A DNA stretch of 64,000 nucleotides. Source: Halorubrum lacusprofundi ATCC 49239 (GTDB lineage: Archaea > Halobacteriota > Halobacteria > Halobacteriales > Haloferacaceae). The notes under the pieces were generated by a model, which worked only from the letters and a program-made list of their open reading frames with translations, did not search any database and was not told the DNA's origin. The stretch spans positions 124,001-188,000 of the forward strand of contig NC_012029.1 in the NCBI RefSeq assembly GCF_000022205.1. Direction: 5' to 3'. A program made the position numbers and the translations under genes. Shown piece after piece: positions 1 through 64,000 of this stretch (the first letter of the stretch is position 1; every line of letters begins with the position of its first letter).

Positions 1-2563
1 CTCCTCCGGAGCCGGGGGCGCCGGCCGCGGTCGACTCCGCGTCGTCGCTTTCAGAGAACGACCCGGACGAGAGGTCGAAAACGACCTGTTTCGTGTCGCC
101 GTCGGCGGTGCCGGTGAAGCCTCCGCGTTCGCCCCCTCCGCCCCGCGCTCCGCCCTTCGCCTCGATCGCCTTCTCCTCGCGAAGCCGGTCGAGCACCGTC
201 CCGGCGCGGGAGACGACTGGAGCCGGAACGCCCGCGAGGTCGGCGACGTGGACCCCGTACGACCGATTTGTCGGGCCGTCGCGAACGGTCCGGAGGAACG
301 TCACCTCGCCGTCGCGCTTGTCGACGGCGACGTGGACGTTCTCCACGCGCGGGAGGTGGTCTGCCAGCGTCGTCAGCTCGTGGTAGTGCGTGGCGAAGAG
401 GGTCCGCGCGCGCACCTCGTTATGTAAATACTCGGTCGCGGCCCACGCGATGGAGATGCCGTCGTAGGTGGCGGTGCCGCGGCCGACCTCGTCGAGGATG
501 ACGATCGAGTCGGCGGTCGCCGAGTGGAGGATGTTCGACAGCTCCTGCATCTCCACCATGAACGTGGAGCGCCCCTGTGCCAGCTCGTCGAGCGCGCCGA
601 CGCGGGTGTAGATTCCGTCGACGAGCCCGACCGTCGCCGTCCGCGCGGGGACGAACGACCCCGCCTGCGCGAGCAGCTGGATCAGCGCCGCCTGCCGCAT
701 ATACGTCGATTTCCCGCTCATGTTCGGCCCGGTGACGATGAGGAAGCCGCGCTCCCCGTCGAGCCGGAGATCGTTCGGCACGAAATCGGTCGTCCGCTCG
801 ACGACCGGGTGGCGCCCGGCCTCGACGTCGAGCCGGCGCTCGTCGGCGAGTTCGGGTCGCGTCCAGTCGTTGCCGGCGGCGTGGGTCGCCAGCGACGCGA
901 GCGCGTCGATCTCGGCGACCGCTCGCCCCACGTCCTGTAAGAGTTCGGCGTCGGCGGCGACCCGCTCTCGGAGCTCCTCGAACAGCTCGTACTCCAGCTC
1001 GCCCCGGGCCTCCTCCAACCGGAGCACCTCGCGTTCCCGCTCTTCCAGTTCGTCGGTGACGAACCGCTTCGAGTTCTTCAGCGTCTTGATCTCGCGGTAG
1101 TGCTCGGGAACCCCGTCGGCCGCGGATTTGCCGACCTGGATGTAGTAACCGTCCGTCTTGTTGCGGTCGACGGTGACGTGACTCAACCCGTACTGCCGCT
1201 TTTCGCGCTCTGCGAGCCTATCGAGCCACTCGTTCGCCTTCTCGTGGCGCGCGATCAGCTCGTCGAGCTCGCCGTCGTATCCCACCCTGAGTAGCCCGCC
1301 CTGCGTCTTCGTCTTCGGCGGGTCCTCCGCGAGCGCGTCCGCGAGTTCGTCGTGGAGGGTCGCGGCGCGCTCGCGGTCGATTCGCTCCAGCACCGCTGCG
1401 ACCGGGGAGTCCGCGAGCGCGGTCCCGGACACGGCGTCGGCGAGCGCGGGCACCAGCGCCAGCGAGTCCCGCACCGAAAGGAGTTCCCGCGCGCCCGCGC
1501 TCCCGCTAGTCGCCCGCGCCGCGAGCCGTTCGAGATCGTACGCGTCGCCGAGCGTCTCTCGCAGGCGGTCGCGCGCGAGCGCTGCCGACGCGAGCGCCTC
1601 CACCGCGTCGAGCCGGCGGTTCAGTTCCTCGCGGTCCCGGCGCGGGCGGGTGATCCACTCTCGGAGGAGGCGGCCGCCGGCGGCGGTGACGGTGTGATCG
1701 ACCGTCTCGAACAGCGAGCCGTCGGCGTCGCCGCGCATCGTCTCGGTGAGTTCGAGGTTGCGTTGGGTCGTGGCGTCGACGGCGACGTGGTCGCCGTCGC
1801 CGTAGGCCGTGAGACGGGTGATCGATGCCAACACGCCGGCGCCGGTTTCCTCGACGTAGCCGAGGACGGCTCCCGCCGCGCGCAGCGCCAGTTCGGAGTC
1901 GATGCCGACGCTGTCGGCGGTCTCCCGCCCGAACTGCTCGCGGACCGCGTGTTTCGCGCGTCCCGGCGCGAACGCCTCCGCGTCGAAGACGGAAACCGAC
2001 CCCGAGAGGTCCTCTCGGACCGCTCCGAGCAGTCGGTCGTCGTTGCGGACGCGCGGTCCCGGGAGCACCTCGGCGGGGTCGAAGCGGTACAGCTCCGCGC
2101 GGAGGTCGCCCTCGTCGTCGACTTCGGTGACGAGGAACCGGCCCGTGGTCACGTCGGCGAGCGCGAGCCCGTAGGGGCCGTCCGCGTCGTCGCCCTCGCG
2201 GACGATCGCCGCGAGGTACCGCGCGTCGTCGTCGGCGGTTTCGAGGAGCGTCCCAGGCGTGACGACGCGGGTAATCTCCCGGGCGTGGCCGTCCTCGGTC
2301 TCGTACTGGTCGGCGACGGCGACCCGGTAGCCGCGCTCGACGAGCGCCTTCACGTACGGGGTCAGCTCCGAGAGCGGCACGCCCGCCATCGGGTACGACG
2401 AGCCGTGCGAGGACTTCTGTGAGACGGTCAGGTCCAGCTCGTCGGCGACCAGCTCGGCGTCGTCCGCGAAGAACTCGTAGAAGTCGCCGCACTGCATGGC
2501 GAGGATGTCCGCGTCGGTCTCGGCCTTGAGGTCGAGGAACTCCCCGACGATCCCCGTTGGCAT
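1..2563 (-). CDS. mutS: DNA mismatch repair protein MutS (3' end outside window)
   Basis: Recognises mismatched DNA and starts repair as an ATP-driven clamp. The reading frame stays open from an ATG at 2563 to the window edge, about 854 codons, so only the far C-terminus is missing. The N-terminus carries the mismatch-binding motif MQCGDFYEFFADDA. The ATPase domain has the P-loop GPNMSGKSTYMRQ (around 690-735), then the Walker B ILDEVGRGT and the FATHYHEL switch motif. The last visible residues form a Gly/Ser/Asp-rich low-complexity stretch common before the C-terminal helices of haloarchaeal MutS1. The start follows a CATATAT sequence and gives the canonical MPTGIVGEFLDLKAE beginning. Opposite-strand reading frames in this region are shadows. 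No partner MutL is visible; it may lie beyond the edge. Confidence 0.95.
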   Translation of the reverse strand, partial: MPTGIVGEFLDLKAETDADILAMQCGDFYEFFADDAELVADELDLTVSQKSSHGSSYPMAGVPLSELTPYVKALVERGYRVAVADQYETEDGHAREITRVVTPGTLLETADDDARYLAAIVREGDDADGPYGLALADVTTGRFLVTEVDDEGDLRAELYRFDPAEVLPGPRVRNDDRLLGAVREDLSGSVSVFDAEAFAPGRAKHAVREQFGRETADSVGIDSELALRAAGAVLGYVEETGAGVLASITRLTAYGDGDHVAVDATTQRNLELTETMRGDADGSLFETVDHTVTAAGGRLLREWITRPRRDREELNRRLDAVEALASAALARDRLRETLGDAYDLERLAARATSGSAGARELLSVRDSLALVPALADAVSGTALADSPVAAVLERIDRERAATLHDELADALAEDPPKTKTQGGLLRVGYDGELDELIARHEKANEWLDRLAEREKRQYGLSHVTVDRNKTDGYYIQVGKSAADGVPEHYREIKTLKNSKRFVTDELEEREREVLRLEEARGELEYELFEELRERVAADAELLQDVGRAVAEIDALASLATHAAGNDWTRPELADERRLDVEAGRHPVVERTTDFVPNDLRLDGERGFLIVTGPNMSGKSTYMRQAALIQLLAQAGSFVPARTATVGLVDGIYTRVGALDELAQGRSTFMVEMQELSNILHSATADSIVILDEVGRGTATYDGISIAWAATEYLHNEVRARTLFATHYHELTTLADHLPRVENVHVAVDKRDGEVTFLRTVRDGPTNRSYGVHVADLAGVPAPVVSRAGTVLDRLREEKAIEAKGGARGGGGERGGFTGTADGDTKQVVFDLSSGSFSESDDAESTAAGAPGSGG

Positions 2564-2647
2564 ATATCCGTACTCCCGCCGTCGGCGGGTAAAACCCTAC
2601 GGGTGTGCCGTGGCCCTAACGGGCGTATGGTCGCCGCGGCGTCCGTG

Positions 2648-3202
2648 TCACCCCAGACGGTTCCGCCGCGTCGACACCCGGTGAATGACCCCGGAGAGGC
2701 CGAAAAGCACCGCGAACAGGACCGCGTACGCGTATCCGGAAACCGCCGCGAACGGGACCGTTCCGATCCACGCCGCGCCGCCGAGCAGTCCGCACACGAC
2801 TGCGAGGCCGATGTAGTACTCCCCCCAGAGGATCTCGTTCCCCGAGACCACTTCGAGGTACATCTCGAGCTGACGGCTCTCCTCGGTCAGCGAGACGATC
2901 CCGCGGTTCGGCTCGTAATCGATGAATCCCCCACCGGCGAGTTTCGGCAGGTGAGACTGGTGGAGCGCGGTGTACACCCGCTTGCGCTGTTTGTACGTCA
3001 CTTCGGGGATTTCGACGTCGTTCTCCCACGCCGCAAGCTGCTCGGCGATGTCCCTGACGCGAGCGTCGTCATCGTGTTGTTTCAGGTAGGTGATCACGTT
3101 CCGCCGCCGCCGGTTACTGAGCGCCTTGAACACCTCGTCCCGTGAGGGTTCGTCGGCGTCGTTGTTCGTCGCTTCCTTCTCCCCTATGAGTTGTGGTGTC
3201 AT
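2648..3202 (-). CDS. DUF7344-type winged-helix membrane protein
   Basis: A 184-residue protein of a haloarchaeal family (DUF7344 as I recall it). Residues 20-110 form a winged-helix-like domain with the hallmark FKALSNRRRRNVITYL and HLPKLAGGGFIDY motifs. Residues about 125-175 contain two hydrophobic segments, so a DNA-binding-like domain appears tethered to the membrane. It ends in a basic tail. It is a likely regulator, but its target is unknown. A paralogue of the same layout lies at 4659-5222, and the pair sits beside the TasA/SipW cluster. The ATG at 3202 is followed by an acidic N-terminus typical of haloarchaeal proteins. The fold assignment is strong and the function is inferred. Confidence 0.8.
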   Translation of the reverse strand: MTPQLIGEKEATNNDADEPSRDEVFKALSNRRRRNVITYLKQHDDDARVRDIAEQLAAWENDVEIPEVTYKQRKRVYTALHQSHLPKLAGGGFIDYEPNRGIVSLTEESRQLEMYLEVVSGNEILWGEYYIGLAVVCGLLGGAAWIGTVPFAAVSGYAYAVLFAVLFGLSGVIHRVSTRRNRLG

Positions 3203-3303
3203 GGCTCAGTCACGTGTTGAATTACCTTACCTATTGAGACCAGATCACATATCACTATCTATTACTATTCCGCCGAGACTGTCTGGAAGATATACAGCTC
3301 TTG

Positions 3304-3337
3304 ACATCCTCCTCTGCGTTCACGCGGAGGAGGATGT
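3304..3337. repeat. Perfect hairpin resembling IS200/IS605-type or PATE end
   Basis: Lies in the 311-nt gap 3203-3513, which is more AT-rich than its surroundings and has no credible gene. ACATCCTCCTCTGCG pairs with CGCGGAGGAGGATGT across the loop TTCA: 15 pairs, one of them a G-U wobble. Similar GACATCCTCC hairpins are found at the right ends of haloarchaeal TnpB-type insertion sequences and in the palindrome-associated elements derived from them (from memory). No tnpB remnant is visible next to it, so this would be a solo end or a small non-autonomous element. A transcription signal is the alternative. Confidence 0.5.
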
Positions 3338-3513
3338 AAATTTGTATAAACTGCCAATCACAGCGCTACTCGCGAGCCGTCCGCGATCGAAACCATCGTG
3401 TGAATGCTCAGAACTTGTCATCCAAATGAATATGTGTATCCCGGCTCTGTATCGCATCTCATACCGGTTGGTAGGTCGCGCATACATAGGCTCCCTCGTC
3501 ACCAACGACTGGC

Positions 3514-4425
3514 ATGACGGCATCACACGATACCGACACCCCTCTCGGCCGGCTTCGGCGTCCAGAGTACACCGGCGAAAACCGCTGTCTCCCCTGCACG
3601 GTCGTCAACGTCGCGATCGCCGCGGTCGGCGCAGTCGCCGTCGGCGCGCTGATCGCGGTCGAACTCGGCGCGGTCGTCCTCGCCGTCGCGCTCGCAGCGA
3701 TCTGGCTCCGCGGCTACCTCGTGCCCGGCACGCCCGAACTCACGAAGCGCTACCTCCCCGGGCGCGCGTTGCGGCTGTTCGGAAAGGGACGCGACGCCGG
3801 GCCGCCGGCGGAGGTCGACGCCGAATCGTACCTCCTGTCGGCCGAGGTGTTGGTCGAGACGCCGGACGGGAGCGACCTCGCGTTCGCGCCGTGGTTCGAG
3901 TCGGCGTGGCGGACGCACCTCGCCGCGCTGCGCGACGCGGCCGACGCCGAGTTCGGCGCGTCGTCGGTGCCGGGCGAGGCGGTCGGAGCCGCCGAGACCG
4001 CCCCCGACGGTACCTGCCCTGCCTCTCCCGCCGACATCGCCGCCCTCGCGCGGCTCGCCGGCGTCGACGAGGACGGGCTCTCGCTGCGGTGGCGCGGCGA
4101 AGCGGGATTCGCGCACGCCGGCAACGAGCGAATCGGTCACTGGGAGTCCCGATCGGCGTTCCTCGCGGATGTCGCCGCCGACCGCGCGTTAACGGCGCAT
4201 CTCGACGACTGGGCGTCGCTCCCGCTCGTCTCCCGGAGCGGCGTGCTCGGTGCGCTCCGGCTGTTCGTCGAGCGGTGCCCGACTTGTGAGGGGCCGGTAC
4301 AGTTGGAAGAGCGGGTCGTCGAGTCGTGCTGTTCGAGCTACGAAGTCGTCGCCGGGCGGTGTACCGCGTGTACCGCGCGGCTGTTCGAACTCGACCTCCC
4401 GCCGTCGCTCGCGGAAGCGCGGTAG
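3514..4425 (+). CDS. Conserved membrane protein with Cys-rich C-terminus, function unknown
   Basis: 303 residues. An N-terminal CLPC motif (about residues 25-28) is followed by one or two hydrophobic segments (about 30-70). A soluble middle part is rich in Asp, Glu and Ala. The C-terminus looks like a treble-clef or zinc-ribbon site: CPTC near residue 254, then CCSSYEV and CTAC about 15-30 residues later. I do not recognise a named family, though the layout is one I associate with haloarchaeal conserved proteins. It is transcribed away from the DUF7344 gene at 2648-3202 and ends 57 nt before a repeat element. Metal binding is an inference from Cys spacing. Confidence 0.7.
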   Translation: MTASHDTDTPLGRLRRPEYTGENRCLPCTVVNVAIAAVGAVAVGALIAVELGAVVLAVALAAIWLRGYLVPGTPELTKRYLPGRALRLFGKGRDAGPPAEVDAESYLLSAEVLVETPDGSDLAFAPWFESAWRTHLAALRDAADAEFGASSVPGEAVGAAETAPDGTCPASPADIAALARLAGVDEDGLSLRWRGEAGFAHAGNERIGHWESRSAFLADVAADRALTAHLDDWASLPLVSRSGVLGALRLFVERCPTCEGPVQLEERVVESCCSSYEVVAGRCTACTARLFELDLPPSLAEAR

Positions 4426-4481
4426 TACGGACCCGTTTTTGACGGCGTTCGATCGGCGGCGCTCGCCGCGGCGAACGCGCA

Positions 4482-4625
4482 TTTATAAGGGATCTACAGC
4501 GTCGTTGTCGGCTGTTTATAAGTGGTTGCTGGCGGATCGACGGTGAACACCTCCAAAGCCCCAGCCGCGAGGCCCGTTGGCCGCTCGCCGGCGCACGCCA
4601 CCGCCTCGGCGACGACTTTTATAAG
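4482..4625 (+). repeat. TTTATAA-bounded hairpin element, copy F (internally deleted)
   Basis: Occupies most of the gap between two convergent genes. It begins with TTTATAAG (4482-4489), repeats TTTATAAG at 4515-4522, then has the family head GTGAACACCTCCAAAGCC and left hairpin arm AGCCGCGAGG (from 4563). It then jumps straight to the family tail (GCGCACGCCACCGC) and ends with TTTATAAG at 4618-4625. The right hairpin arm and the C-rich middle found in the other copies are absent, so this is an internal-deletion derivative of 144 bp. No gene is present here. Confidence 0.8.
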
Positions 4626-4658
4626 TAACACCGAAACGTCGCAAAATCGCAGGTCGCC

Positions 4659-5222
4659 TCAGCCGCGTCGTCGCAGACGGAGGGTGGCACTTCGGCCGGC
4701 TCGAAGCTGCCGGAGCACGGAGAAACGGTTGATCCACAGTTGGTAGGCGCTCGCGGCGGCGAACAGCGCGAGCGCGAGGCTCGTCAGCAGGACCGGATCG
4801 ATCGCGGAGACGAGGGGGACGCCGAGCAGCGCCGCGAGCAGGACCGTCAAGGAGACGACGCCGAGCGCGCGGTACAGCTCCGACCACGTGACGCCGGCGC
4901 TCGCGACCACCTCGGTGTACAGCGCCACGTCCCGCGCGTGCCGGGACACCTCGATCGTCTGGGTCTCCCGGTCGTACTCGATCACGCCGAGCTCTTCGAG
5001 CTTCGGGAGGTGCGTCTGCACGAGCGACGTGTACACGCTCTCGCGACAGCGCTTCGGCGGCGGGCTCTCGCCGGTCTCGTGGCCCGCGACCAGCGCCGAC
5101 AGCTCGTGAACCGTCACGACGCCGCCGACGCTCCCGAGCTGTTCGAGAGCGCGCCGACGGCGTTCGTTCGCGAGGATCGTGTACACCTGTTCGGCCGGAA
5201 GTAGGTCTGTTCGGAGCTTCAT
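4659..5222 (-). CDS. DUF7344-type winged-helix membrane protein (paralogue)
   Basis: 187 residues from the ATG at 5222. A longer frame continues upstream, but its extra sequence does not look like family protein. Residues about 1-110 form the winged-helix-like domain (YTILANERRRRALEQL, HLPKLEELGVIEYD). Two membrane segments follow (about 125-170) and then an Arg-rich tail. It has the same architecture as the product of 2648-3202. It is probably a membrane-tethered transcription factor; since it is divergent from the TasA-like gene at 5671, control of that cluster is a reasonable guess, not shown by sequence. Confidence 0.75.
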   Translation of the reverse strand: MKLRTDLLPAEQVYTILANERRRRALEQLGSVGGVVTVHELSALVAGHETGESPPPKRCRESVYTSLVQTHLPKLEELGVIEYDRETQTIEVSRHARDVALYTEVVASAGVTWSELYRALGVVSLTVLLAALLGVPLVSAIDPVLLTSLALALFAAASAYQLWINRFSVLRQLRAGRSATLRLRRRG

Positions 5223-5670
5223 GGATGTGGGCCGCCGACGTCCGAAAAACGGAGCGTCAGTCGATACGTCTGACACGTCCGATGGGAGCATATGTATGGT
5301 CCGGCTACCCGGTCGGCGACGGACCTCGCCGCTCCGCTCTCCTCGCGAAATCACCGAAAACCGATACACGTGAGCGAGTTGAGTTACGGGCGACTCGGTG
5401 AGCCCGCCGAACGCCGACGCCACGTGATACGGCCTTCGTACCGCTCGGACCGCCGCGAGTACGTTCTTCGTTCCGGGATCGGCGCCATGAGTAGGGCACC
5501 CAAACCGCCGATCGAACGGCCCGTTGAACCGAGAAAATCTGGCGTTCTACCCGGTCGAACGGCGCGTTCGACGATGACGTGGCTACGCGTAACTACGTCG
5601 GTATCCCTCGGAGGAGAGAGTAACCGACTTCGGCTAACCGGCACGGACGGGGGCGAGTCGGCAACGAACC
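5223..5670. other. Intergenic region between divergent genes
   Basis: 448 nt without a credible gene; the frames that cross it are short and Arg/Ser-rich like other GC-driven shadows. It must hold the promoters of the DUF7344 gene (leftward) and of the TasA-like gene at 5671 (rightward). An AT-rich patch GCATATGTATGG at 5289-5300 is the best TATA candidate, facing either way. I see no clear TATA at the -27 distance from 5671 and no repeat. Confidence 0.5.
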
Positions 5671-7146
5671 ATGAACCCGGACACAAACGACACAATCGGA
5701 CTCTCGCGACGCACGCTGCTCGCCGGCCTCGGTGCCGTCGGCGTGGCCTCTGCGGGCGCGGGACTCGGGACGACGGCGTATTTCAACGACACCGAGTCGT
5801 TTGAGGGTAACACGCTCACCGCGGGCGAGCTCGATCTCAAGCTCGACTACCGCGCCACGTACGCGGGCGGCCCTGGGCGCATCGATGAGATCAACGGCTG
5901 GTATCCGGACTTCGAGGTTGAAGAAGAGGAGGACGGCGTCTACCTCATCGGCGAGGTCCCGAATATCGACGAGGGCGAGTGGCCCGATATCGTGCAGGAG
6001 CGCGACTTCTGTGCGCCCGACGTGGGCCTGATCAACGGCGACCAGATCCCGGTCTTCACGCTCGACGACGTGAAACCCGGTGATTGCGGCGAGGTGACGA
6101 TCAGCCTCCACATCTGTGACAACCCCTCGTGGGTGTGGATGAACGGTGAGCTAACCGCGAACGACGAGAACACCGTCTCCGAGCCCGAGGCGGGCGCGGA
6201 CGGTGAGGGTAACGCGCTCGGCGACGACAGTGACGGCCCGATCAGCGGTGAGGGCGAGCTGGCCGACGCCATCGACGTGACGGTATGGTACGACGAGAAC
6301 TGCAACAATATCCTGGACGCCGACGCCGAGGAAGCAGGGGATTCGGTGTGCGTTCAGCTCGTGATCGACACGTCCGGATCGATGGGTGGCAGCCGTATCG
6401 CCAACACGAAAAGCGGCGCGAAACAGCTTGCGGAAACTATCCTCGATGCGAATCCCGACAACCAGGTCGGCGTCACGCGATTCAACAACGGAGCCAGCAC
6501 GCCGCAACAGCTGACTGATGACCTGGACGACGTCGAGGCCGCGATCGACGGGCTCAGCGCGAGCGGAGGCACCAACGCTCAGGCCGGCGTGGACGCCGGA
6601 CAGGCTGAACTCGAGAACTGCCCCCACGACAACCGCGTGATGGTCGTCTTCGGCGACGGCGACATCAACACCGACGGCAGCGCGGCGAAAGTCGCTGGGA
6701 CCGAGATCTTCGCGATCGGCGTCGGCGGCGCGAGCTTCAGCGACCTCGAGGACCTCGCCAGCGATCCGGCCGACGAGCACGTGTTCTTCGCGATCGACGA
6801 CGGGGCCATCGAGCAGATCTTCGGACAGGTCGCCGAGACGATCACAGTCGGCGAGGAGGTCATCTTCGAGGGATCGCTCGCCGGGGCGATGGCTGCGCTC
6901 TCGGATGGGATTGCGCTTGACGGCAACCGCTCTGTCGAGGGCCGACAGCCCTACGAGGGCGGCCTCACCCAGTGTATCGGCTTCGAGTGGTGTCTGCCTG
7001 CAGAGGTCGGCAACGAGGTCCAGACCGACTCCGTGGCCTTCGATCTCGGCTTCTACGCCGAACAGTCGCGGCACAACGACGCGCCGGACGTGTCGTTCAA
7101 CGGAACGGCCCCGACCAGCAACAGCACCGCAAACGTGTCGCAGTAG
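5671..7146 (+). CDS. SipW-dependent TasA-like secreted protein with nested vWA domain
   Basis: 491 residues. The N-terminus has a TAT-like leader (SRRTLLAGLGAVGVASAGAG) and then TTAYFNDTESFEGNTLTAGE, the hallmark start of SipW-processed TasA/camelysin-type proteins. Two parts of a TasA-like beta-sandwich flank an inserted von Willebrand A domain (about residues 225-390) with the metal-ion site DTSGS near residue 231 and GDGD later. The sandwich resumes with EGSLAGAMAALSDG and closes with the family motif FYAEQSRHND. The paralogue at 7279 lacks the insertion at the same point, showing a nested domain. Probably exported and assembled at the cell surface; adhesion or fibre formation is inferred from bacterial TasA and from vWA biology. 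Confidence 0.85.
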   Translation: MNPDTNDTIGLSRRTLLAGLGAVGVASAGAGLGTTAYFNDTESFEGNTLTAGELDLKLDYRATYAGGPGRIDEINGWYPDFEVEEEEDGVYLIGEVPNIDEGEWPDIVQERDFCAPDVGLINGDQIPVFTLDDVKPGDCGEVTISLHICDNPSWVWMNGELTANDENTVSEPEAGADGEGNALGDDSDGPISGEGELADAIDVTVWYDENCNNILDADAEEAGDSVCVQLVIDTSGSMGGSRIANTKSGAKQLAETILDANPDNQVGVTRFNNGASTPQQLTDDLDDVEAAIDGLSASGGTNAQAGVDAGQAELENCPHDNRVMVVFGDGDINTDGSAAKVAGTEIFAIGVGGASFSDLEDLASDPADEHVFFAIDDGAIEQIFGQVAETITVGEEVIFEGSLAGAMAALSDGIALDGNRSVEGRQPYEGGLTQCIGFEWCLPAEVGNEVQTDSVAFDLGFYAEQSRHNDAPDVSFNGTAPTSNSTANVSQ

Positions 7147-7230
7147 ACACGCGACTCCGAGCGGGACACCCGCTCGCCCCCGGGCGGTACTCGCCCGGTT
7201 CCCGGTTCGGCGCCTTCGGGCGGCCGACGC

Positions 7231-7269
7231 GGCGGTTCGTGACCGCCACCGGGAGTTCCCCTCAGGGGA
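7231..7269 (+). promoter_or_regulatory. Two-hairpin intercistronic leader upstream of 7279
   Basis: Hairpin 1 is GGCGGT-TCGTG-ACCGCC (7231-7247). Hairpin 2 is TCCCC-TCA-GGGGA (7257-7269), ending nine bases before the ATG at 7279. The leader at 8704-8743 has the same order with different stem bases. The GGGGAT strand could also serve as a weak ribosome binding site that the hairpin would mask. Confidence 0.5.
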
Positions 7270-7278
7270 TGATACACA

Positions 7279-8631
7279 ATGAACGACGATACAATCGGAC
7301 TCTCGCGGCGCAAGATGCTGGTCGGACTCGGTGCGGTCGGTGTCGCCTCCGCGGGCGCAGGACTGGGAACGACGGCGTACTTCAACGACACCGAGTCGTT
7401 CGATGACAACACGCTGACGGCCGGCGAACTGGACCTGTTCGTCCACGTCGACTACTCCGAAGACCAGGGCAGCTACGCGCAGTACTCCACCCCTGACGGG
7501 ACCTTCATCGACGGCAACGTCGTGGGCGGCGGAGAGGGTGACCCCCTCAGCATCCAGGTCTCCGACCTCAAGCCCGGCGACTCCGGCGAGGGCGAGTTCT
7601 GCTTCTCGATCGTCGACAACCCCGCGTACATGTGGATGTGTGGCGCGGTGACTGAGAACAACGAAAATGGGCAGTCCGAGCCCGAGATGGACGCCGACAC
7701 GACCGGCGGCGACCCCGGCGAAGGCATGGGCGAACTCGCCGACGCGATGCAGGTGACTGTCTCGTACTGCACCGACGACGACGGCGAATACGCTCTCGGC
7801 GAGGAGATCGCTTCCGGCTCGCTGGCGGACGTGATGAGCGCGCTCGACAACGGCATCCCCCTCTCCGGCGACGGCGACGCGGAGGCCCCGGTCGACGGCC
7901 GCGCGCCCTTCGAGGGCGTCGACTCGGCTTTCGTCAACGAAACCGAGGTCAACGCGGCCGAGCAGTGCGTCTGCTTCGAGTGGGAGGTCCCGTTCGACGT
8001 GGGCAACGAGATTCAGACCGACTCTGTCGCGTTCGACTTCGAGTTCTACGCGGTGCAGTCGCGCCACAACGACGGCTCGGCCAACCCCTGTATCACCTCC
8101 CGTGAGGTCGAGGGCTTCGGCAAGCAGGACTACGAGCCGGACGCCGACGTGCTGTGGGCCTCCAAGGCGCGCAACGGCGGCTCCAACACCTTCGAGCTGA
8201 TCGTGGGCGACGACAACAGCAACGCCGACACCGCCGACTACGACTTCGGCGGCAGCAGCTTCGACGGTGACCTGACGGTCGCGTACGACGCCGACACCGG
8301 CGAAGCGACTCTCGAACTCGCCAACGGTACCACCACCGACGTCAGCTACGCCGTCAGCAACGCCGCCGGCGACGTGATCTCTATCGTCGCGCGCGGCAGC
8401 GACGCGAGCCACCTCGCGAGCGTCTCGAACGTCCGGGTCAACGGGACGGCCCCAACTGGTCCCGACGCAGTCGAGGCGGACGGCAGCGAGACCGTCTCTC
8501 TCCTGATCGAGGACGTCGACGCCAGCGCCGACTGGGAACTGACCGCGGACGTGGCGTTCGAGGGCCTCGACGACGACCCGAGCGCTTCGGACGAGAACCC
8601 CGCAGTGTACGTCGAGGTGCTCGACGCGTAG
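7279..8631 (+). CDS. SipW-dependent TasA-like secreted protein without vWA
   Basis: 450 residues. It has the same TAT-like leader and TTAYFNDTESFDDNTLTAGE opening as the neighbours. The TasA-like sandwich is uninterrupted (about residues 50-265): where the paralogues at 5671 and 8752 carry a vWA insert, this protein runs directly into GEEIASGSLADVMSALDNG. The closing motif FYAVQSRHND is followed by an extra C-terminal beta-rich domain (about 275-450) with repeated Ala/Asp/Thr-rich strands. That domain resembles the extra anchor-type modules often attached to haloarchaeal SipW cargo, an uncertain assignment. Likely the core, non-adhesive subunit of the same surface system. Confidence 0.8.
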   Translation: MNDDTIGLSRRKMLVGLGAVGVASAGAGLGTTAYFNDTESFDDNTLTAGELDLFVHVDYSEDQGSYAQYSTPDGTFIDGNVVGGGEGDPLSIQVSDLKPGDSGEGEFCFSIVDNPAYMWMCGAVTENNENGQSEPEMDADTTGGDPGEGMGELADAMQVTVSYCTDDDGEYALGEEIASGSLADVMSALDNGIPLSGDGDAEAPVDGRAPFEGVDSAFVNETEVNAAEQCVCFEWEVPFDVGNEIQTDSVAFDFEFYAVQSRHNDGSANPCITSREVEGFGKQDYEPDADVLWASKARNGGSNTFELIVGDDNSNADTADYDFGGSSFDGDLTVAYDADTGEATLELANGTTTDVSYAVSNAAGDVISIVARGSDASHLASVSNVRVNGTAPTGPDAVEADGSETVSLLIEDVDASADWELTADVAFEGLDDDPSASDENPAVYVEVLDA

Positions 8632-8703
8632 GCGGACGGCTTCACTGACATACGGGGGCGTATTCCCCCACCTCCCACTCCGGACCCGCGCGGGCGGCCG
8701 GGA

Positions 8704-8743
8704 CGACGGTTCGACTCCGTCGGTGGGACTTCCCCTCGGGGAA
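8704..8743 (+). promoter_or_regulatory. Two-hairpin intercistronic leader upstream of 8752
   Basis: Hairpin 1 is CGACGG-TTCGACT-CCGTCG (8704-8722). Hairpin 2 is TTCCC-CTCG-GGGAA (8730-8743), eight bases before the ATG at 8752. Stem bases differ from the copy at 7231-7269 but pairing is kept. A further hairpin, GGGGG-CGTATT-CCCCC, lies just after the upstream stop codon (about 8654-8669) and may mark an RNA end or processing point. Confidence 0.5.
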
Positions 8744-8751
8744 TCACACTC

Positions 8752-10467
8752 ATGGCAGACAACGACAACATCGACACAATCGGACTTTCGCGGCGCACGC
8801 TGCTGGCGGGCCTCGGCGCGATCGGCGTGGCCTCAGCGGGGGCTGGGCTCGGGACGACGGCGTACTTCAACGACACCGAGTCGTTCGAGAACAACACGCT
8901 CACCGCCGGCCAGCTCGACCTGCTCGTCGACTGGCAGCAGACGTACGACTTCGGCGATGGCCATCAGTTCGTCAGCGCGCACCCGGACCACGACGGCGAC
9001 GGGGAGCAGTCGATCGCCGCTGACAACGACGCCGGAGAGATCAAGTACAGCGACTTCCCGGACGACGAGGACGAAGACAGCAACGGGGCGAACATCCCCG
9101 TCCTCGACTGCGAGACCATCCCGCCGCTTTCGGAGGCGGACTTCGGCACGGACCCCGTCACCGGCGAGGAGATGGAGACGCTCGTCCAGTTCACCGACGT
9201 GAAGCCCGGCGACTCGGGCGAGATCACCTTCTCGTTACACCTCTGTGACAACCCCGGCTACATCTGGATGCAGGCGGGCAACGTCAGCGATGAGGGCGGC
9301 GCGTTCACGGAGCCGGAAGACGTCGCTGCCGGCGAGAACGCCGCCGACCTCGCGGACGCCATCGACGCGAAGCTCTGGTACGACGAGGACTGCGACAACG
9401 TTCACGACGACGCGGGACCGATCGACATCATGCTCACGCTCGACTTCTCGGGGTCGATGCTGTACGACCAGTACGGCGGCGTGGTGAGCACGGACCCGAT
9501 CCAGGTCGACGGCCAGAGCTACGGCGAGACGACGAAGATCGACCTCGTCGAGCTCGGCACGCGGCAGTTCATCGACTACCTGCAGGCGCAGAATGCCGAC
9601 GTGCAGGTCGGCGTCGTCTACTTCGACGGCGAGGGGAGCGGCGAGAACACCCCTCGGACCGGCATCCTCGAACCGCTAACGACCAACCTCTCGGCGGTCG
9701 ACACCGCGCTGTCGAACCTCCGTCAGAAGCTCGCGAACGTTGTGAGCGACGCGGCCCCGTCGACGCCGTTCGACAACGACGGGAACCCGGACCCGTACTC
9801 GAACGCCGACGGCATCGCCACGGGCACCTACATCAGCGAGGGGCTCGACGACGCGCAGACGGAACTCGCCAGCAACGGTCGAGCGAGCGCGGAAAAGCGG
9901 AACATCGTCCTCTCGGACGGCGAGTCGTTCAACGGCGACGGGAACACGAACTACGCGCCGCCCGCGAGCGCCGCGGCCAACGCCCGCGCCGCGTCCCCGG
10001 CGCCCGCGACCGACGTGTACACGATCAACGTCAACGGCAGCGCCAGCACGCTCCAAGCGATGGCCGGCCCGGCCGGCGGCTCGGGCGGCGATCCCGTGTT
10101 CTTCAACGACATCAACGACCCGCTCAACATCCCGACGGTGTTCGGCAACCTCGCCGCACAGACCGTCGCGGAGAAGGTCATCATGGAGGACACGCTCGCG
10201 AACGTCCTCGACGCGCTCGCGGACGGGAACGGCGTCCCGCTCGACGGGAACCGTGCGACGCTGTACGACGAACTCAGCGACGACCCCAACGACCCGGACC
10301 GCGAGGCGTTCCGCGGTGACGGCGTGATGCACTGCGTCGCGCTCTCGTGGGAGCTCCCGTTCGACGTGGGCAACGAGATCCAAGGCGACACGCTCAGATT
10401 CGACCTCGGGTTCTACACCGAACAGGCGCGCCACAACGACGGTACCGGTCCCGATCTGCCGGCCTGA
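8752..10467 (+). CDS. SipW-dependent TasA-like secreted protein with nested vWA domain
   Basis: 571 residues, the largest of the three cargo paralogues. Leader SRRTLLAGLGAIGVASAGAG then TTAYFNDTESFENNTLTAG. The first sandwich half ends at KLWYDEDCDNVHDDAG. A vWA domain (about residues 225-455) follows, with metal-ion site DFSGSM near residue 229, the Thr-containing GIATGTYISEG loop and the VLSDGESF strand. The sandwich then resumes with EDTLANVLDALADG and ends FYTEQARHNDG. This repeats the nested architecture of 5671. The vWA metal site appears complete, so ligand binding through a divalent ion is plausible. Probably co-transcribed with the upstream genes through the hairpin leaders. Confidence 0.85.
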   Translation: MADNDNIDTIGLSRRTLLAGLGAIGVASAGAGLGTTAYFNDTESFENNTLTAGQLDLLVDWQQTYDFGDGHQFVSAHPDHDGDGEQSIAADNDAGEIKYSDFPDDEDEDSNGANIPVLDCETIPPLSEADFGTDPVTGEEMETLVQFTDVKPGDSGEITFSLHLCDNPGYIWMQAGNVSDEGGAFTEPEDVAAGENAADLADAIDAKLWYDEDCDNVHDDAGPIDIMLTLDFSGSMLYDQYGGVVSTDPIQVDGQSYGETTKIDLVELGTRQFIDYLQAQNADVQVGVVYFDGEGSGENTPRTGILEPLTTNLSAVDTALSNLRQKLANVVSDAAPSTPFDNDGNPDPYSNADGIATGTYISEGLDDAQTELASNGRASAEKRNIVLSDGESFNGDGNTNYAPPASAAANARAASPAPATDVYTINVNGSASTLQAMAGPAGGSGGDPVFFNDINDPLNIPTVFGNLAAQTVAEKVIMEDTLANVLDALADGNGVPLDGNRATLYDELSDDPNDPDREAFRGDGVMHCVALSWELPFDVGNEIQGDTLRFDLGFYTEQARHNDGTGPDLPA

Positions 10468-10666
10468 TTTCCCGGCTTACGCCGGCCCGCTGAGCAGTCG
10501 ATCCACGTTGGACCGGGTGGCAGATCGGGTGACTACGCGGGGGTATGACATTCGTACTTCCGGGTACGACCGCCGTTCCGGCGGGGTAGGACGCGCATAC
10601 ATACGAGTGCAGTGAGGGTAGGAAGGGTATCGACGAAACGGCCGTTCGGAGCCGCAACGACACACA

Positions 10667-11461
10667 ATGACACAGAAAGAATCGAAACTCACGCGGCGGG
10701 AGGCACTCGCGGGCGTCGGGGCCGTCGGCTTCGCGACCCTCGGGGCCGCCTCCGGACGGCCGACGGGAACGGACGGCTGGAGCGAGTACTCGGAGTACAC
10801 GTACGCGCAGTCCGACACCCCGTGGGACCTGCGAGTCGGCTGGCGGCGCACGGTGAACGGAGCGGTCGTCGGATCGAGCCCGATCGATGGCGTCGTCGAC
10901 GTCGAGGCGGCTGGGATCCGACTCGTCGACGTCGAGGACGCGCTTCCGGGAGACTACGGGACCGCGAGCGTCGGGCTCCGACTCGACGACCCCGCGGGCA
11001 CCGCCCCGGACGGCGTTCGGGTGTGGCTGCGGATCGACCCTCGCCTCGGTGACGCCGACGCGGCGAGCGCGGCCCTCGCCGAGCGCATCACGCTCGACGT
11101 CCGGTACGACACCGGAATCCTCGGGATCGGGGGCTGCGGGGGCGCCGAGAGCGACTTCGCCGGCTACGGCGAACCGATCGCGTCCGGAACCCTCGCGTCG
11201 CTCGACGGCTCCGCGCTCGCGACGGGCGTGGAACTCAATCCCAGACTCCTCGGAAACGGCTGTCTCACAACCGATGAGCGTCGCTGTCTGATCTTCGCGT
11301 GGGAGTTCGAATCGGAGGGCGGCAACGCCGGACAGGGCGGCGCCGTCGACTTCGACGTGGAGTTCGCCGCGGACGACTGCGGCGCCGAGGGGAACCCGTT
11401 CGAGGCGACCGACGGAGCGAGCGGAGACAGTTCGCTCGACGCCGACGGGGGATCCGCATGA
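10667..11461 (+). CDS. TAT-exported TasA/SipW-type protein, short variant
   Basis: 264 residues. TAT motif LTRREALAGVGAVGFATLGA, then a TasA-like domain in degenerate form: the FNDTESF box is replaced by EYTYAQSDTPWDLRVGW, but the interior GDYGTASVGLRLDDP and IASGTLASLDG strands align with the cargo proteins. The C-terminus (DDCGAEGNPFEATDG) is acidic and disordered-looking. Its TGA overlaps the ATG of the next gene (ATGA at 11458-11461), so translation is probably coupled. A 199-nt gap precedes it, with possible TATA elements (GCATACATACG, about 10592), suggesting a new promoter. Role in the surface system is inferred from context. Confidence 0.75.
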   Translation: MTQKESKLTRREALAGVGAVGFATLGAASGRPTGTDGWSEYSEYTYAQSDTPWDLRVGWRRTVNGAVVGSSPIDGVVDVEAAGIRLVDVEDALPGDYGTASVGLRLDDPAGTAPDGVRVWLRIDPRLGDADAASAALAERITLDVRYDTGILGIGGCGGAESDFAGYGEPIASGTLASLDGSALATGVELNPRLLGNGCLTTDERRCLIFAWEFESEGGNAGQGGAVDFDVEFAADDCGAEGNPFEATDGASGDSSLDADGGSA

Positions 11462-12537
11462 CTCTCGGAGACGACGGCGCGGGGCGCCCGAGCGAGATGA
11501 GCCGGCGCCGCCTGCTCGCCGGCATCGGCGGTATCGGCGCTGCCGGGATGGCGAGCGGGCTCGGGACGGGGGCGTATCTCTCGGACCGCGAGACGTTCCC
11601 GAACAACGGCTTCGGTGCCGGAGAGGTCGAGCTGGTCGTGAACGACACAGTCTCTGACGGGACCTTCGCGGTCGACGTGTCGGAGATCAATCGCGGCCAC
11701 GATGGCACCGAGCGGTTCGATATCGAGGTACGGACGAACCCCGTTCGAGTCTGGCTCGCGACCGACTGTCCGGACGCTAGCGACGCCCTCGCGAACGTCC
11801 TCGAAATCAAGGTCATCGTCGACGGGGAGTCGCTGACGGGTGATTACCGGTCCCTCGCCGACGTCGAACGAGACCTCGTCGCCGGCGAACGCCTCGTCGA
11901 GGGCTGTCTCGACTCCGATGACAGGGTGACGGTCGAGGTGTACTGGCATCTCCCCGCCAGCGCGCCCGACGAGGTCGCCGCCGAGACGACCGACCTGACG
12001 TTCCGGCTGTACGCCGAGCAGTGTCGCCACGTCTCCGAGGCGGACGCCGCCGGATCGAACCCCTTCGCCGACCGCGTCTGTGAGGGGCCCGAGTGCGTTC
12101 CCTGCGCGGACGAGAACGGCGTCAAGATCGGCTCGCTCACGCTCCGGTACCTCGGCAACGAGCCGGCTGACGTGGTCGTCGTCGCCACCGGCGGCGGCGC
12201 CGGCGGCGTTGGCGGCGGCGGGACGGAGGTGTTCGTGGCAGCAGTGGGTCCCGACGAGACCTTCGTGGTCGACGGGTCGGCGTCGCCCACCGGTGATCCG
12301 GACTGGATCGGTCCGAACATCTCCGTCGACGACGGGTCGGAGACCGGCGAGAGCAACGGGAACGGGAACGGAAACGGCAACAACGGGAATGGAAACGGCG
12401 GAAACCGTCCCGCGGGCGTTAACATCCATACGAGCTGTTCGGTCTCGATCGGTCCCGGAGACATCTACGGCGACTTCGAGATCGTCGCGGCGACGACCAC
12501 GGACGGCGAGCCGATCTGCGGCTCGGAGGAACTCTGA
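11458..12537 (+). CDS. TAT/SipW-type secreted protein with Gly-Asn-rich linker
   Basis: 359 residues from the ATG at 11458. Leader MSRRRLLAGIGGIGAAGMASG, then GTGAYLSDRETFPNNGFGAGE, the SipW-cargo signature. TasA-like region to about residue 200 with the closing motif FRLYAEQCRHV. A Cys-rich stretch (CEGPECVPC) and a Gly-rich loop follow. Near the C-terminus a run of alternating Gly and Asn (about residues 300-320) looks like a flexible linker, encoded by repeated GGGAACGGGAAC-type sequence prone to slippage. The last part may be a small beta domain. One base overlaps the signal peptidase gene (TGATG at 12535-12539), tying export substrate and processing enzyme into one translational unit. 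Confidence 0.8.
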   Translation: MTLGDDGAGRPSEMSRRRLLAGIGGIGAAGMASGLGTGAYLSDRETFPNNGFGAGEVELVVNDTVSDGTFAVDVSEINRGHDGTERFDIEVRTNPVRVWLATDCPDASDALANVLEIKVIVDGESLTGDYRSLADVERDLVAGERLVEGCLDSDDRVTVEVYWHLPASAPDEVAAETTDLTFRLYAEQCRHVSEADAAGSNPFADRVCEGPECVPCADENGVKIGSLTLRYLGNEPADVVVVATGGGAGGVGGGGTEVFVAAVGPDETFVVDGSASPTGDPDWIGPNISVDDGSETGESNGNGNGNGNNGNGNGGNRPAGVNIHTSCSVSIGPGDIYGDFEIVAATTTDGEPICGSEEL

Positions 12538-13598
12538 TGAACAATCCACTCACATCACCACGACTCAGGAAGGCGGCGAACGTACTCGGGATCGTCCTGT
12601 TGATCGCCATCGTCGCCCCCTTCGCGGTGTACGCGGCCCCGGAGATCGTCGGCGCGGACGAGAGCTTCGTCGTGCTCACGCCGAGTATGACGCCCGAAAT
12701 CGCGCCGGGAGACGTGGTGATCGTCGCCGAGCGAGACCCGACGGCGATCGTCGAGGGCGACGTGATCACGTTCGCTCGCGGCGCGAGCGACGTGCCGGTG
12801 ACGCACCGCGTGATCGACGTGGTCGACGAGGGCGGCGGCCTCGCCTTCGAGACGCAGGGCGACGCCAACGAGGGACCGGACCCCGGGCTCGTCCCCGCAG
12901 CGAACCTCGTCGGCGCGGTGACGTTGACGATCCCGTACATCGGATACGTGATTCAGTTCGCAGGCACGCGAACCGGCTTCGTCATGCTGGTGCTGCTCCC
13001 GTTTGGTCTGCTCGCAATCACCGAGATCTGGTCGGTCGTCCGGGATCGCGACGAACGCGGGGCGTCGACCGCGGCGGCTGCAGAGTCAACCGACGGCTCG
13101 TCCGATAATTCGATCGACGAGACCGGCGGCAAAACGACGAGCTCCGCGACCCCGATCGAACCCGCTGCGACCAGCTCCGGGGGCGTCTCCGTCGACGCGG
13201 TCGGCGGAGCGGCCGCGGTCCTCGCGGCGTTCGCCCCGTATGCTGTCTACGTCGCGCTCCAGCTTCGAACCGCCGCCGCGATCGCGATCGCGGTGGGTGC
13301 GTCGACGCTCCTGCTCGGGGCGCTCGCGGCGTGGGTCCCGGCTAGCGGCGTCCTCGATCGCGGCGAACCGGTCGCGAAACCGTCCGAAGACGACGGTGCG
13401 TCCGACGCCGACTGGGAGACGCCTGCCTTGGCCGACGACCCCGAGAACGGCATCGACGGGCGGCCGACTCCCACCGACGGATCGACCGATGCGGGCGACA
13501 CCTCCGACCCGGCCGCAGCGATCGACGGGTCGGGATCGGCTCCGCCGGAGGCGCCGCCCGCACCGGGGCAGCCGAACGGGGCCGGGGAGGGGAACTGA
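12537..13598 (+). CDS. SipW-type (archaeal/ER-type) signal peptidase I
   Basis: 353 residues. N-terminal membrane anchor (about 12-33). The catalytic Ser lies in LTPSMTPEI (Ser50). The ER-type His lies in VPVTHRVI (His90) and the Asp in TQGDAN (Asp109): Ser-His-Asp, as in SipW and eukaryotic Sec11, with no Lys general base. A second membrane segment follows at about 128-165. The C-terminal half adds more hydrophobic segments (about 210-275) and a long Pro/Asp/Gly-rich tail not needed for catalysis. It cleaves the leaders of the neighbouring TasA-like proteins by inference from gene order and from Bacillus SipW. It overlaps both neighbours by one base. Confidence 0.9.
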   Translation: MNNPLTSPRLRKAANVLGIVLLIAIVAPFAVYAAPEIVGADESFVVLTPSMTPEIAPGDVVIVAERDPTAIVEGDVITFARGASDVPVTHRVIDVVDEGGGLAFETQGDANEGPDPGLVPAANLVGAVTLTIPYIGYVIQFAGTRTGFVMLVLLPFGLLAITEIWSVVRDRDERGASTAAAAESTDGSSDNSIDETGGKTTSSATPIEPAATSSGGVSVDAVGGAAAVLAAFAPYAVYVALQLRTAAAIAIAVGASTLLLGALAAWVPASGVLDRGEPVAKPSEDDGASDADWETPALADDPENGIDGRPTPTDGSTDAGDTSDPAAAIDGSGSAPPEAPPAPGQPNGAGEGN

Positions 13599-14137
13599 TG
13601 GCTGGGAACCGCGGACTCGTCGGCCTCCTCGCACTCGCCGTGTTGGTGTGGGGAGTCGCGTTCGGCGGCGGGCTCACCGTCGCCGTCCTCACGTCGAGCG
13701 TCAACGTGACGGCGACGTTCGAGACGACCGACGGTCTCACCGCGATCGACGAGTCGATCGGTAGCGATCCCGCCGCTGCGACCGTCCCCGTCGGGAACGG
13801 GACGGGAGACGCAGAGGGACTTGAGAACGTCACCGTCCCACCGGAGAACGTCTCGCTCCCGTCGGACGAGCCGGTCACGAACGGTTCGGTGACGCCGAAA
13901 AACGAGACGGTGCCGCCTGAGAACGCGTCAGAACCAACTGAAAACGCGCCGGAATCCTCCGAGAACGCGGTGACGCCGCCGACGGACGAGGGAGCTCCGA
14001 CCACGAACGAGTCGGCCCACACTGGAAACACGGCCGCCGAGAGCGCGTCGGCGTTCAGGGGTAGCATCCCCGAATCAATGACTCCCGACGCTCGTCGGTC
14101 AATGACCTCCCCGACACGATCTGCGGGAGAGGCGTGA
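13598..14137 (+). CDS. Secreted or membrane-anchored Thr/Pro/Asn-rich protein, unknown
   Basis: 179 residues. One hydrophobic N-terminal segment (about 8-32) serves as signal or anchor. The rest is low complexity, rich in Glu, Pro, Thr and Ser, with many N-glycosylation sequons (NVT, NVS, NGS, NET, NAS, NES). Such a stretch suggests an extended, glycosylated extracellular stalk. The ATG shares its A with the TGA of the signal peptidase gene (TGATGG), and its own stop overlaps the next small gene. No family recognised. A structural or tethering role in the SipW cluster is inferred from context alone. Confidence 0.7.
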   Translation: MAGNRGLVGLLALAVLVWGVAFGGGLTVAVLTSSVNVTATFETTDGLTAIDESIGSDPAAATVPVGNGTGDAEGLENVTVPPENVSLPSDEPVTNGSVTPKNETVPPENASEPTENAPESSENAVTPPTDEGAPTTNESAHTGNTAAESASAFRGSIPESMTPDARRSMTSPTRSAGEA

Positions 14138-14313
14138 GCGTGACCTCGCCGATCCGGCCGCGGGAACCGGCGGAGAGACGCACCGCGAAGTCGGCTCGTC
14201 ACTCTCTGTTCGGGACAAAGCTGGCGGTGTTGCTGTTCTTGGCTGTGCTGCTCCTGTTCGCCCTGCTTTCCGGGATCGCTCGCGGAATTGCGACACCCGT
14301 TCACGATTATTAA
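14134..14313 (+). CDS. Small single-span membrane protein, GTG start
   Basis: 59 residues, starting at a GTG whose GTGA (14134-14137) overlaps the upstream stop codon and ending at TAA 14311-14313. The basic N-terminal half (PREPAERRTAKSARH) is followed by a strong membrane segment KLAVLLFLAVLLLFALL and a short outside tail. It would be easily missed because of its length and GTG start. The four-base overlap continues the pattern of the preceding genes, which supports it being real. Function unknown; a membrane partner of the signal peptidase or an assembly factor is possible. Confidence 0.6.
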   Translation: MSVTSPIRPREPAERRTAKSARHSLFGTKLAVLLFLAVLLLFALLSGIARGIATPVHDY

Positions 14314-14340
14314 GTGCCGGCCGATCGAACCGCCGAACGT

Positions 14341-15138
14341 ATGGTCGCACTCGATGCGTTCGCGTTCGTCTTCGTTGCGGGGCTCATCACGGCGCTCGCG
14401 ACGGGTATCGGCGCCCTTCCCTTCTTTTTTTTCGACTCGATCAGCGACCGCGGCAACGTGGCGCTGTGGGGGTTCGCCTCCGGGATCATGCTGGCGGCGT
14501 CGCTGTTCGGGCTCGTCGACGAGGGGCTCGCCGAGGGAACGCCCGGAGAGATCGGGATCGGGATGCTCGCCGGCGTGGCCCTCGTCGTCCTCGCGCACGA
14601 CGTGCTGATGGACGCCGAGATCGACCCGCAGGAGTACGAGGAGGCCGACTTCAAGAAGCTCGTCCTGATCCTCGGCGTGCTGACGGTCCACAGCTTCCCG
14701 GAGGGGATCGCGGTCGGCGTCTCCTTCGCGGACCTCGGACTGGAGGGCGGGACCCAGCTGTTCGGGTTTACCGTCCCGCTTTTAGCGGTGTTCATGACCC
14801 TCGCCATCTCGATCCACAACGTGCCCGAGGGGACCGCCATCTCCATCCCGCTGCGGTCGATGGGCGTCTCGAAGTGGAAGATGGTGTGGTGGTCGGTGTT
14901 CTCCAGCCTGCCGCAGCCGATCGGCGCGGTCGTCGCGTTCGCGTTCGTCCGCTACGCCCGCGAGTTCCTCCCGTACGGCTTCGGCTTCGCCGCCGGCGCG
15001 ATGATCTATCTCGTGGTGTCCGAGTTCATCCCCGAGGCGCTCGAAACCGGGGCCGATCTTCCCGGCGGCGGCAAGCCGGTACTCGCCGGCGGGATCGGGC
15101 TCGGCGTCCTGTTGATGGTTCCTCTCAACTTCATTTGA
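14341..15138 (+). CDS. ZIP-family divalent metal transporter
   Basis: 265 residues from the ATG at 14341; a GTG at 14314 is in frame but less likely. About eight hydrophobic segments. The metal-binding helices carry HSFPEG (about residue 118) and HNVPEG (about 160), the ZIP signature pair. It would import zinc or another divalent cation down its gradient. An AT-rich GATTATTAAG lies 30 nt upstream of the ATG, the right distance for a leaderless TATA, so it has its own promoter and is not part of the SipW operon. The substrate cannot be read from sequence. Confidence 0.9.
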   Translation: MVALDAFAFVFVAGLITALATGIGALPFFFFDSISDRGNVALWGFASGIMLAASLFGLVDEGLAEGTPGEIGIGMLAGVALVVLAHDVLMDAEIDPQEYEEADFKKLVLILGVLTVHSFPEGIAVGVSFADLGLEGGTQLFGFTVPLLAVFMTLAISIHNVPEGTAISIPLRSMGVSKWKMVWWSVFSSLPQPIGAVVAFAFVRYAREFLPYGFGFAAGAMIYLVVSEFIPEALETGADLPGGGKPVLAGGIGLGVLLMVPLNFI

Positions 15139-15151
15139 CTCCAGACCGGTC

Positions 15152-15218
15152 GCCGATCGCCGCCGCCAACACCTGAGCCGATCGCCATCGCCGACACCTG
15201 AGCCGATCGCCGCCGCCG
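15152..15218. repeat. Short tandem repeat, 25-bp unit, about 2.7 copies
   Basis: GCCGATCGCCGCCGCCAAC plus ACCTGA repeats at 15152, 15177 and (partial) 15202 with few differences, filling the 114-nt gap between the ZIP gene and the DsbA-like gene. Probably a slippage product; no gene or obvious regulatory role. Confidence 0.8.
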
Positions 15219-15252
15219 AACGGCCTTTGCCGCTCGCGACCGGACCGACGGT

Positions 15253-15912
15253 ATGTCGAACACTGACGCCGCGGATGCACCGACTCCCGACGCGACCGAG
15301 TCGATCACCATTTACTCCGACTACGTCTGTCCGTTCTGTTACCTCGGCCGACAGTCGTTCGCGCGGTATCAGGAGACGCGCGAGGAACCGCTCGCGATCG
15401 ACTGGCACCCGTTCGACCTCCGTGCGGGGAAGCGCGGTCCGGACGGCGAGATCGACGACACCGCGGACGACGGGAAAGACGAGGAGTACTACGAGCAGGC
15501 CCGCGAGAACGTCCGCCGCTTACAGGAGAAGTACGACGCCGAGATGGCACAGGAGCTCAGAACCGACGTCGACTCGCTCCCGGCGCAGATCGTCTCGGTG
15601 CACGTGCGAGAGACCGCGCCCGAGTCGTGGCTCGCATTCGACGAGGCGATATTCGCGGCGCTGTGGCAGGACGGTCGCGACATCGGCGACCGCGAGGTGC
15701 TCGCCGACATCGCCGCCGACGTTGACGGGCTCGACCCCGAGATCGTCGACGAGGCGCTCGCGGACGACGACCTCCGCGACCGCGTCACCGACCTGTTCAC
15801 CGCGGCGCGGGAGCGCGGAGTCACCGGTGTCCCGACGTTCGCGTACGACGGCCACGCTGCCCGGGGCGCGGTGCCGCCGGAGCAGCTCGAACGGCTCGTC
15901 GGCGACGTGTGA
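15253..15912 (+). CDS. DsbA-family oxidoreductase, FrnE-like
   Basis: 219 residues, no signal peptide, so cytoplasmic. A thioredoxin fold with helical insertion: the active site CPFC lies near residue 28 in YSDYVCPFCYLGRQ, and the cis-Pro loop in RGVTGVPTFAYDG (about 195). The length and the two-domain pattern match FrnE/2-hydroxychromene isomerase-type DsbA proteins. It probably handles thiol-disulfide exchange, and homologues are linked to oxidative stress. The gene stands alone between the ZIP gene and a convergent PAP2 gene. Acidic N-terminal 15 residues are typical of haloarchaea. Confidence 0.9.
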   Translation: MSNTDAADAPTPDATESITIYSDYVCPFCYLGRQSFARYQETREEPLAIDWHPFDLRAGKRGPDGEIDDTADDGKDEEYYEQARENVRRLQEKYDAEMAQELRTDVDSLPAQIVSVHVRETAPESWLAFDEAIFAALWQDGRDIGDREVLADIAADVDGLDPEIVDEALADDDLRDRVTDLFTAARERGVTGVPTFAYDGHAARGAVPPEQLERLVGDV

Positions 15913-15927
15913 CCTCGTCTCGCCGGC

Positions 15928-16752
15928 TCACTCTCTGACCGCTCCACTGTCCGAGCCGTCTTCGTCAACGAGCCGATACGACAGGTACACCGCACCGAGC
16001 GCGAGCGCAGTCCCACCGATCACGTCGGTGAGCCAGTGGATCCCGAGGTACATTGTCGCGATCACCACAGAGACCGCGAGCCATGCAGCGATCGGTGTCC
16101 ACAGCGGGTACTCCCGGCGGGTCAAGACCGCGAAGGTTCCGACGGTCACCGACAGCGACGTGTGCAGCGAGGGGAAGACGTTCGTGGCTTCGTTTATCTC
16201 GCCCGTCAGCGCCATAATTCCCGGGTTGTGGGTGAAAAGCAGCGGTGTCACCATGTCGGGCATGACGTTGCGCGGCCCGTATGCGAGCACGACCGTGTAC
16301 AACACGAGACCGATAGCATAGTTGAGCGCGTACGCGACGACGAGCCGCTTCAGGGTCGTCGTTCGCGGGAGGGCCAGGTACGCGAGGAACGGGAACGCGA
16401 GCAGGAAGACGTACCCGTACACGTACACCGCCGAGAAGTACACCGTCAGCTCGGGGGAGCCGAACGTCGCCTGCACCCACGCGACGAAGTTCCCCTCCAA
16501 CGCGTAGATAGCCCACGTCAATTGGAGCCCGAACAGCTCCGAAACTGTCTGGAGAGAGCCCCGGCCGACCGCGCTCGCTATCAACACTATCACCAGCGCG
16601 GCGAGCGGTCTCTGGATCTCCCACAGCCGGTCGCGGAGGTCGTCCCAGAGCGCATACAGTCGCCGCGGTCCGATGATGGCGACGCTCGCGACGAGCAGCG
16701 CCGCCCCCACCCACACCGCGAGCGAACTCACGACTGACAGAAGCCGGCTCAT
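15928..16752 (-). CDS. PAP2-superfamily membrane phosphatase/phosphotransferase
   Basis: 274 residues with about six membrane segments. The PAP2 signature appears late: FPSLHTSLSVTV (about 195) and YLGIHWLTDVIGG (about 237), giving the two catalytic His in the SxxH and HxxxD motifs. Resembles the inositol-phosphorylceramide synthase branch. The substrate would be a lipid-linked or soluble phosphate at the membrane surface. Its start overlaps the end of the upstream binding-protein gene by four bases (ATGA, 16749-16752), so the two are co-translated. What links them functionally is not clear. Confidence 0.85.
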   Translation of the reverse strand: MSRLLSVVSSLAVWVGAALLVASVAIIGPRRLYALWDDLRDRLWEIQRPLAALVIVLIASAVGRGSLQTVSELFGLQLTWAIYALEGNFVAWVQATFGSPELTVYFSAVYVYGYVFLLAFPFLAYLALPRTTTLKRLVVAYALNYAIGLVLYTVVLAYGPRNVMPDMVTPLLFTHNPGIMALTGEINEATNVFPSLHTSLSVTVGTFAVLTRREYPLWTPIAAWLAVSVVIATMYLGIHWLTDVIGGTALALGAVYLSYRLVDEDGSDSGAVRE

Positions 16753-18743
16753 GTGTTCGGTGCGAGCAGCCGTCCCTCCTCGTCGAACCGGTACCCCACC
16801 TCGCGGAGTCGATTACGGGCCGTCTCGGAGTCGAGCGATCCCGACTCGCCGACAAACGGATGGACTGGGTCCGTCTCGCGGTCCTCCCAGCGGAGGTCCG
16901 AGGGCACCCACTCCGGGGTGGCGGCGAGCGGTGAAGCCGCGGGTTCGGCGTACCCGTCGAACGCAACGTCGACGAGGGTCTGCTTGTCGATCAGCGACGC
17001 GAGGACCCTGCGGAATCGGGGGTTCGACAGCGGTGCCCGGCGAGTGTTGTACCCGATGTGGTAGAACCCGCCGGATCGCCCTGTCACGAGCCGAGCGTCG
17101 GCTTCGCGCCCGATCCGCGGGACAGAGTCCGGGCCGAGGTTCGAGACTGTCGCGTCCGCGAAGCCGTCTCCGACCGCCTGCACCGCGGCGATGTCTGACC
17201 CCATTACCTCGATCTCAAGGCGGCCGAACGCCGGCTTCCCGTGAAATCGCTCGGAGATCTCCGTGAGCGGGTCCGTCGCGTCACCGGCCGATTCCCCCCC
17301 GTCTGCCGCACGCACGAGAAAGTGGTCCGGGTTGCGCTCGAAGACGACCGACTCTTCGGGAGTGGCCTCGACGAAGCGCACCGGACCGCTCCCGATCGGA
17401 TTCTCGTTGTTCGTCACCACGGCCTCGGTCGTCTCCGCGTCGAACTCGAATCCGGCGATCGTCGCCATATCGGTCCGCTCCCCCCAAACGTGCTTCGGGA
17501 GGATCGGTACCTGGAGCGCGCGCATGCCGACCGCGTCGTTGACGCCGTCGAGCGTCAGCCGGACCGTCGTCTCGTCGATGGCGGTCGCCGTCTCGACGGC
17601 GGACACCCGACCGCGGAAGGTCGGTGTCGGCACGGGCGACTCGGTCGTTCCCAGCGAGGTGTCTTGGAGGAACTCGTAGGTGAACGCGACGTCTTCGGCC
17701 GTCACCGGTTCCCCGTCGTGCCAGTCGGCCTCTCGCAGCGAGATCTTGACCCCCGCGTCGCCGACCTGTTCCCAGTCGGCGGCGAGCCACGGGATCACCT
17801 CCCCGTCGTCGACCAGCACGAGTCGGTCGTACAGCAGGGAGGTGAACGTGCCGTAGCGCCGGTACTCGGCGGCGATCGGGTTCCAGTTCTGCGTGATGCG
17901 CTCGTCGGTCGTCACGAGCCGGAGGGTGGCGGCATCGTCCGCACCATCGTCGTCGTCCGTGAGCGGGTTGTCGTCGATCAGCCCGTCGTCGGTCTCGTTG
18001 ACAGCGGTCTCATTACCATCGATCTCGTCGCCGTCGGCGGTCTCGTTGCCGTCGGCAGTCCCGTTCCCGGCTTCCGTCCCGCCGTCCTCGATCTTGGCCC
18101 CGCTCCCGTCGGCGTCCCCGTCCGCCGCGGCGGAGCGCTCCAAGCCGAGCAACCCACCGACTGACAGCGGCTGATGGTTCGTCCAGTTCTCGAAGCGGTC
18201 CTCGCGGACCGCGATGAGCGGGTCGGGGAACGCAACGACGGTGAACGGCTGCAGCTCACCGAGGGTTCGCTGGAGCTCCGCCACGGCCTCGCGTCGTTCG
18301 TCGCCGTCCGCTCGGCGCTGGGTCGCGAGCAACTCGTCGACGCCGTTGATGTCGGTGAATCCGAACGGGTTCTGCCACCCCGACTCCGCGACGAACTGGG
18401 AGTGAGTGAACGCGTACATCGCGTCCGGGTCGAACGGCTCCGCCTCCCGGAACTGCCCGACGTACACGTCGAAGTTGTGGTTGATGAGCACCTTCCGCCG
18501 GAGGTCGGTGTGCCCGAGGGTGCTGATCCGGGCGTCGATGCCCACTGCGTTCAGGTTCTCCGCGAGGTGTCTGGCGATCCGAATCGCGTTGGGGTCCCTG
18601 TCGGCGGGCGGGGCGTTGATCTCAAGAGTTAGCTGCGAGGACCGGTCGCGTCCCGCGATGTTCCGTGTGCGGCCGAGACAGCCGGCGCTCAGGGCCGCGA
18701 ACCCTCCCGCGAGCGCGCCGCGCCGACTGATCTGCCGAGTCAT
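16749..18743 (-). CDS. ABC transporter substrate-binding lipoprotein, family 5 (peptide/opine type)
   Basis: 664 residues. TAT-like start MTRQISRRGALAGGFAAL followed by the lipobox LSAGC, so lipid-anchored outside the cell. Family 5 SBP features: LRLVTTDERITQNWNP..., GTFTSLLYDRLVLV, WHDGEPVTAEDVAFTYEFL, and the C-terminal NPRFRRVLASLIDKQTLVD. Unusually, SBP-like sequence occurs twice: a partial lobe at about residues 35-215 and the fuller SBP from about 270 on. They are separated by an Asp/Gly/Asn-rich linker with several NET/NGT sequons (about 218-268). No permease or ATPase lies beside it; instead it is coupled to the PAP2 gene. It may serve a distant transporter or act as a sensor. Confidence 0.85.
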   Translation of the reverse strand: MTRQISRRGALAGGFAALSAGCLGRTRNIAGRDRSSQLTLEINAPPADRDPNAIRIARHLAENLNAVGIDARISTLGHTDLRRKVLINHNFDVYVGQFREAEPFDPDAMYAFTHSQFVAESGWQNPFGFTDINGVDELLATQRRADGDERREAVAELQRTLGELQPFTVVAFPDPLIAVREDRFENWTNHQPLSVGGLLGLERSAAADGDADGSGAKIEDGGTEAGNGTADGNETADGDEIDGNETAVNETDDGLIDDNPLTDDDDGADDAATLRLVTTDERITQNWNPIAAEYRRYGTFTSLLYDRLVLVDDGEVIPWLAADWEQVGDAGVKISLREADWHDGEPVTAEDVAFTYEFLQDTSLGTTESPVPTPTFRGRVSAVETATAIDETTVRLTLDGVNDAVGMRALQVPILPKHVWGERTDMATIAGFEFDAETTEAVVTNNENPIGSGPVRFVEATPEESVVFERNPDHFLVRAADGGESAGDATDPLTEISERFHGKPAFGRLEIEVMGSDIAAVQAVGDGFADATVSNLGPDSVPRIGREADARLVTGRSGGFYHIGYNTRRAPLSNPRFRRVLASLIDKQTLVDVAFDGYAEPAASPLAATPEWVPSDLRWEDRETDPVHPFVGESGSLDSETARNRLREVGYRFDEEGRLLAPNT

Positions 18744-18864
18744 GTGTTCGTCGCTGTTTCGTCCCTCGCGTATATCTCTTCTGTGGTGTCGTCGCCGGAC
18801 CGAACTCCGGATCCGGGTGCGAAGCGCGGCGGTCGCCTGCCAATTCGCCAGATCCGCTGGCCCC

Positions 18865-20079
18865 TCAGATCACGTCGGCGAGCGGGAGTGTCAGTCCGAT
18901 CGCCCACGACACGAGCCCCGCCGCGAGCACTGGGCGGTCGGCGGCGGCACGCCCTATCGCGACGACGCCGAGCGCGGCGAGGAGGGCCACCCGGTGGACG
19001 AGGAGATCGGGCGGCACCGCCACGCCGAGCGCGGCGAAGTCGATCACGAACCCGGCGCCGAGCCCGACCACGACACCGAGGAACGCCGCGCTCGGGTCCG
19101 AATCGGGTGCCTGCGCGACGACGAGCGCCGGAATCCCGACCGCGATGACCAGGTACAGCGGGCCAGCGATGAGTTTTGGTCCGACCCCGGGGTACGCGGC
19201 CTCCAGCGCGACCCCTGCCACTCGGACGCCGACGATGAGGGCCGCGAGCGCGGTGCCGAGGACCGCCGCGTCCGCGTGTCGGACCGCCTCCCGCTGGGTC
19301 CGACGCGCGAGTTCGACGGCCGCCGCCCGGGTCCGGCGTCGGAGCAGCGCGCCTCCCAGCATCGCCACCGACGCCGGCTCGATCACAGAGACCCAGCCAT
19401 CGCTCCAGCCGCCCTCCATGCCGCGGTACTCGCGGCTAACCTCGGCGTCGACCGCGCCGTAAATGAATTCGTCTTCGAGCCGGACCGCCGGGTCGTCGAT
19501 GCCCGGAACCGTGTGGCGGAGTCGGAACCAGTCGTAGTACTCCTCGTGGGCCTGTACCGCGGTGTAGGTTCCGTCGGGCGACTCGTACGCCCGGAGGTGG
19601 TCGCGCACGCCGAGGTACGCCCCGTCGTGGAGTTCGAACGTCTCACCGAGCCAGACGCCGCGGTCGGGTTCTTCCATGTAGCTGTACCGGTCGGAACTGT
19701 GCGCGTCCGCCCAGTCGCGTTCGACGAGCGCCAGCACCTGATCGGCGTCGGCGGTCGCCGCCGCCTCCGCTTCCTCGGTCTCCTCCCAGTCGGTCCCCGT
19801 CCGCCTCTCAATCGCGTGCCGCGTCGTCTCCGCGTCGGCGTGAACGAGGACGTTGATCGCGAGCGTCCGCCCCTCCACCGAGGTATCTCGGCTCGTGTAC
19901 GGCCAGAGTCGGTAGTCGCCGTCGACCGTGATGAGCGACTCCTCCTCGACCGCCGAAGGCGCCGGCTCGTCGACGATCGGTGGCGGCGCCTCGTCGCCTG
20001 CCCCGGCGAAAAAGCCGGAGGCCGCGAGCCCAACACCGACCACGACGAGGAGCGCGACGACGACCGTCGTCCGTCTCAT
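18865..20079 (-). CDS. Conserved haloarchaeal membrane protein, unknown
   Basis: 404 residues. N-terminal signal-anchor (about 5-25). A long outside domain (about 50-235) is rich in Trp, Tyr and acidic residues, including EYYDWFRLRHTVPG and SVIEPASVAML. Five or six membrane segments follow (about 280-400). No enzyme motif is visible. The gene is isolated: 121 nt from the SBP gene behind it and 61 nt from the small gene at 20141. I do not recognise a named domain. The topology suggests an extracellular sensor or lipid-handling domain on a membrane base. Confidence 0.65.
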   Translation of the reverse strand: MRRTTVVVALLVVVGVGLAASGFFAGAGDEAPPPIVDEPAPSAVEEESLITVDGDYRLWPYTSRDTSVEGRTLAINVLVHADAETTRHAIERRTGTDWEETEEAEAAATADADQVLALVERDWADAHSSDRYSYMEEPDRGVWLGETFELHDGAYLGVRDHLRAYESPDGTYTAVQAHEEYYDWFRLRHTVPGIDDPAVRLEDEFIYGAVDAEVSREYRGMEGGWSDGWVSVIEPASVAMLGGALLRRRTRAAAVELARRTQREAVRHADAAVLGTALAALIVGVRVAGVALEAAYPGVGPKLIAGPLYLVIAVGIPALVVAQAPDSDPSAAFLGVVVGLGAGFVIDFAALGVAVPPDLLVHRVALLAALGVVAIGRAAADRPVLAAGLVSWAIGLTLPLADVI

Positions 20080-20140
20080 GGGTCGTGTGAAGGTGGCGGG
20101 GGAGAAACGCCTTTGGGTGAATTTCTGCGATCTCCGCCGT

Positions 20141-20443
20141 TCACCAGGTCTCGACGAACCCTTCCCGCACGTCCTCCGCGCACCCCTCGCAGTCGGGGTG
20201 GCCGCCCTCGAAACACGACGGTCGTCCCTCGGCGTCGACGGCGACGGCCCGGCGCTCAGCGTGTCGGCGACAGACGATCCGGGCGCGCCCCTCGTCGTCG
20301 GTCGGGAGGTCGTACTGCTCCGCCCCCGAGCCGTCGCCAGCGGGATCCGTCTTCGCCTCGGAGTACGCCCGCTTAGCCTCCTCGAACTGCTTGCCCGCCT
20401 TGCGGAGCTGCTGGCGGATGACGCGTTCGAGTTGGTCGTCCAT
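20141..20443 (-). CDS. Small Cys-rich haloarchaeal protein (DUF7091-like)
   Basis: 100 residues. A basic/acidic helical N-terminus (QQLRKAGKQFEEAKRAYSEAK) is followed by a compact part with spaced Cys and His: VCRRHAERR, SCFEGGHPDCEGC. This spacing suggests a zinc site. The C-terminus EDVREGFVETW is a pattern I recall from the haloarchaeal DUF7091 family, not certain. No known function. It sits divergently from the rpa3 operon, with about 355 nt between the two starts. That gap (20444-20798) holds the rpa3 TATA box GTTTTAATACC near 20729 and nothing else I can name. Confidence 0.7.
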   Translation of the reverse strand: MDDQLERVIRQQLRKAGKQFEEAKRAYSEAKTDPAGDGSGAEQYDLPTDDEGRARIVCRRHAERRAVAVDAEGRPSCFEGGHPDCEGCAEDVREGFVETW

Positions 20444-20798
20444 ACCCGTCGTTTCGGCGCGTCGGATATAGGTCCGTTGCCGAGGGCGGGACGGGACCGA
20501 GCGCGCCTCGTCGCGGTCGATCTGTCGTCATTCCTGTCGCGATCGACTCGCCAGCACCCTCGTTGGTCCGTTCCATGCTACTGTTCCACTCGAAACGACG
20601 CCCGCGTGTGACTGACGCGTGTCAGACGCAGGCGCGATCGGCTGCTTCGGTGATCTACCGGAACCAGCGAAATCCCGGTACGAGGCGCCAAAAGCACCGA
20701 TCAGTTCACTTTCACTCTGGTCACACACGTTTTAATACCGTGAGGAACCAACCGTCGTACGCCTCCCATTGAAACACGACCGGAGGCGGAGACACCCC

Positions 20799-21725
20799 AT
20801 GAGCGAACTGCGACAGGAAGCGGAAGCGATAGCGGAACAGTTCTCGGACCACCTAGACGTCGGCGCCGACGAGGTCGAGGAGCGACTGGAAAACCTCGTC
20901 AACGAGTACCGCGTCCCCCTCGACGAGGCGCGTCGGAGCGTCACCAACAGCTACCTCGAAGACGCCGGGATGGAGCGCGACGAGCTCGGCCGCGGCGGGA
21001 GCGAATCGGTCCTTGTCAACGAGATCGACGAGGACGAGCAGTGGGTCGACCTGCGCGTTGAGCTGGTCGACCTGTGGGAGCCCCGCAGCGACTCGATCTC
21101 GCAGGTCGGACTCTTAGGCGACGAGTCGGGCACGATCAAGTTCGTCGCCTTCGAGACCTCTGACCTCCCCGAGCTGACTGAGGGACAGGCGTACGAGCTC
21201 TCCAACGTCGTCACCGACGAGTACGAGGGGAGCTACTCGGTGAAGCTCAACCGGACCACCCAGATCACCGAGATCGACGAGGAGATCGAGGTCGGCGACA
21301 ACGCCGACACCGTCGAGGGAGCCCTCGTGGACATCCAGTCCGGCTCCGGGCTGATCAAGCGCTGCCCCGAAGAGGACTGCACGCGCGTCCTCCAGAACGG
21401 ACGGTGTTCCGAGCACGGACAGGTCGAGGGCGAGTTCGACCTCCGGATCAAGGGCGTCCTCGACGACGGCGAGACCGTCACCGAGGTCATCTTCGACCGC
21501 GAGGCCACCGAGGAGCTCACCGGGATGGGCTTAGAGGAGGCCAAGGACATGGCGATGGACGCGCTCGACACCACCGTCGTCGCCGAGGAGATGGGCGACG
21601 ACGTGCTCGGGCGATACTACCGCGTCACCGGCCCCACCTTCGGCCGGTACGTTCTGGTCGACGAGATGGAAGACCCCGGTGCGGTCGACGTTGAAAACGC
21701 GCTGATCGAAGCGAGGTCGATTTAA
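20799..21725 (+). CDS. rpa3: Replication protein A-type single-stranded DNA-binding protein (Rpa3-like)
   Basis: 308 residues from the ATG at 20799. A TTG at 20769 is in frame but lies in the leader, and GGAGG at 20782-20786 supports the ATG. An N-terminal helical segment (about 1-60) precedes an OB fold (about 75-170, with SISQVGLLGDESGTIKFV). A zinc finger follows, CPEEDCTRVLQNGRCSEHG (about 187-205), and then a second OB-like region to the end. Length and one-gene-plus-partner arrangement match Haloferax Rpa3 rather than Rpa1 or Rpa2. It coats single-stranded DNA in replication and repair. The next gene, its partner, starts immediately after the TAA. Confidence 0.9.
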   Translation: MSELRQEAEAIAEQFSDHLDVGADEVEERLENLVNEYRVPLDEARRSVTNSYLEDAGMERDELGRGGSESVLVNEIDEDEQWVDLRVELVDLWEPRSDSISQVGLLGDESGTIKFVAFETSDLPELTEGQAYELSNVVTDEYEGSYSVKLNRTTQITEIDEEIEVGDNADTVEGALVDIQSGSGLIKRCPEEDCTRVLQNGRCSEHGQVEGEFDLRIKGVLDDGETVTEVIFDREATEELTGMGLEEAKDMAMDALDTTVVAEEMGDDVLGRYYRVTGPTFGRYVLVDEMEDPGAVDVENALIEARSI

Positions 21726-22412
21726 ATGAGCCAATCTGCCCCCACCCGAGAAGTCGCCCGGCGCGTGTTCGCGACCGAATTCAACGACGCCGGCTTCACG
21801 TTCACCGAGTCCGACGACGAGCGCGCCCCCGTCTACGCGCTGCTGCCGACGGGTGAGTCATCGAACCGCGTGTTCTTCGTCGGCACCCTCACGGAGAAGG
21901 AGGACGTCGGCGAGGACGCCGAGTACTGGCGCGGCCGCATCGTCGACCCGACGGGCACGTTCTTCGTGTACGCCGGCCAGTACCAGCCCGAGGCCGCCTC
22001 CAAGCTCCGCGATCTGGAGCCGCCCGCCTACGTCGCAGTCGTGGGAAAGCCCCGGACGTACGAGACCGACGACGGCACCGTCCGGGTCTCGGTCCGCCCC
22101 GAGTCGATCACCGAGGTCGACGCCAACACTCGCGACCGCTGGGTCGCGGAGACGGCCAAGCGAACGATCGAGCGCGCCGCCGCGTTTGACGACGAGGGGA
22201 ACGAGTACGCGCGGATGGCCCGCGAGGAGTACGACCTCGACCCCGAGACGTACAAGGCCGCCGCGCTGTCGGCGCTGGAGGATCTCGACGAGAGCGACGG
22301 CGACGAGCTCGCGGGCGACGGGTCCGAGGGTGACGATACCGCGACCGACGATACCGCGAGCGACGACACCGCTCCGGACGGATCGGATTCGGCCGGCACG
22401 CCGGAGCCCTGA
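21726..22412 (+). CDS. rpap3: RPA-associated protein (Rpap3-like)
   Basis: 228 residues, starting directly after the rpa3 stop codon. An OB-fold region (about 15-135) includes RVFFVGTLTEKEDVGED and YWRGRIVDPTGTFFVYAGQY, the hallmark of the COG3390 family always encoded beside haloarchaeal rpa1 or rpa3. The C-terminal 45 residues are an Asp/Ser/Thr-rich tail with repeated DDTA units (nt 22330-22380), encoded by short imperfect repeats. In Haloferax the RPA and RPAP products act together in DNA repair; the same partnership is inferred here. Confidence 0.9.
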   Translation: MSQSAPTREVARRVFATEFNDAGFTFTESDDERAPVYALLPTGESSNRVFFVGTLTEKEDVGEDAEYWRGRIVDPTGTFFVYAGQYQPEAASKLRDLEPPAYVAVVGKPRTYETDDGTVRVSVRPESITEVDANTRDRWVAETAKRTIERAAAFDDEGNEYARMAREEYDLDPETYKAAALSALEDLDESDGDELAGDGSEGDDTATDDTASDDTAPDGSDSAGTPEP

Positions 22413-22516
22413 CGCGATCGGTTCGGCCCGACTCCGGTCTGCCCCCGGAACGTAATTTCCAATCTTGCGATCGTCTGACAAACGCTTAAGTATATTGCGC
22501 GACGATCGGTCCGATA

Positions 22517-22921
22517 ATGGGCAACAAGAACAAAACGATCTCGTTCCGCGTCAACGAGGACGCCTTCGAGACCCTCCGCGACATCGCCGAGGAGCGGGAT
22601 ATCTCGCTGTCGGCGGTCTTCCGGGACTACGTGGATACGCTCGTTGCCCACGACGGACAGGTCCGCGTCATCCCCGAGGCGGAACTCGAAAGCATGGGCG
22701 ACACCGGGGAGTCGTTCCCTCCCAAGATCGAGGTTCCGAAGAGTTTCGTGCGCGAGCACGAGCGGCTGGAACTCGAGGCCGATCACCTCCGCGAGCAGTT
22801 GGAGGAGCACAAACGCTACGTCAACTACCTCCGCGAGCAGCTTGAGGACGGCGACGAAGAGGTGATCCAGCTCGAAGACCTCGACGGCGAACCCGACGAG
22901 CCCTCGTTCCGGCTCGGATAG
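22517..22921 (+). CDS. Ribbon-helix-helix (CopG-like) protein with coiled coil
   Basis: 134 residues. Residues 5-50 form a ribbon-helix-helix DNA-binding motif (KTISFRVNEDAFETLRDIAE, then SLSAVFRDYVDTLV). Residues about 80-115 predict a coiled coil with heptads of Leu (HERLELEADHLREQLEEH). A TATA-like CTTAAGTATATT at 22484-22495 lies about 27-30 nt before the ATG, so the transcript is probably leaderless. It likely dimerises and regulates transcription, but its target is unknown. No toxin gene is beside it, so an antitoxin role is unlikely. Confidence 0.8.
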   Translation: MGNKNKTISFRVNEDAFETLRDIAEERDISLSAVFRDYVDTLVAHDGQVRVIPEAELESMGDTGESFPPKIEVPKSFVREHERLELEADHLREQLEEHKRYVNYLREQLEDGDEEVIQLEDLDGEPDEPSFRLG

Positions 22922-23208
22922 TCGACGGCGGGTCGTTTTCGACCTCTCCCGACAACGCTTTTTCCGTCTCGCCGCAGTTCCTCGTCCCCGATCAGCCGCG
23001 CCTTCGACAGGCGGAGAAACCTACCCGATCGTTCGGTACTGTTCGGTGAAACGACGATGTCGGCGAAAATATTGCTGGATATGCCTTGAGTTGTTCAAAA
23101 ACGTCCGATTCTCTCCGACTCTGATGGACAGTTCCTCACCCCTCCTATCGATTTCTGACTATAATAAACTATTTACGAAAACCATAATACCCGGGCGTCG
23201 AACCCTTC

Positions 23209-24336
23209 GTGTATGAAGAGGTGGGTTCGACCGTGAGCGTGTTCGACAGAGCGTACGACGATCCGGTCCGCGTTCTCGACGAGGGCGGCGAGGTCGTCGG
23301 CGACGTGCCGGACCTCGACGACGAGGCGCTCGTCGAGATGTACCGGGACATGCGGCTGGCGCGGCACTTCGACGGTCGCGCCGTGAGCCTCCAGCGGCAG
23401 GGGCGGATGGGGACGTATCCGCCGCTGTCCGGACAGGAGGGCGCGCAGATCGGCTCCGCGACCGCGCTCGACGAGGACGACTGGATGGTCCCCTCGTACC
23501 GCGAGCACGGCGCGGCGCTCGTTCGTGGACTCCCGCTGAAACAGACCCTACTCTACTGGATGGGCCACGAGGCGGGCAACGCGACGCCCGAGGGCGTGAA
23601 CGTGTTCCCGGTCGCGGTCCCCATCGCCTCGCAGGTCCCGCACGCCACCGGTGCGGCGTGGGCGTCGAAGCTCCGCGGCGAGAACGACGCGTTCCTCTGT
23701 TACTTCGGGGACGGCGCGACCAGCGAGGGCGACTTCCACGAGGGGGTCAACTTCGCGGGCGTGTTCGATACGCCGACCGTCTTCTTCTGTAACAACAACC
23801 AATGGGCCATCTCCGTGCCCCGCGAGCGACAGACGCGGAGTGCGACGCTGGCCCAGAAGGCGGAGGCGTACGGGATCGACGGGGTACAGGTCGACGGGAT
23901 GGACCCGTTGGCGGTGTACAGCGTCACGAAGGCAGCCGTCGAGAAGGCGCGTGACCCCGAGACCGACCGACCTCGCCCGACGCTGATCGAGGCGATCCAG
24001 TATCGGTTCGGCGCGCACACGACCGCCGACGATCCGACGGTCTACCGCGACGACGACGAGGTCGAGAGCTGGAAACGGAAGGACCCGATCCCGCGACTCG
24101 AACGCTACCTCCGGTCCGAGGGCGTGCTCGACGACGAGCGCGTCGCGGAGATCGAGACCGCCGTCGAGACACGGGTGGCAGAGGCCATCGAGGCGGCCGA
24201 GTCGGAGGTGCGGCCGAAGCCACAAGAGATGTTCGAGCACGCGTACGCGGAGCTCCCACCCGAGCTAGAGCGGCAGTACGAGGAGTTCGCGGCGTTCCGC
24301 GAGGCACACGGCGACGAAGCATTCTTGGAGGAGTGA
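23209..24336 (+). CDS. pdhA: 2-oxoacid dehydrogenase E1 alpha subunit (pyruvate/branched-chain type)
   Basis: About 375 residues. Thiamine-diphosphate motif GDGATSEGDFHEGVNFAGVF...NN (about 165-195). RQGRMGTYPPLSGQEGAQIG and YREHGAALVRGLP are the E1-alpha signatures. With the beta subunit at 24337 it decarboxylates a 2-oxoacid and passes the acyl group to E2. The start is uncertain: GTG at 23209, 23221 or 23233 are all in frame. The upstream gap 22922-23208 (287 nt) is AT-rich near its end (ACTATAATAAACTATTTACG, from about 23158) and holds the promoter. In haloarchaea pyruvate itself is mostly oxidised by a ferredoxin enzyme, so the true substrate may be another 2-oxoacid. Confidence 0.9.
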   Translation: MYEEVGSTVSVFDRAYDDPVRVLDEGGEVVGDVPDLDDEALVEMYRDMRLARHFDGRAVSLQRQGRMGTYPPLSGQEGAQIGSATALDEDDWMVPSYREHGAALVRGLPLKQTLLYWMGHEAGNATPEGVNVFPVAVPIASQVPHATGAAWASKLRGENDAFLCYFGDGATSEGDFHEGVNFAGVFDTPTVFFCNNNQWAISVPRERQTRSATLAQKAEAYGIDGVQVDGMDPLAVYSVTKAAVEKARDPETDRPRPTLIEAIQYRFGAHTTADDPTVYRDDDEVESWKRKDPIPRLERYLRSEGVLDDERVAEIETAVETRVAEAIEAAESEVRPKPQEMFEHAYAELPPELERQYEEFAAFREAHGDEAFLEE

Positions 24337-25323
24337 ATGAGCGAGACACAGAACCTTACCGTGGTACAGGCGGTTCGAGACGGATTGTACACCGAGATGC
24401 GCGAGGACGACGACGTCCTCGTGTTGGGCCAAGATGTGGGGAAGAACGGCGGCGTCTTCCGCGCGACCGAGGGCCTGTTCGACGAGTTCGGCGGCGACCG
24501 CGTCGTCGACACCCCGCTTGCAGAGTCGGGGATCGTCGGTGCCGCCGTCGGCATGGCCGCGATGGGACTCAAACCCGTTCCCGAGATCCAGTTTTCGGGG
24601 TTCATGTATCCCGGTTTCGACCAGATCGTCTCCCACATGGCCCGCTTCCGGACGCGAAGCCGGGGGCGATTCAACCTGCCGATGACCCTCCGCGCCCCGT
24701 ACGGTGGCGGAATTCGGGCGCCGGAGCACCACTCCGAGTCGAAGGAGGCGTTTTACGCCCACGAGGCCGGGCTGAAGGTCGTCATCCCCTCGACCCCGTA
24801 CGACGCGAAGGGGCTGCTCGCGGCGTCGATTCGCGACCCCGACCCGGTGATCTTCCTCGAACCGAAGCTCATCTACCGGGCGTTCCGCGGCGAGGTGCCC
24901 GAGGAGCCGTACACCGTTCCCATCGGTGAGGCGGTCACCCGCCGTGAGGGCGGCGACGTGGCGGTGTTCACCTACGGCGCCATGACGCGCCCGACGCTCG
25001 AGGCCGCTGAGACCCTCGCCGAGGAGGGGATCGATTGCGAGGTCGTCGACCTCCGAACCGTCTCACCGCTCGACCGCGAGGCGATCATCGAGGCGTTCGA
25101 GGCCACCGGGCGTGCCGTCGTCGTCCACGAAGCCCCGAAGACGGGGGGGCTCGCCGGCGAGATCACGGCGATCATTCAGGAGGAGGCGCTCCTGTATCAG
25201 GAGGCGCCCGTGAAGCGCGTCACCGGATTCGACGTGCCGTACCCGCTGTACGCGCTGGAGGACTACTACCTCCCGACCGCGACCCGCATCGAGGAGGGTA
25301 TCAGAGAGGCGGTGGAGTTCTGA
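24337..25323 (+). CDS. pdhB: 2-oxoacid dehydrogenase E1 beta subunit
   Basis: 328 residues, beginning one base after the E1-alpha stop. Recognisable features are VLVLGQDVGKNGGVFRATEGL, VDTPLAESGIVGAAVGMA, the FSGFMYPGFDQIVSH segment, GGGIRAPEHHSE with the active-site His pair, and the C-terminal transketolase domain TYGAMTRPTLEAAETL...VVDLRTVSPLD. Pairs with E1 alpha as an alpha2-beta2 unit. Second gene of a four-gene operon with gaps of 0, 2 and -1 nt. Confidence 0.92.
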   Translation: MSETQNLTVVQAVRDGLYTEMREDDDVLVLGQDVGKNGGVFRATEGLFDEFGGDRVVDTPLAESGIVGAAVGMAAMGLKPVPEIQFSGFMYPGFDQIVSHMARFRTRSRGRFNLPMTLRAPYGGGIRAPEHHSESKEAFYAHEAGLKVVIPSTPYDAKGLLAASIRDPDPVIFLEPKLIYRAFRGEVPEEPYTVPIGEAVTRREGGDVAVFTYGAMTRPTLEAAETLAEEGIDCEVVDLRTVSPLDREAIIEAFEATGRAVVVHEAPKTGGLAGEITAIIQEEALLYQEAPVKRVTGFDVPYPLYALEDYYLPTATRIEEGIREAVEF

Positions 25324-25325
25324 CC

Positions 25326-26945
25326 ATGCCGGTCAAAGAGTTCAAACTGCCCGACGTGGGCGAAGGAGTCGCCGAGGGCGAGCTGGTCACTTGGCTGGTC
25401 GCGCCCGGCGACCGCGTCGAGGAGGATCAGCCGGTCGCGGAGGTCGAGACCGACAAGGCGCTCGTCGAGGTCCCCTCGCGGTACGACGGGACCGTCGAGG
25501 AGCTGTTCGTCGAGGAGGGAGATATCGTCCCCGTCGGCGACGTGATCATCTCGTTCCGCGTCGGAGAGGACGGTGAAGACGTCGAGGCGGGAGGAGACGA
25601 CTCCGCAGAGACGGGAGCCGACGCCACGGAGCCGGAGCCGGAGACGGACATCGGCGCCGAGACCGACGCGGAATCCGACGCCGAGACGGAGCCCGACACC
25701 CCGCCCGGCCGGACCTTCGCGCCGCCGTCGGCCCGTCGACTCGCCCGCGAACTGGGCGTCGACATCGCCGTCGTCGACGGGAGCGGTCCCGGCGGTCGGA
25801 TCGGCGAGGCCGACGTGCGGGCGCACGCGGAGGGCGGTGGCGACCACGCTGGCGCCGACGCGGGCGATTCTGGCTCCGACAAGGCACCGGCCCCGACCCC
25901 GACCGACGTGGGATCCAGTGACCGGAAATCCGCCGTACACAAGCGCGGTGACGACGGATCCGCCGAATCCTCTGCGGACGCCCCGTCCGCTGCCGGGGCT
26001 CCCGAGTCGGCCGGCCGCGAGACGACGCTCGCGACGCCCGCGACCCGGAAGGTCGCCCGCGAACTGGGCGTCGACATCGACGACGTGCCGACCGACGAGA
26101 CCCGGGACGGCGAGGCGTTCGTCACCGGCGAGATCGTTCGGGCCTACGCGGAGGCGCTGGAGTCGGGGGCGTCGCCCGCGGCGGACGCGGTCGATACGTC
26201 GGCGCCCGAACCGAAATCCGCCGATGCCTCGCTGAGCGCCCCTGGCTCGGCCGACGAGACCATCCCCTATCGCGGGGTGCGGCGTACCATCGGAAAGCAG
26301 ATGGAGCGGTCGAAGTACACCGCTCCGCACGTCAGCCACCACGATACCGCCGAGGTCGACGGGCTGGTGGCGGCGCGGGAAGAACTGAAACGGCGCGCGG
26401 AGGAGCAGGGCGTGAAGCTCACCTACATGCCGTTCGTGATGAAGGCGATCGTCGCGGGGCTGAAGGAGTACCCGTCCCTCAACAGTGAGCTTCGCGAGGA
26501 CGACGAGGAAATCGTGTTGAAGGGCGACTACAACCTCGGGATCGCCGTCGCGACCGACGCCGGGCTGATGGTGCCGGTCGTCGAGAACGTCGACGAGAAG
26601 GGGCTCTTCGAGCTGGCGGAGGAGGTCAGAGATCTCGCTTCGCGCGCCCGCGAGCGCAAGCTCACGCCGGCGGAGATGAAGGGCGGCACGTTCTCGATCA
26701 CCAACTTCGGCGCCATCGGCGGGGAGTACGCCACGCCGATCATCAACTATCCCGAGACCGCGATCCTCGGGCTGGGCGCCATCGAGGAGCGCCCGGTCGT
26801 GCGCGACGGTGAGGTCGTCGCGGCGCCGACGCTTCCGCTTTCGCTGTCGATCGACCATCGCGTGATCGACGGCGCGGTCGCGGCCGAGTTCGCGAACACC
26901 GTGATGGAACACCTTGAACATCCGCTGCTACTGTTGACTCAATAA
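25326..26945 (+). CDS. pdhC: Dihydrolipoamide acyltransferase E2 with two E3-binding domains
   Basis: 539 residues from the ATG at 25326. Lipoyl domain at 1-80 with the lipoylated Lys in VETDKALVE (about residue 43). A first peripheral-subunit-binding domain at about 131-170 (PPSARRLARELGVDIAVV...GRIGEADV). A second at about 235-275 (TPATRKVARELGVDIDDV...FVTGEIV). They are joined by long Ala/Asp/Pro-rich linkers. The catalytic acyltransferase domain (about 310-539) has DHRVIDG near residue 510. It transfers the acyl group to CoA and forms the core of the complex. Two E3-binding domains is unusual among bacterial enzymes. Third gene of the operon. Confidence 0.92.
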   Translation: MPVKEFKLPDVGEGVAEGELVTWLVAPGDRVEEDQPVAEVETDKALVEVPSRYDGTVEELFVEEGDIVPVGDVIISFRVGEDGEDVEAGGDDSAETGADATEPEPETDIGAETDAESDAETEPDTPPGRTFAPPSARRLARELGVDIAVVDGSGPGGRIGEADVRAHAEGGGDHAGADAGDSGSDKAPAPTPTDVGSSDRKSAVHKRGDDGSAESSADAPSAAGAPESAGRETTLATPATRKVARELGVDIDDVPTDETRDGEAFVTGEIVRAYAEALESGASPAADAVDTSAPEPKSADASLSAPGSADETIPYRGVRRTIGKQMERSKYTAPHVSHHDTAEVDGLVAAREELKRRAEEQGVKLTYMPFVMKAIVAGLKEYPSLNSELREDDEEIVLKGDYNLGIAVATDAGLMVPVVENVDEKGLFELAEEVRDLASRARERKLTPAEMKGGTFSITNFGAIGGEYATPIINYPETAILGLGAIEERPVVRDGEVVAAPTLPLSLSIDHRVIDGAVAAEFANTVMEHLEHPLLLLTQ

Positions 26946-28372
26946 TGGTTGTCGGAGACATCGCAACCGGAACGGAGGTACTGGTGATCGGCGCGGGACC
27001 GGGCGGCTACGTCGCCGCCATCCGCGCCGCACAGAAGGGGCTCGACACGACGCTCGTCGAGAAGGACGCCTACGGCGGCGCCTGCCTGAATCGCGGCTGT
27101 ATCCCCTCGAAGGCGCTGATCACGGGATCGGGGCTCGCTCACGAGGCCGGCAACGCCGAGTCGATGGGTATCCACGCGGACCCCGCCGTCGACATGGGGA
27201 AGATGGTCGAGTGGAAAGACGGCGTGGTCGACCGACTCACCGGCGGCGTCGAGAAGCTCTGTAAGGCGAACGGCGTCAACCTCGTGCCGGGGACCGCCTC
27301 GTTCGTCGACGAACACACCGCGCGCGTCGCCCACGGCGGCCAGGGACAGGGCTCCGAGTCGATCGAGTTCGAGCACGCGATCATTGCGACCGGATCGCGG
27401 CCGATCCAGATACCCGGCTTCGAGTTCGCCGAGGACCACGTCTGGAGCTCCGCCGACGCGCTCGACGCCGACACGGTCCCCGACCGGCTCGGGATCGTCG
27501 GCGGCGGGTATATCGGCATGGAGCTGGCGACGACGTACGCCAAGCTCGGCGCCGACGTGACCGTCGTCGAGATGCTCGACGACATCCTCGACCCCTACGA
27601 GGACGACGTGAAGCGGATCGTCCGCAAACGGGCCGAGGAGCTGGGCGTCGAGTTCCACTTTGGCGAGGGCGCGAGCGAGTGGTCGGAGGGCGCCGACGGC
27701 GGCTACCTCCTCCACACGGAGACCGAGGAGGGCGAGGAGTCGACGTACGGCGCCGACAAGATCCTCGTCGCCGTCGGCCGCCAGCCTGTCACAGACGGAC
27801 TCGACGTAGACAATGCCGGGATCGAGACGGACGACCGCGGCTTCATCGAGACGGACGACCGCACCCGCACCGCGGTCGAGCACATTCACGCCGTCGGCGA
27901 CGTGGCGGGCGACCCGATGCTCGCGCACGTGGCCTCGAAAGAGGGGATCGTCGCTGCCGAGGTGATCGCGGGCGAACCCACGGCGCTCGACCAGCAGGCG
28001 ATCCCGGCGGCCGTCTTCACCGACCCCGAGATCGGAACGGTCGGGATGACCGAGGAAGAAGCCGAGGCGGACGGGTTTGACCCGGTGGTCGGCGAGATGC
28101 CCTTCAACGCCTCCGGTCGCGCGATGACGACCGGTCACACCGAGGGGTTCGTCCGGCTCGTCGCCGACGACGAGACCGGGTTCGTCCTCGGCGCGCAGAT
28201 TGTCGGCCCGGAGGCCTCGGAGCTGATCGCCGAGGCCGCGCTCGCGATCGAGATGGGCGCGACGCTGGAGGACGTGGCGGCGACGGTCCACACCCACCCG
28301 ACGCTCGCGGAGGCGGTAATGGAGGCCGCGGAGAACGCCCGCGGACAGGCGATTCACACGCTGAATCGGTAG
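26945..28372 (+). CDS. lpdA: Dihydrolipoyl dehydrogenase (E3)
   Basis: 475 residues. FAD-binding GAGPGGYVAAIRAAQ near the start, the redox-active disulfide in GGACLNRGCIPSKAL (about residues 40-55), NAD-binding GGGYIGMELATTYAKLG (about 185), GDVAGDPMLAHVASKEG (FAD contact), and the dimer-interface catalytic VHTHPTLAEAVMEA at the C-terminus. It reoxidises the lipoyl group of E2 with NAD. Its ATG shares one base with the E2 stop (TAATG), closing the operon. All catalytic residues are visible. Confidence 0.95.
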   Translation: MVVGDIATGTEVLVIGAGPGGYVAAIRAAQKGLDTTLVEKDAYGGACLNRGCIPSKALITGSGLAHEAGNAESMGIHADPAVDMGKMVEWKDGVVDRLTGGVEKLCKANGVNLVPGTASFVDEHTARVAHGGQGQGSESIEFEHAIIATGSRPIQIPGFEFAEDHVWSSADALDADTVPDRLGIVGGGYIGMELATTYAKLGADVTVVEMLDDILDPYEDDVKRIVRKRAEELGVEFHFGEGASEWSEGADGGYLLHTETEEGEESTYGADKILVAVGRQPVTDGLDVDNAGIETDDRGFIETDDRTRTAVEHIHAVGDVAGDPMLAHVASKEGIVAAEVIAGEPTALDQQAIPAAVFTDPEIGTVGMTEEEAEADGFDPVVGEMPFNASGRAMTTGHTEGFVRLVADDETGFVLGAQIVGPEASELIAEAALAIEMGATLEDVAATVHTHPTLAEAVMEAAENARGQAIHTLNR

Positions 28373-28411
28373 GGTGGTAGAAACCGGCGGGCTCGGTGCC
28401 CGCGATCCCTT

Positions 28412-28609
28412 TTAAGCGGAGGCGTCGTAGCCCGCATCATTCACCGCGCTCACGAGCGCGTCCGAATCGGCGTCGCCCTCGACGGTCGCGGACTTGCTCT
28501 CGCGGTCCGCAGTCGCACTCTCGACGCCGTCGACGCCTTCGAGCGCCTCCGTGACGCTCTGTTCGCAGTGTTCACACGACATTCCTTCGACGGTGATCGT
28601 CTGGCTCAT
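28412..28609 (-). CDS. copZ: Heavy-metal-associated domain protein, CopZ-like copper chaperone
   Basis: 65 residues. A single HMA ferredoxin-like domain with the metal-binding GMSCEHC (Cys12 and Cys15) and the closing NDAGYDAS. It would carry Cu(I) in the cytoplasm and hand it to a Cu-ATPase or to a sensor. Start taken at the ATG at 28609, which gives the textbook MSQTITVEGMSC beginning; the longer upstream frame is not HMA-like. Divergent from the TRASH-domain regulator at 28741, a common copper-locus layout. The expected ATPase partner survives only as a stub at 29640-29771. Confidence 0.9.
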   Translation of the reverse strand: MSQTITVEGMSCEHCEQSVTEALEGVDGVESATADRESKSATVEGDADSDALVSAVNDAGYDASA

Positions 28610-28740
28610 AGCGTACGACAATAGGGCCGGGGGCGATTTGTCGTTTTCTGCTTCGAGACCGCGGGTCGGGAGCCCAGTTGACTTTGGAATCCGAACCGCT
28701 CCGGCCAACCGTCTTATATATCGGTCTCGTACCGGGATAC

Positions 28741-29355
28741 ATGCGCGACCTCGACGAGACGGATTTAGAGATCCTGTCGCTTCTGGCTGAGGACGCCCGG
28801 CGCCCATTTAGCGAGATCGGCGACCGGGTTGGGCTGTCGGGACCGGCGGTCTCCGACCGCGTCACCCGGCTGGAGGAGACCGGCGTTATCAAGCGATTCA
28901 CGGTCGACGTCGATCGGACGAAGCTCCGCGCCGGGGTTCCCGTTCTGGTGGACGTGGAGCTGCCGGTTGGCGCCGAATCGACCGACGGATCGAACACCCT
29001 CGACGCGGCCCGCGAGCGCGTCCGCGACGCCGACGCCGTCGAGCACCAGTTCGTCACGGCTGAGGGCGACCTCCGCGTGTACGCCCGCGTCGAGGGCCGG
29101 AACGTTCGGGAGTGGGTGGTCGGGCTGTTTGAGGGGGTCGGCGTCGAGGACTACACGGTCACGCTGGTCGACGAGTTCGAGTGGACGCCCTCGATCGAGG
29201 GCGTGGAGTTCGCGTTGACCTGCGCGGAGTGTTCCAACACGGTCGACAGCGAAGGCGAGACGGCGCGGATCGACGGCGAGGTGTACCACTTCTGTTGTCC
29301 GTCCTGCCTGTCGCAGTTCCGGGAGCGGTACCAGCGGCTGGAGGAGGGGGCGTGA
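28741..29355 (+). CDS. AsnC/Lrp-type winged-helix regulator with TRASH metal-binding domain
   Basis: 204 residues from the ATG at 28741. TTATATATC about 25-30 nt upstream is a good TATA, so the start is leaderless. An AsnC-type HTH at 1-55 (LDETDLEILSLLAEDARRPF, SGPAVSDRVTRLEETG) is followed by a ligand-type alpha/beta region. A C-terminal TRASH domain (about 158-195) has CAECSNTV and FCCPSC Cys pairs. Proteins of this build sense copper or other soft metals and control the copA/copZ genes in archaea. It is divergent from copZ-like 28412-28609. Its natural target copA appears to have been deleted downstream. Confidence 0.85.
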   Translation: MRDLDETDLEILSLLAEDARRPFSEIGDRVGLSGPAVSDRVTRLEETGVIKRFTVDVDRTKLRAGVPVLVDVELPVGAESTDGSNTLDAARERVRDADAVEHQFVTAEGDLRVYARVEGRNVREWVVGLFEGVGVEDYTVTLVDEFEWTPSIEGVEFALTCAECSNTVDSEGETARIDGEVYHFCCPSCLSQFRERYQRLEEGA

Positions 29356-29371
29356 TCTGACGGATCGGTTG

Positions 29372-29640
29372 TTTATAAGTCATTTTTGTCGGTGAGTATC
29401 TCTAAAGCCCTAGCCGATCGCTTATAAACGGTTCCTGACGGCAGATCGACGGTGAACACCTCCAAAGCCCCAGCCGTGAGGACAGCGCAGGCGACGCAAG
29501 CACTGCAGGGAGTGAGTGAGGCGAACGACCGAAGCGCGCAGCGAGAGTGCGCTGTCCTCACGGCTGCCCCTTTGAGTCCCGCCCCGCCCCGCACAGCACC
29601 GCCACACCTCCCCACCCTCGTCGGTCGCCCGTCGCTTCGC
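29372..29640 (+). repeat. TTTATAA-bounded hairpin element, copy A (inverted loop, right end lost)
   Basis: Starts 17 nt after the regulator stop. It has two head units: TTTATAAG at 29372 with a degenerate CTCTAAAGCCCTAGCCG, then CTTATAAA at 29421 with GTGAACACCTCCAAAGCC. The main hairpin has arms AGCCGTGAGGACAGCGCA (29472-29489) and TGCGCTGTCCTCACGGCT (29548-29565). The 58-nt loop between them (29490-29547) reads in the reverse-complement orientation relative to the loops of copies B, C, D and E. The right-hand TTTATAA end is missing; near 29625-29650 the element gives way to a copA remnant. Confidence 0.8.
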
Positions 29641-29771
29641 TCGGGCTGCTCCAGCCCGCGCTGGCCACCGGGGCGATGACGCTGTCCAGCGTGAGCGTGC
29701 TCGCCAACAGCCTGCTGTTCCGGCGGTACGAGCCGGACCGCGACTACCGGCTGCTCGGTCGGCTGCGGTGA
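29640..29771 (+). pseudogene. copA: C-terminal stub of a P-type Cu-transporting ATPase
   Basis: The only coding-like segment in this gap. It reads GLLQPALATGAMTLSSVSVL then ANSLLFRRYEPDRDYRLLGRLR before TGA at 29769-29771. The part around PALATGAMTLSSVSVLANSL matches the last membrane helix of CopA-type P1B ATPases, which end in just this way. About 44 of some 750-850 codons remain. There is no start, and the sequence before it belongs to the repeat element. Position next to copZ and the TRASH regulator supports a lost copA. The identification rests on a short segment, hence moderate confidence. Confidence 0.7.
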
Positions 29772-29790
29772 GGCGAGCCGCTAGCTCCGA

Positions 29791-30338
29791 TCACGGCTCG
29801 CCTCTCGCCACGCGGTACGCCTGATCGGCGTACCGGAATCGCGTCGTCTCGTTGTCGAAGCCAACGGTCTGATCGGCCGTTCGCGTGTCCGTGCGGAGGA
29901 CTACCCGCTCGACTGCTTCGTCCGTGAACGCGAGCAGATTTCGGTAGCCCCGATTCCGTCGCCGCATCACCTGCTCGGGGATGAGCATGCGGCCCGCCGT
30001 CTGCGCTCGCTCCAGCGTGAGGCTGGCTCGCTCTCCGTCGTCACCGTTTGACGCAGCCCGCCACCCATCTGCGGTGACAGTCACCGCGGTTCCGTCCGAC
30101 TCGCTCGTCGCGTTGTCCGTCGGCGCGACGGAGACCGGCGGTGCGTCGAACTCGACGAGGGCGGCGCTATTCGACATCGTGCGCCCGTATCCCACGACGG
30201 CGGCGTAGTGGCCTCCACCGAGGTACGGATCGCGCTCGGCGAGTCCGTCGGATCGGTCGATCCGCCTCCCGACGTGTTGCAGCCGGCGAACGCCCCGAGG
30301 GCGGCGGATAGGCCGACGAGGAGGGACCGTCGATGCAT
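29791..30338 (-). pseudogene. Frameshifted haloarchaeal lipoprotein gene
   Basis: Begins at the ATG at 30338 with MHRRSLLVGLSAALGAFAGC, a TAT/lipobox leader with lipidated Cys, followed by a Ser/Gly/Thr linker to about SGGGSTDPTDSP. The frame then degenerates into Arg-rich nonsense. The sensible continuation (ERDPYLGGGHYAAVVGYG to RVARGEP, ending at 29791) lies in another frame entered near 30225-30260. One net base change restores a protein of about 180 residues. This is either a true inactivation or a single sequencing error. No family name recognised; probably a surface lipoprotein, convergent with the copA stub. Confidence 0.65.
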
Positions 30339-30410
30339 ACTCGCCCTGTCCGTCAGCGTGTGAAGGGTCTTGTGGGGTCGCTGGTGGGGCGCACTCGCCT
30401 ACCGGATGTC

Positions 30411-30428
30411 GATTTGATATAGCGGAAT
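30411..30428. repeat. Inverted match to 31504-31521 (possible element end)
   Basis: GATTTGATATAGCGGAAT here and ATTTCGCTATATCAATTT at 31504-31521 are reverse complements at 15 of 18 positions, 11 of them contiguous (TTGATATAGCG). They flank 1.1 kb with the DUF5783 and NifU-like genes. Similar GCTATATCAA ends occur on haloarchaeal insertion sequences in my memory. No transposase is present; chance similarity of AT-rich promoter sequence is possible. Confidence 0.35.
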
Positions 30429-30552
30429 ACAATTTAATCACACAATCTAGCTCCAATCCCCCGCTCAACGGCTACGACCGCCTCGCCCGTCGGTTCCGGT
30501 CCCGTGAGCGACGATCGACCGGCTTTTTCCCCGCCGCGCCGTCGGATCGGGT

Positions 30553-30882
30553 ATGGCCGACGAGTTCGACCCCGAGAAGTTCGAGGACAAGTACGCCCAC
30601 TACTTCAACGAGCTCCAGCGGGCGTACAAGAACGCGTTCAACCAGATGAACGACCGGTACGACTCGGAGCTGATCCACGGAATCGACCAGACGGTGCTCA
30701 ACGAGTCCGAACCGTTCTACGAGGACGGCGAGTTCCGCGTCGAACTCCCCGAGAACCCCCGCGAGCGCATCCGTGGGGCAGTTCCCGTCGACGATGAGCT
30801 GTTCAAGGAGGCGCTCAACGAGTACGTCGACCGGATCGAGTCGGAGCTGTACCGGACGCTGGGCGTCGATCGCCCGGAGTGA
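30553..30882 (+). CDS. DUF5783-type haloarchaeal protein
   Basis: 109 residues, acidic and helical, with MADEFDPEKFEDKYAHYF, ELQRAYKNAFNQMNDRYD and a C-terminal LNEYVDRIESELYRTLGV. It matches a short haloarchaeal family I recall as DUF5783. No catalytic residues, no membrane segment. The ATG at 30553 follows a GTATGG leader context. Precedes the NifU-like gene in the same direction with a 102-nt gap, so a shared transcript is possible. Function unknown. Confidence 0.75.
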   Translation: MADEFDPEKFEDKYAHYFNELQRAYKNAFNQMNDRYDSELIHGIDQTVLNESEPFYEDGEFRVELPENPRERIRGAVPVDDELFKEALNEYVDRIESELYRTLGVDRPE

Positions 30883-30984
30883 GACGACCGCGTTCCGTCC
30901 GCTTCACCGCCTAACGCGCCGGTTCTCTCGGATCGCGTTCCGTCGAACCAAAGGCATAAGCCGCCCGGACGCCAATTCGCGAGC

Positions 30985-31362
30985 ATGAGCACGGACACCA
31001 CTGACGCGGACAACGACCTCCGCGAGCGGATCACGAACTTCCTGCGACGCAACTTCCCGCAGATCCAGATGCACGGCGGGAGCGCCGCCATCAGCCACCT
31101 CGACCGCGAGAGCGGCGAGGTCACAGTCCAGCTCGGTGGCGCCTGTTCCGGCTGCGGTATCTCTCCCATGACGATCCAAGCGATCAAGTCCCGGATGGTC
31201 AAGGAGATCCCCGAGATCGAGACGGTCCACGCCGACACGGGCGCGGGCGCCGGCGCCGACGGCGACCTCGGCGGCACCAGCAGCGGCGGCATGTCACCCT
31301 CCTTCCCCGGCGAGACGACCGACGACGGCGGCGACGACGAAGGCCCCCAGGCCCCGTTCTGA
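30985..31362 (+). CDS. NifU C-terminal-domain protein (Fe-S scaffold/carrier)
   Basis: 125 residues. The NifU C-terminal domain (about 12-85) has the cluster-binding CSGCGISPMT motif near residue 53 and the strand GEVTVQLGGACSGC. A disordered tail (about 90-125) is rich in Gly, Ala and Asp. It would hold a labile Fe-S cluster and pass it to client proteins. The starting ATG at 30985 lies about 25-30 nt after CATAAGCC (about 30955), a fair TATA. The only other Fe-S assembly gene in the window is sufD at the far end. Confidence 0.88.
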   Translation: MSTDTTDADNDLRERITNFLRRNFPQIQMHGGSAAISHLDRESGEVTVQLGGACSGCGISPMTIQAIKSRMVKEIPEIETVHADTGAGAGADGDLGGTSSGGMSPSFPGETTDDGGDDEGPQAPF

Positions 31363-31575
31363 GCGGTTCTCCCGATCTCGCGGCTTCGTTCTCTCCCGTT
31401 TTCCGCACTCAGATAGCTATTCGCTCGTCAGTTCGGTATCTGACGCGTCTCTAGTTGATTCTGTGTGGGCGTGGTTGAGCCCTGTTGCGCGTGTTTAAAT
31501 CGGATTTCGCTATATCAATTTCTCCTCCCGACGCGACTGAAGGCTTTTTGCCCCCGGCGGTCGTGGACGGTTCCT

Positions 31576-31995
31576 ATGCACCATCGGGAAGTCGAGTCGA
31601 CGGCGGAGTACGTCGCGCGGTTCGAGACGGGCGCCGACTGGCGCGAGGAAATCGAGGACCTCGCCCGCGCGGAGGACGTCGAGGCGGGCTGGTTCACGGC
31701 GCTCGGGGCCGTACAGGACGCGGAGGTGTGGTTCTACGACCAGGATGAGACAGAGTATCAGTCGGTGACCTTCGACGAGCCGCTGGAGGTCGCGGCCTGC
31801 GTCGGCAACGTCTCGCTGCTCGACGGCGACGTGTTCGCGCACACGCACGTCGTGCTGTCGCGACCGAGCGGACAGGCGCTCGCGGGCCACCTCGACTCTG
31901 CGACCGTCTGGGCCGGCGAGTGCCACCTCCGGGCGTTCGCGGAGCCGCTGGAGCGCTCTCACGACGCCGCCACCGACCTCGACTTATGGCTCTGA
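31576..31995 (+). CDS. PPC/DUF296-domain protein
   Basis: 139 residues from the ATG at 31576; the longer upstream frame lacks coding character. The single PPC (DUF296) domain has GADWREEIEDLARAEDVEAG, GWFTALGAVQDAEVWFYDQ, and the His-containing DGDVFAHTHVVLSRPSGQALAGHL, where HTH...GHL is the conserved metal-binding pair. Family members are trimeric; plant relatives bind AT-rich DNA, while the prokaryotic role is unclear. It is 16 nt upstream of the DNA polymerase D gene, an adjacency I associate with haloarchaea, so they are probably co-transcribed. Confidence 0.85.
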   Translation: MHHREVESTAEYVARFETGADWREEIEDLARAEDVEAGWFTALGAVQDAEVWFYDQDETEYQSVTFDEPLEVAACVGNVSLLDGDVFAHTHVVLSRPSGQALAGHLDSATVWAGECHLRAFAEPLERSHDAATDLDLWL

Positions 31996-32011
31996 GGCGG
32001 GGCGCGCGGCG

Positions 32012-35000
32012 ATGAGGCCGGACGACGAGCGCTACTTCGCTCAGATCGAAGACCGGCTCGACGAGGCGTGGGACGTGGCCGAGGCCGCCAAGGAGCAGGG
32101 TCACGACCCGAAACCGAAGATCGAGATCCCGATCGCCCGCGATATGGCCGACCGGGTCGAGAACATTCTCGGAATCGACGGGGTCGCGGAGCGCGTCCGC
32201 GAGTTGGAAGGCGAGATGTCCCGCGAGGAGGCGGCCCTCGAACTCGTCACCGACTTCGTCGAGGGGACCGTCGGCGACTACGACTCCCGGGCCGGCAAGG
32301 TCGAAGGCGCGGTCCGGACCGCGGTCGCGCTGCTCACCGAGGGGGTCGTCGCCGCGCCGATCGAGGGGATCGACCGGGTCGAGCTGCTGGAAAACGACGA
32401 CGGCACCGAATTCGTCAACGTCTACTACGCCGGTCCGATCCGGTCTGCGGGCGGGACCGCGCAGGCGCTGTCCGTGCTCGTCGCCGACTACGCCCGATCG
32501 TTGCTCGACATCGACGAGTACAAGCCGCGAGACGTAGAGGTCGAGCGCTACGCCGAGGAGATCTCGTTGTACGACAAGGAGACAGGCCTCCAGTACTCGC
32601 CGAAGGACAAGGAGTCGAAGTTCATCGCACAGCACATGCCCGTCATGCTCGACGGGGAAGCGACGGGCGACGAGGAGGTCTCCGGGTTCCGCGATCTGGA
32701 ACGCGTCGACACCAACTCCGCGCGCGGCGGGATGTGTCTCGTGGCCGCCGAAGGGATCGCGCTGAAGGCCCCGAAGATCCAGCGGTACACCCGCGACCTC
32801 GACGAGGTCGACTGGCCGTGGCTGCAAGATCTGATCGACGGAACGATCGGCAAGGACGGCGGCGGCGCGAGCGACGAGGCTCCCGAGAATGCCGGCGCAG
32901 AGGGAGACGACGACAGCGAGGACACCGCGGGCAACGAGAGCGACGGGGACGACGCGGATGATGCCGATTCGGAAACCGATGGCCCTGCTGGCCCCCTCCG
33001 TCCGAAGTCCTCACAGAAGTTCCTCCGGGACCTGATCGCAGGCCGTCCCGTCTTTACCCACCCGAGTGAGGCGGGTGGATTCCGACTTCGATACGGTCGC
33101 GCGCGCAACCACGGGTTCGCGACCGGCGGGGTCCACCCGGCGACCATGCACCTCGTCGACGACTTCCTCGCGGCGGGCACCCAGATCAAGACGGAGCGTC
33201 CGGGGAAAGCCCACGGGGTCATCCCCGTCGACTCCATCGAGGGGCCGACCGTGCGACTCGCGAACGGCGAGGTCCGGCGGATCGACGACCCTGAGGAGGC
33301 GAAGGAGATCCGGAACGGCGTCGAGAAAGTGCTCGATCTCGGCGAGTATCTCGTCAACTACGGCGAGTTCGTCGAGAACAACCACCCGCTCGCGCCCGCC
33401 TCGTACGTCTACGAGTGGTGGGTTCAGGAGTTTGAGACCGCCGGTGCCGACGTGCAGGCCATGCGGGACGACCCCCACGTCGACCTTGAACACCCCGATG
33501 TCGACGAGGCGCTCGCGTGGGCGCGCGAGTACGACTGTCCGCTTCACCCGGAGTACACGTACCTCTGGCACGACGTGTCGGTCGATGCGTTCGAGGCGCT
33601 CGCAGATGCGGTTGCCGCCGGCGACGTGGTCGAGGGCGTCCTCGCGATCGAGCGCACGGAGACGACGCAGCACGCGCTGGAGTCGCTGCTGGTCCAACAC
33701 GTCGCGACGCCGGACGCGCTCCGGATCCCCACGTGGCGCCCGCTGGCGCGGTCGCTCGGAATCGACGACGGGCTCCGAAAGACGTGGAGCGCGGACGACC
33801 TCTCGGCGGCGGCCCGCGAGTGGGATGACGGTGAGAACGCGGTGAAAGCCATCAACGAAGTCGCTCCCTTCGAGATTCGCGAGCGGGCGCCGACCCGGAT
33901 CGGCAACCGGATGGGCCGCCCGGAGAAGTCGGAGAGCCGTGACCTCTCGCCGGCGGTCCACACCCTGTTCCCGATCAACGAGGCCGGCGGCCCCCAGCGC
34001 GACGTGGCGGAGGCCGCGGGGACGATGGACGACTCGGGCCACCGAGGGCGGCTGGACCTGGAGGTCTCCGACCGGGTGTGCCCCGACTGTGGCGAGCACA
34101 CGTACCGGGCGCAGTGCCCGGACTGCGGGGTCCACACCGACCTCCACTACGAGTGCGGCGACTGCGGCACCGTCTGCGAGCCCGACGAGGCCGGCCGCGT
34201 CGAGTGCCCGCGCTGCGAGTGGGAGGTGACGGCGGCGACCTACCAGGAGGTCGACCTCAACGACGCGTACCGCTCCGCGCTGGAGACCGTCGGCGAGCGG
34301 GAATCCGCCTTCGAGATTCTGAAGGGCGTTCAGGGGCTCACCTCGCGGAACAAGACCCCCGAGCCGATCGAGAAGGGGGTCCTCCGCGCGAAAAATGGTG
34401 TCACATCGTTCAAGGACGGCACCGTCAGGTACGACATGACCGACCTCCCGGTCACGTCGGTCCGCGCCGAGGAGCTCGACATCACCGCCGACCACCTCCG
34501 AGAGATCGGTTACGAGACAGATATCGACGGCGAACCCCTGCGCCACGACGATCAACTGGTGGAGCTTCGGGTGCAGGACATCGTCCTCTCCGACGGCGCT
34601 GCCGAGCACATGCTCAAGACTGCGGGCTTCGTCGACGACCTCTTAGAGCAGTTCTACGGGCTCGACCGCTTCTACGAGTTCAACGAGCGCGACGACCTCG
34701 TCGGCGAGCTCGTCTTCGGGATGGCGCCGCACACGAGCGCCGCAACTGTCGGGAGAGTGGTGGGTTTCACGTCGGCCGCCGTGGGATACGCTCATCCGTA
34801 CTTTCACGCCGCCAAGCGGCGCAACTGCTTCCACCCGGAGACGGAGATTGAGTATCGAGACGACGCAGGGTGGCACCGCGAGACCATCGAGAAATTCGTT
34901 GAGGAGCGACTGAATGATCCCCAGACCGACGACTTCGGAACACTCGTCAACGAACTCGATGGCAACGTCGAGGTTCCTTCGATCGACGAACACGGAAACA

Positions 35001-36112
35001 AGTCGACACAGCCGGTGACTGCCGTCTCGAAACACCTGAGTCAGGACCATCTCGTCCAGGTCGAGACCCAGCGCGGACGTTCGATTCGCGTGACACCCGA
35101 CCACACGATGCTGCGAGTCGCGGATGGAGGCGTTCAAAAGGTCGCTGCAAACGAACTGGAGATCGGCGATTCGGTCCCGACGACAACTCTTCGTCACGAG
35201 ATGTCGGTGGGCGCTACTGTCGACGTGACGACGGACGGGGGGATCGAGGCGGACACAGTTGCCTCGGTCGATTTCCTCGAAAGCGACATCGAACACACTT
35301 ACAATCTCACAGTCGCCGAGACGCACACGCTCGCGGCGAACGATTTACTGGTCGCTCAGTGTGACGGAGACGAGGATTGCGTTATGCTCCTCATGGACGG
35401 ACTTCTCAACTTCTCGAAGACGTTCTTACCGGACCAACGCGGCGGTCGTATGGACGCGCCCCTCGTGATGTCCTCGCGGATCGACCCGTCGGAGATCGAC
35501 GACGAGGCGCACAACGTCGACATCGCGCGGGAGTACCCTCGCGAGTTCTACGACGCGACGCTGGAGATGGCCGATCCGGAGTCGGTCGAGGACCTGATTC
35601 AGATCGGCGAGGACACGCTCGGGACCGACGAGGAGTACCACGGGTTCGGCCACACCCACGACACGACGGACATCGCGATGGGACCCGATCTGTCGGCGTA
35701 CAAGACGCTCGGCGACATGATGGAGAAGATGGACGCCCAGCTGGAGCTGGCCCGGAAGCTGCGCGCGGTCGACGAGACGGACGTGGCCGAGCGCGTGATC
35801 GAGTACCACTTCCTGCCGGACATCATCGGGAACCTCCGGGCGTTCTCGCGGCAGAAGACGCGGTGTCTCGACTGCGGCGAGAAGTACCGACGGATGCCGC
35901 TATCTGGCGACTGCCGCGAGTGCGGCGGGCGGGTGAACCTCACCGTCCACGAGGGGTCGGTGAGCAAGTACGTCGACACGGCGATCGAGGTCGCCGATCG
36001 GTTCGGCTGCCGGCCCTACACGAAACAGCGGTTGAAGGTGTTAGACCAGTCGCTGGAGTCGATCTTCGAGGACGACACCAACAAGCAGTCGGGTATCGCG
36101 GACTTCATGTGA
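32012..36112 (+). CDS. polC: DNA polymerase D large subunit DP2 with mini-intein
   Basis: 1366 residues including a 178-residue intein; the mature protein is about 1188. It is the catalytic subunit of archaeal family D polymerase, working with the DP1 exonuclease subunit (not in this window). Visible features: N-terminal YYAGPIRSAGGTAQALSVLV, an acidic disordered insert (about residues 285-330, nearly all Asp, Glu, Gly) of the haloarchaeal type, and a zinc-finger group CPDCGEHTY...CPDCGVHTD...CGDCGTVC...CPRCEWEV at about 689-735. The active-site loop CDGDEDCVMLLMDGLLNFSK follows the intein, and a second zinc site CLDCGEKY...CRECGGRV lies at about 1287. The catalytic Asp pair is intact after splicing. 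Confidence 0.95.
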   Translation: MRPDDERYFAQIEDRLDEAWDVAEAAKEQGHDPKPKIEIPIARDMADRVENILGIDGVAERVRELEGEMSREEAALELVTDFVEGTVGDYDSRAGKVEGAVRTAVALLTEGVVAAPIEGIDRVELLENDDGTEFVNVYYAGPIRSAGGTAQALSVLVADYARSLLDIDEYKPRDVEVERYAEEISLYDKETGLQYSPKDKESKFIAQHMPVMLDGEATGDEEVSGFRDLERVDTNSARGGMCLVAAEGIALKAPKIQRYTRDLDEVDWPWLQDLIDGTIGKDGGGASDEAPENAGAEGDDDSEDTAGNESDGDDADDADSETDGPAGPLRPKSSQKFLRDLIAGRPVFTHPSEAGGFRLRYGRARNHGFATGGVHPATMHLVDDFLAAGTQIKTERPGKAHGVIPVDSIEGPTVRLANGEVRRIDDPEEAKEIRNGVEKVLDLGEYLVNYGEFVENNHPLAPASYVYEWWVQEFETAGADVQAMRDDPHVDLEHPDVDEALAWAREYDCPLHPEYTYLWHDVSVDAFEALADAVAAGDVVEGVLAIERTETTQHALESLLVQHVATPDALRIPTWRPLARSLGIDDGLRKTWSADDLSAAAREWDDGENAVKAINEVAPFEIRERAPTRIGNRMGRPEKSESRDLSPAVHTLFPINEAGGPQRDVAEAAGTMDDSGHRGRLDLEVSDRVCPDCGEHTYRAQCPDCGVHTDLHYECGDCGTVCEPDEAGRVECPRCEWEVTAATYQEVDLNDAYRSALETVGERESAFEILKGVQGLTSRNKTPEPIEKGVLRAKNGVTSFKDGTVRYDMTDLPVTSVRAEELDITADHLREIGYETDIDGEPLRHDDQLVELRVQDIVLSDGAAEHMLKTAGFVDDLLEQFYGLDRFYEFNERDDLVGELVFGMAPHTSAATVGRVVGFTSAAVGYAHPYFHAAKRRNCFHPETEIEYRDDAGWHRETIEKFVEERLNDPQTDDFGTLVNELDGNVEVPSIDEHGNKSTQPVTAVSKHLSQDHLVQVETQRGRSIRVTPDHTMLRVADGGVQKVAANELEIGDSVPTTTLRHEMSVGATVDVTTDGGIEADTVASVDFLESDIEHTYNLTVAETHTLAANDLLVAQCDGDEDCVMLLMDGLLNFSKTFLPDQRGGRMDAPLVMSSRIDPSEIDDEAHNVDIAREYPREFYDATLEMADPESVEDLIQIGEDTLGTDEEYHGFGHTHDTTDIAMGPDLSAYKTLGDMMEKMDAQLELARKLRAVDETDVAERVIEYHFLPDIIGNLRAFSRQKTRCLDCGEKYRRMPLSGDCRECGGRVNLTVHEGSVSKYVDTAIEVADRFGCRPYTKQRLKVLDQSLESIFEDDTNKQSGIADFM
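34826..35359 (+). other. Mini-intein in DP2 active site, Gln at C-terminus
   Basis: 178 residues (DP2 residues 939-1116), in frame. It splits KRRN from CDGDED, the catalytic loop. The N-splice block starts CFHPETEIEYRDDAGWH (Cys1). Block B is RGRSIRVTPDHTML with the TxxH motif. Block F is DIEHTYNLTVAETHTLAAND. The last residues are LLVAQ, followed by Cys+1, so terminal Gln replaces the usual Asn and Ala replaces the penultimate His. There is no room for a homing endonuclease. Gln-terminal Pol-II inteins that splice are known from Pyrococcus and Halobacterium at this site, so splicing is likely. Confidence 0.92.
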
Positions 36113-36173
36113 GGGATCGGGCTCGGAACGTGGTTATTGAGGCGTTTTAAGCGGTGGTCGGTTCTGTCGACCG

Positions 36174-36545
36174 TTTATAAGTAATTGATCTCGTTCTGAC
36201 GGCGAATGTCTCCAAAGCCCCAGCCGCTCGCCTATAACTGATTGAAAGATCTCCGAGGAACACCTCCAAAGCCCCAGCAGCGAGGCCGGCGCACGCTCGT
36301 TGCGCTCCTCACTCGCGTTGCTCGCTGCGGTGCTTACGTCGCCTGCGCCGGCCTCGCTGCTGCCCCTTTGAATCCCACCCCGCCCCGCACAGTACCGTAC
36401 CTCACGCCTCTCCAGCCTCGCCGCTCACTTGGGGCTCCCTTCGGTCGCCCGCGTCGCTCGCGGCGTCCCTCGTGCGACGCTCCTCGCGCCCAGTGGGCGC
36501 TCGGAGGCGCGCGCCACCGCTGCTGTCGTCCTATCCGTTTATAAG
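36174..36545 (+). repeat. TTTATAA-bounded hairpin element, copy C
   Basis: Fills the gap between polC and the convergent KDPG aldolase gene; no gene inside. Two head units, at 36174 (TTTATAAG...CTCCAAAGCCCCAGCCG) and 36231 (CCTATAAC...CTCCAAAGCCCCAGC). The main hairpin has arms AGCAGCGAGGCCGGCGCA (36276-36293) and TGCGCCGGCCTCGCTGCT (36344-36361) around a 50-nt loop. A C-rich spacer, a CGCCGC...GCGGCG stem and a third hairpin GCGCCC-AGT-GGGCGC (36486-36500) follow. It ends at TTTATAAG 36538-36545, 13 nt from the aldolase stop codon. Confidence 0.85.
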
Positions 36546-36557
36546 GAGATCGCCGCT

Positions 36558-37202
36558 TCAGTCGTCGCCGCGCGCGTCCTCAACCACTTGCACGAACTGG
36601 CGGGCGGTCTCGGTGATCGACTCGTAGTCGCCGCGCGCGGCCGCGTCGTAGTCGACGAGGGCGCCGCCCGCGCCGACCGCGAACGCGCCGGCGTCGATGT
36701 AGTCTGCGGCGTTGTCGGGGCCCACGCCGCCGGTCGGCATCATCGGGATCTGGCCGAGCGGCCCCTTCATCGCGCCGAGGTGGGCCGGCCCGACGGTCTT
36801 CGCAGGAAACACCTTCACGAAGTCGGCACCGGCCTCGTAGCCGCGGATTGCCTCGGTCGGCGTCATCACGCCGGGGGCGCTGACGGCGCCGTAGCGGTTG
36901 CACGTCTCGATCACGTCCTCGTGGAGGCTCGGCGAGACGACGAACTCCGCGCCGGCCATCAGCGTCGTTCTGGCGGTCTCGCTGTCGAGGACCGTCCCGG
37001 TGCCCACGACGACCTCGTCGTCGAAGGAACCCGCAACCTCGCTGAGCTTCTCGGCGACATTCGGCGTGTCCGCGGTGATCTCAACGGCGGTGACACCGCC
37101 GTCGCGTAGCGCCTCCGTGATCTCGATCAGCTGGTCCGCTTCGACCCCGCGCAGCACCGCGACGACGCCGCTGTCGACGAGCCGTGAGAGCGTCTCGTTC
37201 AT
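36558..37202 (-). CDS. 2-dehydro-3-deoxy-phosphogluconate (KDPG) aldolase, bacterial Eda type
   Basis: 214 residues from the ATG at 37202. A TATA-like ATTTAAGTG about 20-28 nt upstream and the family-like MNETLSRLVDSGVVAVLRG support this start over one 8 codons earlier. TIM-barrel aldolase of the Eda class: the Schiff-base Lys is in GADFVKVFPAKT (Lys130), the phosphate loop in PTGGVGPDNAADYIDAGA, and EITADTPN carries the conserved Glu. It cleaves KDPG to pyruvate and glyceraldehyde 3-phosphate, the last step of the semi-phosphorylative Entner-Doudoroff route used by haloarchaea. No kdgK or gad gene nearby. Confidence 0.9.
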   Translation of the reverse strand: MNETLSRLVDSGVVAVLRGVEADQLIEITEALRDGGVTAVEITADTPNVAEKLSEVAGSFDDEVVVGTGTVLDSETARTTLMAGAEFVVSPSLHEDVIETCNRYGAVSAPGVMTPTEAIRGYEAGADFVKVFPAKTVGPAHLGAMKGPLGQIPMMPTGGVGPDNAADYIDAGAFAVGAGGALVDYDAAARGDYESITETARQFVQVVEDARGDD

Positions 37203-37416
37203 ACGCTCCTGTTTCCGAGGGATCACTTAAATGGACGCGGATGCGCACGGGGGCGCTCACCGACCGTGTTATTTTTATCGTGACACCTCCGACCGTGATA
37301 CTTCTGATCGTGCGACCGATCGACACGAAAACGGCGGCGATCGCGGGCCGACCCGGTCGAAACGGCCGAGACGAAACACTACCCTTTTGACCCTCCTTTC
37401 GGTAACAAACGGTATA

Positions 37417-39606
37417 ATGGGCCGACGAAAGAAGATCGTTCAAGAGTGTGAGCGGCTGATGGATGAGCCGGATAACATCCGGAACATCGCCATCGCCGCC
37501 CACGTCGACCACGGGAAGACGACGCTCTCCGACAACCTGCTGGCCGGTGCCGGCATGATCTCCCAGGACACCGCGGGCGAGCAGCTCGCGATGGACACGA
37601 AGGAGGACGAGCAGGAGCGCGGCATCACCATCGACGCGGCGAACGTTTCGATGACCCACGAGTACGAGGACACCAACCACCTCATCAACCTCATCGACAC
37701 GCCGGGCCACGTCGACTTCGGCGGCGATGTCACCCGTGCGATGCGCGCGGTCGACGGCGCCTTAGTGGTCGTCGACGCCGTCGAGGGCGCGATGCCCCAG
37801 ACCGAGACGGTGCTCCGGCAGGCGCTCCGCGAGGGCGTGAAGCCGGCGCTGTTCATCAACAAGGTCGACCGCCTTATCTCCGAGCTTCAGGAGGGGCCAC
37901 AGGAGATGCAGGAGCGGCTGATGTCCGTCATCGCCGACGTCAACGAGCTCATTCGCGGAATGGCCGAGAACATGGACGACATCCCCGAGGACTGGACCGT
38001 CTCCGTCGAGGACGGAACGGTCGGGTTCGGCTCCGCGCTGTACAAGTGGGGCGTCTCGATGCCGTCGATGCAGCGGACCGGCATGGACTTCGGCGACATC
38101 ATGGACCTCGAACAGAACGACAAACGCGACGAGCTCCACGAGCGGACGCCGCTTTCGGACGTCGTGCTCGATATGGTCTGTGAGCACTTCCCGAACCCGG
38201 TCGACGCCCAGCCCCGTCGTGTCCCGCGTATCTGGCGCGGCGACGCGGAGAGCGAGCTGGCCGACACGATGCGGATGGTCAACGAGGACGGCGAGGTCGT
38301 CTTCATGGTCACCGACATCTCCATGGACCCGCACGCGGGCGAGATCGCGACGGGCCGCGTCTTCTCCGGGACGCTGGAGAAGGGCCAAGAGCTGTACGTC
38401 TCCGGTACTGCGGGCAAGAACCGGATCCAGAGCGTTGGGCTCTTCATGGGGTCCGAGCGCGAGGAAGTGGACCGCGTTCCGGCCGGGAACATCGCGTCCG
38501 TCACCGGCCTGCGCGACGCCATCGCAGGCTCCACCGTCTCTTCCGTGGAGATGACGCCGTTCGAGTCGATCGAGCACATCTCCGAGCCGGTCATCACGAA
38601 GTCCGTCGAGGCGCAGAACATGGACGACCTGCCGAAGCTCATCGAGACGCTCCAGCAGGTCGCCAAGGAGGACCCGACGATCCAGATCGAGATCAACGAG
38701 GACACGGGCGAGCACCTCATCAGCGGGCAGGGCGAGCTCCACCTCGAAGTGATCACCCAGCGGATCCGCGACAACCAGGGCATTCCGGTCATCACCGGCG
38801 AACCGATCGTGGTCTTCCGCGAGCAGCCCCAGGAGGCCTCCCGCGAGGTTGAGGGGCAGTCGCCGAACCGCCACAACAAGTTCTACCTCACCGTCGAGCC
38901 GATGGCTCAGGAGATCGTTGACGCCATCCAGCTCGGCGAGGTTTCGATGGACATGCCCGAACTGGAGCGCCGCGAGGCGCTGCAGGAGGCCGGCATGGAC
39001 AAGGACACGTCCCAGAACGTCGAGGACATCCACCGAACCAACATCCTCATCGACGACACGAAGGGGATTCAGCACCTCAACGAGACGATGGAGCTCGTCT
39101 TGGAGGGGCTTCAGGAGGCCCTCGATGACGGGCCGCTCGCCGCTGAGCCCGTTCAGGGGTCGCTGTTCCGCTTACACGACGCGAAGCTCCACGAGGACAC
39201 CATCCACCGCGGTCCCGCGCAGGTTATTCCCGCGGTCCGCAACGCGGTCCACCGCTCGCTGATCGACGGCGAGGTCCGCCTGCTGGAGCCGATTCAGGAC
39301 GTTCGTATCGACGTTCCCTCGGAGCACATGGGCGCGGCGTCCGGCGAGATTCAGGGTCGCCGTGGCCGCGTCGACGACATGTATCAGGAGGGCGACCTCA
39401 TGGTTGTCGAGGGCATCGCGCCCGTCGAGGAGATGATCGGGTTCTCCTCTGACATCCGCTCGGCCACTGAAGGCCGCGCCTCGTGGAACACCGAGAACGC
39501 GGGCTTCCGCGTGCTCGTCGATAATCTCCAGCGCGAGAAGATTATGGAGATCCGCGAGCGCAAGGGCATGAAGCTGGAACTGCCGCAGTCGATCGACTAC
39601 TTCTAA
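37417..39606 (+). CDS. Translation elongation factor 2 (aEF-2)
   Basis: 729 residues from the ATG at 37417, the usual length. It is the GTPase that drives ribosome translocation. P-loop AHVDHGKT near residue 25, switch [18 protein letters not shown] and a diphthamide site near the C-terminus in [16 protein letters not shown], where the His of IHRGPAQ is the modified residue. The C-terminal LPQSIDYF matches archaeal EF-2. The upstream frame to 37231 overlaps the promoter and is not used. The leader CCTTTCGGTAACAAACGGTATA may hold the promoter. It stands apart from aEF-1A 2.8 kb away, rather than in one str operon. Confidence 0.95.
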
Positions 39607-39630
39607 GTCGACGACGCGGTCCGCGGTTGC

Positions 39631-39672
39631 GGTTTTCTGCGGTCTCTCTCTCCCGATTCTTTCGCTCTTTCT
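39631..39672 (+). terminator. Pyrimidine-rich putative terminator after aEF-2
   Basis: GGTTTTCTGCGGTCTCTCTC and then CGATTCTTTCGCTCTTTCTG follow the aEF-2 stop codon by about 25 nt. Archaeal RNA polymerase ends at T-runs without needing a hairpin, so this stretch is a plausible end for the highly expressed aEF-2 transcript, facing the convergent DUF3592 gene. Confidence 0.4.
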
Positions 39673-39678
39673 GCCCCG

Positions 39679-40173
39679 TCAGCCACGGGTCCGCTTGACC
39701 GCCGACGAACCGCCGACGAGCACGAAGAAGAGCCCGATCGTGATCGCGAGCAGCGGCGCACTCGACGTGCGGTGTTTCAAGAATCCTGCGTCCGGATCCG
39801 ACGGATCGACGTACGCGGTGGCGGACTCGTCGACGGCGTATTCTTCGACCACCGAACGGGCCGTTGACTCGGTGTCGTAGTTCGTCGAAATCGTCGACGG
39901 GAACACGTTCGTGCTCGCGTACGCGGTCCCTTCGTATTCGTAGGTGAAGCGCACTGTCGGGCGGTAGCTCACGTCTGTGCTGCTTCCGGCCGAGGTCGAT
40001 TCGATGTCGAGATCGGTGATCGTGGCGTCGACCTCGACGGCGTCTTCCACGGCGTTCGATTGCTGGGTGTAGTCGTACGCGCCGTACCCGGTCGCCGCGA
40101 GTCCGATCACCAGCATGAGAACTGCACCCCGGACTGTGCTCGGACCGCTGATCGTGAGTCCGTCATCTCCCAT
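39679..40173 (-). CDS. DUF3592-type membrane protein
   Basis: 164 residues with two membrane segments: residues about 15-35 and 135-155. The outside part between them, with YRPTVRFTYEYEGTAYAST, TARSVVEEYAVDESATAYVDP and SDPDAGFL, is the DUF3592 pattern. The function of the family is unknown; it is often near stress or envelope genes. Convergent with aEF-2, and its start at 40173 is about 275 nt from the Thr-rich leader ORF. That gap (40174-40448) holds the promoter elements described at 40376-40423. Confidence 0.8.
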   Translation of the reverse strand: MGDDGLTISGPSTVRGAVLMLVIGLAATGYGAYDYTQQSNAVEDAVEVDATITDLDIESTSAGSSTDVSYRPTVRFTYEYEGTAYASTNVFPSTISTNYDTESTARSVVEEYAVDESATAYVDPSDPDAGFLKHRTSSAPLLAITIGLFFVLVGGSSAVKRTRG

Positions 40174-40375
40174 TTACGACGTCACCTCGGAGGGGAGAGA
40201 GGCGGTTTCGTGGGAGCGCTCGCGTCGAAACTGTCGACGAACCGTCTGGAGGATTTTCACACCGTCGTGACACGCCCTCGACACATAATTGTGCGGTTGT
40301 CCCTTCACTCACTTACTGTTCGATCCTCAATCGGTTCTGCGCTGCCCGCTATTCGCCCCAAACCGTGTGCCGCGT

Positions 40376-40423
40376 TGGCAGGCTCGATAGCGAGGCAACG
40401 CCTGCCATCGCCGAAGGCTTATA
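40376..40423 (+). promoter_or_regulatory. Inverted repeat and TATA box of the homoserine dehydrogenase operon
   Basis: TGGCAGGC (40376-40383) and GCCTGCCA (40400-40407) form an 8-bp inverted repeat with 16 nt between. It ends 11 nt before the TATA-like CTTATACC (40418-40425). The TATA centre lies 27-28 nt before the ATG at 40449, so transcription should start at or just before that codon. The inverted repeat is in the right place for a regulator or as an upstream promoter element. Confidence 0.55.
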
Positions 40424-40448
40424 CCGGATCCACCGACTCGTTTCGGGT

Positions 40449-40610
40449 ATGCAGACGGGCACGACTCCCGCTCGGCGCATCGCGACGGAGCCAGCAAGCG
40501 GCCGCTCCGCGCCGCCGACAGGACCGTGCCGGACCGTCCCGTCGACGGGAACCCTCGGAACCTCGTCCGCCGTGACGGCGACCGTTTCCGGTGTGGGGGT
40601 GGCCGCGTGA
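40449..40610 (+). CDS. Thr-rich small ORF heading the hom operon, possible leader peptide
   Basis: 53 residues; 11 of them Thr (21%), starting MQTGTTPARRIATEP. Its ATG sits at the predicted transcription start (TATA at 40418-40425), so ribosomes should translate it as the first, leaderless cistron. Its TGA overlaps the GTG of the ACT-domain gene in GTGA (40607-40610), and that gene overlaps the homoserine dehydrogenase gene the same way. A Thr-rich leader before a threonine-pathway operon suggests a translation-based control on Thr supply, as in bacterial attenuators. This is an inference; archaeal examples are little known. An ordinary small protein remains possible. Confidence 0.55.
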   Translation: MQTGTTPARRIATEPASGRSAPPTGPCRTVPSTGTLGTSSAVTATVSGVGVAA

Positions 40611-41221
40611 GCGACGGTCGCGACGGGGCTCCCGAGGAACGGGACGACGCTGGCGACGGTGAGTCCGTCGACGGTGCCGCCTCGCTAGACGGTGGTCACG
40701 CCTCGGCGACGCCGTCGACGCATACGGTGCGGCTCGAACTCGTCGACGAGCCCGGACAGCTGCTCGCCGCGCTCCACCCGATCGCCGACAACGGGGGGAA
40801 CCTCCTCTCCATCTACCACGAGCGGGGGAACAAGACCCCCCGTGGTCGGATCCCGGTCGAGGTCGACTTCGAGGCAACCCCGGAGCGCTTCGAGGGGATC
40901 GTCGAGGCCCTCCGGAGCGAGGGTGTGAACGTGATGCAGGCGGGGACGGAGCGGTACGCCGAGGAGGTGACGCTACTTCTCTTCGGTCACCTCATCGACA
41001 CGGACCTGTCGGACACGCTCTCGCGGATCGAGGCCTGCGAGTCGGCGTCCGTCGCCGACGTGTCGCTGGCGGCACCACAGGGGACCGAGGAGGTGTCAAG
41101 CGCCCGGCTTCGCCTGGAGGCCCGCGCCGGAGAGACGGAGACGGCGCTTGCGGCGGTCCGGGAACTGGCCGCTGAGAAGAACCTCCGTCTGGTCGAGCCG
41201 CTCACGGGGGTGGAGGCGTGA
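40607..41221 (+). CDS. ACT-domain regulatory protein, partner of homoserine dehydrogenase
   Basis: 204 residues from the GTG at 40607, in four-base overlap with the small ORF before it and the dehydrogenase after it. After a Gly/Asp-rich start, residues about 35-110 form an ACT domain (HTVRLELVDEPGQLLAALHP, GGNLLSIYHERGNK). A second ACT-like half follows (about 115-200). ACT domains bind amino acids, so this protein probably senses Thr or Met and controls the dehydrogenase, replacing the ACT domain that bacterial homoserine dehydrogenases carry at their C-terminus. Direct binding is inferred from gene fusion logic and context. Confidence 0.85.
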   Translation: MSDGRDGAPEERDDAGDGESVDGAASLDGGHASATPSTHTVRLELVDEPGQLLAALHPIADNGGNLLSIYHERGNKTPRGRIPVEVDFEATPERFEGIVEALRSEGVNVMQAGTERYAEEVTLLLFGHLIDTDLSDTLSRIEACESASVADVSLAAPQGTEEVSSARLRLEARAGETETALAAVRELAAEKNLRLVEPLTGVEA

Positions 41222-42204
41222 AACTCGCCGTTATCGGTGCGGGCGCGGTCGGTCGCTCGGTCGTCGATCTAGCGGGCGAGTACGGCCACGAGGTCGTCGC
41301 GGTAGCGGACTCGTCGAGCGCGGTCGTCGCGGACGGATCTGACGGTCGGGACGCCGGCGTCGACTCCGACGCGGTCGTGGCTCGCAAGGCCGAGCGAGGG
41401 ATCGTCGGTGACGACGACCCGGACGACGCGCTGGCAGCCGACTACGACGCGCTGGTGGAGGCGACGCCGACGACGCTTGGCGACGCCGAGCCCGGTTTCT
41501 CGCACGTCCGGACCGCCTTGGAGCGCGACCGCCACGCCGTGCTCGCGAACAAAGGACCAGTCGCGGAGCGGTTCGGCGACCTGCGGGCGCTCGTCGCCGA
41601 CAGCGCGGGCGACATCCGGTTCGAGGCGACCGTCGGGGGCGCTATTCCCGCGGTGTCGACCGTCGAGGATATCGAGCCCGGCCACGTCACCGCGGTTCGA
41701 GGCGTGCTCAACGGGACGGCGAACTTCATCCTCACCCGGATGGCCGCCGAGGGGCTCGACTACGACCACGTCCTCGCGGAGGCGCAAGATCTCGGCGTCG
41801 CGGAGGCCGACCCCTCCTTCGACGTGGACGGTACCGACGCGGCGCTCAAGTGCGTGATCCTCGCGAACGTGCTGTCGTTCGGCGCGGCCGACGACCCGGA
41901 CGACGCCCGAGAATTCTCCCTCGACGACGCCGCTGTCGAGGGGATCCGCGACGTGCCCGGCTCCGCGCTCCGGCTCGCGGCCGAAGACGGCCGGACCGTC
42001 CGGCTCATCGGCGAGGCGACCGAGGAGACCGTCCGTGTCGCGCCCCGGCTCGTCCCCGAGAACGGGACGCTCGCGGTCTCCGGGACGCAGAACATCGTCC
42101 AGATCGAGACCACCCACGCCGGCCGGCTCAACATTTCCGGACGGGGTGCTGGCGGCCCGGAGACGGCGAGTGCGGTGCTCGGAGACGTGGGTCGGCTACA
42201 GTAG
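41218..42204 (+). CDS. hom: Homoserine dehydrogenase (short, without ACT domain)
   Basis: 328 residues from the GTG at 41218. NAD(P)-binding [17 protein letters not shown] at the start; LANKGPVA, the catalytic region [17 protein letters not shown] and [14 protein letters not shown] (substrate binding), then [20 protein letters not shown] with the catalytic Lys near ALKCVIL. It reduces aspartate semialdehyde to homoserine, the branch to Thr and Met. It lacks the C-terminal ACT domain, which is supplied by the coupled upstream gene. Third cistron of the operon; no aspartokinase is near. Confidence 0.92.
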
Positions 42205-42391
42205 GTCGCTTCGCTATCGAGCTGCGTCAGCGCGACCTGGCACACGAAACCGGACCGTGTGTCGCTCTCCCGTGCCCCGCGTTGTCGAGAATCGCCCGAC
42301 GGCGTCGCGATTGTCTGTGGGCCGTATCGAAACCGTTTTAGTGGAATCTACCGAAACTTACTCACAGAGCGCCTTAGCGCGTGATTACCCC

Positions 42392-43657
42392 ATGAGTGAC
42401 AAACCGCACCAGAACCTGGCCATTATCGGCCACGTCGACCACGGCAAGAGTACGCTCGTGGGTCGCCTCCTCTTCGAGACGGGGAGCGTCCCCGAGCACG
42501 TAATCGAGCAGCACCGCGAGGAAGCCGAAGAGAAGGGCAAAGGCGGCTTCGAGTTCGCCTACGTGATGGACAACCTCGCCGAGGAGCGCGAGCGTGGCGT
42601 CACGATCGACATCGCCCACCAGGAGTTCGACACGGACAACTACTACTTCACCATCGTCGACTGCCCGGGCCACCGTGACTTCGTGAAGAACATGATCACG
42701 GGCGCCTCCCAGGCCGACAACGCGGTGCTCGTCGTCGCGGCCGACGACGGCGTCGCGCCCCAGACCCGAGAGCACGTGTTCCTGGCCCGCACGCTGGGTA
42801 TCAACGAGATCATCATCGGCGTCAACAAGATGGACCTTGTCGACTACAAGGAGTCCTCGTACGACCAGGTCGTCGAGGAAGTCAACGACCTCCTCAACCA
42901 GGTCCGCTTCGCCACCGACGACACGACGTTCGTGCCGATCTCGGCGTTCGAGGGCGACAACATCTCCGAGGAGTCCGAGAACACACCTTGGTACGACGGC
43001 CCCACCCTGCTGGAGTCGCTCAACGACCTGCCGGAGTCCGAGCCGCCGACGGACGCGCCGCTCCGACTCCCCATCCAGGACGTTTACACCATCTCCGGCA
43101 TCGGGACTGTCCCCGTAGGACGCGTCGAGACCGGTATCCTCAACATCGGCGACAACGTCTCCTTCCAGCCGTCCGACGTGGGCGGCGAAGTGAAGACGGT
43201 CGAGATGCACCACGAGGAAGTGCCCAAGGCCGAGCCCGGTGACAACGTCGGATTCAACGTCCGCGGTCTCGGCAAGGACGACATCCGTCGCGGTGACGTC
43301 TGTGGTCCCGCCGACGACCCGCCGAGCGTCGCCGAGACGTTCAAGGCGCAGGTCGTCGTCATGCAGCACCCCAGCGTCATCACCGCCGGCTACACGCCGG
43401 TCTTCCACGCCCACACGGCGCAGGTCGCCTGTACGATCGAGGAGATCAACCAGAAGATCGACCCCGCGTCGGGTGAGGTCGCCGAGGAGAACCCGGACTT
43501 CATCAAGTCCGGCGACGCCGCGGTCGTCACCGTGCGCCCGCAAAAGCCGCTCAGCATCGAGCCGTCCGGCGAGATTCCGGAACTCGGCAGCTTCGCCATC
43601 CGCGACATGGGTCAGACCATCGCGGCCGGCAAGGTGCTCGAAGTCAACGAGCGATAA
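42392..43657 (+). CDS. Translation elongation factor 1-alpha (aEF-1A)
   Basis: 421 residues from the ATG at 42392, the normal archaeal length. It is the GTPase that brings aminoacyl-tRNA to the ribosome. P-loop [11 protein letters not shown], switch [31 protein letters not shown] and the C-terminal [16 protein letters not shown] are all clear. The upstream frame to 42035 is a shadow. A TATA-like CGTTTTAGTG lies near 42330, giving a leader of about 30 nt. The S10 gene follows after 3 nt, the ancestral str-operon order. Confidence 0.95.
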
Positions 43658-43660
43658 TCG

Positions 43661-43969
43661 ATGCAGCAGGCACGCGTCCGCCTCGCCGGCACGAGCCCCG
43701 AGGACCTCGACGACATCTGCGCCGACGTCCGCGAGATCGCGGACTCGACGGGGGTTGCCCTGTCAGGCCCGATCCCGCTACCGACGAAGACGCTCGAGAT
43801 CCCGTCGCGAAAGTCCCCGGACGGTGAGGGGACGGCGACGTGGGAGCACTGGGAGATGCGCGTCCACAAGCGTCTGATCGACATCGACGCCGACGAACGC
43901 GCGCTCCGTCAGCTCATGCGCGTCCAGGTGCCCAACGACGTTAGCATCGAGATCGTTCTCGAAGACTAA
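43661..43969 (+). CDS. rps10: 30S ribosomal protein S10
   Basis: 102 residues, beginning three bases after the aEF-1A stop. Features of archaeal uS10: [38 protein letters not shown] and the C-terminal [20 protein letters not shown]. It belongs to the 30S head and is always coupled to aEF-1A in archaea. No tRNA gene follows it here. Confidence 0.95.
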
Positions 43970-43991
43970 GCGCTAGGGCGTCCGTTCACAC

Positions 43992-44010
43992 GTTCTCTTC
44001 GTTTTCTTTC
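43992..44010 (+). terminator. T-rich putative terminator after S10
   Basis: GTTCTCTTCGTTTTCTTTC begins 23 nt after the S10 stop. The T-clusters are typical of archaeal transcript ends. GCGCTAG (from 43971) and CTAGCGC (about 44017) flank it as an inverted pair. The convergent rhomboid gene ends at 44080. Confidence 0.4.
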
Positions 44011-44079
44011 GCGCTCGCTAGCGCCGTCGCCGTCGTTCGTCGCTCGACTCGGACACGGTCTGACACGCCCGTAGCGAGA

Positions 44080-44640
44080 TCACTGCACGTCGAGCAATCC
44101 CGCGCGCCCGGTAACGAGCCCGCAGAACGCGCCGGTCGCGTGAGCGATCAGCGCGACGCCCGGCGCCGCTGTCGTCGCGGTGAGGACGAGAGCAGCCAGT
44201 CCGAACAGCGCGAACTGCGCACGGGTGGAGAGCCGCAGCCGGTCGAACAGTGTCGCGCTCACGACGTTGCTCGCGAGGAGGTAGCCACCGAGCCCGAAGA
44301 CGGCGCCGCTCAGACCCAACACGGCGGTCTGGGGGCCGAGCAGTCCGCCGAGCGTCACCTGCGTGATTCCGGCGAGCGCACCCGTTCCGATCACGAACGC
44401 GTGGAATCGGAGACGGGTGGTCCGGCGCTCGACGAGCGGGCCGACGAGAAGCAGCGCGAGCGCGTTCGCCAGCAAGTGGCCGATTGACCCGTGTGCGTAC
44501 ACACTAGTGACGACGGTCCACGGCGCGACGGAGAGCGGCGTCGACAGCGCGAAGATCGCCGCGAGGTCGACGAGACGTAGCGCCCCCTGTGCGATCCCGA
44601 CAAGCGACGCGATCGCGAGGGTTTCGAGGGTGGCACGCAT
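44080..44640 (-). CDS. Rhomboid-family intramembrane serine protease
   Basis: 186 residues from the ATG at 44640, with a TATA-like CGCTTAAGTC about 26-29 nt upstream; a GTG five codons earlier is less likely. Six membrane segments. The catalytic Ser lies in LGLSGAVFGLGG and the His in LIAHATGAFCGLVTG, the rhomboid GxSG and AHxxG motifs. The HGSIGHLLANALAL segment is the conserved loop region. It would cut a membrane protein inside the bilayer. Substrate unknown. Confidence 0.85.
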   Translation of the reverse strand: MRATLETLAIASLVGIAQGALRLVDLAAIFALSTPLSVAPWTVVTSVYAHGSIGHLLANALALLLVGPLVERRTTRLRFHAFVIGTGALAGITQVTLGGLLGPQTAVLGLSGAVFGLGGYLLASNVVSATLFDRLRLSTRAQFALFGLAALVLTATTAAPGVALIAHATGAFCGLVTGRAGLLDVQ

Positions 44641-44692
44641 GGGCAGACCGTTCACGCCGGACCGACTTAAGCGCGGTCGCGCCGGTCGGATC

Positions 44693-44989
44693 TCAGATTA
44701 CGTTGTCGGGAGCGTGAGCCGCCGCCATCCGTTTGGCTTCGACCGCGTACCGCTCTCTATCGGCCGGATCGTTGACGGCTCCGACGTTCGCCGGGTCGGC
44801 GTCGACCGCGGCAGTGGTGTCCCGGATGTCGGTGAAGGAGGTGAGCGCACGCTCCTTCCGGAAATAGCGCTCGCCGTCGGTTGTGGCGTAGGTGAGGATC
44901 ACCATGTTCTGCTCGTCGTCGGAATAGGTGCGCTCGACGAGCCACATTCGGATGGGCTTGGCGTCGGCGTCGGTCTCGGCATCGGTCAT
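44693..44989 (-). CDS. Small conserved haloarchaeal protein, unknown
   Basis: 98 residues, no membrane segment. MWLVERTYSDDEQNMVILTY and the following ATTDGERYFRKERALTSF give a beta-rich first half. A helical second half, DRERYAVEAKRMAAAHAPDNVI, follows. I know similar short proteins from other haloarchaea but not their function. An AT-rich GAATTCGAAATATAG lies 10-30 nt upstream of the ATG (minus strand). Its neighbour across the gap is the first iron-box operon, but it reads the other way. Confidence 0.65.
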   Translation of the reverse strand: MTDAETDADAKPIRMWLVERTYSDDEQNMVILTYATTDGERYFRKERALTSFTDIRDTTAAVDADPANVGAVNDPADRERYAVEAKRMAAAHAPDNVI

Positions 44990-45116
44990 GTGCTATATTT
45001 CGAATTCTATGCACAAACGACTTCCGGCGATGTTGGGCGGTGGCAGATTGAGGTTCCAACCGATGCCAGTCCGAGTCTCCCGCTTGAAGTGACGGGGGAC
45101 CGTCAGTGTTAAGTCA

Positions 45117-45132
45117 TTTAGGCCGACCTAAA
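45117..45132. promoter_or_regulatory. Iron-box 1 (DtxR/SirR-type operator)
   Basis: TTTAGGCCGACCTAAA: TTTAGG and CCTAAA are perfect inverted half-sites with 4 nt between, and agree with the DtxR/IdeR consensus. Its left half doubles as the TATA of the gene at 45163, so a bound repressor would block TBP. One of five such sites in 9.3 kb. Confidence 0.8.
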
Positions 45133-45162
45133 CCAACGTATGCACGCTGAACACCCCCTCGA

Positions 45163-46362
45163 ATGCCGTCAAACGGCCGCGGGCCGATGACTGGCGGCCG
45201 CGTTCGAGGCTGGATCCGAGGTCGCCTCTCGCGGAAGCGGCTCACGGTCGTCGGGACGCTCGCCGTTCTCGCGGTCGGCGTCGTCGTCGTGGTTCGAGCC
45301 CTCGACGCCGACGCGGTCGTGGCGGCCGCGGGAGCGGCCGATCCGACGCTTCTCGTCGTCGCCCTCGGCGTCTACGTCCTTTCGTGGCCAGTCCGTGGGC
45401 GCCGGTACGCCGATGTGCTCGCGGCCATGGGCCGCCGCTGCCGGACCGGATTCCTCACTGCGACCGTATTCGCCAGTCAGACCGCGAACCTGATCGTCCC
45501 CGCGCGGGCCGGCGACGGGGTCCGCGCGTACCTGCTCAAGGACCGGCGCGACGTGCCGTACCCGACCGGCGTCGCCTCGCTCGCTGTCGAGCGCGCGTTC
45601 GACCTCGTGGCGATCGGCGTCCTCGGGGGCGTCGCGCTCGCGTTCCTCCTTCTGACCGGTCGGTCGCCCGGCTCTGGCGACTCGGTCGGCACCGTCGCGC
45701 CGTCGACTGCGCTCGCGGCCGCGGCCGGTATCGCCGCCGTCGCCGCGACCGTCTCGGTCGCGACCGTCGCTGTTGCCCGGAGCGACCGGCGGTTCGGCCC
45801 CGCGCTCCGCGCTCAGACCGAGCATCCACGTCTCTCACGGGCCGTCGACGCCGTCGTCAGATTCGGCTCGTCGGTCCGGGTCGTCGCTGCCAATCCTCGA
45901 CGCCTCGGTGCCGTGTTCCTCTGGAGCGCCGTCGTCTGGACGCTCGACGTCCTTACGGCCGTCCTCGTGCTCGCGGCGCTCACGGGCGGAATTGGGGTGT
46001 TCGTCCCGACGCCGACGCTGCTCGTCGTCGGCACGCTCGCGGTCAGCGTCGGCAACCTCGCGAAGGTGCTCCCGCTCTCGCAGGGCGGGATCGGGCTGTA
46101 CGAGGCGGCGTTCACCGGACTTGTTGTGAGCACGACTGGCCTCCCCGTCGAGACGGCGCTCGCGGCGGCGATTCTCGATCACGCGCTGAAAAACGCGGTC
46201 ACGCTCGCGGGCGGTGGGGTCGCCGCGCTCGCGCTCGGACTCTCACCGACGGCCGGCCCTGCAAGCGACGGCGACCCCAGACCGGAAGCCGTCTCCGGAG
46301 ACGGGGCAGCGAACGCGGCCGGAGAGAGCGAGTTGTCGAATTCCGGACCGCCAGATTTTTAG
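45163..46362 (+). CDS. Lysylphosphatidylglycerol-synthase-type/UPF0104 membrane flippase-like protein
   Basis: 399 residues with eight or more membrane segments. SWPVRGRRYADVLAAMGRR, TATVFASQTANLIVPARAGD, VRAYLLKDRRDVPYP and the C-terminal VLPLSQGGIGLYEAAFTGLV are typical of the UPF0104/LPG-synthase membrane domain, the family of haloarchaeal AglD-like and flippase-like proteins. It probably moves or modifies a lipid-linked sugar. The start may instead be the ATG at 45187, which overlaps the stop of a 16-codon ORF (45140-45190) in ATGA. Iron-box 1 lies over its TATA, and its last codons overlap iron-box 2. Confidence 0.8.
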   Translation: MPSNGRGPMTGGRVRGWIRGRLSRKRLTVVGTLAVLAVGVVVVVRALDADAVVAAAGAADPTLLVVALGVYVLSWPVRGRRYADVLAAMGRRCRTGFLTATVFASQTANLIVPARAGDGVRAYLLKDRRDVPYPTGVASLAVERAFDLVAIGVLGGVALAFLLLTGRSPGSGDSVGTVAPSTALAAAAGIAAVAATVSVATVAVARSDRRFGPALRAQTEHPRLSRAVDAVVRFGSSVRVVAANPRRLGAVFLWSAVVWTLDVLTAVLVLAALTGGIGVFVPTPTLLVVGTLAVSVGNLAKVLPLSQGGIGLYEAAFTGLVVSTTGLPVETALAAAILDHALKNAVTLAGGGVAALALGLSPTAGPASDGDPRPEAVSGDGAANAAGESELSNSGPPDF

Positions 46363-46373
46363 GCTAACCTAAA
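46358..46373. promoter_or_regulatory. Iron-box 2 (DtxR/SirR-type operator)
   Basis: TTTAGGCTAACCTAAA, extended by one matching T/A pair on each side, so an 18-bp near-perfect palindrome. The stop codon TAG of the upstream gene (46360-46362) lies inside it. The TTTTTAGG left half is the TATA of the leaderless gene at 46385. Confidence 0.85.
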
Positions 46374-46384
46374 AACTTTGCAGT

Positions 46385-47566
46385 ATGGAAGAACGCCGTC
46401 CAGACGCCGCCAGCGGGGACATCTGTGTGATCGTCCCCACGATCCGTGAGTACGAGTGTCTCCGCGAGTACGTCGCGAACGCCCGGGAGCACGGGTTCGA
46501 CGTCTCTCGGCTCCACTTCGTGCTCGTCACCGAGGACTTCTGTGACGTCGACGAGATGCAGTCCATGCTCGACGACCTCGGCGTCTCCGGCAAGGTATTC
46601 GACGGCAGTCGCCGTGAAGAGTGGTACGAGGCAAACGAGGTCGCGGAGTACGGTCACGTCGTTCCGGCTGCGAGCCACGCCGAGACCAGCTTCGGCCTGC
46701 TGTACATGTGGGCCGACGAGTCGTTCGAGTACGGGCTCTTCATCGACGACGATACGCTCCCCCACGACGACGAGGACTACTTCGGCCGCCACATGGAGAA
46801 CCTCGGGTTCGAGGGCGCAATCGAGCGCGTCAGCTCCGACAAGCAGTGGGTGAACGTCCTCTACCAGAATGCCGACGAACACGGGCTCTACCCGCGCGGC
46901 TACCCGTATTCCGCGATGAACGAGACAGTGGAGACTGGTACTGTCGAGGTCGAGTCCGGCGAGGTCGTCGCCTCGCAGGGGCTGTGGACGAACGTCCCCG
47001 ACCTCGACGCGGTCCGGATCCTGATGGACGGCGACCTGGAGGGGCAGGCGCAGACGCGGACGACCGCCGACGACTTCGGGAGCGACTTCGTCGCCGCCCG
47101 CGACAACTACCTCACCGTCTGCTCGATGAATCTCGCGTTCCGCCGCGAGGTGATCCCGGCGTTCTACCAGCTCCCGATGGACGACAACGAGTGGGAAGTC
47201 GGGCGATTCGACGACATCTGGAGCGGCGTGTTCTTAAAACGAGCCTGCGACGTACTCGGCAAGCGGATCTACAACGGCGGCCCGCTGTGTGAACACAACA
47301 AGGCCGCCCGGTCGACGTTCGACGACCTCCACAACGAGGTCGCCGGGCTCGAACTCAACGAGCACCTCTGGGAACTGATCGACGATGCTGGCGCTGATGC
47401 CGACGACTACGTCGCGGTGTACGACGCGATGGCCGATCGACTGACCGACAGCGAGTTTGACGAGTACCGGAACGGTGCGTTCTTCACCCACGTCGGCGAA
47501 CACATGCGCGACTGGCTCGACTGCCTCGATGCGCTCCGCCGAACGCCGGCGGTTGCGGACGACTGA
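46385..47566 (+). CDS. Reversibly glycosylated polypeptide/UDP-sugar mutase-like protein (RGP family)
   Basis: 393 residues, soluble. The GT-A-like fold has ICVIVPTIREYECLREYV at the start, the Asp-rich metal/nucleotide site LFIDDDTLPHDDEDYFG (about 118-135), and YPRGYPYSA and CSMNLAFRREVIPAFYQLP further on. This is the RGP family (plant UDP-arabinopyranose mutase; 'alpha-1,4-glucan-protein synthase' in annotations). It would isomerise or transfer a UDP-sugar. The ATG is leaderless relative to iron-box 2, so it should be made when iron is low. Its precise reaction is uncertain. Confidence 0.8.
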   Translation: MEERRPDAASGDICVIVPTIREYECLREYVANAREHGFDVSRLHFVLVTEDFCDVDEMQSMLDDLGVSGKVFDGSRREEWYEANEVAEYGHVVPAASHAETSFGLLYMWADESFEYGLFIDDDTLPHDDEDYFGRHMENLGFEGAIERVSSDKQWVNVLYQNADEHGLYPRGYPYSAMNETVETGTVEVESGEVVASQGLWTNVPDLDAVRILMDGDLEGQAQTRTTADDFGSDFVAARDNYLTVCSMNLAFRREVIPAFYQLPMDDNEWEVGRFDDIWSGVFLKRACDVLGKRIYNGGPLCEHNKAARSTFDDLHNEVAGLELNEHLWELIDDAGADADDYVAVYDAMADRLTDSEFDEYRNGAFFTHVGEHMRDWLDCLDALRRTPAVADD

Positions 47567-47585
47567 ACCGACACCACTAAGACTA

Positions 47586-47601
47586 TTTAGGTTAGCCTAA
47601 A
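47586..47601. promoter_or_regulatory. Iron-box 3 (DtxR/SirR-type operator)
   Basis: TTTAGGTTAGCCTAAA, the closest of the five to the bacterial DtxR consensus (TTAGGTTAGGCTAACCTAA). It ends 5 nt before the ATG of the iron-binding protein gene at 47606 and overlaps its probable TATA. Confidence 0.85.
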
Positions 47602-47605
47602 ACAC

Positions 47606-48763
47606 ATGACCAACTACCTACCAGACGGCGTAGACCGCCGGCAGTTCCTCGCAGCCACGGGCGCGCTCGGCGTCGCCGGCCTTGCCGGGTGTACGGGTGA
47701 CGATACCGACGGCGGCAGCGGCAACAGCAGCGACGGCGGCGACGGCGGCGACGGCGGCGACGGATCGATCGGACAGATCGGTTCCGGGCGCGAAGGTCGC
47801 GGAGCCCCCGGTGGCATCCCGATGGCCGAGATGCCCGATCTGGAAGGCGAGCTCACGGTCTACTCCGGCCGCGGCGAGTTCCTCGTCGGCGAGCTCGTTG
47901 AGTACATCGAGGACCAGTACGACGATTTCGACCTGACCGTCCGGTACGCTGGTTCTACCGACCTGGTAAACCAAATTCTCAATGAGGGTGACGGCTCCCC
48001 CGCCGACGTGTTCTACTCGGTCAACGCGGGCTCGCTGGGCACGCTCGCCGGCGAGGGCCGTTCCCAAGCGCTCTCCTCGGAAATCACCGACATGGTTCGG
48101 TCGGAGTTCCGCACCGAGCAGTGGATCGGCACGTCGGGACGCGCCCGGACCGTTCCGTACAACACCGGAGAGTTCTCCGACGACGACCTCCCCGACGACA
48201 TCATGGCGTACCCGGAGGAGTTCGCCGGGAGTCTCGGCTGGGCGCCTTCCTACGGCTCCTGTCAGGCGTTCATCACCGCGATGCGACTCATCGAGGGCGA
48301 GGAGGCGACGCTGGCGTGGCTGGAGTCCGTGGTGGAGGCCGGAATCAGCAGCTATCCCGACGAGTTCGCCGCCTGTCAGGCGATCGCTGACGGAGAGATC
48401 GACGCGGCGTTCACGAACCACTACTACATCCAGCGCGTCCTCGACGGCAACCCCGACGCATCGATCGGCACCGCCTTCACCAGCGGCGACGCCGGTGCGG
48501 TGTTCAACGTCGCCGGCGCCGCAGTCGTCGACACGGCGAGCGACGCGACGCTCGCAGAGAACTTCATCCGCCACCTGCTGTCGGCCGAGGCGCAGGACTA
48601 CTTCGCCCGGTCGACGTTCGAGTACCCACTCATCCCCGATGTCGAGCCGATCGGCGACCTGCCGACGATCGACGAACTCGACGTGCCAGATATCGATCTG
48701 ACGGAGCTGTCCGACCTCGAACCGACGATCGACCTCATGCGTGAGGCCGGCGTCGAGGTGTAG
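47606..48763 (+). CDS. Ferric iron ABC transporter substrate-binding lipoprotein (FbpA/FutA type)
   Basis: 385 residues. TAT/lipobox leader RRQFLAATGALGVAGLAGC, then an Asp/Gly/Ser spacer. The binding protein itself starts at ELTVYSGRGEFLVGELVEYI. LTVRYAGSTDLVNQI, SPADVFYSVNAGSLGTLA, GRARTVPYNTG and the Tyr pair NHYYIQRVL (Fe ligands in FbpA) are visible. It is anchored outside the cell and binds Fe(III). Iron-box 3 overlaps its promoter. The permease at 54511 is probably its partner; a second gene (48782) follows after 19 nt in the same transcript. No ATPase gene is in the window. Confidence 0.92.
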   Translation: MTNYLPDGVDRRQFLAATGALGVAGLAGCTGDDTDGGSGNSSDGGDGGDGGDGSIGQIGSGREGRGAPGGIPMAEMPDLEGELTVYSGRGEFLVGELVEYIEDQYDDFDLTVRYAGSTDLVNQILNEGDGSPADVFYSVNAGSLGTLAGEGRSQALSSEITDMVRSEFRTEQWIGTSGRARTVPYNTGEFSDDDLPDDIMAYPEEFAGSLGWAPSYGSCQAFITAMRLIEGEEATLAWLESVVEAGISSYPDEFAACQAIADGEIDAAFTNHYYIQRVLDGNPDASIGTAFTSGDAGAVFNVAGAAVVDTASDATLAENFIRHLLSAEAQDYFARSTFEYPLIPDVEPIGDLPTIDELDVPDIDLTELSDLEPTIDLMREAGVEV

Positions 48764-48781
48764 GCTCCCCCGTCGACTCCC

Positions 48782-51013
48782 GTGTCGTCCCCCTCAGCCC
48801 TCCACCGTCCCCGCCGACTCGCGCGCCGACTCGTGAGCCGCGGCCGCGCCCGGCTCGCTCGCGCAGATCGTCTCACGCTGGCGGCCGCCTTCGTCGCCGT
48901 CGCGACCGGCGCCTTCACCTTCGTCATCGCTGCGACGCTGTTCCGGTACCACTCCGTCAACCACGACGAGGGGGTGTACCTCATGCAGGCCGCGCTGCTG
49001 CTCTCCGGTCAGCTCGAGATCCACGCCGGCGCGCTGGCCGACGCCGTCCATCCGTGGTTCTTTATCGAGGACGGCGGCCGGCTCTATCCGAAGTACAACC
49101 CCGTTCCCGCCGCGATGTACGCCGTGTCGATGTGGCTGTTCGGCGAGCCGCGGGCGACGCTCGCGGTCGTCGCCGCCGGCAACGCGGCGCTCGTGTACGT
49201 GCTCGGATCGACCGCGTTCGATCGGCGGGTCGGCCTCGCGGCCGCCGTCCTCTTCGTCGCCTCGCCGCTGGCGCTCGCCACCTCCTCGGTATTTCTCCCG
49301 TACGCGCCCACGACGCTCCTGAACCTGCTGTTCGCGGTTGCGTACCTCCGGGGCGTCCGCGACCGGTCGCTCGCGCTCGCCGGGCTCGCGGGCGTCGCGA
49401 TCGGGCTCGCCTTCTTCGCCCGGCCGTTCACGGCGGTGTTGTTCGCGGCGCCGTTCATCCTCCACGCGGTGGTTCGGGTCGCTGTCGCGGTCCGGGAGGT
49501 GGAGATTCTGTCACCCTCTCTTCCCGGGACAGTCCGTCGCCACGGGTTCACGGCGCTGTTCGGCACCGTTTTCGTCGGCGTCACCCTCGCGTACAACTTC
49601 CGGCTGACCGGCTCGCCCCTCACCTTCCCGTACGAGGCGTTCGCGCCGATGGACGGTCCCGGGTTCGGGGAGCGCCGAATCCTCGGACACAGCGAGGAGT
49701 ACACGCTCGAACTGGCGCTCCGCTCGAACGGGTACGCGCTGTGGTACCTCGCAACGCGCTGGGTCGTCGCCGGACCGCTCGGTACGCTGCTCGCGTTCGC
49801 GGGCGGCGGGCTGGCCACGCGGCGCTGGCTGTCGGGGCGACGCGCGCTGGCGGAGGGGGACAGCGGCGTGGAACCTCTCACCGAACGGCGCTTCGAGCGA
49901 ACCGCGGGGCTCCTGCTCGCCGGTGTCGTCGTCTCCGTCGTCGTCGGGAACCTCTTCTTCTGGGGGACGAACAACCTCCTCGCGACGCTCTCGGACCCGA
50001 CCAACGGGCTGGTCGCGGGTTTCGGACCGTTCTACCACTTCGATCTCCTCGTCCCGCTGTCGATCTTCGGTGGCGTCGCCGTCGTCGCCGGCGGCCGGGG
50101 GCTCTCTCGGCTTCGCGTGTGGCTCGCCTCTCGGGTCACGCCCGAATCTGCGCAGGCGATCGTCGTCGCGGTCGCGGTACTCGCGCTCTTCGGCGGAGCG
50201 CTCGGTGCCGCGGCTGTGGTCGAGGCCCCGCTCGATCGGCACGCGGCATACGCCGACAAGTACGAGGCGGCCTACGAGCCGATCGAGTCCGCGTCGTTCG
50301 ACGACGACCTCGTGTTCGTCCCCACCCCGTACGGCGAGTGGCTCCAACACCCGTTTCAGTCGCTCCGGAACGATCCCGGGCTGGACGGGGAGGTCGTGTA
50401 CGCGCTCAACCGCGACCCGGCCGAGGATTTCGCGGTGATCGACGCGTACCCCGATCGCGAGCTTCATCGCTACGCGTACCGGGGAGTGTGGACACCGAAC
50501 CCGAACCGCCACGTCGCGCCGAAGCTCGAATCGCTCGATGTCCGGGAAGGCGCCCGGATCGACGCGTCGACGACCGTCGGCGTCCCCGACCGTGTTCAGC
50601 GCGCGGTCGTTCGACTGGAGACCGACCGCGGCGACGGTCACGCCGAGTACGACGTGAGCGACCCCGACGACTCGCTGGCGGTCGACTGGTCGGTCGGGCC
50701 CGACGGCGCGCGGCTGGCCGGTGACCCGAACGCGACCGTCCCGATCGACCCCGAAGGCGACGAGGTCATCGTGACGGTGACGCTCGTCGACCCCGCGGGC
50801 TCGACGTTCACCTACCGGCAGGAGGCGACGGTTCGATCGACGGACGAGGGCATCGATGGCGACGGCGTCGAGGTCGTCTGGCCGCCGGAGCGCTCCGTCT
50901 GTCGGCTCGTGACGGAGTGCGGGACGGGAGGGACGTATATACCCGACGACCCGGACGCCCACGCGGAGTGGGTCGTCTTCGAGACGAACGCCGAGGCGAA
51001 CGAGGAGCGGTGA
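48782..51013 (+). CDS. ArnT/PMT-like GT-C membrane glycosyltransferase
   Basis: 743 residues from the GTG at 48782. About ten membrane segments occupy residues 30-490, then a long outside domain (about 500-743). The first loop carries NHDEGVYLMQAALLLSGQ, the acidic DE pair typical of GT-C enzymes of the ArnT/PMT/GT39 group, and WFFIEDGGRLYPKYNP. Such enzymes use a lipid-linked sugar as donor. The C-terminal domain is beta-rich. It shares the iron-box 3 transcript with the iron-binding protein, an unusual pairing. Acceptor and sugar unknown. Confidence 0.75.
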   Translation: MSSPSALHRPRRLARRLVSRGRARLARADRLTLAAAFVAVATGAFTFVIAATLFRYHSVNHDEGVYLMQAALLLSGQLEIHAGALADAVHPWFFIEDGGRLYPKYNPVPAAMYAVSMWLFGEPRATLAVVAAGNAALVYVLGSTAFDRRVGLAAAVLFVASPLALATSSVFLPYAPTTLLNLLFAVAYLRGVRDRSLALAGLAGVAIGLAFFARPFTAVLFAAPFILHAVVRVAVAVREVEILSPSLPGTVRRHGFTALFGTVFVGVTLAYNFRLTGSPLTFPYEAFAPMDGPGFGERRILGHSEEYTLELALRSNGYALWYLATRWVVAGPLGTLLAFAGGGLATRRWLSGRRALAEGDSGVEPLTERRFERTAGLLLAGVVVSVVVGNLFFWGTNNLLATLSDPTNGLVAGFGPFYHFDLLVPLSIFGGVAVVAGGRGLSRLRVWLASRVTPESAQAIVVAVAVLALFGGALGAAAVVEAPLDRHAAYADKYEAAYEPIESASFDDDLVFVPTPYGEWLQHPFQSLRNDPGLDGEVVYALNRDPAEDFAVIDAYPDRELHRYAYRGVWTPNPNRHVAPKLESLDVREGARIDASTTVGVPDRVQRAVVRLETDRGDGHAEYDVSDPDDSLAVDWSVGPDGARLAGDPNATVPIDPEGDEVIVTVTLVDPAGSTFTYRQEATVRSTDEGIDGDGVEVVWPPERSVCRLVTECGTGGTYIPDDPDAHAEWVVFETNAEANEER

Positions 51014-51027
51014 ACCGCTGACGGATG

Positions 51028-51327
51028 TTTATGAGTGGTTGACGGCGGATCGGCAGCGAACACCTCCAAAGCCCCAGCCGCGAGGACAACGCACGCTCGC
51101 TGCGCTCCTCACTCGGTCGCCCGCGCTCCTTCGTTTCGGTGCTTACGTCGCCTGCGTTGTCCTCGCGGCTGCCTCTTTGAGTCCCGCCCCGCACAGCGAC
51201 CGCACCTCACACCTCCCCAACCTCGTCGGTCGCCCTCCGTGTTACTCCGGACGACCGACTCCCTCGCGCGTGCGACTTCGCGCCCTCGGGGCGCTCGTCG
51301 GCACGCGCCACCGCGTTTATTTATAAA
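51028..51327 (+). repeat. TTTATAA-bounded hairpin element, copy B (single head unit)
   Basis: A 300-bp complete copy between convergent genes, starting TTTATGAG 15 nt after the stop at 51013. Main hairpin arms AGCCGCGAGGACAACGCA (51076-51093) and TGCGTTGTCCTCGCGGCT (51153-51170), 59-nt loop. Second hairpin GTCGGTCG (51225-51232) with CGACCGAC (51252-51259). Third hairpin GCGCCC-TCG-GGGCGC (51280-51294). It then has CACGCGCCACCGCG and closes with TTTATAAA (51320-51327). The rest of the gap to 51429 holds ATTTAAATACC and no gene. Confidence 0.85.
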
Positions 51328-51428
51328 TAGCCGTCACTGCCGCAATTCCATTTAAATACCACGTCGCGTCCGGTGGTCCGTGTCGTCGATGAAAAGAACC
51401 TCCTCCCGATTTCCGGGCGGCTCCGTGC

Positions 51429-52217
51429 TCAGAGCCGTCGCAGCTGCTCTTCCAGACAGACCGTCACGATCGACTTCGCGATGGCGACGCCGCCCTCGAT
51501 CGGGTCGAGCTTCGTCTCGCCCAGTCGCTCGGCGTAGTCGATCGGTCGCTCGCGCACGTCGTGGCCGCGCATCAGCGGACGGATGAGCAGTTCAGCGGAG
51601 AGGCCGGTGTTCTCGGTCCATCCGATGTCCTCGACGACCTCGCGGCGGTAGGCGCGCATCCCGGTGGTGGTGTCGTGGACGCGCTCGCCCATCAGGACGG
51701 ACGCGATGGCCGCGAACGCGTGGTTGCCGAGGCGGTTGAACGCGGGCATCGCCTTTGCGCCGTGATAGAGGCGGTCGCCGCTGACGACGTCGGCGCCGTC
51801 GTTGATCGCTTCGAGGAACTCCGGCAGCTGCTCCATCGGGTAGGTGTCGTCGCAGTCGGTCGTGACGACGACCGGGCGGTCGGGCGTTAAAATCGCCTCG
51901 CGGACGGCGACACCGTACCCCTGCGGCTCCTGTTCGACGACGCGCGCGCCGTGCTCGCGGGCGATCTCCGGCGTCCGGTCCGAGGAGCCGTCGACGCAGA
52001 CGATCTCGGCGCGCCCGCCGGTGACCTCGTCGATGTCGGAGAGGACGGTTCCGATCGCTTCTTCCTCGTTGTACGTCCCCATCACGACGCTCACGTCGTC
52101 GAAGGTGTACTCCGTGTCGTCGGCCCGTGCGGTCGAATCGTCAGTCTGCTCGGTCGGATCGATATCGACGGAGTCGTCGGCGGTCGCCTCGTCGCCGGGC
52201 GCCGTGAGTGAACTCAT
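51429..52217 (-). CDS. Family 2 glycosyltransferase (dolichyl-phosphate sugar synthase type)
   Basis: 262 residues from the ATG at 52217. After an acidic N-terminal 40 residues, the GT2 fold: SVVMGTYNEEEAIGTVLSDI, VDGSSDRTPEIAREHGARVV, TTDCDDTYPMEQLPEFLEA (the DxD-type site), SGDRLYHGAKAMPAFNRLGN and TGMRAYRREVVEDIGW. It lacks the membrane anchor of some relatives. It would load a sugar onto a dolichol-type phosphate, making the donor that a GT-C enzyme such as that at 48782 could use. Iron-box 4 lies 34-49 nt before its ATG. Confidence 0.88.
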   Translation of the reverse strand: MSSLTAPGDEATADDSVDIDPTEQTDDSTARADDTEYTFDDVSVVMGTYNEEEAIGTVLSDIDEVTGGRAEIVCVDGSSDRTPEIAREHGARVVEQEPQGYGVAVREAILTPDRPVVVTTDCDDTYPMEQLPEFLEAINDGADVVSGDRLYHGAKAMPAFNRLGNHAFAAIASVLMGERVHDTTTGMRAYRREVVEDIGWTENTGLSAELLIRPLMRGHDVRERPIDYAERLGETKLDPIEGGVAIAKSIVTVCLEEQLRRL

Positions 52218-52250
52218 TACCTCCGACGTGCCGCCCCACCCACTTGAGTT

Positions 52251-52266
52251 TTTAGGTTTACCTAAA
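52251..52266. promoter_or_regulatory. Iron-box 4 (DtxR/SirR-type operator)
   Basis: TTTAGGTTTACCTAAA, between the stop of the GMC oxidoreductase gene (52274) and the start of the glycosyltransferase gene (52217), both leftward. It overlaps the likely TATA of the glycosyltransferase, which thus has its own iron-controlled promoter besides read-through from upstream. Confidence 0.85.
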
Positions 52267-52273
52267 GTAGCTG

Positions 52274-53869
52274 TTAGAGACGATCTCGAACGTCGTCGGC
52301 GACGCGCAGCGCCAGTGCAGCGATCGTGAGCGTGGGGTTCATCGCGCCGCTGGTGGGAAACACCGAACTGGACGCGATCCAGCAGTTGTCCAGATCGTGG
52401 GTGCGGCAGTCGGCGTCGACGACGCCCGCGTCGGGATCGGCGCTCATCCGGGTGGTTCCCATGTGGTGGTACGCGGGGCCGGTCGCGTCGGGGCCGGCGA
52501 CCCACTCGATCTCCGCGCCCAACTCTTCGAGAACCGACCGCTGGATCTCGTTGGCGCGCTCGATGGTTCGGAGCGCGCGGTCACCGACGCTCCAGTGGAT
52601 CTCGGGGACGGGGTTGCCGTGGTCGTCGGTGCGGTCGGGGTCGAGCCCGACGTAGCTGTCCGACTGAGGGAGCTGTTCGACGAGCCCGCCCATCGCCACA
52701 TGGGTGCCGTAGCCATCGCGGAGCCGCTCTACGAGGGTATCCCCCCAGTCGTCGCCGGTCAGCGCCTCCTCGACCGGCGAGGGGCCAGCGTAGTTGAGAA
52801 ACTCCAGCTTGAACGGGCCGACCTCCTCGTCGGCCTCGTCGTAGAACTGGTCGCAGGCGCTGGTGTAGAAGCCGACGTGGTTCTGTCGGGTCGGCTCGTC
52901 GAGGGTACCGCCGACGCCGGCGAACAGGTGGTCCATGAAGAACTTACCGACCGCCCCGCTGGAGTTCGCCAGCCCGTCGGGGTACGCGTCCGACTCCGAG
53001 AGCAGGAGGAGCCGCGGCGTCTCGACGCCGCCGCAGGCGACGACGAAGGCATCGGCCTCCTGTCGGTACTCTTCGCCGTCGGGCGTCGCGTACACCGCTG
53101 CAGTAATGCGATCGGCGTCGTGCTCCAGTCGCTGCACGGGAGCGCGATCGATAACGGTCGCCCCCTTCTCCTCCGCGCGCTCGATGTGGACCGTCGCGTC
53201 GTACTTCGCGCCCGCCGGACAGACGGGCTGGCAGGTACCGTAGCCGACGCACGCGGACCGCCCGTCGTACGCCTCCGAGTTGCGCGCGTTCGGCACCGAG
53301 TGCATGTCGATCTCCAGCTCCTCGCACGCCTCCGCGAACAGCGAGTCGCTGTAGGAGGGCTCGAACGCGGGCATCGGGTGGGGCTCCTCGCGCGGCGGCG
53401 CGTAGGGGTTGTCCGACGCGCCGGCGACGCCCAGTTCCCGCTCGGCCGCGGCGTAGTACGGCCGGAGGTCGGCGTAGTCGATCGGCCAATCCGGGCCGAC
53501 GCCCCGCTCGGTCCCGGACGCGAAGTCGTCCTCGTGGAGCCGCATCACCATCCCCTGCCAGTGGAGTGTCGACCCCCCGATACCCTTGACACGGGCGTGG
53601 TTCAGCGGGTAGAACCGCTCGCCGGCGTTGCTGTGCGCGTCGCGCTCCCCGCCCACGTCCCAGACATCGGGGCGGTCGTAACTCGGCCGGATCGCTCGTT
53701 CCTGACGGTCGAGCCGGTCCGCGGGGTCGAACCGGGGGCCGGCATCGAGCACGATCACCTCGTGGTCGGCGGCCAGTCGGTCGGCAACCAGCGCGCCCGC
53801 GGGGCCGGCGCCGACGACGCAGACATCCGCGTTCGCGACGGGAGTTCGATCGGTGTTTTCCGCGCTCAT
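52274..53869 (-). CDS. GMC oxidoreductase, gluconate 2-dehydrogenase large-subunit type
   Basis: 531 residues. FAD-binding ADVCVVGAGPAGALVADRLAA at the start, GIGGSTLHWQGMVMRL (GMC signature 1 region), SACVGYGTCQPVCPAGAKYD with three Cys, ACGGVETPRLLL, and the C-terminal HHMGTTRMSADPDAGVVD plus SSVFPTSGAMNPTLTIAALA containing the catalytic His/Asn region. It oxidises a sugar or polyol alcohol group. Its ATG overlaps the stop of the small-subunit gene (53866-53869), so the two form a complex. No cytochrome c subunit follows, so the electron acceptor is unknown. Confidence 0.88.
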   Translation of the reverse strand: MSAENTDRTPVANADVCVVGAGPAGALVADRLAADHEVIVLDAGPRFDPADRLDRQERAIRPSYDRPDVWDVGGERDAHSNAGERFYPLNHARVKGIGGSTLHWQGMVMRLHEDDFASGTERGVGPDWPIDYADLRPYYAAAERELGVAGASDNPYAPPREEPHPMPAFEPSYSDSLFAEACEELEIDMHSVPNARNSEAYDGRSACVGYGTCQPVCPAGAKYDATVHIERAEEKGATVIDRAPVQRLEHDADRITAAVYATPDGEEYRQEADAFVVACGGVETPRLLLLSESDAYPDGLANSSGAVGKFFMDHLFAGVGGTLDEPTRQNHVGFYTSACDQFYDEADEEVGPFKLEFLNYAGPSPVEEALTGDDWGDTLVERLRDGYGTHVAMGGLVEQLPQSDSYVGLDPDRTDDHGNPVPEIHWSVGDRALRTIERANEIQRSVLEELGAEIEWVAGPDATGPAYHHMGTTRMSADPDAGVVDADCRTHDLDNCWIASSSVFPTSGAMNPTLTIAALALRVADDVRDRL

Positions 53870-54396
53870 CGCGGGCCTCGTTGGTAGCTCTCGGTCCCGC
53901 CGGGGTGTCCCTGCGGGTTCTCCAACCCGACTAGCTCGCCGCCAGTCGGCGACGCGTACAGCGCCAACAGGAGCTCATTGACGACGTAGTACCGAACCCG
54001 CTCCGCGAGCGTCCCGTCCCGGTCCTCCTCTGCGATGTCGGCGCCGACCTCCCGGAGGAGCCGATCGCAGTCGCTCTCGGAGAGATCCGCGATCGGCACG
54101 CCGTGCCACGATCGGGCGGCGTCGTCGAGTTCGCTGACCGCCGTGTGGAGCCCGTCGGCGTGCGTCGACCCGGTGAGGCGCCCGTCGAGGAAGCGGTTGA
54201 CGAACGCTTCGACGCCGTCGACTGCACTCGGGTAGACGACCGTCGCGACCGCGACCATCGACGCGCGGACCGACTCCTCGTCCAGCGTGCCCTCGTCTTC
54301 GGCGCGATCTCCCTCTCGAAGCGCGGCGAGGGCGACGCCGCCGGTCGCGCCGACAGCGGCCAGCGCGGCCGTCGCGTCACGCCGCGTCAGTTCCAT
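53866..54396 (-). CDS. Gluconate 2-dehydrogenase subunit 3 family protein
   Basis: 176 residues from the ATG at 54396. TAT leader MELTRRDATAALAAVGATGG. Then VRASMVAVATVVYPSAVDGVEAFVNRFLD, and the family's C-terminal motif LENPQGHPGGTESYQRG. In bacteria the subunit-3 TAT leader carries the folded flavoprotein partner across the membrane, so the GMC enzyme, which has no leader of its own, should also be exported. Iron-box 5 lies 7-22 nt upstream. Confidence 0.88.
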   Translation of the reverse strand: MELTRRDATAALAAVGATGGVALAALREGDRAEDEGTLDEESVRASMVAVATVVYPSAVDGVEAFVNRFLDGRLTGSTHADGLHTAVSELDDAARSWHGVPIADLSESDCDRLLREVGADIAEEDRDGTLAERVRYYVVNELLLALYASPTGGELVGLENPQGHPGGTESYQRGPR

Positions 54397-54402
54397 AATT
54401 GG

Positions 54403-54418
54403 TTTAGGCCTCCCTAAA
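54403..54418. promoter_or_regulatory. Iron-box 5 (DtxR/SirR-type operator)
   Basis: TTTAGGCCTCCCTAAA, between the divergent dehydrogenase small-subunit gene (start 54396, leftward) and the iron permease gene (start 54511, rightward). With AAACTATTATATCC next to it, it clearly serves the leftward operon and may also affect the permease promoter. Confidence 0.8.
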
Positions 54419-54510
54419 CTATTATATCCGTCGGACCCGCCCGACGACCGAATCGGAACTGCTAACGGTGGGTACACCCACCCTCTGGCAAGCACGCCGC
54501 TTCCCGGACT

Positions 54511-56121
54511 ATGAGCTGGACACGCCGGATCCGCGACATCCTGACAGACGGCGACGACCGACTACCGCTGGGGTTGACCCTGTTGTCCGCGGCTATCGCC
54601 GGGACGGTGGTGTTCCCGCTAGCGTGGCTGGTCATCGAGGCGGTCACCGTCGAGCGGTCGCGGGCGATGGAGCTTTTGTTCAGTTCGGGGACTGTCGAGG
54701 TGCTGCTCAACAGCCTGCTGTTGATGGCCGGCGTCACAGTTTTCTCGATTCTGTTGGGAGTTCCGCTGGCGTATCTCACCGCCCGCACCGACCTTCCCTT
54801 CCGTCGGTTCTGGTCCGTTGTCGCCGCGCTCCCGCTTGTCGTGCCGAGCTACGTCGGCGCGTTCGCGTTCGTCTCCGCGTTCGGGCCCCGAGGTGAGTTC
54901 CACGACGTACTCGCGCCACTGGGGATCGACCGAGTTCCGGAAATATACGGGCTCCCGGGCACGATTCTCGTGATCACCTTGTACACGTACCCGTACGTCT
55001 ACCTAACCACCCGTGCCGCGCTCCTCTCGTTCGACACGACGCTGATCGAGGCGGCCCGGACGCTGAACCACGGTCGGCTTGAGGCGTTCCGCCGGGTGAC
55101 GCTCCCCGTGATTCGGCCGGCGATCGCTGCCGGGTCGCTTCTGGCGGCGCTGTACGCGGTCTCCGATTTCGGCACGCCGTCGATCATGCGACTGCCGGTG
55201 TTCACCCGACAGATATACGTCGAGTACAACGCGTTCGGCCGCGACTACGCCGCGCTGCTCTCCCTCCAGCTGCTCGCGGTCGTCCTCGTCGTGCTGGCGC
55301 TGGAGTGGCTGGTCCGGTCGAACCGGGACGCCCACGGCGACGACGCTGGGAGCACGAACCGTCTCGTGAACCTCGGTCGGTGGCGCTGGCCCGCGACGCT
55401 CCTGCCGGCGTCTGTGTCGGCGGTCGCACTCCTCGTCCCGATCTGGATCCTCCTGTTGTGGCTCCTCCGTTCCGAGGCCGGCCGGCGCCCCTCCATGGCA
55501 TTCGAGCCGATCCAGGTGATCAACTCGGTCTCGGTCGCCGCCGCCGCCGCGGTCGTCGCCGCGCTGGCTGCCATCCCCATCGCGTACTTCGCCGCGACGA
55601 GCGACTCGCCGCTGGCGACGCTGTTCGAGCGGGCGACGTACGTCGGGTTCGCGGTCCCGGGGATCGTGTTAGCGCTCGCGTTGGTCTACTTCGGCTCGGG
55701 GTACCTCCCGTGGATCTACCAGACGCTCCCGCTGTTGGTGTTCGCGTACGTCGTCCGTTTCCTCCCGCAGGTCGTCGGCTCGACGCGGACCGCGATCCTC
55801 GGGGTCGATCCCAAGCTCGTCGAGGCCGGCCGGACGCTCGGTGAGTCCTCGATGGGCGCGTTCCGCCGGGTGACATTCCCGCTCACGCGATCGGGGATCG
55901 TCGCTGGCGCCGCCCTCGTCTTCCTCACGACGATGAAGGAGCTTCCCGTCACGCTCATCCTCCGCCCGTCCGGGTTCGAGACGATCGTCACGCAGATCTG
56001 GCGCGCACAGGAGACGGCGCTGTACCAGTACGCGGTCGTCCCCACCCTCATCCTGCTCGTCATCTCCGGGCTCTCGATGGTCGTCATCCTCACGCAGGAG
56101 GGCGGCGAGGAGGGGCTGTGA
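54511..56121 (+). CDS. Ferric iron ABC transporter permease (FbpB type, double permease)
   Basis: 536 residues, about twelve membrane segments, made of two homologous permease halves. Each half has an EAA loop for the ATPase: EAARTLNHGRLEAFRRVTLP (about 185) and EAGRTLGESSMGAFRRVTFP (about 445). This fused layout is typical of FbpB/FutB iron permeases. It pairs with the binding protein at 47606. The ATPase FbpC is not beside it: the next gene is an epimerase. Divergent from the iron-boxed oxidoreductase genes. Confidence 0.9.
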   Translation: MSWTRRIRDILTDGDDRLPLGLTLLSAAIAGTVVFPLAWLVIEAVTVERSRAMELLFSSGTVEVLLNSLLLMAGVTVFSILLGVPLAYLTARTDLPFRRFWSVVAALPLVVPSYVGAFAFVSAFGPRGEFHDVLAPLGIDRVPEIYGLPGTILVITLYTYPYVYLTTRAALLSFDTTLIEAARTLNHGRLEAFRRVTLPVIRPAIAAGSLLAALYAVSDFGTPSIMRLPVFTRQIYVEYNAFGRDYAALLSLQLLAVVLVVLALEWLVRSNRDAHGDDAGSTNRLVNLGRWRWPATLLPASVSAVALLVPIWILLLWLLRSEAGRRPSMAFEPIQVINSVSVAAAAAVVAALAAIPIAYFAATSDSPLATLFERATYVGFAVPGIVLALALVYFGSGYLPWIYQTLPLLVFAYVVRFLPQVVGSTRTAILGVDPKLVEAGRTLGESSMGAFRRVTFPLTRSGIVAGAALVFLTTMKELPVTLILRPSGFETIVTQIWRAQETALYQYAVVPTLILLVISGLSMVVILTQEGGEEGL

Positions 56122-56230
56122 GGGCGCCGTGGCCGGCGTCCACAACTGCCCGCTGACGGACGAAACTCGATCCGCTCCGACTTCGCTCCGATTCCACACG
56201 TACTAATTGGATGCCGCTTCACGAGGCCGT

Positions 56231-57163
56231 ATGGACCTCACCGATTCGACCGCACTCGTCACCGGTGGCGCGGGGCTCGTCGGGAGCCACCTCGCCGCGC
56301 AACTCCTCGATCGCGGCGCAACGGTTCGCGTCGCCGACGACCTCTCGAAGGGCGACCGCGACCGCGTCCCCGACGGCGCCGAGTTCGTCGAGGCCGACCT
56401 CACCGACCCCGACGACGTCGCCGAGGCGGTCACCGATGACCTCGATATCGTCTTCCACTTCGCCGCGTACACCGACACGAACTACGACGACGACCGGGAG
56501 CTGTTCGAGGCGAACACGGCGATGACGTACAACGTCTTGGAACGCATGCACGAGGTCGGCGTCGATCGGCTCGCCTTCACCTCCTCCTCGACGGTGTACG
56601 GCGAGGCCCCCCGCCCGACGCCGGAGGACTACGGCCCGCTTGAGCCCATCTCTATCTACGGTTCCTCCAAGCTCGCCGACGAGGCGCTGATCTCGACGCA
56701 CGCCCACTCGTACGGCGTCCAGTCGTGGGTGTTCCGCTTCGCGAACATCGTCGGCCCCCACCAGCGCGGCAACGTGATCCCCGACTTCATCCAGAAGCTG
56801 GATGCGGATCCGTCCGAGCTTGAGATCCTCGGCGACGGGCGGCAGGAAAAGTCGTACATGCACGTCTCCGAGTGCGTCGACGCCATCCAGCACGTCGTCG
56901 AGCACGCCGACGAGGACCTGAACGTCTACAACCTCGGGACGGAGACGACGACTTCAGTCACCGACATCGCCGACATCGTCAGCGACGAACTCGGCGTCGA
57001 CCCCGAGTACGCGTACACCGGCGGCGACCGCGGTTGGACCGGCGACGTGCCCAAGATGCGGCTGTCGATCGAGCGGCTCGCGGACCTCGGCTGGGAGCCG
57101 TCGATCGAAAGCGACGAGGCGGTTCGGCGGAGCGCGCGCGAACTGATCGACGAGATCGTCTGA
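56231..57163 (+). CDS. NAD-dependent epimerase/dehydratase (UDP-glucose 4-epimerase-like)
   Basis: 310 residues from the ATG at 56231, which is 27-30 nt after a TACTAATT box, so leaderless. Extended SDR: ALVTGGAGLVGSHLAAQLLDRG (NAD site), FHFAAYTDTNYDDD, the catalytic TSSSTVYGEA and YGSSKLADEALI (Tyr-x3-Lys), and FRFANIVGPHQRGNV. It would interconvert nucleotide sugars, feeding glycan assembly. No iron-box is seen before it, so it is not clearly part of the iron-controlled set although it lies next to it. Confidence 0.9.
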   Translation: MDLTDSTALVTGGAGLVGSHLAAQLLDRGATVRVADDLSKGDRDRVPDGAEFVEADLTDPDDVAEAVTDDLDIVFHFAAYTDTNYDDDRELFEANTAMTYNVLERMHEVGVDRLAFTSSSTVYGEAPRPTPEDYGPLEPISIYGSSKLADEALISTHAHSYGVQSWVFRFANIVGPHQRGNVIPDFIQKLDADPSELEILGDGRQEKSYMHVSECVDAIQHVVEHADEDLNVYNLGTETTTSVTDIADIVSDELGVDPEYAYTGGDRGWTGDVPKMRLSIERLADLGWEPSIESDEAVRRSARELIDEIV

Positions 57164-57210
57164 GACGGACGGCTGTACGTGATTGTTGATGTGTTCGTGG
57201 CGGTCAGTCA

Positions 57211-57560
57211 TTTATAAATCGCTGACCGCGGATCGGCGGGGAACGCCTTCAAATCTCCAGCCGCTCGATCGTACGTGATCGACGACTCCGCGGTGAACAT
57301 CTTCAAAGGGGCAGCCGCGAGGCCGGCGCACGCTCGCTGTGCTCCTCACTCGGTCACTAACGCTCCCTCGCTGCGGTGCTTACATCGCCTGCGCCGGCCT
57401 CGCGGCTGCCCCTTTGAGTCCCGCCCCAACCACACCGCAACCGCAGCCTCACACCTCCCCAGCCTCGCGGCTCCCTCCGGTCGCCGCGTCCCTCGCACGA
57501 TGCTGTTCGCGGCCGCTTATAAGCGGCCGCTCACAGGCGCGCGCCGCCGCAGGTCTAGCG
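57211..57560 (+). repeat. TTTATAA-bounded hairpin element, copy D (27-bp perfect arms)
   Basis: Occupies most of the 468-nt gap before argS; no gene inside. Two head units begin at 57211 (TTTATAAA) and about 57268. The main hairpin arms 57304-57330 and 57390-57416 are perfect over 27 bp, because CAAAGGGGCAGCC replaces the usual CAAAGCCCCAGCC. The loop is 59 nt. A GCGGC/GCCGC second stem follows, then GCGGCCGC-TTATAA-GCGGCCGC (57509-57530), then the GCGCGCCGCCGC tail. The argS promoter (CCTTTTAGGCC, about 57603) comes after it. Confidence 0.85.
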
Positions 57561-57631
57561 TGCATCCCGCCAATCCTCCTCCCGCGCCCTGCTTCGGAAG
57601 GGCCTTTTAGGCCGACCGACGAACGGACGGT

Positions 57632-59440
57632 ATGTTCAGGCAGTTCCGGTCGGAGGTGGCCGACGCGCTCGGCGACGCGCTCGCCTCGCTGGACCTCCCG
57701 ACCGACGACCTCGGCATCGAACGCCCGCCCGACGACATGGACGCGACGCTCGCCTCCAGCGTCGCCTTTCGGCTCGCGGGCGAGGTCGGCGACGCGCCGC
57801 CGAACGTGGCCGCGACGGTCGCGGACGCGGTCGACGTCGACGGGTACGACTACTTGGCTGCGGTCGACACCGCCGGCCCGTACGTCAACTTCCACCCCGG
57901 CGAGCGCTACTTCGTCGACACGCTCGACGCGTCCGCGGTCGACTCGGGCTACGGCGCACTTCCCGACCGCGACACCTCTGTCGTCGTCGAGCACACGAGC
58001 GCGAACCCGACCGGTCCGGTCCACGTCGGTCGCGCGCGCAACCCCATCGTCGGCGACGCCGTCGCGAACCTCTTGGAGTACGCCGGCTACGACGTGGACC
58101 GCCACTACTACGTCAACGACGCCGGCCGCCAGATGGCGGTGTTCACGTGGGCGTACGAGCGGTTCGACGAGTCGGACTTAGCGGGAGAGCCCGCCCGCGC
58201 CCGCGCCGAGTACGACCTCGTCCGGTACTACCGCAAGGGGAACGCGTACCTGGAGGAGGCCGATCCCGAGGCCGTCGAGGCCGCCGAGGAGGAGATCGCC
58301 GCGATCCTGCAAGGGCTCGAAGCGGGCGACGAGGAGACGTACGAGCGCGTCGGTGAAGTCGTCGACACCGTCCTCGGCGGGATGAAGGAGTGTCTCGCCC
58401 GCCTGCCCGCGGAGTTCGACGAATTCGTCAAGGAGACGCGGTTCATGCGCGACGGCTCCACCGACGACATCGCCGCGCGACTCAAGGAGACCGATCACGC
58501 CGTCTACGAGGAGGACGCGTGGCAACTGGAACTCGACGACTGGGGGATCGACAAGAACCTCGTCTTCCTGCGCTCCGACGATACCAGCCTCTACACCACC
58601 CGCGATCTGGCCCACCACGAGTGGAAGTTCGACAACTACGACCGCGCGGTCACCGTACTCGGCGAGGACCACAAGCTGCAGGCCGACCAGCTCGACGCGA
58701 CCCTCGAACTGCTCGGTAACGACATCGACCGGCTCGGCCACGTCATCTACTCGTACGTCAACCTCCCGGACGGGAAGATGTCTACCCGGCGGGGTACCGG
58801 CGTGATGCTCGACGATTTGCTCGACGAGGCGATCGACCGCGCCCGCGAGGCGGTCGAGACCCGGATGGACGACCGGATCCGCGACGACGACCTCACCGAG
58901 GAGGACGTGGAGCGCATCGCCCACGAGGTCGGGATCGGTGCGGTCCGGTACGACATCGTCTCGAAACAGCCCGCAAAGGCGATCACCTTCGAGTGGGAGG
59001 ACGCGCTCGACTTCGAGGGGCAGTCCGCCCCGTTCGTCCAGTACGTCCACGCGCGCTGTTGCGGAATCTTAGACGAGGCGGCCGATGCCGGGATCGAGGT
59101 GCCGGGCGTGACGGCGGACTCCGAGGGAGTCGTCGATGTCGGCGCCCTCGACGTCGACGCCACGGTCTTCGAGACCGACGCGGCGCGCGACCTCCTCCGC
59201 GAGGTCGCCCGGTTCCCGGCCGCGATCGAGTCGGCGGCGGACGACCTTGAACCGCACACGATCGCCACGTTCACCCGCGAGTTCGCCGACGCGTACAACG
59301 CCTTCTACCGGGAGTGTCCGGTGGTGACCTCCGACGATGAGGAGCTTCGGGCCGCCCGCGTCGCCCTCGTCGCGGCCGCGAAGCACACGATGGCGAACGC
59401 GCTCGACGTGCTCGGGGTCGAAGCGCCCGAGTCGATGTAG
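57632..59440 (+). CDS. argS: Arginyl-tRNA synthetase
   Basis: 602 residues. Charges tRNA-Arg. The N-terminal tRNA-binding domain runs to about 110. The class I HIGH-like motif is [15 protein letters not shown] (about 130-145). A long helical part follows, then the KMSKS-like [11 protein letters not shown] (about 385) and a C-terminal anticodon-binding DALR-type domain (NTFY-type [10 protein letters not shown], about 565). Length and motifs are normal. A TATA-like CTTTTAGG lies about 27 nt before the ATG; its resemblance to an iron-box half-site is not followed by the second half. Confidence 0.95.
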
Positions 59441-59479
59441 GAACGGGACAATTGGGTGGGTCGTTCGGGTTTCTTCGAT

Positions 59480-59826
59480 CGGGATGTTGCTGGCGACTCT
59501 ACGGTGAACGCCTCCCAGGCCTCAGTCGTTTTGCTTATAAACGGTTACTGCCGGATCGACGGTGAACACCTCCAAAGCCCCAGCCGCGAGGGCGGCGCAC
59601 GCTCGCTGCGCGCTTCAGTCGCTCGCGTTGCTCGCTCCAGTGCTTGCTTCGCCTGCGCCGCCCTCGCGGCTGCCCCTTTGAGTCCCGCCCGTCAGCAACC
59701 ACACCACAGCCTCACGCCTCCCCAGCCTCGTCGCTGGCGCTGATGGCGCCAGCGACTACCTCGCGCGTGCTACTCGCGGGCCTACGGCCCGCTCGCAGAC
59801 GCGCGCCACCGCACCTCATTTATAAA
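59480..59826 (+). repeat. TTTATAA-bounded hairpin element, copy E
   Basis: Fills the 477-nt gap between argS and aRF1. A degenerate head unit (59480-59530) precedes the full copy starting CTTATAAA at 59534. Main arms AGCCGCGAGGGCGGCGCA (59582-59599) and TGCGCCGCCCTCGCGGCT (59654-59671), 54-nt loop. Second hairpin GTCGCTGGCGC-TGATG-GCGCCAGCGAC (59730-59756). Third hairpin GCGGGCC-TAC-GGCCCGC (59776-59792). The tail is GCGCGCCACCGC and the end TTTATAAA (59819-59826). The aRF1 promoter (CGTATTTAGGG, about 59905) is separate. Confidence 0.85.
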
Positions 59827-59917
59827 CGATACTGCCATCGACGCCGTGTGACGAGGTACTGTCGCGCTGGCGGGGAGGTCAAAGCTTACTTACACGCACG
59901 CCGCCGTATTTAGGGTA

Positions 59918-61168
59918 ATGAGTAGCGACGCCCAAGAGGCGAGCGACGACCGGCGGAAATACGAATTCCGCAAGGTCATCGAGGAGCTCCGCGACTTCGA
60001 GGGCTCCGGAACGCAGCTCGTCACCATCTACATCCCCGAGGATCGGCAGGTCTCCGACGTGGTCGCCCACGTCACACAGGAACACAGCGAGGCGTCCAAC
60101 ATCAAGTCCAAGCAGACCCGGACGGCCGTCCAGGACGCGCTCACCTCGATCAAGGACCGCCTCCGGTACTACGACACCTTCCCGCCGGAAAACGGGATGG
60201 TGATCTTTTCGGGAGCGATCGACGCCGGCGGCGGCCAGACCGACATGGTCACCCGAACGCTGGAGTCGCCGCCCCAGCCCGTCGAATCGTTCCGGTACCA
60301 CTGCGACTCCGCGTTCCTCACCGAACCGCTCGAACACATGCTGGAGGACTCCGGGCTGTTCGGGCTCATCGTCTTGGACCGCCGCGAGGCCAACGTCGGC
60401 TGGTTGAAGGGCAAGCGGGTTGAGCCCGTCAAGTCCGCCTCCTCGCTCGTCCCCGGCAAACAGCGGAAAGGGGGCCAGTCCGCACAGCGGTTCGCCCGCC
60501 TCCGCCTGGAGGCCATCGACAACTTCTACCAGGAGGTCGCGGGGATGGCCGACGACCTGTTCGTCGACAAGCGCCACGAGCTTGACGGTATCCTCGTCGG
60601 CGGCCCCTCGCCGACGAAAGACGAGTTCCTCGACGGCGACTATCTCCACCACGAGCTTCAGGACAAGGTGCTCGGCAAGTTCGACGTGGCGTACACCGAC
60701 GAGTCCGGGCTGAAAGACCTCGTCGACAACGCGAGCGAGGCGCTCGCCGATCAGGAGATCGTCGAGGACAAACGCCACATGGACGAGTTCTTCGAGAACC
60801 TCCATACCGGCGAGGAGGCCACGTACGGCTTCGATCAGACCCGTCGAAATCTGATCATGGGCTCTGTCGACCGCCTGCTCATCTCCGAGGATCTCCGATC
60901 TGACGTGGTCGTCTACGAGTGTCCGAACGGCCACGAGGAGTACGAGGTAGTCGACTCGCGACACTCCACCCCGTCTCACGAGTGTTCGGAGTGCGGCGAA
61001 GAGGCCGATGTCGACGAGCGCGAGGACGTGATCGAGCACCTGATGTCGATCGCCGAACAGCGTGGCACCGACACCAAGTTCATCTCCACCGACTTCGAGA
61101 AGGGTGAACAGCTGCTCGATGCCTTCGGTGGGATCGCGGGTATTCTGCGCTACTCGACGGGCGTCTGA
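59918..61168 (+). CDS. prf1: Peptide chain release factor 1 (aRF1)
   Basis: 416 residues, the normal length for archaeal release factors. Domain 1 has the stop-codon-reading NIKS motif (residues 61-64, in SNIKSKQTR). Domain 2 has the hydrolysis motif GGQ (about 187-189, in RKGGQSAQRF). Domain 3 ends in a zinc-binding minidomain (YECPNGHEE, then HECSECGEE). It recognises all three stop codons and releases the finished chain. Single gene with its own promoter behind repeat copy E. Confidence 0.95.
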   Translation: MSSDAQEASDDRRKYEFRKVIEELRDFEGSGTQLVTIYIPEDRQVSDVVAHVTQEHSEASNIKSKQTRTAVQDALTSIKDRLRYYDTFPPENGMVIFSGAIDAGGGQTDMVTRTLESPPQPVESFRYHCDSAFLTEPLEHMLEDSGLFGLIVLDRREANVGWLKGKRVEPVKSASSLVPGKQRKGGQSAQRFARLRLEAIDNFYQEVAGMADDLFVDKRHELDGILVGGPSPTKDEFLDGDYLHHELQDKVLGKFDVAYTDESGLKDLVDNASEALADQEIVEDKRHMDEFFENLHTGEEATYGFDQTRRNLIMGSVDRLLISEDLRSDVVVYECPNGHEEYEVVDSRHSTPSHECSECGEEADVDEREDVIEHLMSIAEQRGTDTKFISTDFEKGEQLLDAFGGIAGILRYSTGV

Positions 61169-61201
61169 TCGGACGCGTCGAAAAAGGCGTTTTTCTCCCG
61201 C

Positions 61202-61642
61202 CTACTGCTCCGGCTCGATGGGCGTCGCCGCGATCTCCAGACACGCGCAGGCGTCCGTCTCGGGGTCGAAGCAGTCCGGACACTCCGGCTGCCGATCAAT
61301 AATCGTGTCGAGCCGCTCGGCGACGGTGTCGTCGATAACCGCCTCCAGCTCGTGGGCCTCCTCGCGGAAGTCTTCGACGGCGAGCACGTTCGCGAGGAAG
61401 CGTTCGATGATACAGTAGGTCTGGAGCGCGTCGCGCGCCCGCACGATCCCGTCGTCGGTGAGCTGGACGCCCTTGTACTTCTCGTGTTCAGCGAGCCCGA
61501 GGTCTTCGAGCTTCCCGATCATCTCGTTGGCGCTCGCGGGACTGACGCCGAGGGCGTCGGCGACCGACCCGGTCGAGGCGGGACCGTCTTCCTGCTTCTG
61601 TACGACGTATATCGTCTTGAGGTACTGGTCTGCAGTGTTCAC
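61202..61642 (-). CDS. DtxR/SirR-family metal-dependent transcription regulator
   Basis: 146 residues. The N-terminal winged helix (NTADQYLKTIYVVQKQEDGP, GVSPASANEMIGKLEDLG) and dimerisation/metal helices (RFLANVLAVEDFREEAHELE with the Cys/Glu/His metal-site region) are typical. A Cys-rich C-terminal tail (PECPDCFDPETDACACLE) is seen in SirR/Idr proteins of haloarchaea. With iron bound it should repress genes through sites such as the five TTTAGG-N4-CCTAAA boxes at 45-54 kb. I see no such box before itself. A ferritin-like gene lies 43 nt upstream on the same strand. Confidence 0.88.
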   Translation of the reverse strand: MNTADQYLKTIYVVQKQEDGPASTGSVADALGVSPASANEMIGKLEDLGLAEHEKYKGVQLTDDGIVRARDALQTYCIIERFLANVLAVEDFREEAHELEAVIDDTVAERLDTIIDRQPECPDCFDPETDACACLEIAATPIEPEQ

Positions 61643-61685
61643 GGCTTCCCTCCGTCGGCGCTCGTCGCCGGTTCGATCCCCCGGT

Positions 61686-62180
61686 TCATCGTCGCTCCAT
61701 GACCGCCGTCACCTCGCTGACCCCCTCGGCCTCGTCCTCGCGGATCGCGTGCAGCTCGTCGAGAAGTTCCGCGCGGTCGATCGTGAACTCGGCGTCTGAG
61801 TCTTCGATCGCATCGATGAGGTCGTCGTAGAACTTGTAGGCGGTCTCTTCGTTACACAGCTGGTCGTACAACACGCCGTCGAAGTCCTCGGGACGCGTCC
61901 GGCCGTACCGCGCGTCTACGAGCGACTCGATCTCGTCGAACGGAACGCTATCGACGCCGAGCCCCTCGATGAGCGACTCGAGTCGCTGGCGGTGTTCGGC
62001 CGACTCCTCGGCGGCGTCGGCGAGCAACGCCTCGATCTCGTCGTCGAGTTCGGCGTCGAGACTCTGGTAGTGGTGGTGGGCCCGCGCCTCCACGACTTCC
62101 TCAAGTACGATCCCGATCTGTAACAGCCGAGCGAGCTGGTCGTCCGAGGCGATCCGCTGGCTCACGCTCACGGCGACCAC
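61686..62180 (-). CDS. Ferritin-like (rubrerythrin-type) diiron protein
   Basis: About 164 residues; GTG starts at 62180, 62171 and 62165 are all in frame. Four-helix layout with spaced metal-ligand motifs: VLEEVVEARAHHHYQSL, EESAEHRQRLESLIEGL and CNEETAYKFYDDLIDAIE, giving the Glu and ExxH pairs of a diiron site. It may store or oxidise iron or detoxify peroxide. It is the first gene of a two-gene unit with the SirR-type regulator, a sensible pair for iron balance. The exact ferritin subfamily is not clear. Confidence 0.75.
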   Translation of the reverse strand: MVAVSVSQRIASDDQLARLLQIGIVLEEVVEARAHHHYQSLDAELDDEIEALLADAAEESAEHRQRLESLIEGLGVDSVPFDEIESLVDARYGRTRPEDFDGVLYDQLCNEETAYKFYDDLIDAIEDSDAEFTIDRAELLDELHAIREDEAEGVSEVTAVMERR

Positions 62181-62308
62181 CCGTCACCGATCGATACGCC
62201 CGTTCGCATACACTCGCCTTCGGGTGCAGGCCGACTTAAGATTTTCCCCTCCAGTCGAGGGTTCGTTCGGACGGACTGCGGGCGCGCAGGCAACGGAGAA
62301 CCGGCCAC

Positions 62309-62908
62309 CTAGATTCCGAGCCAGTCGTCGTTCCGGATCTCGTGTCCGCTCTCTCGGCAGACCTTCGCCGCCTGTCGACGGATCTGCCGCGAGGTCGGGA
62401 GCTTCTCTTTGTCACGGATCCGGTCGACGACCCAATCGCGGACGACGCCGATCGATTCGTCGTAGTCGTCGGGACTGACCCGCGCGAGTTCGACGAAGGT
62501 CTTCTCGTAGGCGTCGTGTTGCGATCCACCGAGCTCCTCGTTCGGCAGCGTCTCGCTGGCCTCCACGATCCGCTTCATGGCCGTGGCGACCGTGGGTCGC
62601 CGTATCCGAACGCGGACGCGATCCGGCGAGTCGAACTGCACCTTGTCCGTCTCGGGGACCAGCTGCTCGACGGTGTATCGTTCGGCCGACGGTCCGATAT
62701 CGCGGTCTCCGATCGCCGCGATGATCTCCGCTCCCGTGGCTGGGAACTCCAGCGATTCGAGCTCGGCCTCGACGTCGCCGAGGTCCGCGGCGTCGATCTC
62801 CGGCTCCGGCTCGTCGCCGCGTTCCAGTTCCGTGGCGATGTCGCGGCGCCGCTGGCGGTCGTCGTCGTCTCGTGCCTGTTTCTCTCGTCCGTCTTTATCG
62901 TCTGCCAT
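62309..62908 (-). CDS. Conserved haloarchaeal protein, DUF5789-like N-terminal part
   Basis: 199 residues, very charged at the start (DGREKQARDDDDRQRRRDIA). The region DLGDVEAELESLEFPATGAEII resembles the short haloarchaeal DUF5789 family. The rest (ERYTVEQLVPETDKVQFDSP through DKEKLPTSRQIRRQAAKVCR) looks helical and soluble. No catalytic residues recognised. It stands between the ferritin-like gene and the sufD gene, all leftward, with its own upstream gap. Function unknown. Confidence 0.65.
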   Translation of the reverse strand: MADDKDGREKQARDDDDRQRRRDIATELERGDEPEPEIDAADLGDVEAELESLEFPATGAEIIAAIGDRDIGPSAERYTVEQLVPETDKVQFDSPDRVRVRIRRPTVATAMKRIVEASETLPNEELGGSQHDAYEKTFVELARVSPDDYDESIGVVRDWVVDRIRDKEKLPTSRQIRRQAAKVCRESGHEIRNDDWLGI

Positions 62909-63022
62909 TCCCGTACCTACGGCTCTCGTCCATATAGTACTGTAGGTAATATGAAACTATTCTCGTCTCGAAATAATGAACGTCCCGGGTCGCCGAGAAG
63001 ATCCGGCGACAGACGAATCAGC

Positions 63023-64000
63023 TTACTGGAGGCGCTGTAAGACGAGTTCTTGGACGTCGTCGCGGAACTCGTCGACTGCGATTTCCTCTAACACGGGCAC
63101 GAAGAAGCCCTCGACGAGCATGTTTCGGGCCGTCAGCGGGTCGATCGTTCGACTCTCGAGGTAGAACAGGTCCTCGGCGTCGACCTGTCCGACGGTCGCG
63201 GAGTGGGACGCCTCGGTGTCGTGGTTGTGGATGATCAGCTTCGGCGACGCGTCGGCCTCGGCGTCGTCCGACAGCATCAGCGTGTTCTCGCGCTGGTAGC
63301 TGGAGGTGTTCCACGCGTCCTCGCCGACATCCTGAACCCCCTCGTAGACGGAGCGGGACACGTCGTCGAGTACGCCGCGCGTGACGAGGTCGGCCGTCGT
63401 GTGCTCGGCCTGGTGCCAGACGCGGGCGTTGATGTCGAAGTGCTGGTCTTCGGTGCCGAAGAACGTCCCGACGATCTGGCTCTCGGAGCCGTCGCCGTTC
63501 AGTTCGGTCTCGACGTCGGAGCGCGTGAGCTTCGAGCCGAAGTTGCTCTCGATCCAGTCAACCGTCGCGTACGTGTCGGTCACGCCACGCTTCAGCGAGT
63601 AGGTGTACGAGTCGTCGTCGAGGTTCTGGAGCGAACCGAACTGGACGTTCGCGTTCTCGCCCGCGACGATCTCGACGAGGTTCGAGAAGTACCGGTCGCC
63701 GTCGACGCCGTCGTCACCGCTCTCGATCGACTCGAGGATCGTCACCGACGACGACTCCTCGGCGACGACCAGCGTCTGGCTGAACAGCGAGCGGGAGTTC
63801 ATTTCCGCGCGTACCGTCACGTCCTCGACGTCGACGCCCTCGGGGACGTAGACGAACGTCCCGGTCGTGAAGAGCGCGACCGACAGCGCGGTGAGGTAGT
63901 TGTGTTCGGGATCGAGTACCGACCCGAAGTTCGCCTCGATGATGTCGCCGTACTCGTCGAATGCCTCGCTGAAGGGTAAGATGACGACATCGTCATCGCC
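63023..64000 (-). CDS. sufD: Fe-S cluster assembly protein SufD (5' end outside window)
   Basis: The last about 326 residues of the protein; the frame is open to the window edge (GDDDVVILPFSEAFDEYGDI at the edge). FTTGTFVYVPEGVDVEDVTV, QTLVVAEESSSVTILESIES, HTTADLVTRGVLDDVSRSVY, ASHSATVGQVDAEDLFYLES and GFFVPVLEEIAVDEFRDDVQ mark the SufB/SufD beta-helix. The absence of SufB's Cys-containing core motifs and the usual gene order favour SufD. With SufB and SufC it builds iron-sulfur clusters, and it may be iron-controlled; no box is visible since its promoter lies outside. Confidence 0.9.
   Translation of the reverse strand, partial: GDDDVVILPFSEAFDEYGDIIEANFGSVLDPEHNYLTALSVALFTTGTFVYVPEGVDVEDVTVRAEMNSRSLFSQTLVVAEESSSVTILESIESGDDGVDGDRYFSNLVEIVAGENANVQFGSLQNLDDDSYTYSLKRGVTDTYATVDWIESNFGSKLTRSDVETELNGDGSESQIVGTFFGTEDQHFDINARVWHQAEHTTADLVTRGVLDDVSRSVYEGVQDVGEDAWNTSSYQRENTLMLSDDAEADASPKLIIHNHDTEASHSATVGQVDAEDLFYLESRTIDPLTARNMLVEGFFVPVLEEIAVDEFRDDVQELVLQRLQ

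Follow-up and report, generated by a model that had tools for sequence, protein, structure and literature searches.

How might a single haloarchaeal operon supply both plain and vWA-bearing subunits of a surface fibre? The question is raised by a gene cluster of Halorubrum lacusprofundi ATCC 49239 (NC_012029.1), analysed here within a window of 64,000 nucleotides to which all positions refer. We think it reasonably probable that this is a TasA-type surface fibre locus whose co-transcript is cut by RNase P and tRNase Z at t-elements.

Organization of the locus

The predicted features of the locus are as follows.

4659..5423, minus strand: DUF7344 winged-helix protein with C-terminal TM segments (PF24035, E 1.8e-25); start uncertain; divergent neighbour
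5671..7146, plus strand: cargo 1, Tat/SipW-type leader, split TasA-like fold with nested vWA (DTSGS at 233)
7199..7255, plus strand: element 1, between cargos 1 and 2; three-way-junction layout as in element 2, variant loop
7279..8631, plus strand: cargo 2, plain TasA-like subunit without vWA, C-terminal extension of about 185 residues
8672..8729, plus strand: element 2, tRNA-like, between cargos 2 and 3 (R1 match 8683-8729)
8730..8751, plus strand: short leader with hairpin TTCCCC-TC-GGGGAA, from element 2 to the start codon
8752..10467, plus strand: cargo 3, Tat/SipW-type leader, split TasA-like fold with nested vWA (DFSGS at 231)
10667..11461, plus strand: TasA-like relative without SipW signature
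11458..12537, plus strand: SipW-type cargo 4, weak DUF7467 at the C-terminus; start re-called at ATG 11458
12537..13598, plus strand: SipW-like signal peptidase (S50, H90, D109)
13598..14137, plus strand: small membrane-anchored Thr/Pro/Glu-rich protein; gene overlaps the peptidase gene

Several of these genes recur with the cargos. By tblastn, relatives of the DUF7344 protein, a candidate regulator, are found in 38 of 42 cargo loci; for the 10667..11461 protein, the SipW-like peptidase and the Thr/Pro/Glu-rich protein the corresponding counts are 39, 33 and 19 of 42. An initial annotation of this DNA described the proteins and overlooked the RNA elements that lie between cistrons, at about 7199-7255 and 8672-8729.

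Export signatures and peptidase

The presence of several Tat-leader proteins with a SipW-type signature, proposed in the initial annotation, is borne out for cargos 1 to 4. All four exceed the TIGR04088 cut-off (E 1.4e-7, 4.5e-8, 1.7e-7 and 7e-4, in order), and these four ORFs are the only TIGR04088 matches in the whole genome. A profile search found no SipW signature in the 10667..11461 protein, though it is related to the cargos. The camelysin/M73 Pfam model places cargo 3 alone over its cut-off (23.5 versus 22.5 bits), with the other cargos below it. The predicted Ser-His-Asp peptidase is likewise confirmed as a SipW/archaeal-type S26 signal peptidase: 12537..13598 matches TIGR02228 over its cut-off (E 1e-29), and also NF046067 (E 4e-30), although below the Bacillus equivalog cut-off of that model. 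S50, H90 and D109 lie at the positions expected for the S26 Ser-His-Asp residues and presumably have the catalytic roles.

A TasA-like fold with a site for nested domains

A vWA domain had been placed at one internal point in cargos 1 and 3 and noted as absent from cargo 2, and the comparison supports this. Cargo 1 matches PF00092 (E 2e-18). The cargo 3 domain is weaker by sequence (PF13519, E 0.002), but an AlphaFold2 model gives it a full vWA fold that spans residues 224-470 and is flanked by fold strands 205-210 and 476-481. Both cargos combine the vWA fold with a DxSxS motif and a T and a D downstream, as in a MIDAS. The N and C halves flanking the insertion point, here called the seam, align among all three cargos far beyond chance. 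A shared FY-EQ-RHND ending had also been claimed; it holds for the two vWA cargos, which stop soon after it, but not for cargo 2, which continues for about 185 residues and matches choice-of-anchor W weakly in this extension (E 1.6e-4).

The relation to TasA, also part of the initial annotation, is upheld by the model of cargo 2. Searched with Foldseek against 350,542 PDB chains, its top match is the TasA fibre 8aur (E 3.4e-4), the sole match at E<=0.001, and VIA Z scores to TasA entries are 9.4 (5of1), 9.3 and 8.1, compared with 7.0 for the next row. Structure prediction, which had been suggested as a check, thus returned a TasA-like split fold. The same search with cargo 3 tells little of its TasA part, since vWA rows fill the match list. 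By prediction and alignment, cargos 1-3 share one split TasA-like fold, with a predicted vWA domain nested in cargos 1 and 3.

The seam is a recurrent insertion site. It was located with HMMs of the N and C halves. Of 138 cargos, 15 were excluded as incomplete, and 65 of the 123 complete ones (42 loci) have 150 or more additional residues at the seam; a MIDAS-like motif is present in 51 of the 65 inserts. On a quick tree of 113 cargos, with long branches and no bootstrap, the plain or insert label changes 7 times and the vWA label 10 times, with at least 4 changes forced by starred branches for the former and at least 4 forced for the latter.

The vWA proteins might instead be separate secreted adhesins that share the TasA fold and the peptidase and are not fibre subunits. 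TasA outranks all other matches for the plain type only, and the structure search with the vWA protein returns mostly vWA domains, of adhesins and others, as such a reading would have it. However, the split fold, the leader, the gene cluster and the inter-gene element are all common to the vWA and plain proteins, and the tree shows switches between forms with and without an insert. We regard separate adhesins as doubtful.

tRNA-like elements between the cargo cistrons

The elements are compact, with an acceptor-like stem, a GG D-loop mimic and a T-arm with a TTCGAYT loop. In element 2 the acceptor-like stem (P1) is CCCAC/GTGGG, followed by the GG arm and the T-arm CGACGG-TTCGACT-CCGTCG. Element 2 is classed as a t-element on its acceptor-like stem and its T-arm with T-loop in tRNA geometry; the T-stem and acceptor-like stem stack over about 13 bp, compared with 12 in tRNA. 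The loop of element 1, TTCGTGA, is not a canonical T-loop, and the Halorubrum orthologues are alike in this. We treat element 1 as a divergent relative, not as a t-element, and its membership in the family is less certain (R1 E 0.0097 in the window and 0.56 genome-wide; RNA fold z -2.25).

A search found 75 T-arm hairpins among the 138 cargos. From these, 17 elements, all from other genomes, were chosen for a compact insert and mostly for a pairing 5' strand, with the register fixed, and were used to build the model R1. The Halorubrum elements were kept out because their long middle arm was misaligned in a joint alignment, so that those of the window serve as held-out tests. In the 17-element alignment, 10 of 13 pairs show changes on both sides, and 95.5% of cells are paired, a value that leans upward because of how the elements were picked; 0 of 500 shuffles reached as high, slid registers gave 28-57%, and RNAalifold recovered the same 13 pairs unprompted. 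With 67 distinct rows aligned to the model, 11 of 13 pairs have both-side changes and 92.2% of cells are paired (0 of 500 shuffles). A register with a 5-bp T-stem and a 7-bp acceptor left 34 of the 75 hairpins fully paired, compared with 37 of 75 for 6+7, which was best for compact elements. No Rfam match was obtained for the elements in window positions 4000-15500 or in 8 strong loci.

Link to the 5S rRNA leader

The fibre elements are of the same family as the haloarchaeal 5S rRNA leader, as seen with the R1 model, covariation and alignment. Across the 5S neighbourhoods of the H. lacusprofundi genome (9.4 kb, three 5S genes), the top three R1 matches are the leaders (E 0.005-0.01), and in other genomes the matches stop 1-2 nt upstream of the 5S gene. 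When 8 5S elements are aligned jointly with the 17 fibre elements, 9 of 13 pairs show both-side changes and 92.6% of cells are paired (0 of 500 shuffles). PMC4326828 describes the Haloferax 5S leader as a t-element, tRNA-like and subject to processing by tRNase Z, and t-elements as substrates of both RNase P and tRNase Z.

Near-identical elements occur within one array, L048. Together with the differences among relatives in the number and type of arrayed cargos, this is the pattern expected if the elements were recombination or cassette sites that act on the DNA to rearrange the cargo genes, or repeats copied along with duplicated genes. However, pairing is maintained through compensatory changes in which G-U pairs are frequent (about 50 cells in the 67-row alignment), and this argues for RNA; the same element also stands before 5S rRNA genes. 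Integron-like cassette sites were set aside on these two grounds. Either reading, DNA-level sites or duplicated repeats, is very improbable in our view.

Distribution of the elements

Element 2, a held-out sequence, is the top R1 match of its own 3.69-Mb genome (E 4.2e-8; 7.3e-10 in the window), and R1 matches were found in 227 of 391 haloarchaeal genomes. Of the best 30 class-wide matches, 27 precede TasA-superfamily (fibre-family) genes, by reading, and for the other three (L067, L079, L087) no fibre gene was identified downstream. Unrelated or unclear genes follow 4 of 20 matches in both of two weaker sets, one taken from the lower end of the listed haloarchaeal matches and one hand-picked from a phylum sample, partly as suspected 5S leaders. 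Only one of the 35 phylum-sample genomes with a match falls outside the order of the window, and of its two matches the one examined proved to be a real tRNA. An ordinary haloarchaeal TasA-like locus, with inter-gene hairpins that are GC-rich noise or terminators, would fit the high GC content and the single-sequence folding, which is only modestly better than that of shuffles (z -0.9 to -2.5). It is hardly credible, however, given the specificity of R1 matches in whole genomes, their near confinement to one order in the phylum sample, and the covariation in three alignments.

A scan of the cargo loci gave 69 R1 matches in 848 kb, every one on the cargo strand. Sixty lie at most 130 nt upstream of a listed cargo start, with a median gap of 24 nt. 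By reading, five more precede missed or mis-started cargos (L053 8235, L032 11209, L033 12930, L030 14572 and L030 9899) and two precede P0004-like genes (L039 15310, L040 16587); two have no gene assigned (L044 14628, L053 12012). An R1 element precedes 52 of 78 later cargos, compared with 8 of 60 first cargos. Among the 26 later cargos without an R1 match, 16 have a variant-loop hairpin, two have mis-called starts, and eight have neither type of element. A held-out case is provided by two Natrialbaceae plasmids, retrieved by blastn, whose cargos are annotated as SipW-dependent or VWA: all four gaps between adjacent cargos contain an R1 match.

The typical distance of about 24 nt from element to start codon, at most downstream cargos, would also suit an element that remains uncut and controls translation or stability of the next cistron in cis, for example as a protein-bound or ribosome-affecting leader. 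So would the hairpin before the ATG, which has at least 4 bp in 59 of 59 comparable leaders, compared with 30.9 expected from shuffles. A simple leader of this kind, however, has no need of a tRNA-like elbow or of family identity with the processed 5S leader, and the elements favour gaps between cargos over positions upstream of first cargos. We judge an uncut leader unlikely.

A model for processing of the fibre transcript

The most likely reading, by analogy with the 5S leader, is that fibre mRNAs are cut at the elements by RNase P and tRNase Z into single-subunit messages. Precursors would be exported through Tat, and the SipW-like peptidase of the locus, to judge from signature and synteny, would cut them just ahead of the A/Y-F-N-D stretch. 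Plain subunits would then polymerise into the fibre or cap it, and vWA subunits would display a MIDAS-type domain, possibly adhesive, from the seam of the same predicted fold. Assuming that the cargos are co-transcribed, RNase P and tRNase Z would cut at every one of the t-elements taken to divide the cistrons, and each downstream subunit mRNA would begin with a short hairpin leader. Unequal amounts of plain and vWA subunits could thus come from one operon.

Mitochondria punctuate their transcripts with real tRNAs. A wider proposal, which we consider evenly balanced, is that stripped-down tRNAs punctuate haloarchaeal protein operons; once RNase P and tRNase Z had excised them, one fibre operon would give separate subunit messages that differ in stability. 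Fibre operons of the TasA superfamily would generally be laid out in this way throughout the class, and one seam of the subunit fold would take in vWA or other domains. If this is right, the machinery of tRNA maturation would also be an mRNA processing system that fixes the proportions of the subunits in an archaeal surface fibre; both enzymes would gain a class-wide set of mRNA substrates, and archaeal polycistronic mRNA processing a defined signal. It would also explain how one operon could supply a main subunit together with adhesive vWA subunits in small numbers. The seam also marks the site where nature exchanges functional domains in a TasA-type fibre.

Comparison with known systems

A literature search found no paper that describes tRNA-like elements in fibre operons, and none on haloarchaeal TasA proteins with a vWA domain; the novelty of the elements is uncertain, since Holzle 2012 may already have reported some in H. 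volcanii. The closest counterpart of the elements, the Haloferax volcanii 5S t-element, has the same acceptor-like stem, GG D-like loop, optional extra hairpin and 6-bp T-arm, and R1, trained on fibre elements, retrieves 5S leaders, which align with the fibre elements over their full length. The fibre elements differ in lying between protein-coding cistrons, and cleavage is reported for the 5S element only.

The Bacillus subtilis tapA-sipW-tasA operon shares with the locus a SipW-type leader, a dedicated SipW-like peptidase and the TasA fold, whereas a Tat-type leader, vWA inserts, several paralogous cargos and tRNA-like elements set the locus apart. Similarity to archaeal bundling pili, a relation suggested in the initial annotation, is weak: the Pyrobaculum pilus 7ueg, a TasA-like archaeal filament according to PMC9674648, matches cargo 2 with Z 5.7 and rmsd 7.7. 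Haloarchaeal DUF1102/Taf-like pilins (PDB 9p0a 'Pilin'; NCBIfam TafA/C/E/F) have the same tRNA-like element before their genes, and the protein of L076 matches 9p0a (E 2.4e-12). They are nevertheless a separate pilin family, with Taf model matches below curated cut-offs and no vWA match among eight examined. Finally, the sortase-pilus and type V tip adhesins SpaC, RrgA and Mfa5 carry a vWA domain in a pilus tip subunit, much as the vWA cargos do; for the cargo 3 model SpaC is the top Foldseek row, RrgA is row 47, and the Mfa5 vWA gives Z 21.1. The cargos differ from these adhesins in their TasA-like host fold, Tat export and SipW cut, without a sortase.

Organization of the fibre locus

The fibre genes are all transcribed from the + strand, downstream of a divergent gene.

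4659-5423, - strand: DUF7344 winged-helix/TM protein, divergent, upstream of cargo 1
from 5671, + strand: cargo 1, first + strand gene of the locus
from 7279, + strand: cargo 2, second gene
from 8752, + strand: cargo 3, third gene, followed by a 200-nt gap
from 10667, + strand: TasA-like relative, opening an overlapping gene set after that gap
from 11458, + strand: cargo 4, in the overlapping set
from 12537, + strand: SipW-like peptidase, in the overlapping set
from 13598, + strand: small anchored protein, in the overlapping set

The window is haloarchaeal, and at the protein level its closest named relatives belong to Halorubrum. All 4 TIGR04088 proteins of this genome lie at this locus; across the class, 167 of the 391 genomes sampled contain the family. 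Among 42 cargo loci (the window plus 41 relatives), a protein like that at 10667 is present in 39, a DUF7344 relative in 38 and a peptidase relative in 33. The DUF7344 protein is a candidate regulator of the fibre; a second DUF7344 winged-helix/TM protein lies beside the cargos at 2648-3202 (-). Taf/DUF1102-like genes occur at two further places in this genome, C2:493097-494588 and C1:82730-84352 (loci L092-L098).

A split fold with a variable seam

The initial annotation described a split fold in cargos 1-3, with a vWA domain nested in cargos 1 and 3 at the point where cargo 2 has none, and this reading stands: the leader, an N half running to the Y-strand and a C half starting from the G-S/T-L-A strand are common to all three. 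The shared end that it proposed, FY-EQ-RHND, does close the C half in each, but cargo 2 runs about 185 residues past RHND. This extension (8074-8631) has a weak choice-of-anchor W match and a fold predicted at low confidence; many plain-type relatives carry it too. The suggested relation to TasA was supported by structure prediction: the cargo 2 model, whose pLDDT is 63 overall, 85-95 over most of the core and poor in the extension, matches the TasA fibre. TasA is described as assembling by donor strand (PMC9674648). The AlphaFold2 model of cargo 3 is good (pLDDT 80, pTM 0.73) and places the vWA domain at residues 224-470, flanked by strands of the fold; this domain resembles the pilus-tip vWA domains of Mfa5 (Z 21.1) and SpaC (Z 20.2).

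With one HMM for each half, 123 of 138 cargos could be placed. Of these, 65 carry 150 or more additional residues at the seam and 58 fewer; 51 of the 65 contain a D.S.S motif. Pfam VWA matched 27 of 89 scanned cargos. Large inserts without D.SGS number 14 in the tree set, mostly with no Pfam match, and 2 of 10 scanned had the appearance of a divergent vWA. MIDAS-free inserts of at least 150 residues, most of them lacking a Pfam match, occupy the same seam in cargos of loci L021, L027, L028, L029, L036, L048 and L053; domains other than vWA may have been swapped into the TasA-like fold here. A quick tree computed from the fold sequence with the insert removed requires 7 changes of the insert/plain label and 10 of the vWA label, at least 4 of each being forced by starred branches; inserts have probably been gained and lost at the seam more than once.

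A tRNA-like element between cargo genes

A T-arm-like hairpin, GGCGG-TTCGAYT-CCGCC or a near variant, lies upstream of 75 of the 138 cargos. It is flanked by an acceptor-like stem, GACCCAC/GTGGGTC. A short D-like stretch, GCYGGYGC, accompanies it, as does, in some elements, an extra hairpin. A second small hairpin follows 3' of the element, before the start codon; a hairpin is found in 59 of 59 such leaders, with 30.9 expected. The stacked helix has 13 bp, versus 12 in tRNA. Among 17 compact elements from other genomes, 10 of 13 pairs show changes on both sides, and 95.5% of cells are paired versus 85.6% in shuffles (0 of 500 as high) and 28-57% in slid registers. RNAalifold, unprompted, gave the same pairs. 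For elements folded individually, the z-scores are modest.

An RNA model, R1, was trained solely on 17 fibre-operon elements from other genomes. Its best match in the window's 3.69-Mb genome lies in the cargo 2-3 gap (element at 8672-8729; E 4.2e-8), a sequence it had not seen. The cargo 1-2 gap ranks third (E 0.56), after an unrelated weak match (E 0.12); the whole-genome search listed no match at either extra Taf/DUF1102-like site. The loop of the element in the cargo 1-2 gap is non-canonical, and this element counts as no more than a divergent relative of t-elements, the tRNA-like elements known upstream of haloarchaeal 5S rRNA. The loop TTCGNGA replaces the T-loop across the whole Halorubrum cargo 2 leader orthologue group (7199-7255 here; 2745-2801 in locus L014), and marks either a degenerate element or a different recognition.

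Across 848 kb of cargo loci, whose sources include the 17 training elements, R1 gave 69 matches (E<=0.01), every one on the same strand as the cargos; 60 lie at most 130 nt upstream of a listed cargo start and 7 more precede fibre-type genes, as assigned by reading. Matches precede 52 of 78 cargos that follow another cargo and 8 of 60 first cargos. In two Natrialbaceae plasmids, retrieved by a blastn search that used the window's element as query, all 4 gaps separating neighbouring cargo genes contain a match.

R1 matches occur in 227 of 391 Halobacteria genomes (65 of 86 genera). In a phylum sample they occur in 35 of 294 genomes, 1 of these outside the window's order, where the match checked is a real tRNA. 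By reading, a TasA-superfamily gene lies downstream in 27 of the 30 best loci; these genes encode cargos of the SipW type, DUF1102/Taf-like pilins, TafF-like proteins and, in one case, a P0004-like protein. One of the pilins, when scanned, matched PDB 9p0a 'Pilin' (E 2.4e-12). Twenty weaker loci comprise 8 SipW-type, 2 Taf/TafF-like, 6 5S rRNA leaders and 4 others; 20 hand-picked loci comprise 11 5S leaders, 4 elements before fibre genes, 1 tRNA and 4 others. Matches at L099, L116, L127, L131 and L136 precede genes unlike fibre genes, and possibly mark further mRNA substrates.

Relation to the 5S rRNA leader

The 5S leaders of the window's genome are the top three R1 matches in 9.4 kb, and in other genomes R1 matches and the Rfam 5S start are 1-2 nt apart. 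A joint alignment of eight 5S and 17 fibre elements spans 45 columns; a mid-acceptor-stem C-G pair is G-C, changed on both sides, in eight rows, which by reading are the 5S rows. Because the fibre-trained model retrieves 5S leaders and the joint alignment holds, the fibre elements are t-elements by family.

This family identity suggests that the fibre elements are cut. The cargos would be transcribed together, a t-element would fold in each inter-cargo gap, and RNase P and tRNase Z would excise it. The downstream subunit mRNA would then begin with a short leader, and the hairpin there could protect that mRNA or tune it; subunit ratios would be fixed post-transcriptionally. Precursors would be exported by Tat and matured by the SipW-like peptidase, plain and vWA subunits assembling together into a putatively adhesive fibre. 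The analysis itself shows the anatomy of the locus, the covariation, the family identity, the distribution and the predicted folds, whereas the co-transcription, cutting, stoichiometry, assembly and adhesion in this scheme are inferences.

Part of the t-element catalogue may already be in print for H. volcanii. The tRNA-like element directly 5' of 5S rRNA in Haloferax is described as cut by tRNase Z, and t-elements as substrates of RNase P and tRNase Z that serve as tools for crRNA release (PMC4326828; PMC4946936).

Follow-up and report, generated by a model that had tools for sequence, protein, structure and literature searches.

The window, by which we mean the whole 64,000-nucleotide stretch of Halorubrum lacusprofundi ATCC 49239 DNA analysed here, contains a complete, single-headed copy of a repeat element at positions 51028..51326 (copy B). 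It was recognised by its sequence and by its match to R1, a covariance model of the main hairpin (P1) for which we used the minus-strand sequences of 35 gapless Halorubrum copies. In window order, copy B consists of a TTTATGA head border (51028..51034), P1 (51063..51189), a C-rich linker, a second hairpin P2 (51225..51259), a third hairpin P3 (51266..51308) and a TTTATAA tail border (51320..51326). The three hairpins fold on the minus strand, the opposite of the strand on which the earlier note had written them. P1 includes an outer CAAAG/CTTTG stem and a 3x3 G.G loop, and it matches R1 with 126.1 bits (E = 3.8e-21). P3 contains one tandem GA/AG position, and the pairs of P2 covary across copies. 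The P1 stem pairs quoted previously for copies A to E were exact when rechecked, and the third hairpin does vary in step between copies, with P3 pairs covarying in the alignment. The 12-bp stem that had been quoted is also exact, but it is merely part of P1, which is a long imperfect hairpin with about 50 nt in each arm.

Parts of one repeat are present at all six sites in the window where a shared element had been proposed, although the copy at 4482 lacks P1. The head word ACCTCCAAAGCCCCAGCCG is matched 7 times at up to 3 mismatches (0.01 expected), and the P1 3'-arm word has 5 matches (0.00 expected). Copy D (57211..57552, minus strand, P1 at 57300-57426) has had the CCC/CCC mismatch of its outer arm converted to a perfect palindrome. 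Copy E (59540..59830, minus strand, P1 at 59569-59690) has a degenerate first head in front of it at 59480-59535. Copy C (36174..36546, minus strand, P1 at 36263-36380), identified by sequence and R1, has two heads, as does copy A (29372..29630, plus strand). Copies A, C, D and E are all preceded by an additional head, degenerate to varying degrees. In copy A the inner P1 is inverted relative to its flanks–it scores 103 bits on the plus strand (best match 29453-29578) and 70 on the minus–and the P2/P3 tail is lost. The sixth site (4482..4628) is a deletion derivative in which the head is joined to the tail end, and R1 has no significant match there. Across Halorubrum, copies are about 300-480 bp long and intergenic, overlapping a predicted gene in only 9 of 204 cases; P1 alone is about 120 nt. 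TTTATAA borders flank the Halorubrum copies, as the earlier note said, and are specific to this genus.

In place of its missing tail, copy A is followed by the 3' end of a P-type ATPase gene (window 29638-29772). A similar gene end adjoins a TnpB gene at locus L239 and accounts for the BLAST match that we saw at this locus among IS200/IS605 loci. An end segment with CAAAGCCCC (or GAAAGCCCC) occurs in tandem at three loci (L318, L328 and L337) and in the window at 29372-29430 and 36174-36236; the units in L318 and L337 are nearly identical and about 50-75 bp long.

By BLAST, the window genome contains 63 matching pieces of the element, and matches are present in all 52 of the 52 Halorubrum genomes. 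Because R1 E-values are rough and the hairpin also scores on the opposite strand, we relied on strong matches alone. At E < 1e-7, R1 finds about 43 places in the window genome, a few of which are the same copy on both strands, and all but one of them are on the 2.74-Mb main chromosome. Gathering copies across Halorubrum and building a covariance model, as had been suggested, showed an element that is present in every genome of the genus that was searched and covaries strongly. The earlier note was wrong to confine such sequences to Halorubrum: in the class Halobacteria, R1 has matches in 214 of the 292 genomes (60 of the 77 genera), and individual genomes from other genera give 78, 74, 52 and 47 matches. 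Matches also lie on named plasmids of Halorussus, Halobaculum, Natrinema, Haloarcula and others. There was no match to the element in phage records. Rfam gave no match at the gathering score, merely chance matches at E-values up to 5, and in the literature searched we found nothing on this repeat family except the papers on PATE and SMR elements discussed below. P1 has at least three stem types, I (L009-type), II (L073) and III (L125); a GAA/GA internal loop is conserved on the minus strand of types II and III.

In an alignment of 163 copies, the pairs of columns with the highest mutual information correspond for the most part to nested Watson-Crick pairing within P1, P2 and P3; the exceptions lie at close range, where P1 copies of different type are mixed. 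In Halorubrum, 98.3% of cells in the paired columns are paired, and there are 150 double-change cells compared to 34 after shuffling; none of 500 shuffles, which retain the relatedness among copies, reached the observed value. For 75 copies from other genera the corresponding values are 92.1% paired and 657 double-change cells versus 194 (0 of 500 shuffles), in an alignment that was fitted to R1 and so leans towards its structure. Sliding the structure along the alignment reduces pairing to 27-47%, and 121 copies have 71 distinct 12-nt stem arms between them. The slid controls and this stem-arm diversity leave little doubt that the covariation is genuine. Since no shuffle and no slid control matches it, in Halorubrum or in other families, it supports the earlier proposal of a selected RNA or DNA structure.

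The strand that folds is the minus strand. All 35 copies fold better on this strand with RNA parameters, and 34 of the 35 with DNA parameters. In the helices, minus-strand G.U pairs outnumber A.C pairs by 233 to 105, and this balance favours the minus strand in 91 sequences and the plus strand in 21 (29 to 17 when counted by column, p = 0.10). On the minus strand the apex is a GNA triloop in 108 of about 150 copies. Several hairpin positions are never Watson-Crick on this strand: three G.G positions and four tandem GA/AG positions, three of them in P1 and one in P3. At nearly all such positions the non-Watson-Crick state is kept in more than 90% of copies, a figure that for G.G is biased upwards because copies were selected by a CCCC word. 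The GGG/GGG outer arm has been palindromised in only 2 of 204 copies. The minus-strand internal loops of P1 are conserved class-wide, as GACGYAAGCAC with GYGCAGCGAG, and GGG/GGG. A kink-turn was considered and dropped, as the GA positions lack a 3-nt bulge, and so was HEARO or another guide RNA, for want of a match in Rfam.

The element is retained in many species at two sites whose flanks can be recognised, and the orthologous copies there differ in their P1, P2 and P3 modules. Retention of sites with differing modules fits vertical inheritance combined with exchange among copies, and the element is best read as old and mostly vertically inherited. The closest other copy in the window genome is about 80-82% identical over its full length (BLAST), and the lack of near-identical copies means that there was no recent burst. 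Comparison of flanks for empty sites, as the earlier note had advised, gave no clean empty site in a sample with one genome per species and species far apart. Among 177 copies for which both neighbouring genes were called, convergent genes surround 71 and divergent genes 20, while the two codirectional arrangements account for 44 and 42; gaps between convergent genes are preferred, and there is no orientation rule relative to genes. Runs tests for clustering of strands along the chromosome were not significant (p = 0.30 in the window genome, where 1.9 Mb of the main chromosome was covered, and p = 0.18-0.42 in genome G255). Along the chromosome there was no regular spacing or strand rule, and orientation was not significantly linked either to the strand of nearby genes or to replication skew.

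Some Halorubrum copies, about 10%, carry an outer inverted repeat, TGATCGATAGCGGGAGTGGGT: in 204 copies it is present 22 and 21 times at one end and 14 times at both, most copies having none, and 40 of 41 occurrences of the word are near parts of the element. The flanked copies include those at L005, L009, L027, L125 and L134. A second repeat is also associated with the element. It is about 60 bp long and forms two hairpins of the type GAGGGACC..GGTCCCTC-TGGCA-GCCGGC..GCCGGC, whose stems vary in step, and it is mostly found within the element (for example at L028, L030 and L066 (E site), and at positions 355487, 400193 and 460559 of the window genome's chromosome). It lies inside 23 of 204 copies, compared to 2.1 expected, so this double-hairpin repeat lands preferentially within element copies. 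In other genera, P1 forms inverted doublets, similar to REPINs, with GGGTGGGAC ends face to face (L267, L277, L313, L327, L341, L270 and L335).

The design of P1 is shared with the left ends of haloarchaeal IS200/IS605 elements. At TnpB loci and in plasmid elements including ISHma12, the left-end hairpins have short stems alternating with tandem GA/AG, a GAA loop, and stems that change together (AC/GT, GC/GC and CC/GG), all on the strand that codes for tnpA/tnpB. Left-end hairpins whose tips vary and whose tandem GA and GAA loop are kept occur at L238, L245, L247 and L343-L347. The single strand that is handled in this type of transposition is the coding strand, as in IS608, and GCGAAGC-type GNA caps make exceptionally stable DNA mini-hairpins. 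The IS200/IS605 left ends differ from our element in having other flanking words (GGCGCTAAGKCCCCTTCC...) and in being much shorter, and in 60 IS200/IS605 loci R1 has only partial matches to them, none of them full (best E = 0.034). The sequence match between P1 and the left ends is modest, so the two may, but need not, share descent. BLAST searches with the copies against the same 60 loci gave only small hairpin inserts and chance matches. No transposase is linked to the element, and 11 of the 52 Halorubrum genomes, all of which contain the element, have no Y1 transposase above the cut-off. Transposons of the IS605 type are handled in single-stranded DNA form (PMC3119063).

The known elements that most resemble this one are the PATEs of Haloquadratum walsbyi, which are non-coding, palindrome-bearing, heterogeneous, related to IS605 and attacked by the repeat SMR-A (PMC3119063). 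Compared with the descriptions of PATEs, our element is likewise non-coding, a few hundred bp long (too short for a transposase gene) and heterogeneous, with palindromes that are prominent near its ends–here P1 and P3, which sit near the two TTTATAA borders–and it is a target of small hairpin repeats; the GA/GAA design of its palindromes recalls that of IS605-type transposons. The second repeat resembles SMR-A, by description, in being a double hairpin that sits within the palindromes of a first element, but it is about 60 bp long compared to about 110 bp for SMR-A. Three differences from PATEs are that the sequence motifs of P1 are kept class-wide, that about 10% of Halorubrum copies have outer inverted repeats, which PATEs lack, and that we saw no mobility. 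PATEs are also characterised by insertion without target duplication and by mobility between strains. On these comparisons, the element probably works like a PATE and is probably a PATE itself. It also resembles the REP/REPIN sequences associated with RAYTs, with many intergenic imperfect hairpins per genome that are mostly inherited vertically, and with inverted doublets in some genera. We did not assign it to that system, because the element is about 120-300 bp long compared to 20-40 bp for a REP, and because of the Halorubrum genomes without a Y1 gene.

The explanation that we favour, with confidence only a little better than even, is that this is an old, non-coding, non-autonomous PATE-like hairpin element that folds as single-stranded DNA. 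The minus strand, when single-stranded, would fold into the long P1, in which short Watson-Crick stems alternate with tandem G.A positions and the apex is mostly a GNA triloop; P2 and P3 would come after it in Halorubrum. The folded strand would probably be recognised by an enzyme acting on single-stranded DNA hairpins, either an IS200/IS605-type enzyme or a relative from the host, and the copies may have spread by transposition. That the folded molecule is DNA is suggested mainly by the likeness to IS200/IS605 left ends, the handling of such elements as single strands and the stability of GNA caps. Events at the DNA level also favour the PATE-like reading: inverted P1 cores (about 5 of 170 copies), palindromised arms and swapped modules. 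So do the covariation, the conserved purine-purine mismatches on the minus strand, the second repeat found inside copies, the lack of TATA-like words near P1 in other genera and the preference for convergent gaps with no orientation rule. It is weakened by the lack of an insertion or empty site, of a linked transposase, of Y1 genes in 11 genomes and of a full R1 match at IS200/IS605 loci, and also by the outer inverted repeats, by the lack of a significant link between orientation and replication skew, and by the long-lasting conservation of P1 sequence motifs, which exceeds what a passive mobile element would need.

We consider it unlikely that the element is instead a structured non-coding RNA, transcribed from the minus strand, encoded tens of times per genome and working by way of the internal loops that are conserved in it. 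Class-wide covariation, the purine-rich nature of these loops, the G.U excess on the minus strand and the occurrence of copies on plasmids as well as chromosomes in many genera are all consistent with such an RNA. Autonomous non-coding RNA genes are argued against by the 75 copies from other genera, where the 160 nt to each side of P1 contain no recurring TATA-like word. In Halorubrum, TATA-like words do flank the element as its borders, but the one on the 5' side of the minus strand is about 11 nt from P3, and with the usual spacing from TATA to start, transcription would begin within P3. The lack of an Rfam match and the tolerance of inverted P1 cores also count against an RNA. Transcription of PATEs has been reported: strong transcription for one beside a Halorubrum virus gene, and a non-coding RNA in the case of one from Halobacterium (PMC10544981). 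Of the two possibilities raised in the earlier note, a structured RNA with a TATA-like border and a hairpin mobile element, the latter fits better, given the minus-strand signal, the absence of TATA-like words next to P1 outside Halorubrum and the IS200/IS605 left-end design, although no clean empty site was found.

Somewhat less probable again is a domesticated, immobile DNA site, a hairpin or cruciform to which a host protein binds in the service of chromosome organisation, replication or transcription termination. It would account for the concentration of copies on the main chromosome of the window genome (about 43, versus one on other replicons), for the retention of sites between species, for the lack of near-identical copies and for the preference for convergent-gene gaps, but not for the plasmid copies in other genera, the rapid turnover of stems with loss of whole modules, or the lack of regular spacing and of a strand rule. 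Finally, it is very improbable that there is no selection at all and that template switching at quasi-palindromes, with gene conversion among copies, made the arms match: palindromised arms, inverted cores and module exchange at orthologous sites fit this idea, but it is largely refuted by the persistence in most copies of tandem GA and GGG/GGG mismatches that correction would erase, and it predicts no strand bias, whereas G.U on the minus strand exceeds A.C (233 to 105). Template-switch correction, which the earlier note had suggested could create the pattern, does occur, as in copy D and the inverted cores, but it cannot be the main cause.

The hairpin family is real: it is under strong selection, specific to one strand and class-wide in its range. 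A more far-reaching interpretation, which we regard as possible but doubtful, is that such hairpins, long kept by purifying selection and numbering up to about 80 in a genome, are read by a dedicated protein other than Y1, and so make up either a new multi-copy RNA or an archaeal REPIN-like system of single-stranded DNA. Strong covariation need not indicate an RNA gene, and evidence on strand and promoters must be checked. R1 could be used to mask or annotate copies in any haloarchaeal genome. If our interpretation is true, a good part of haloarchaeal intergenic sequence would be a single conserved and structurally testable family, and PATE-like elements would gain a clear folding strand and a tandem G.A hairpin code, which would offer a route to the protein that reads the element.
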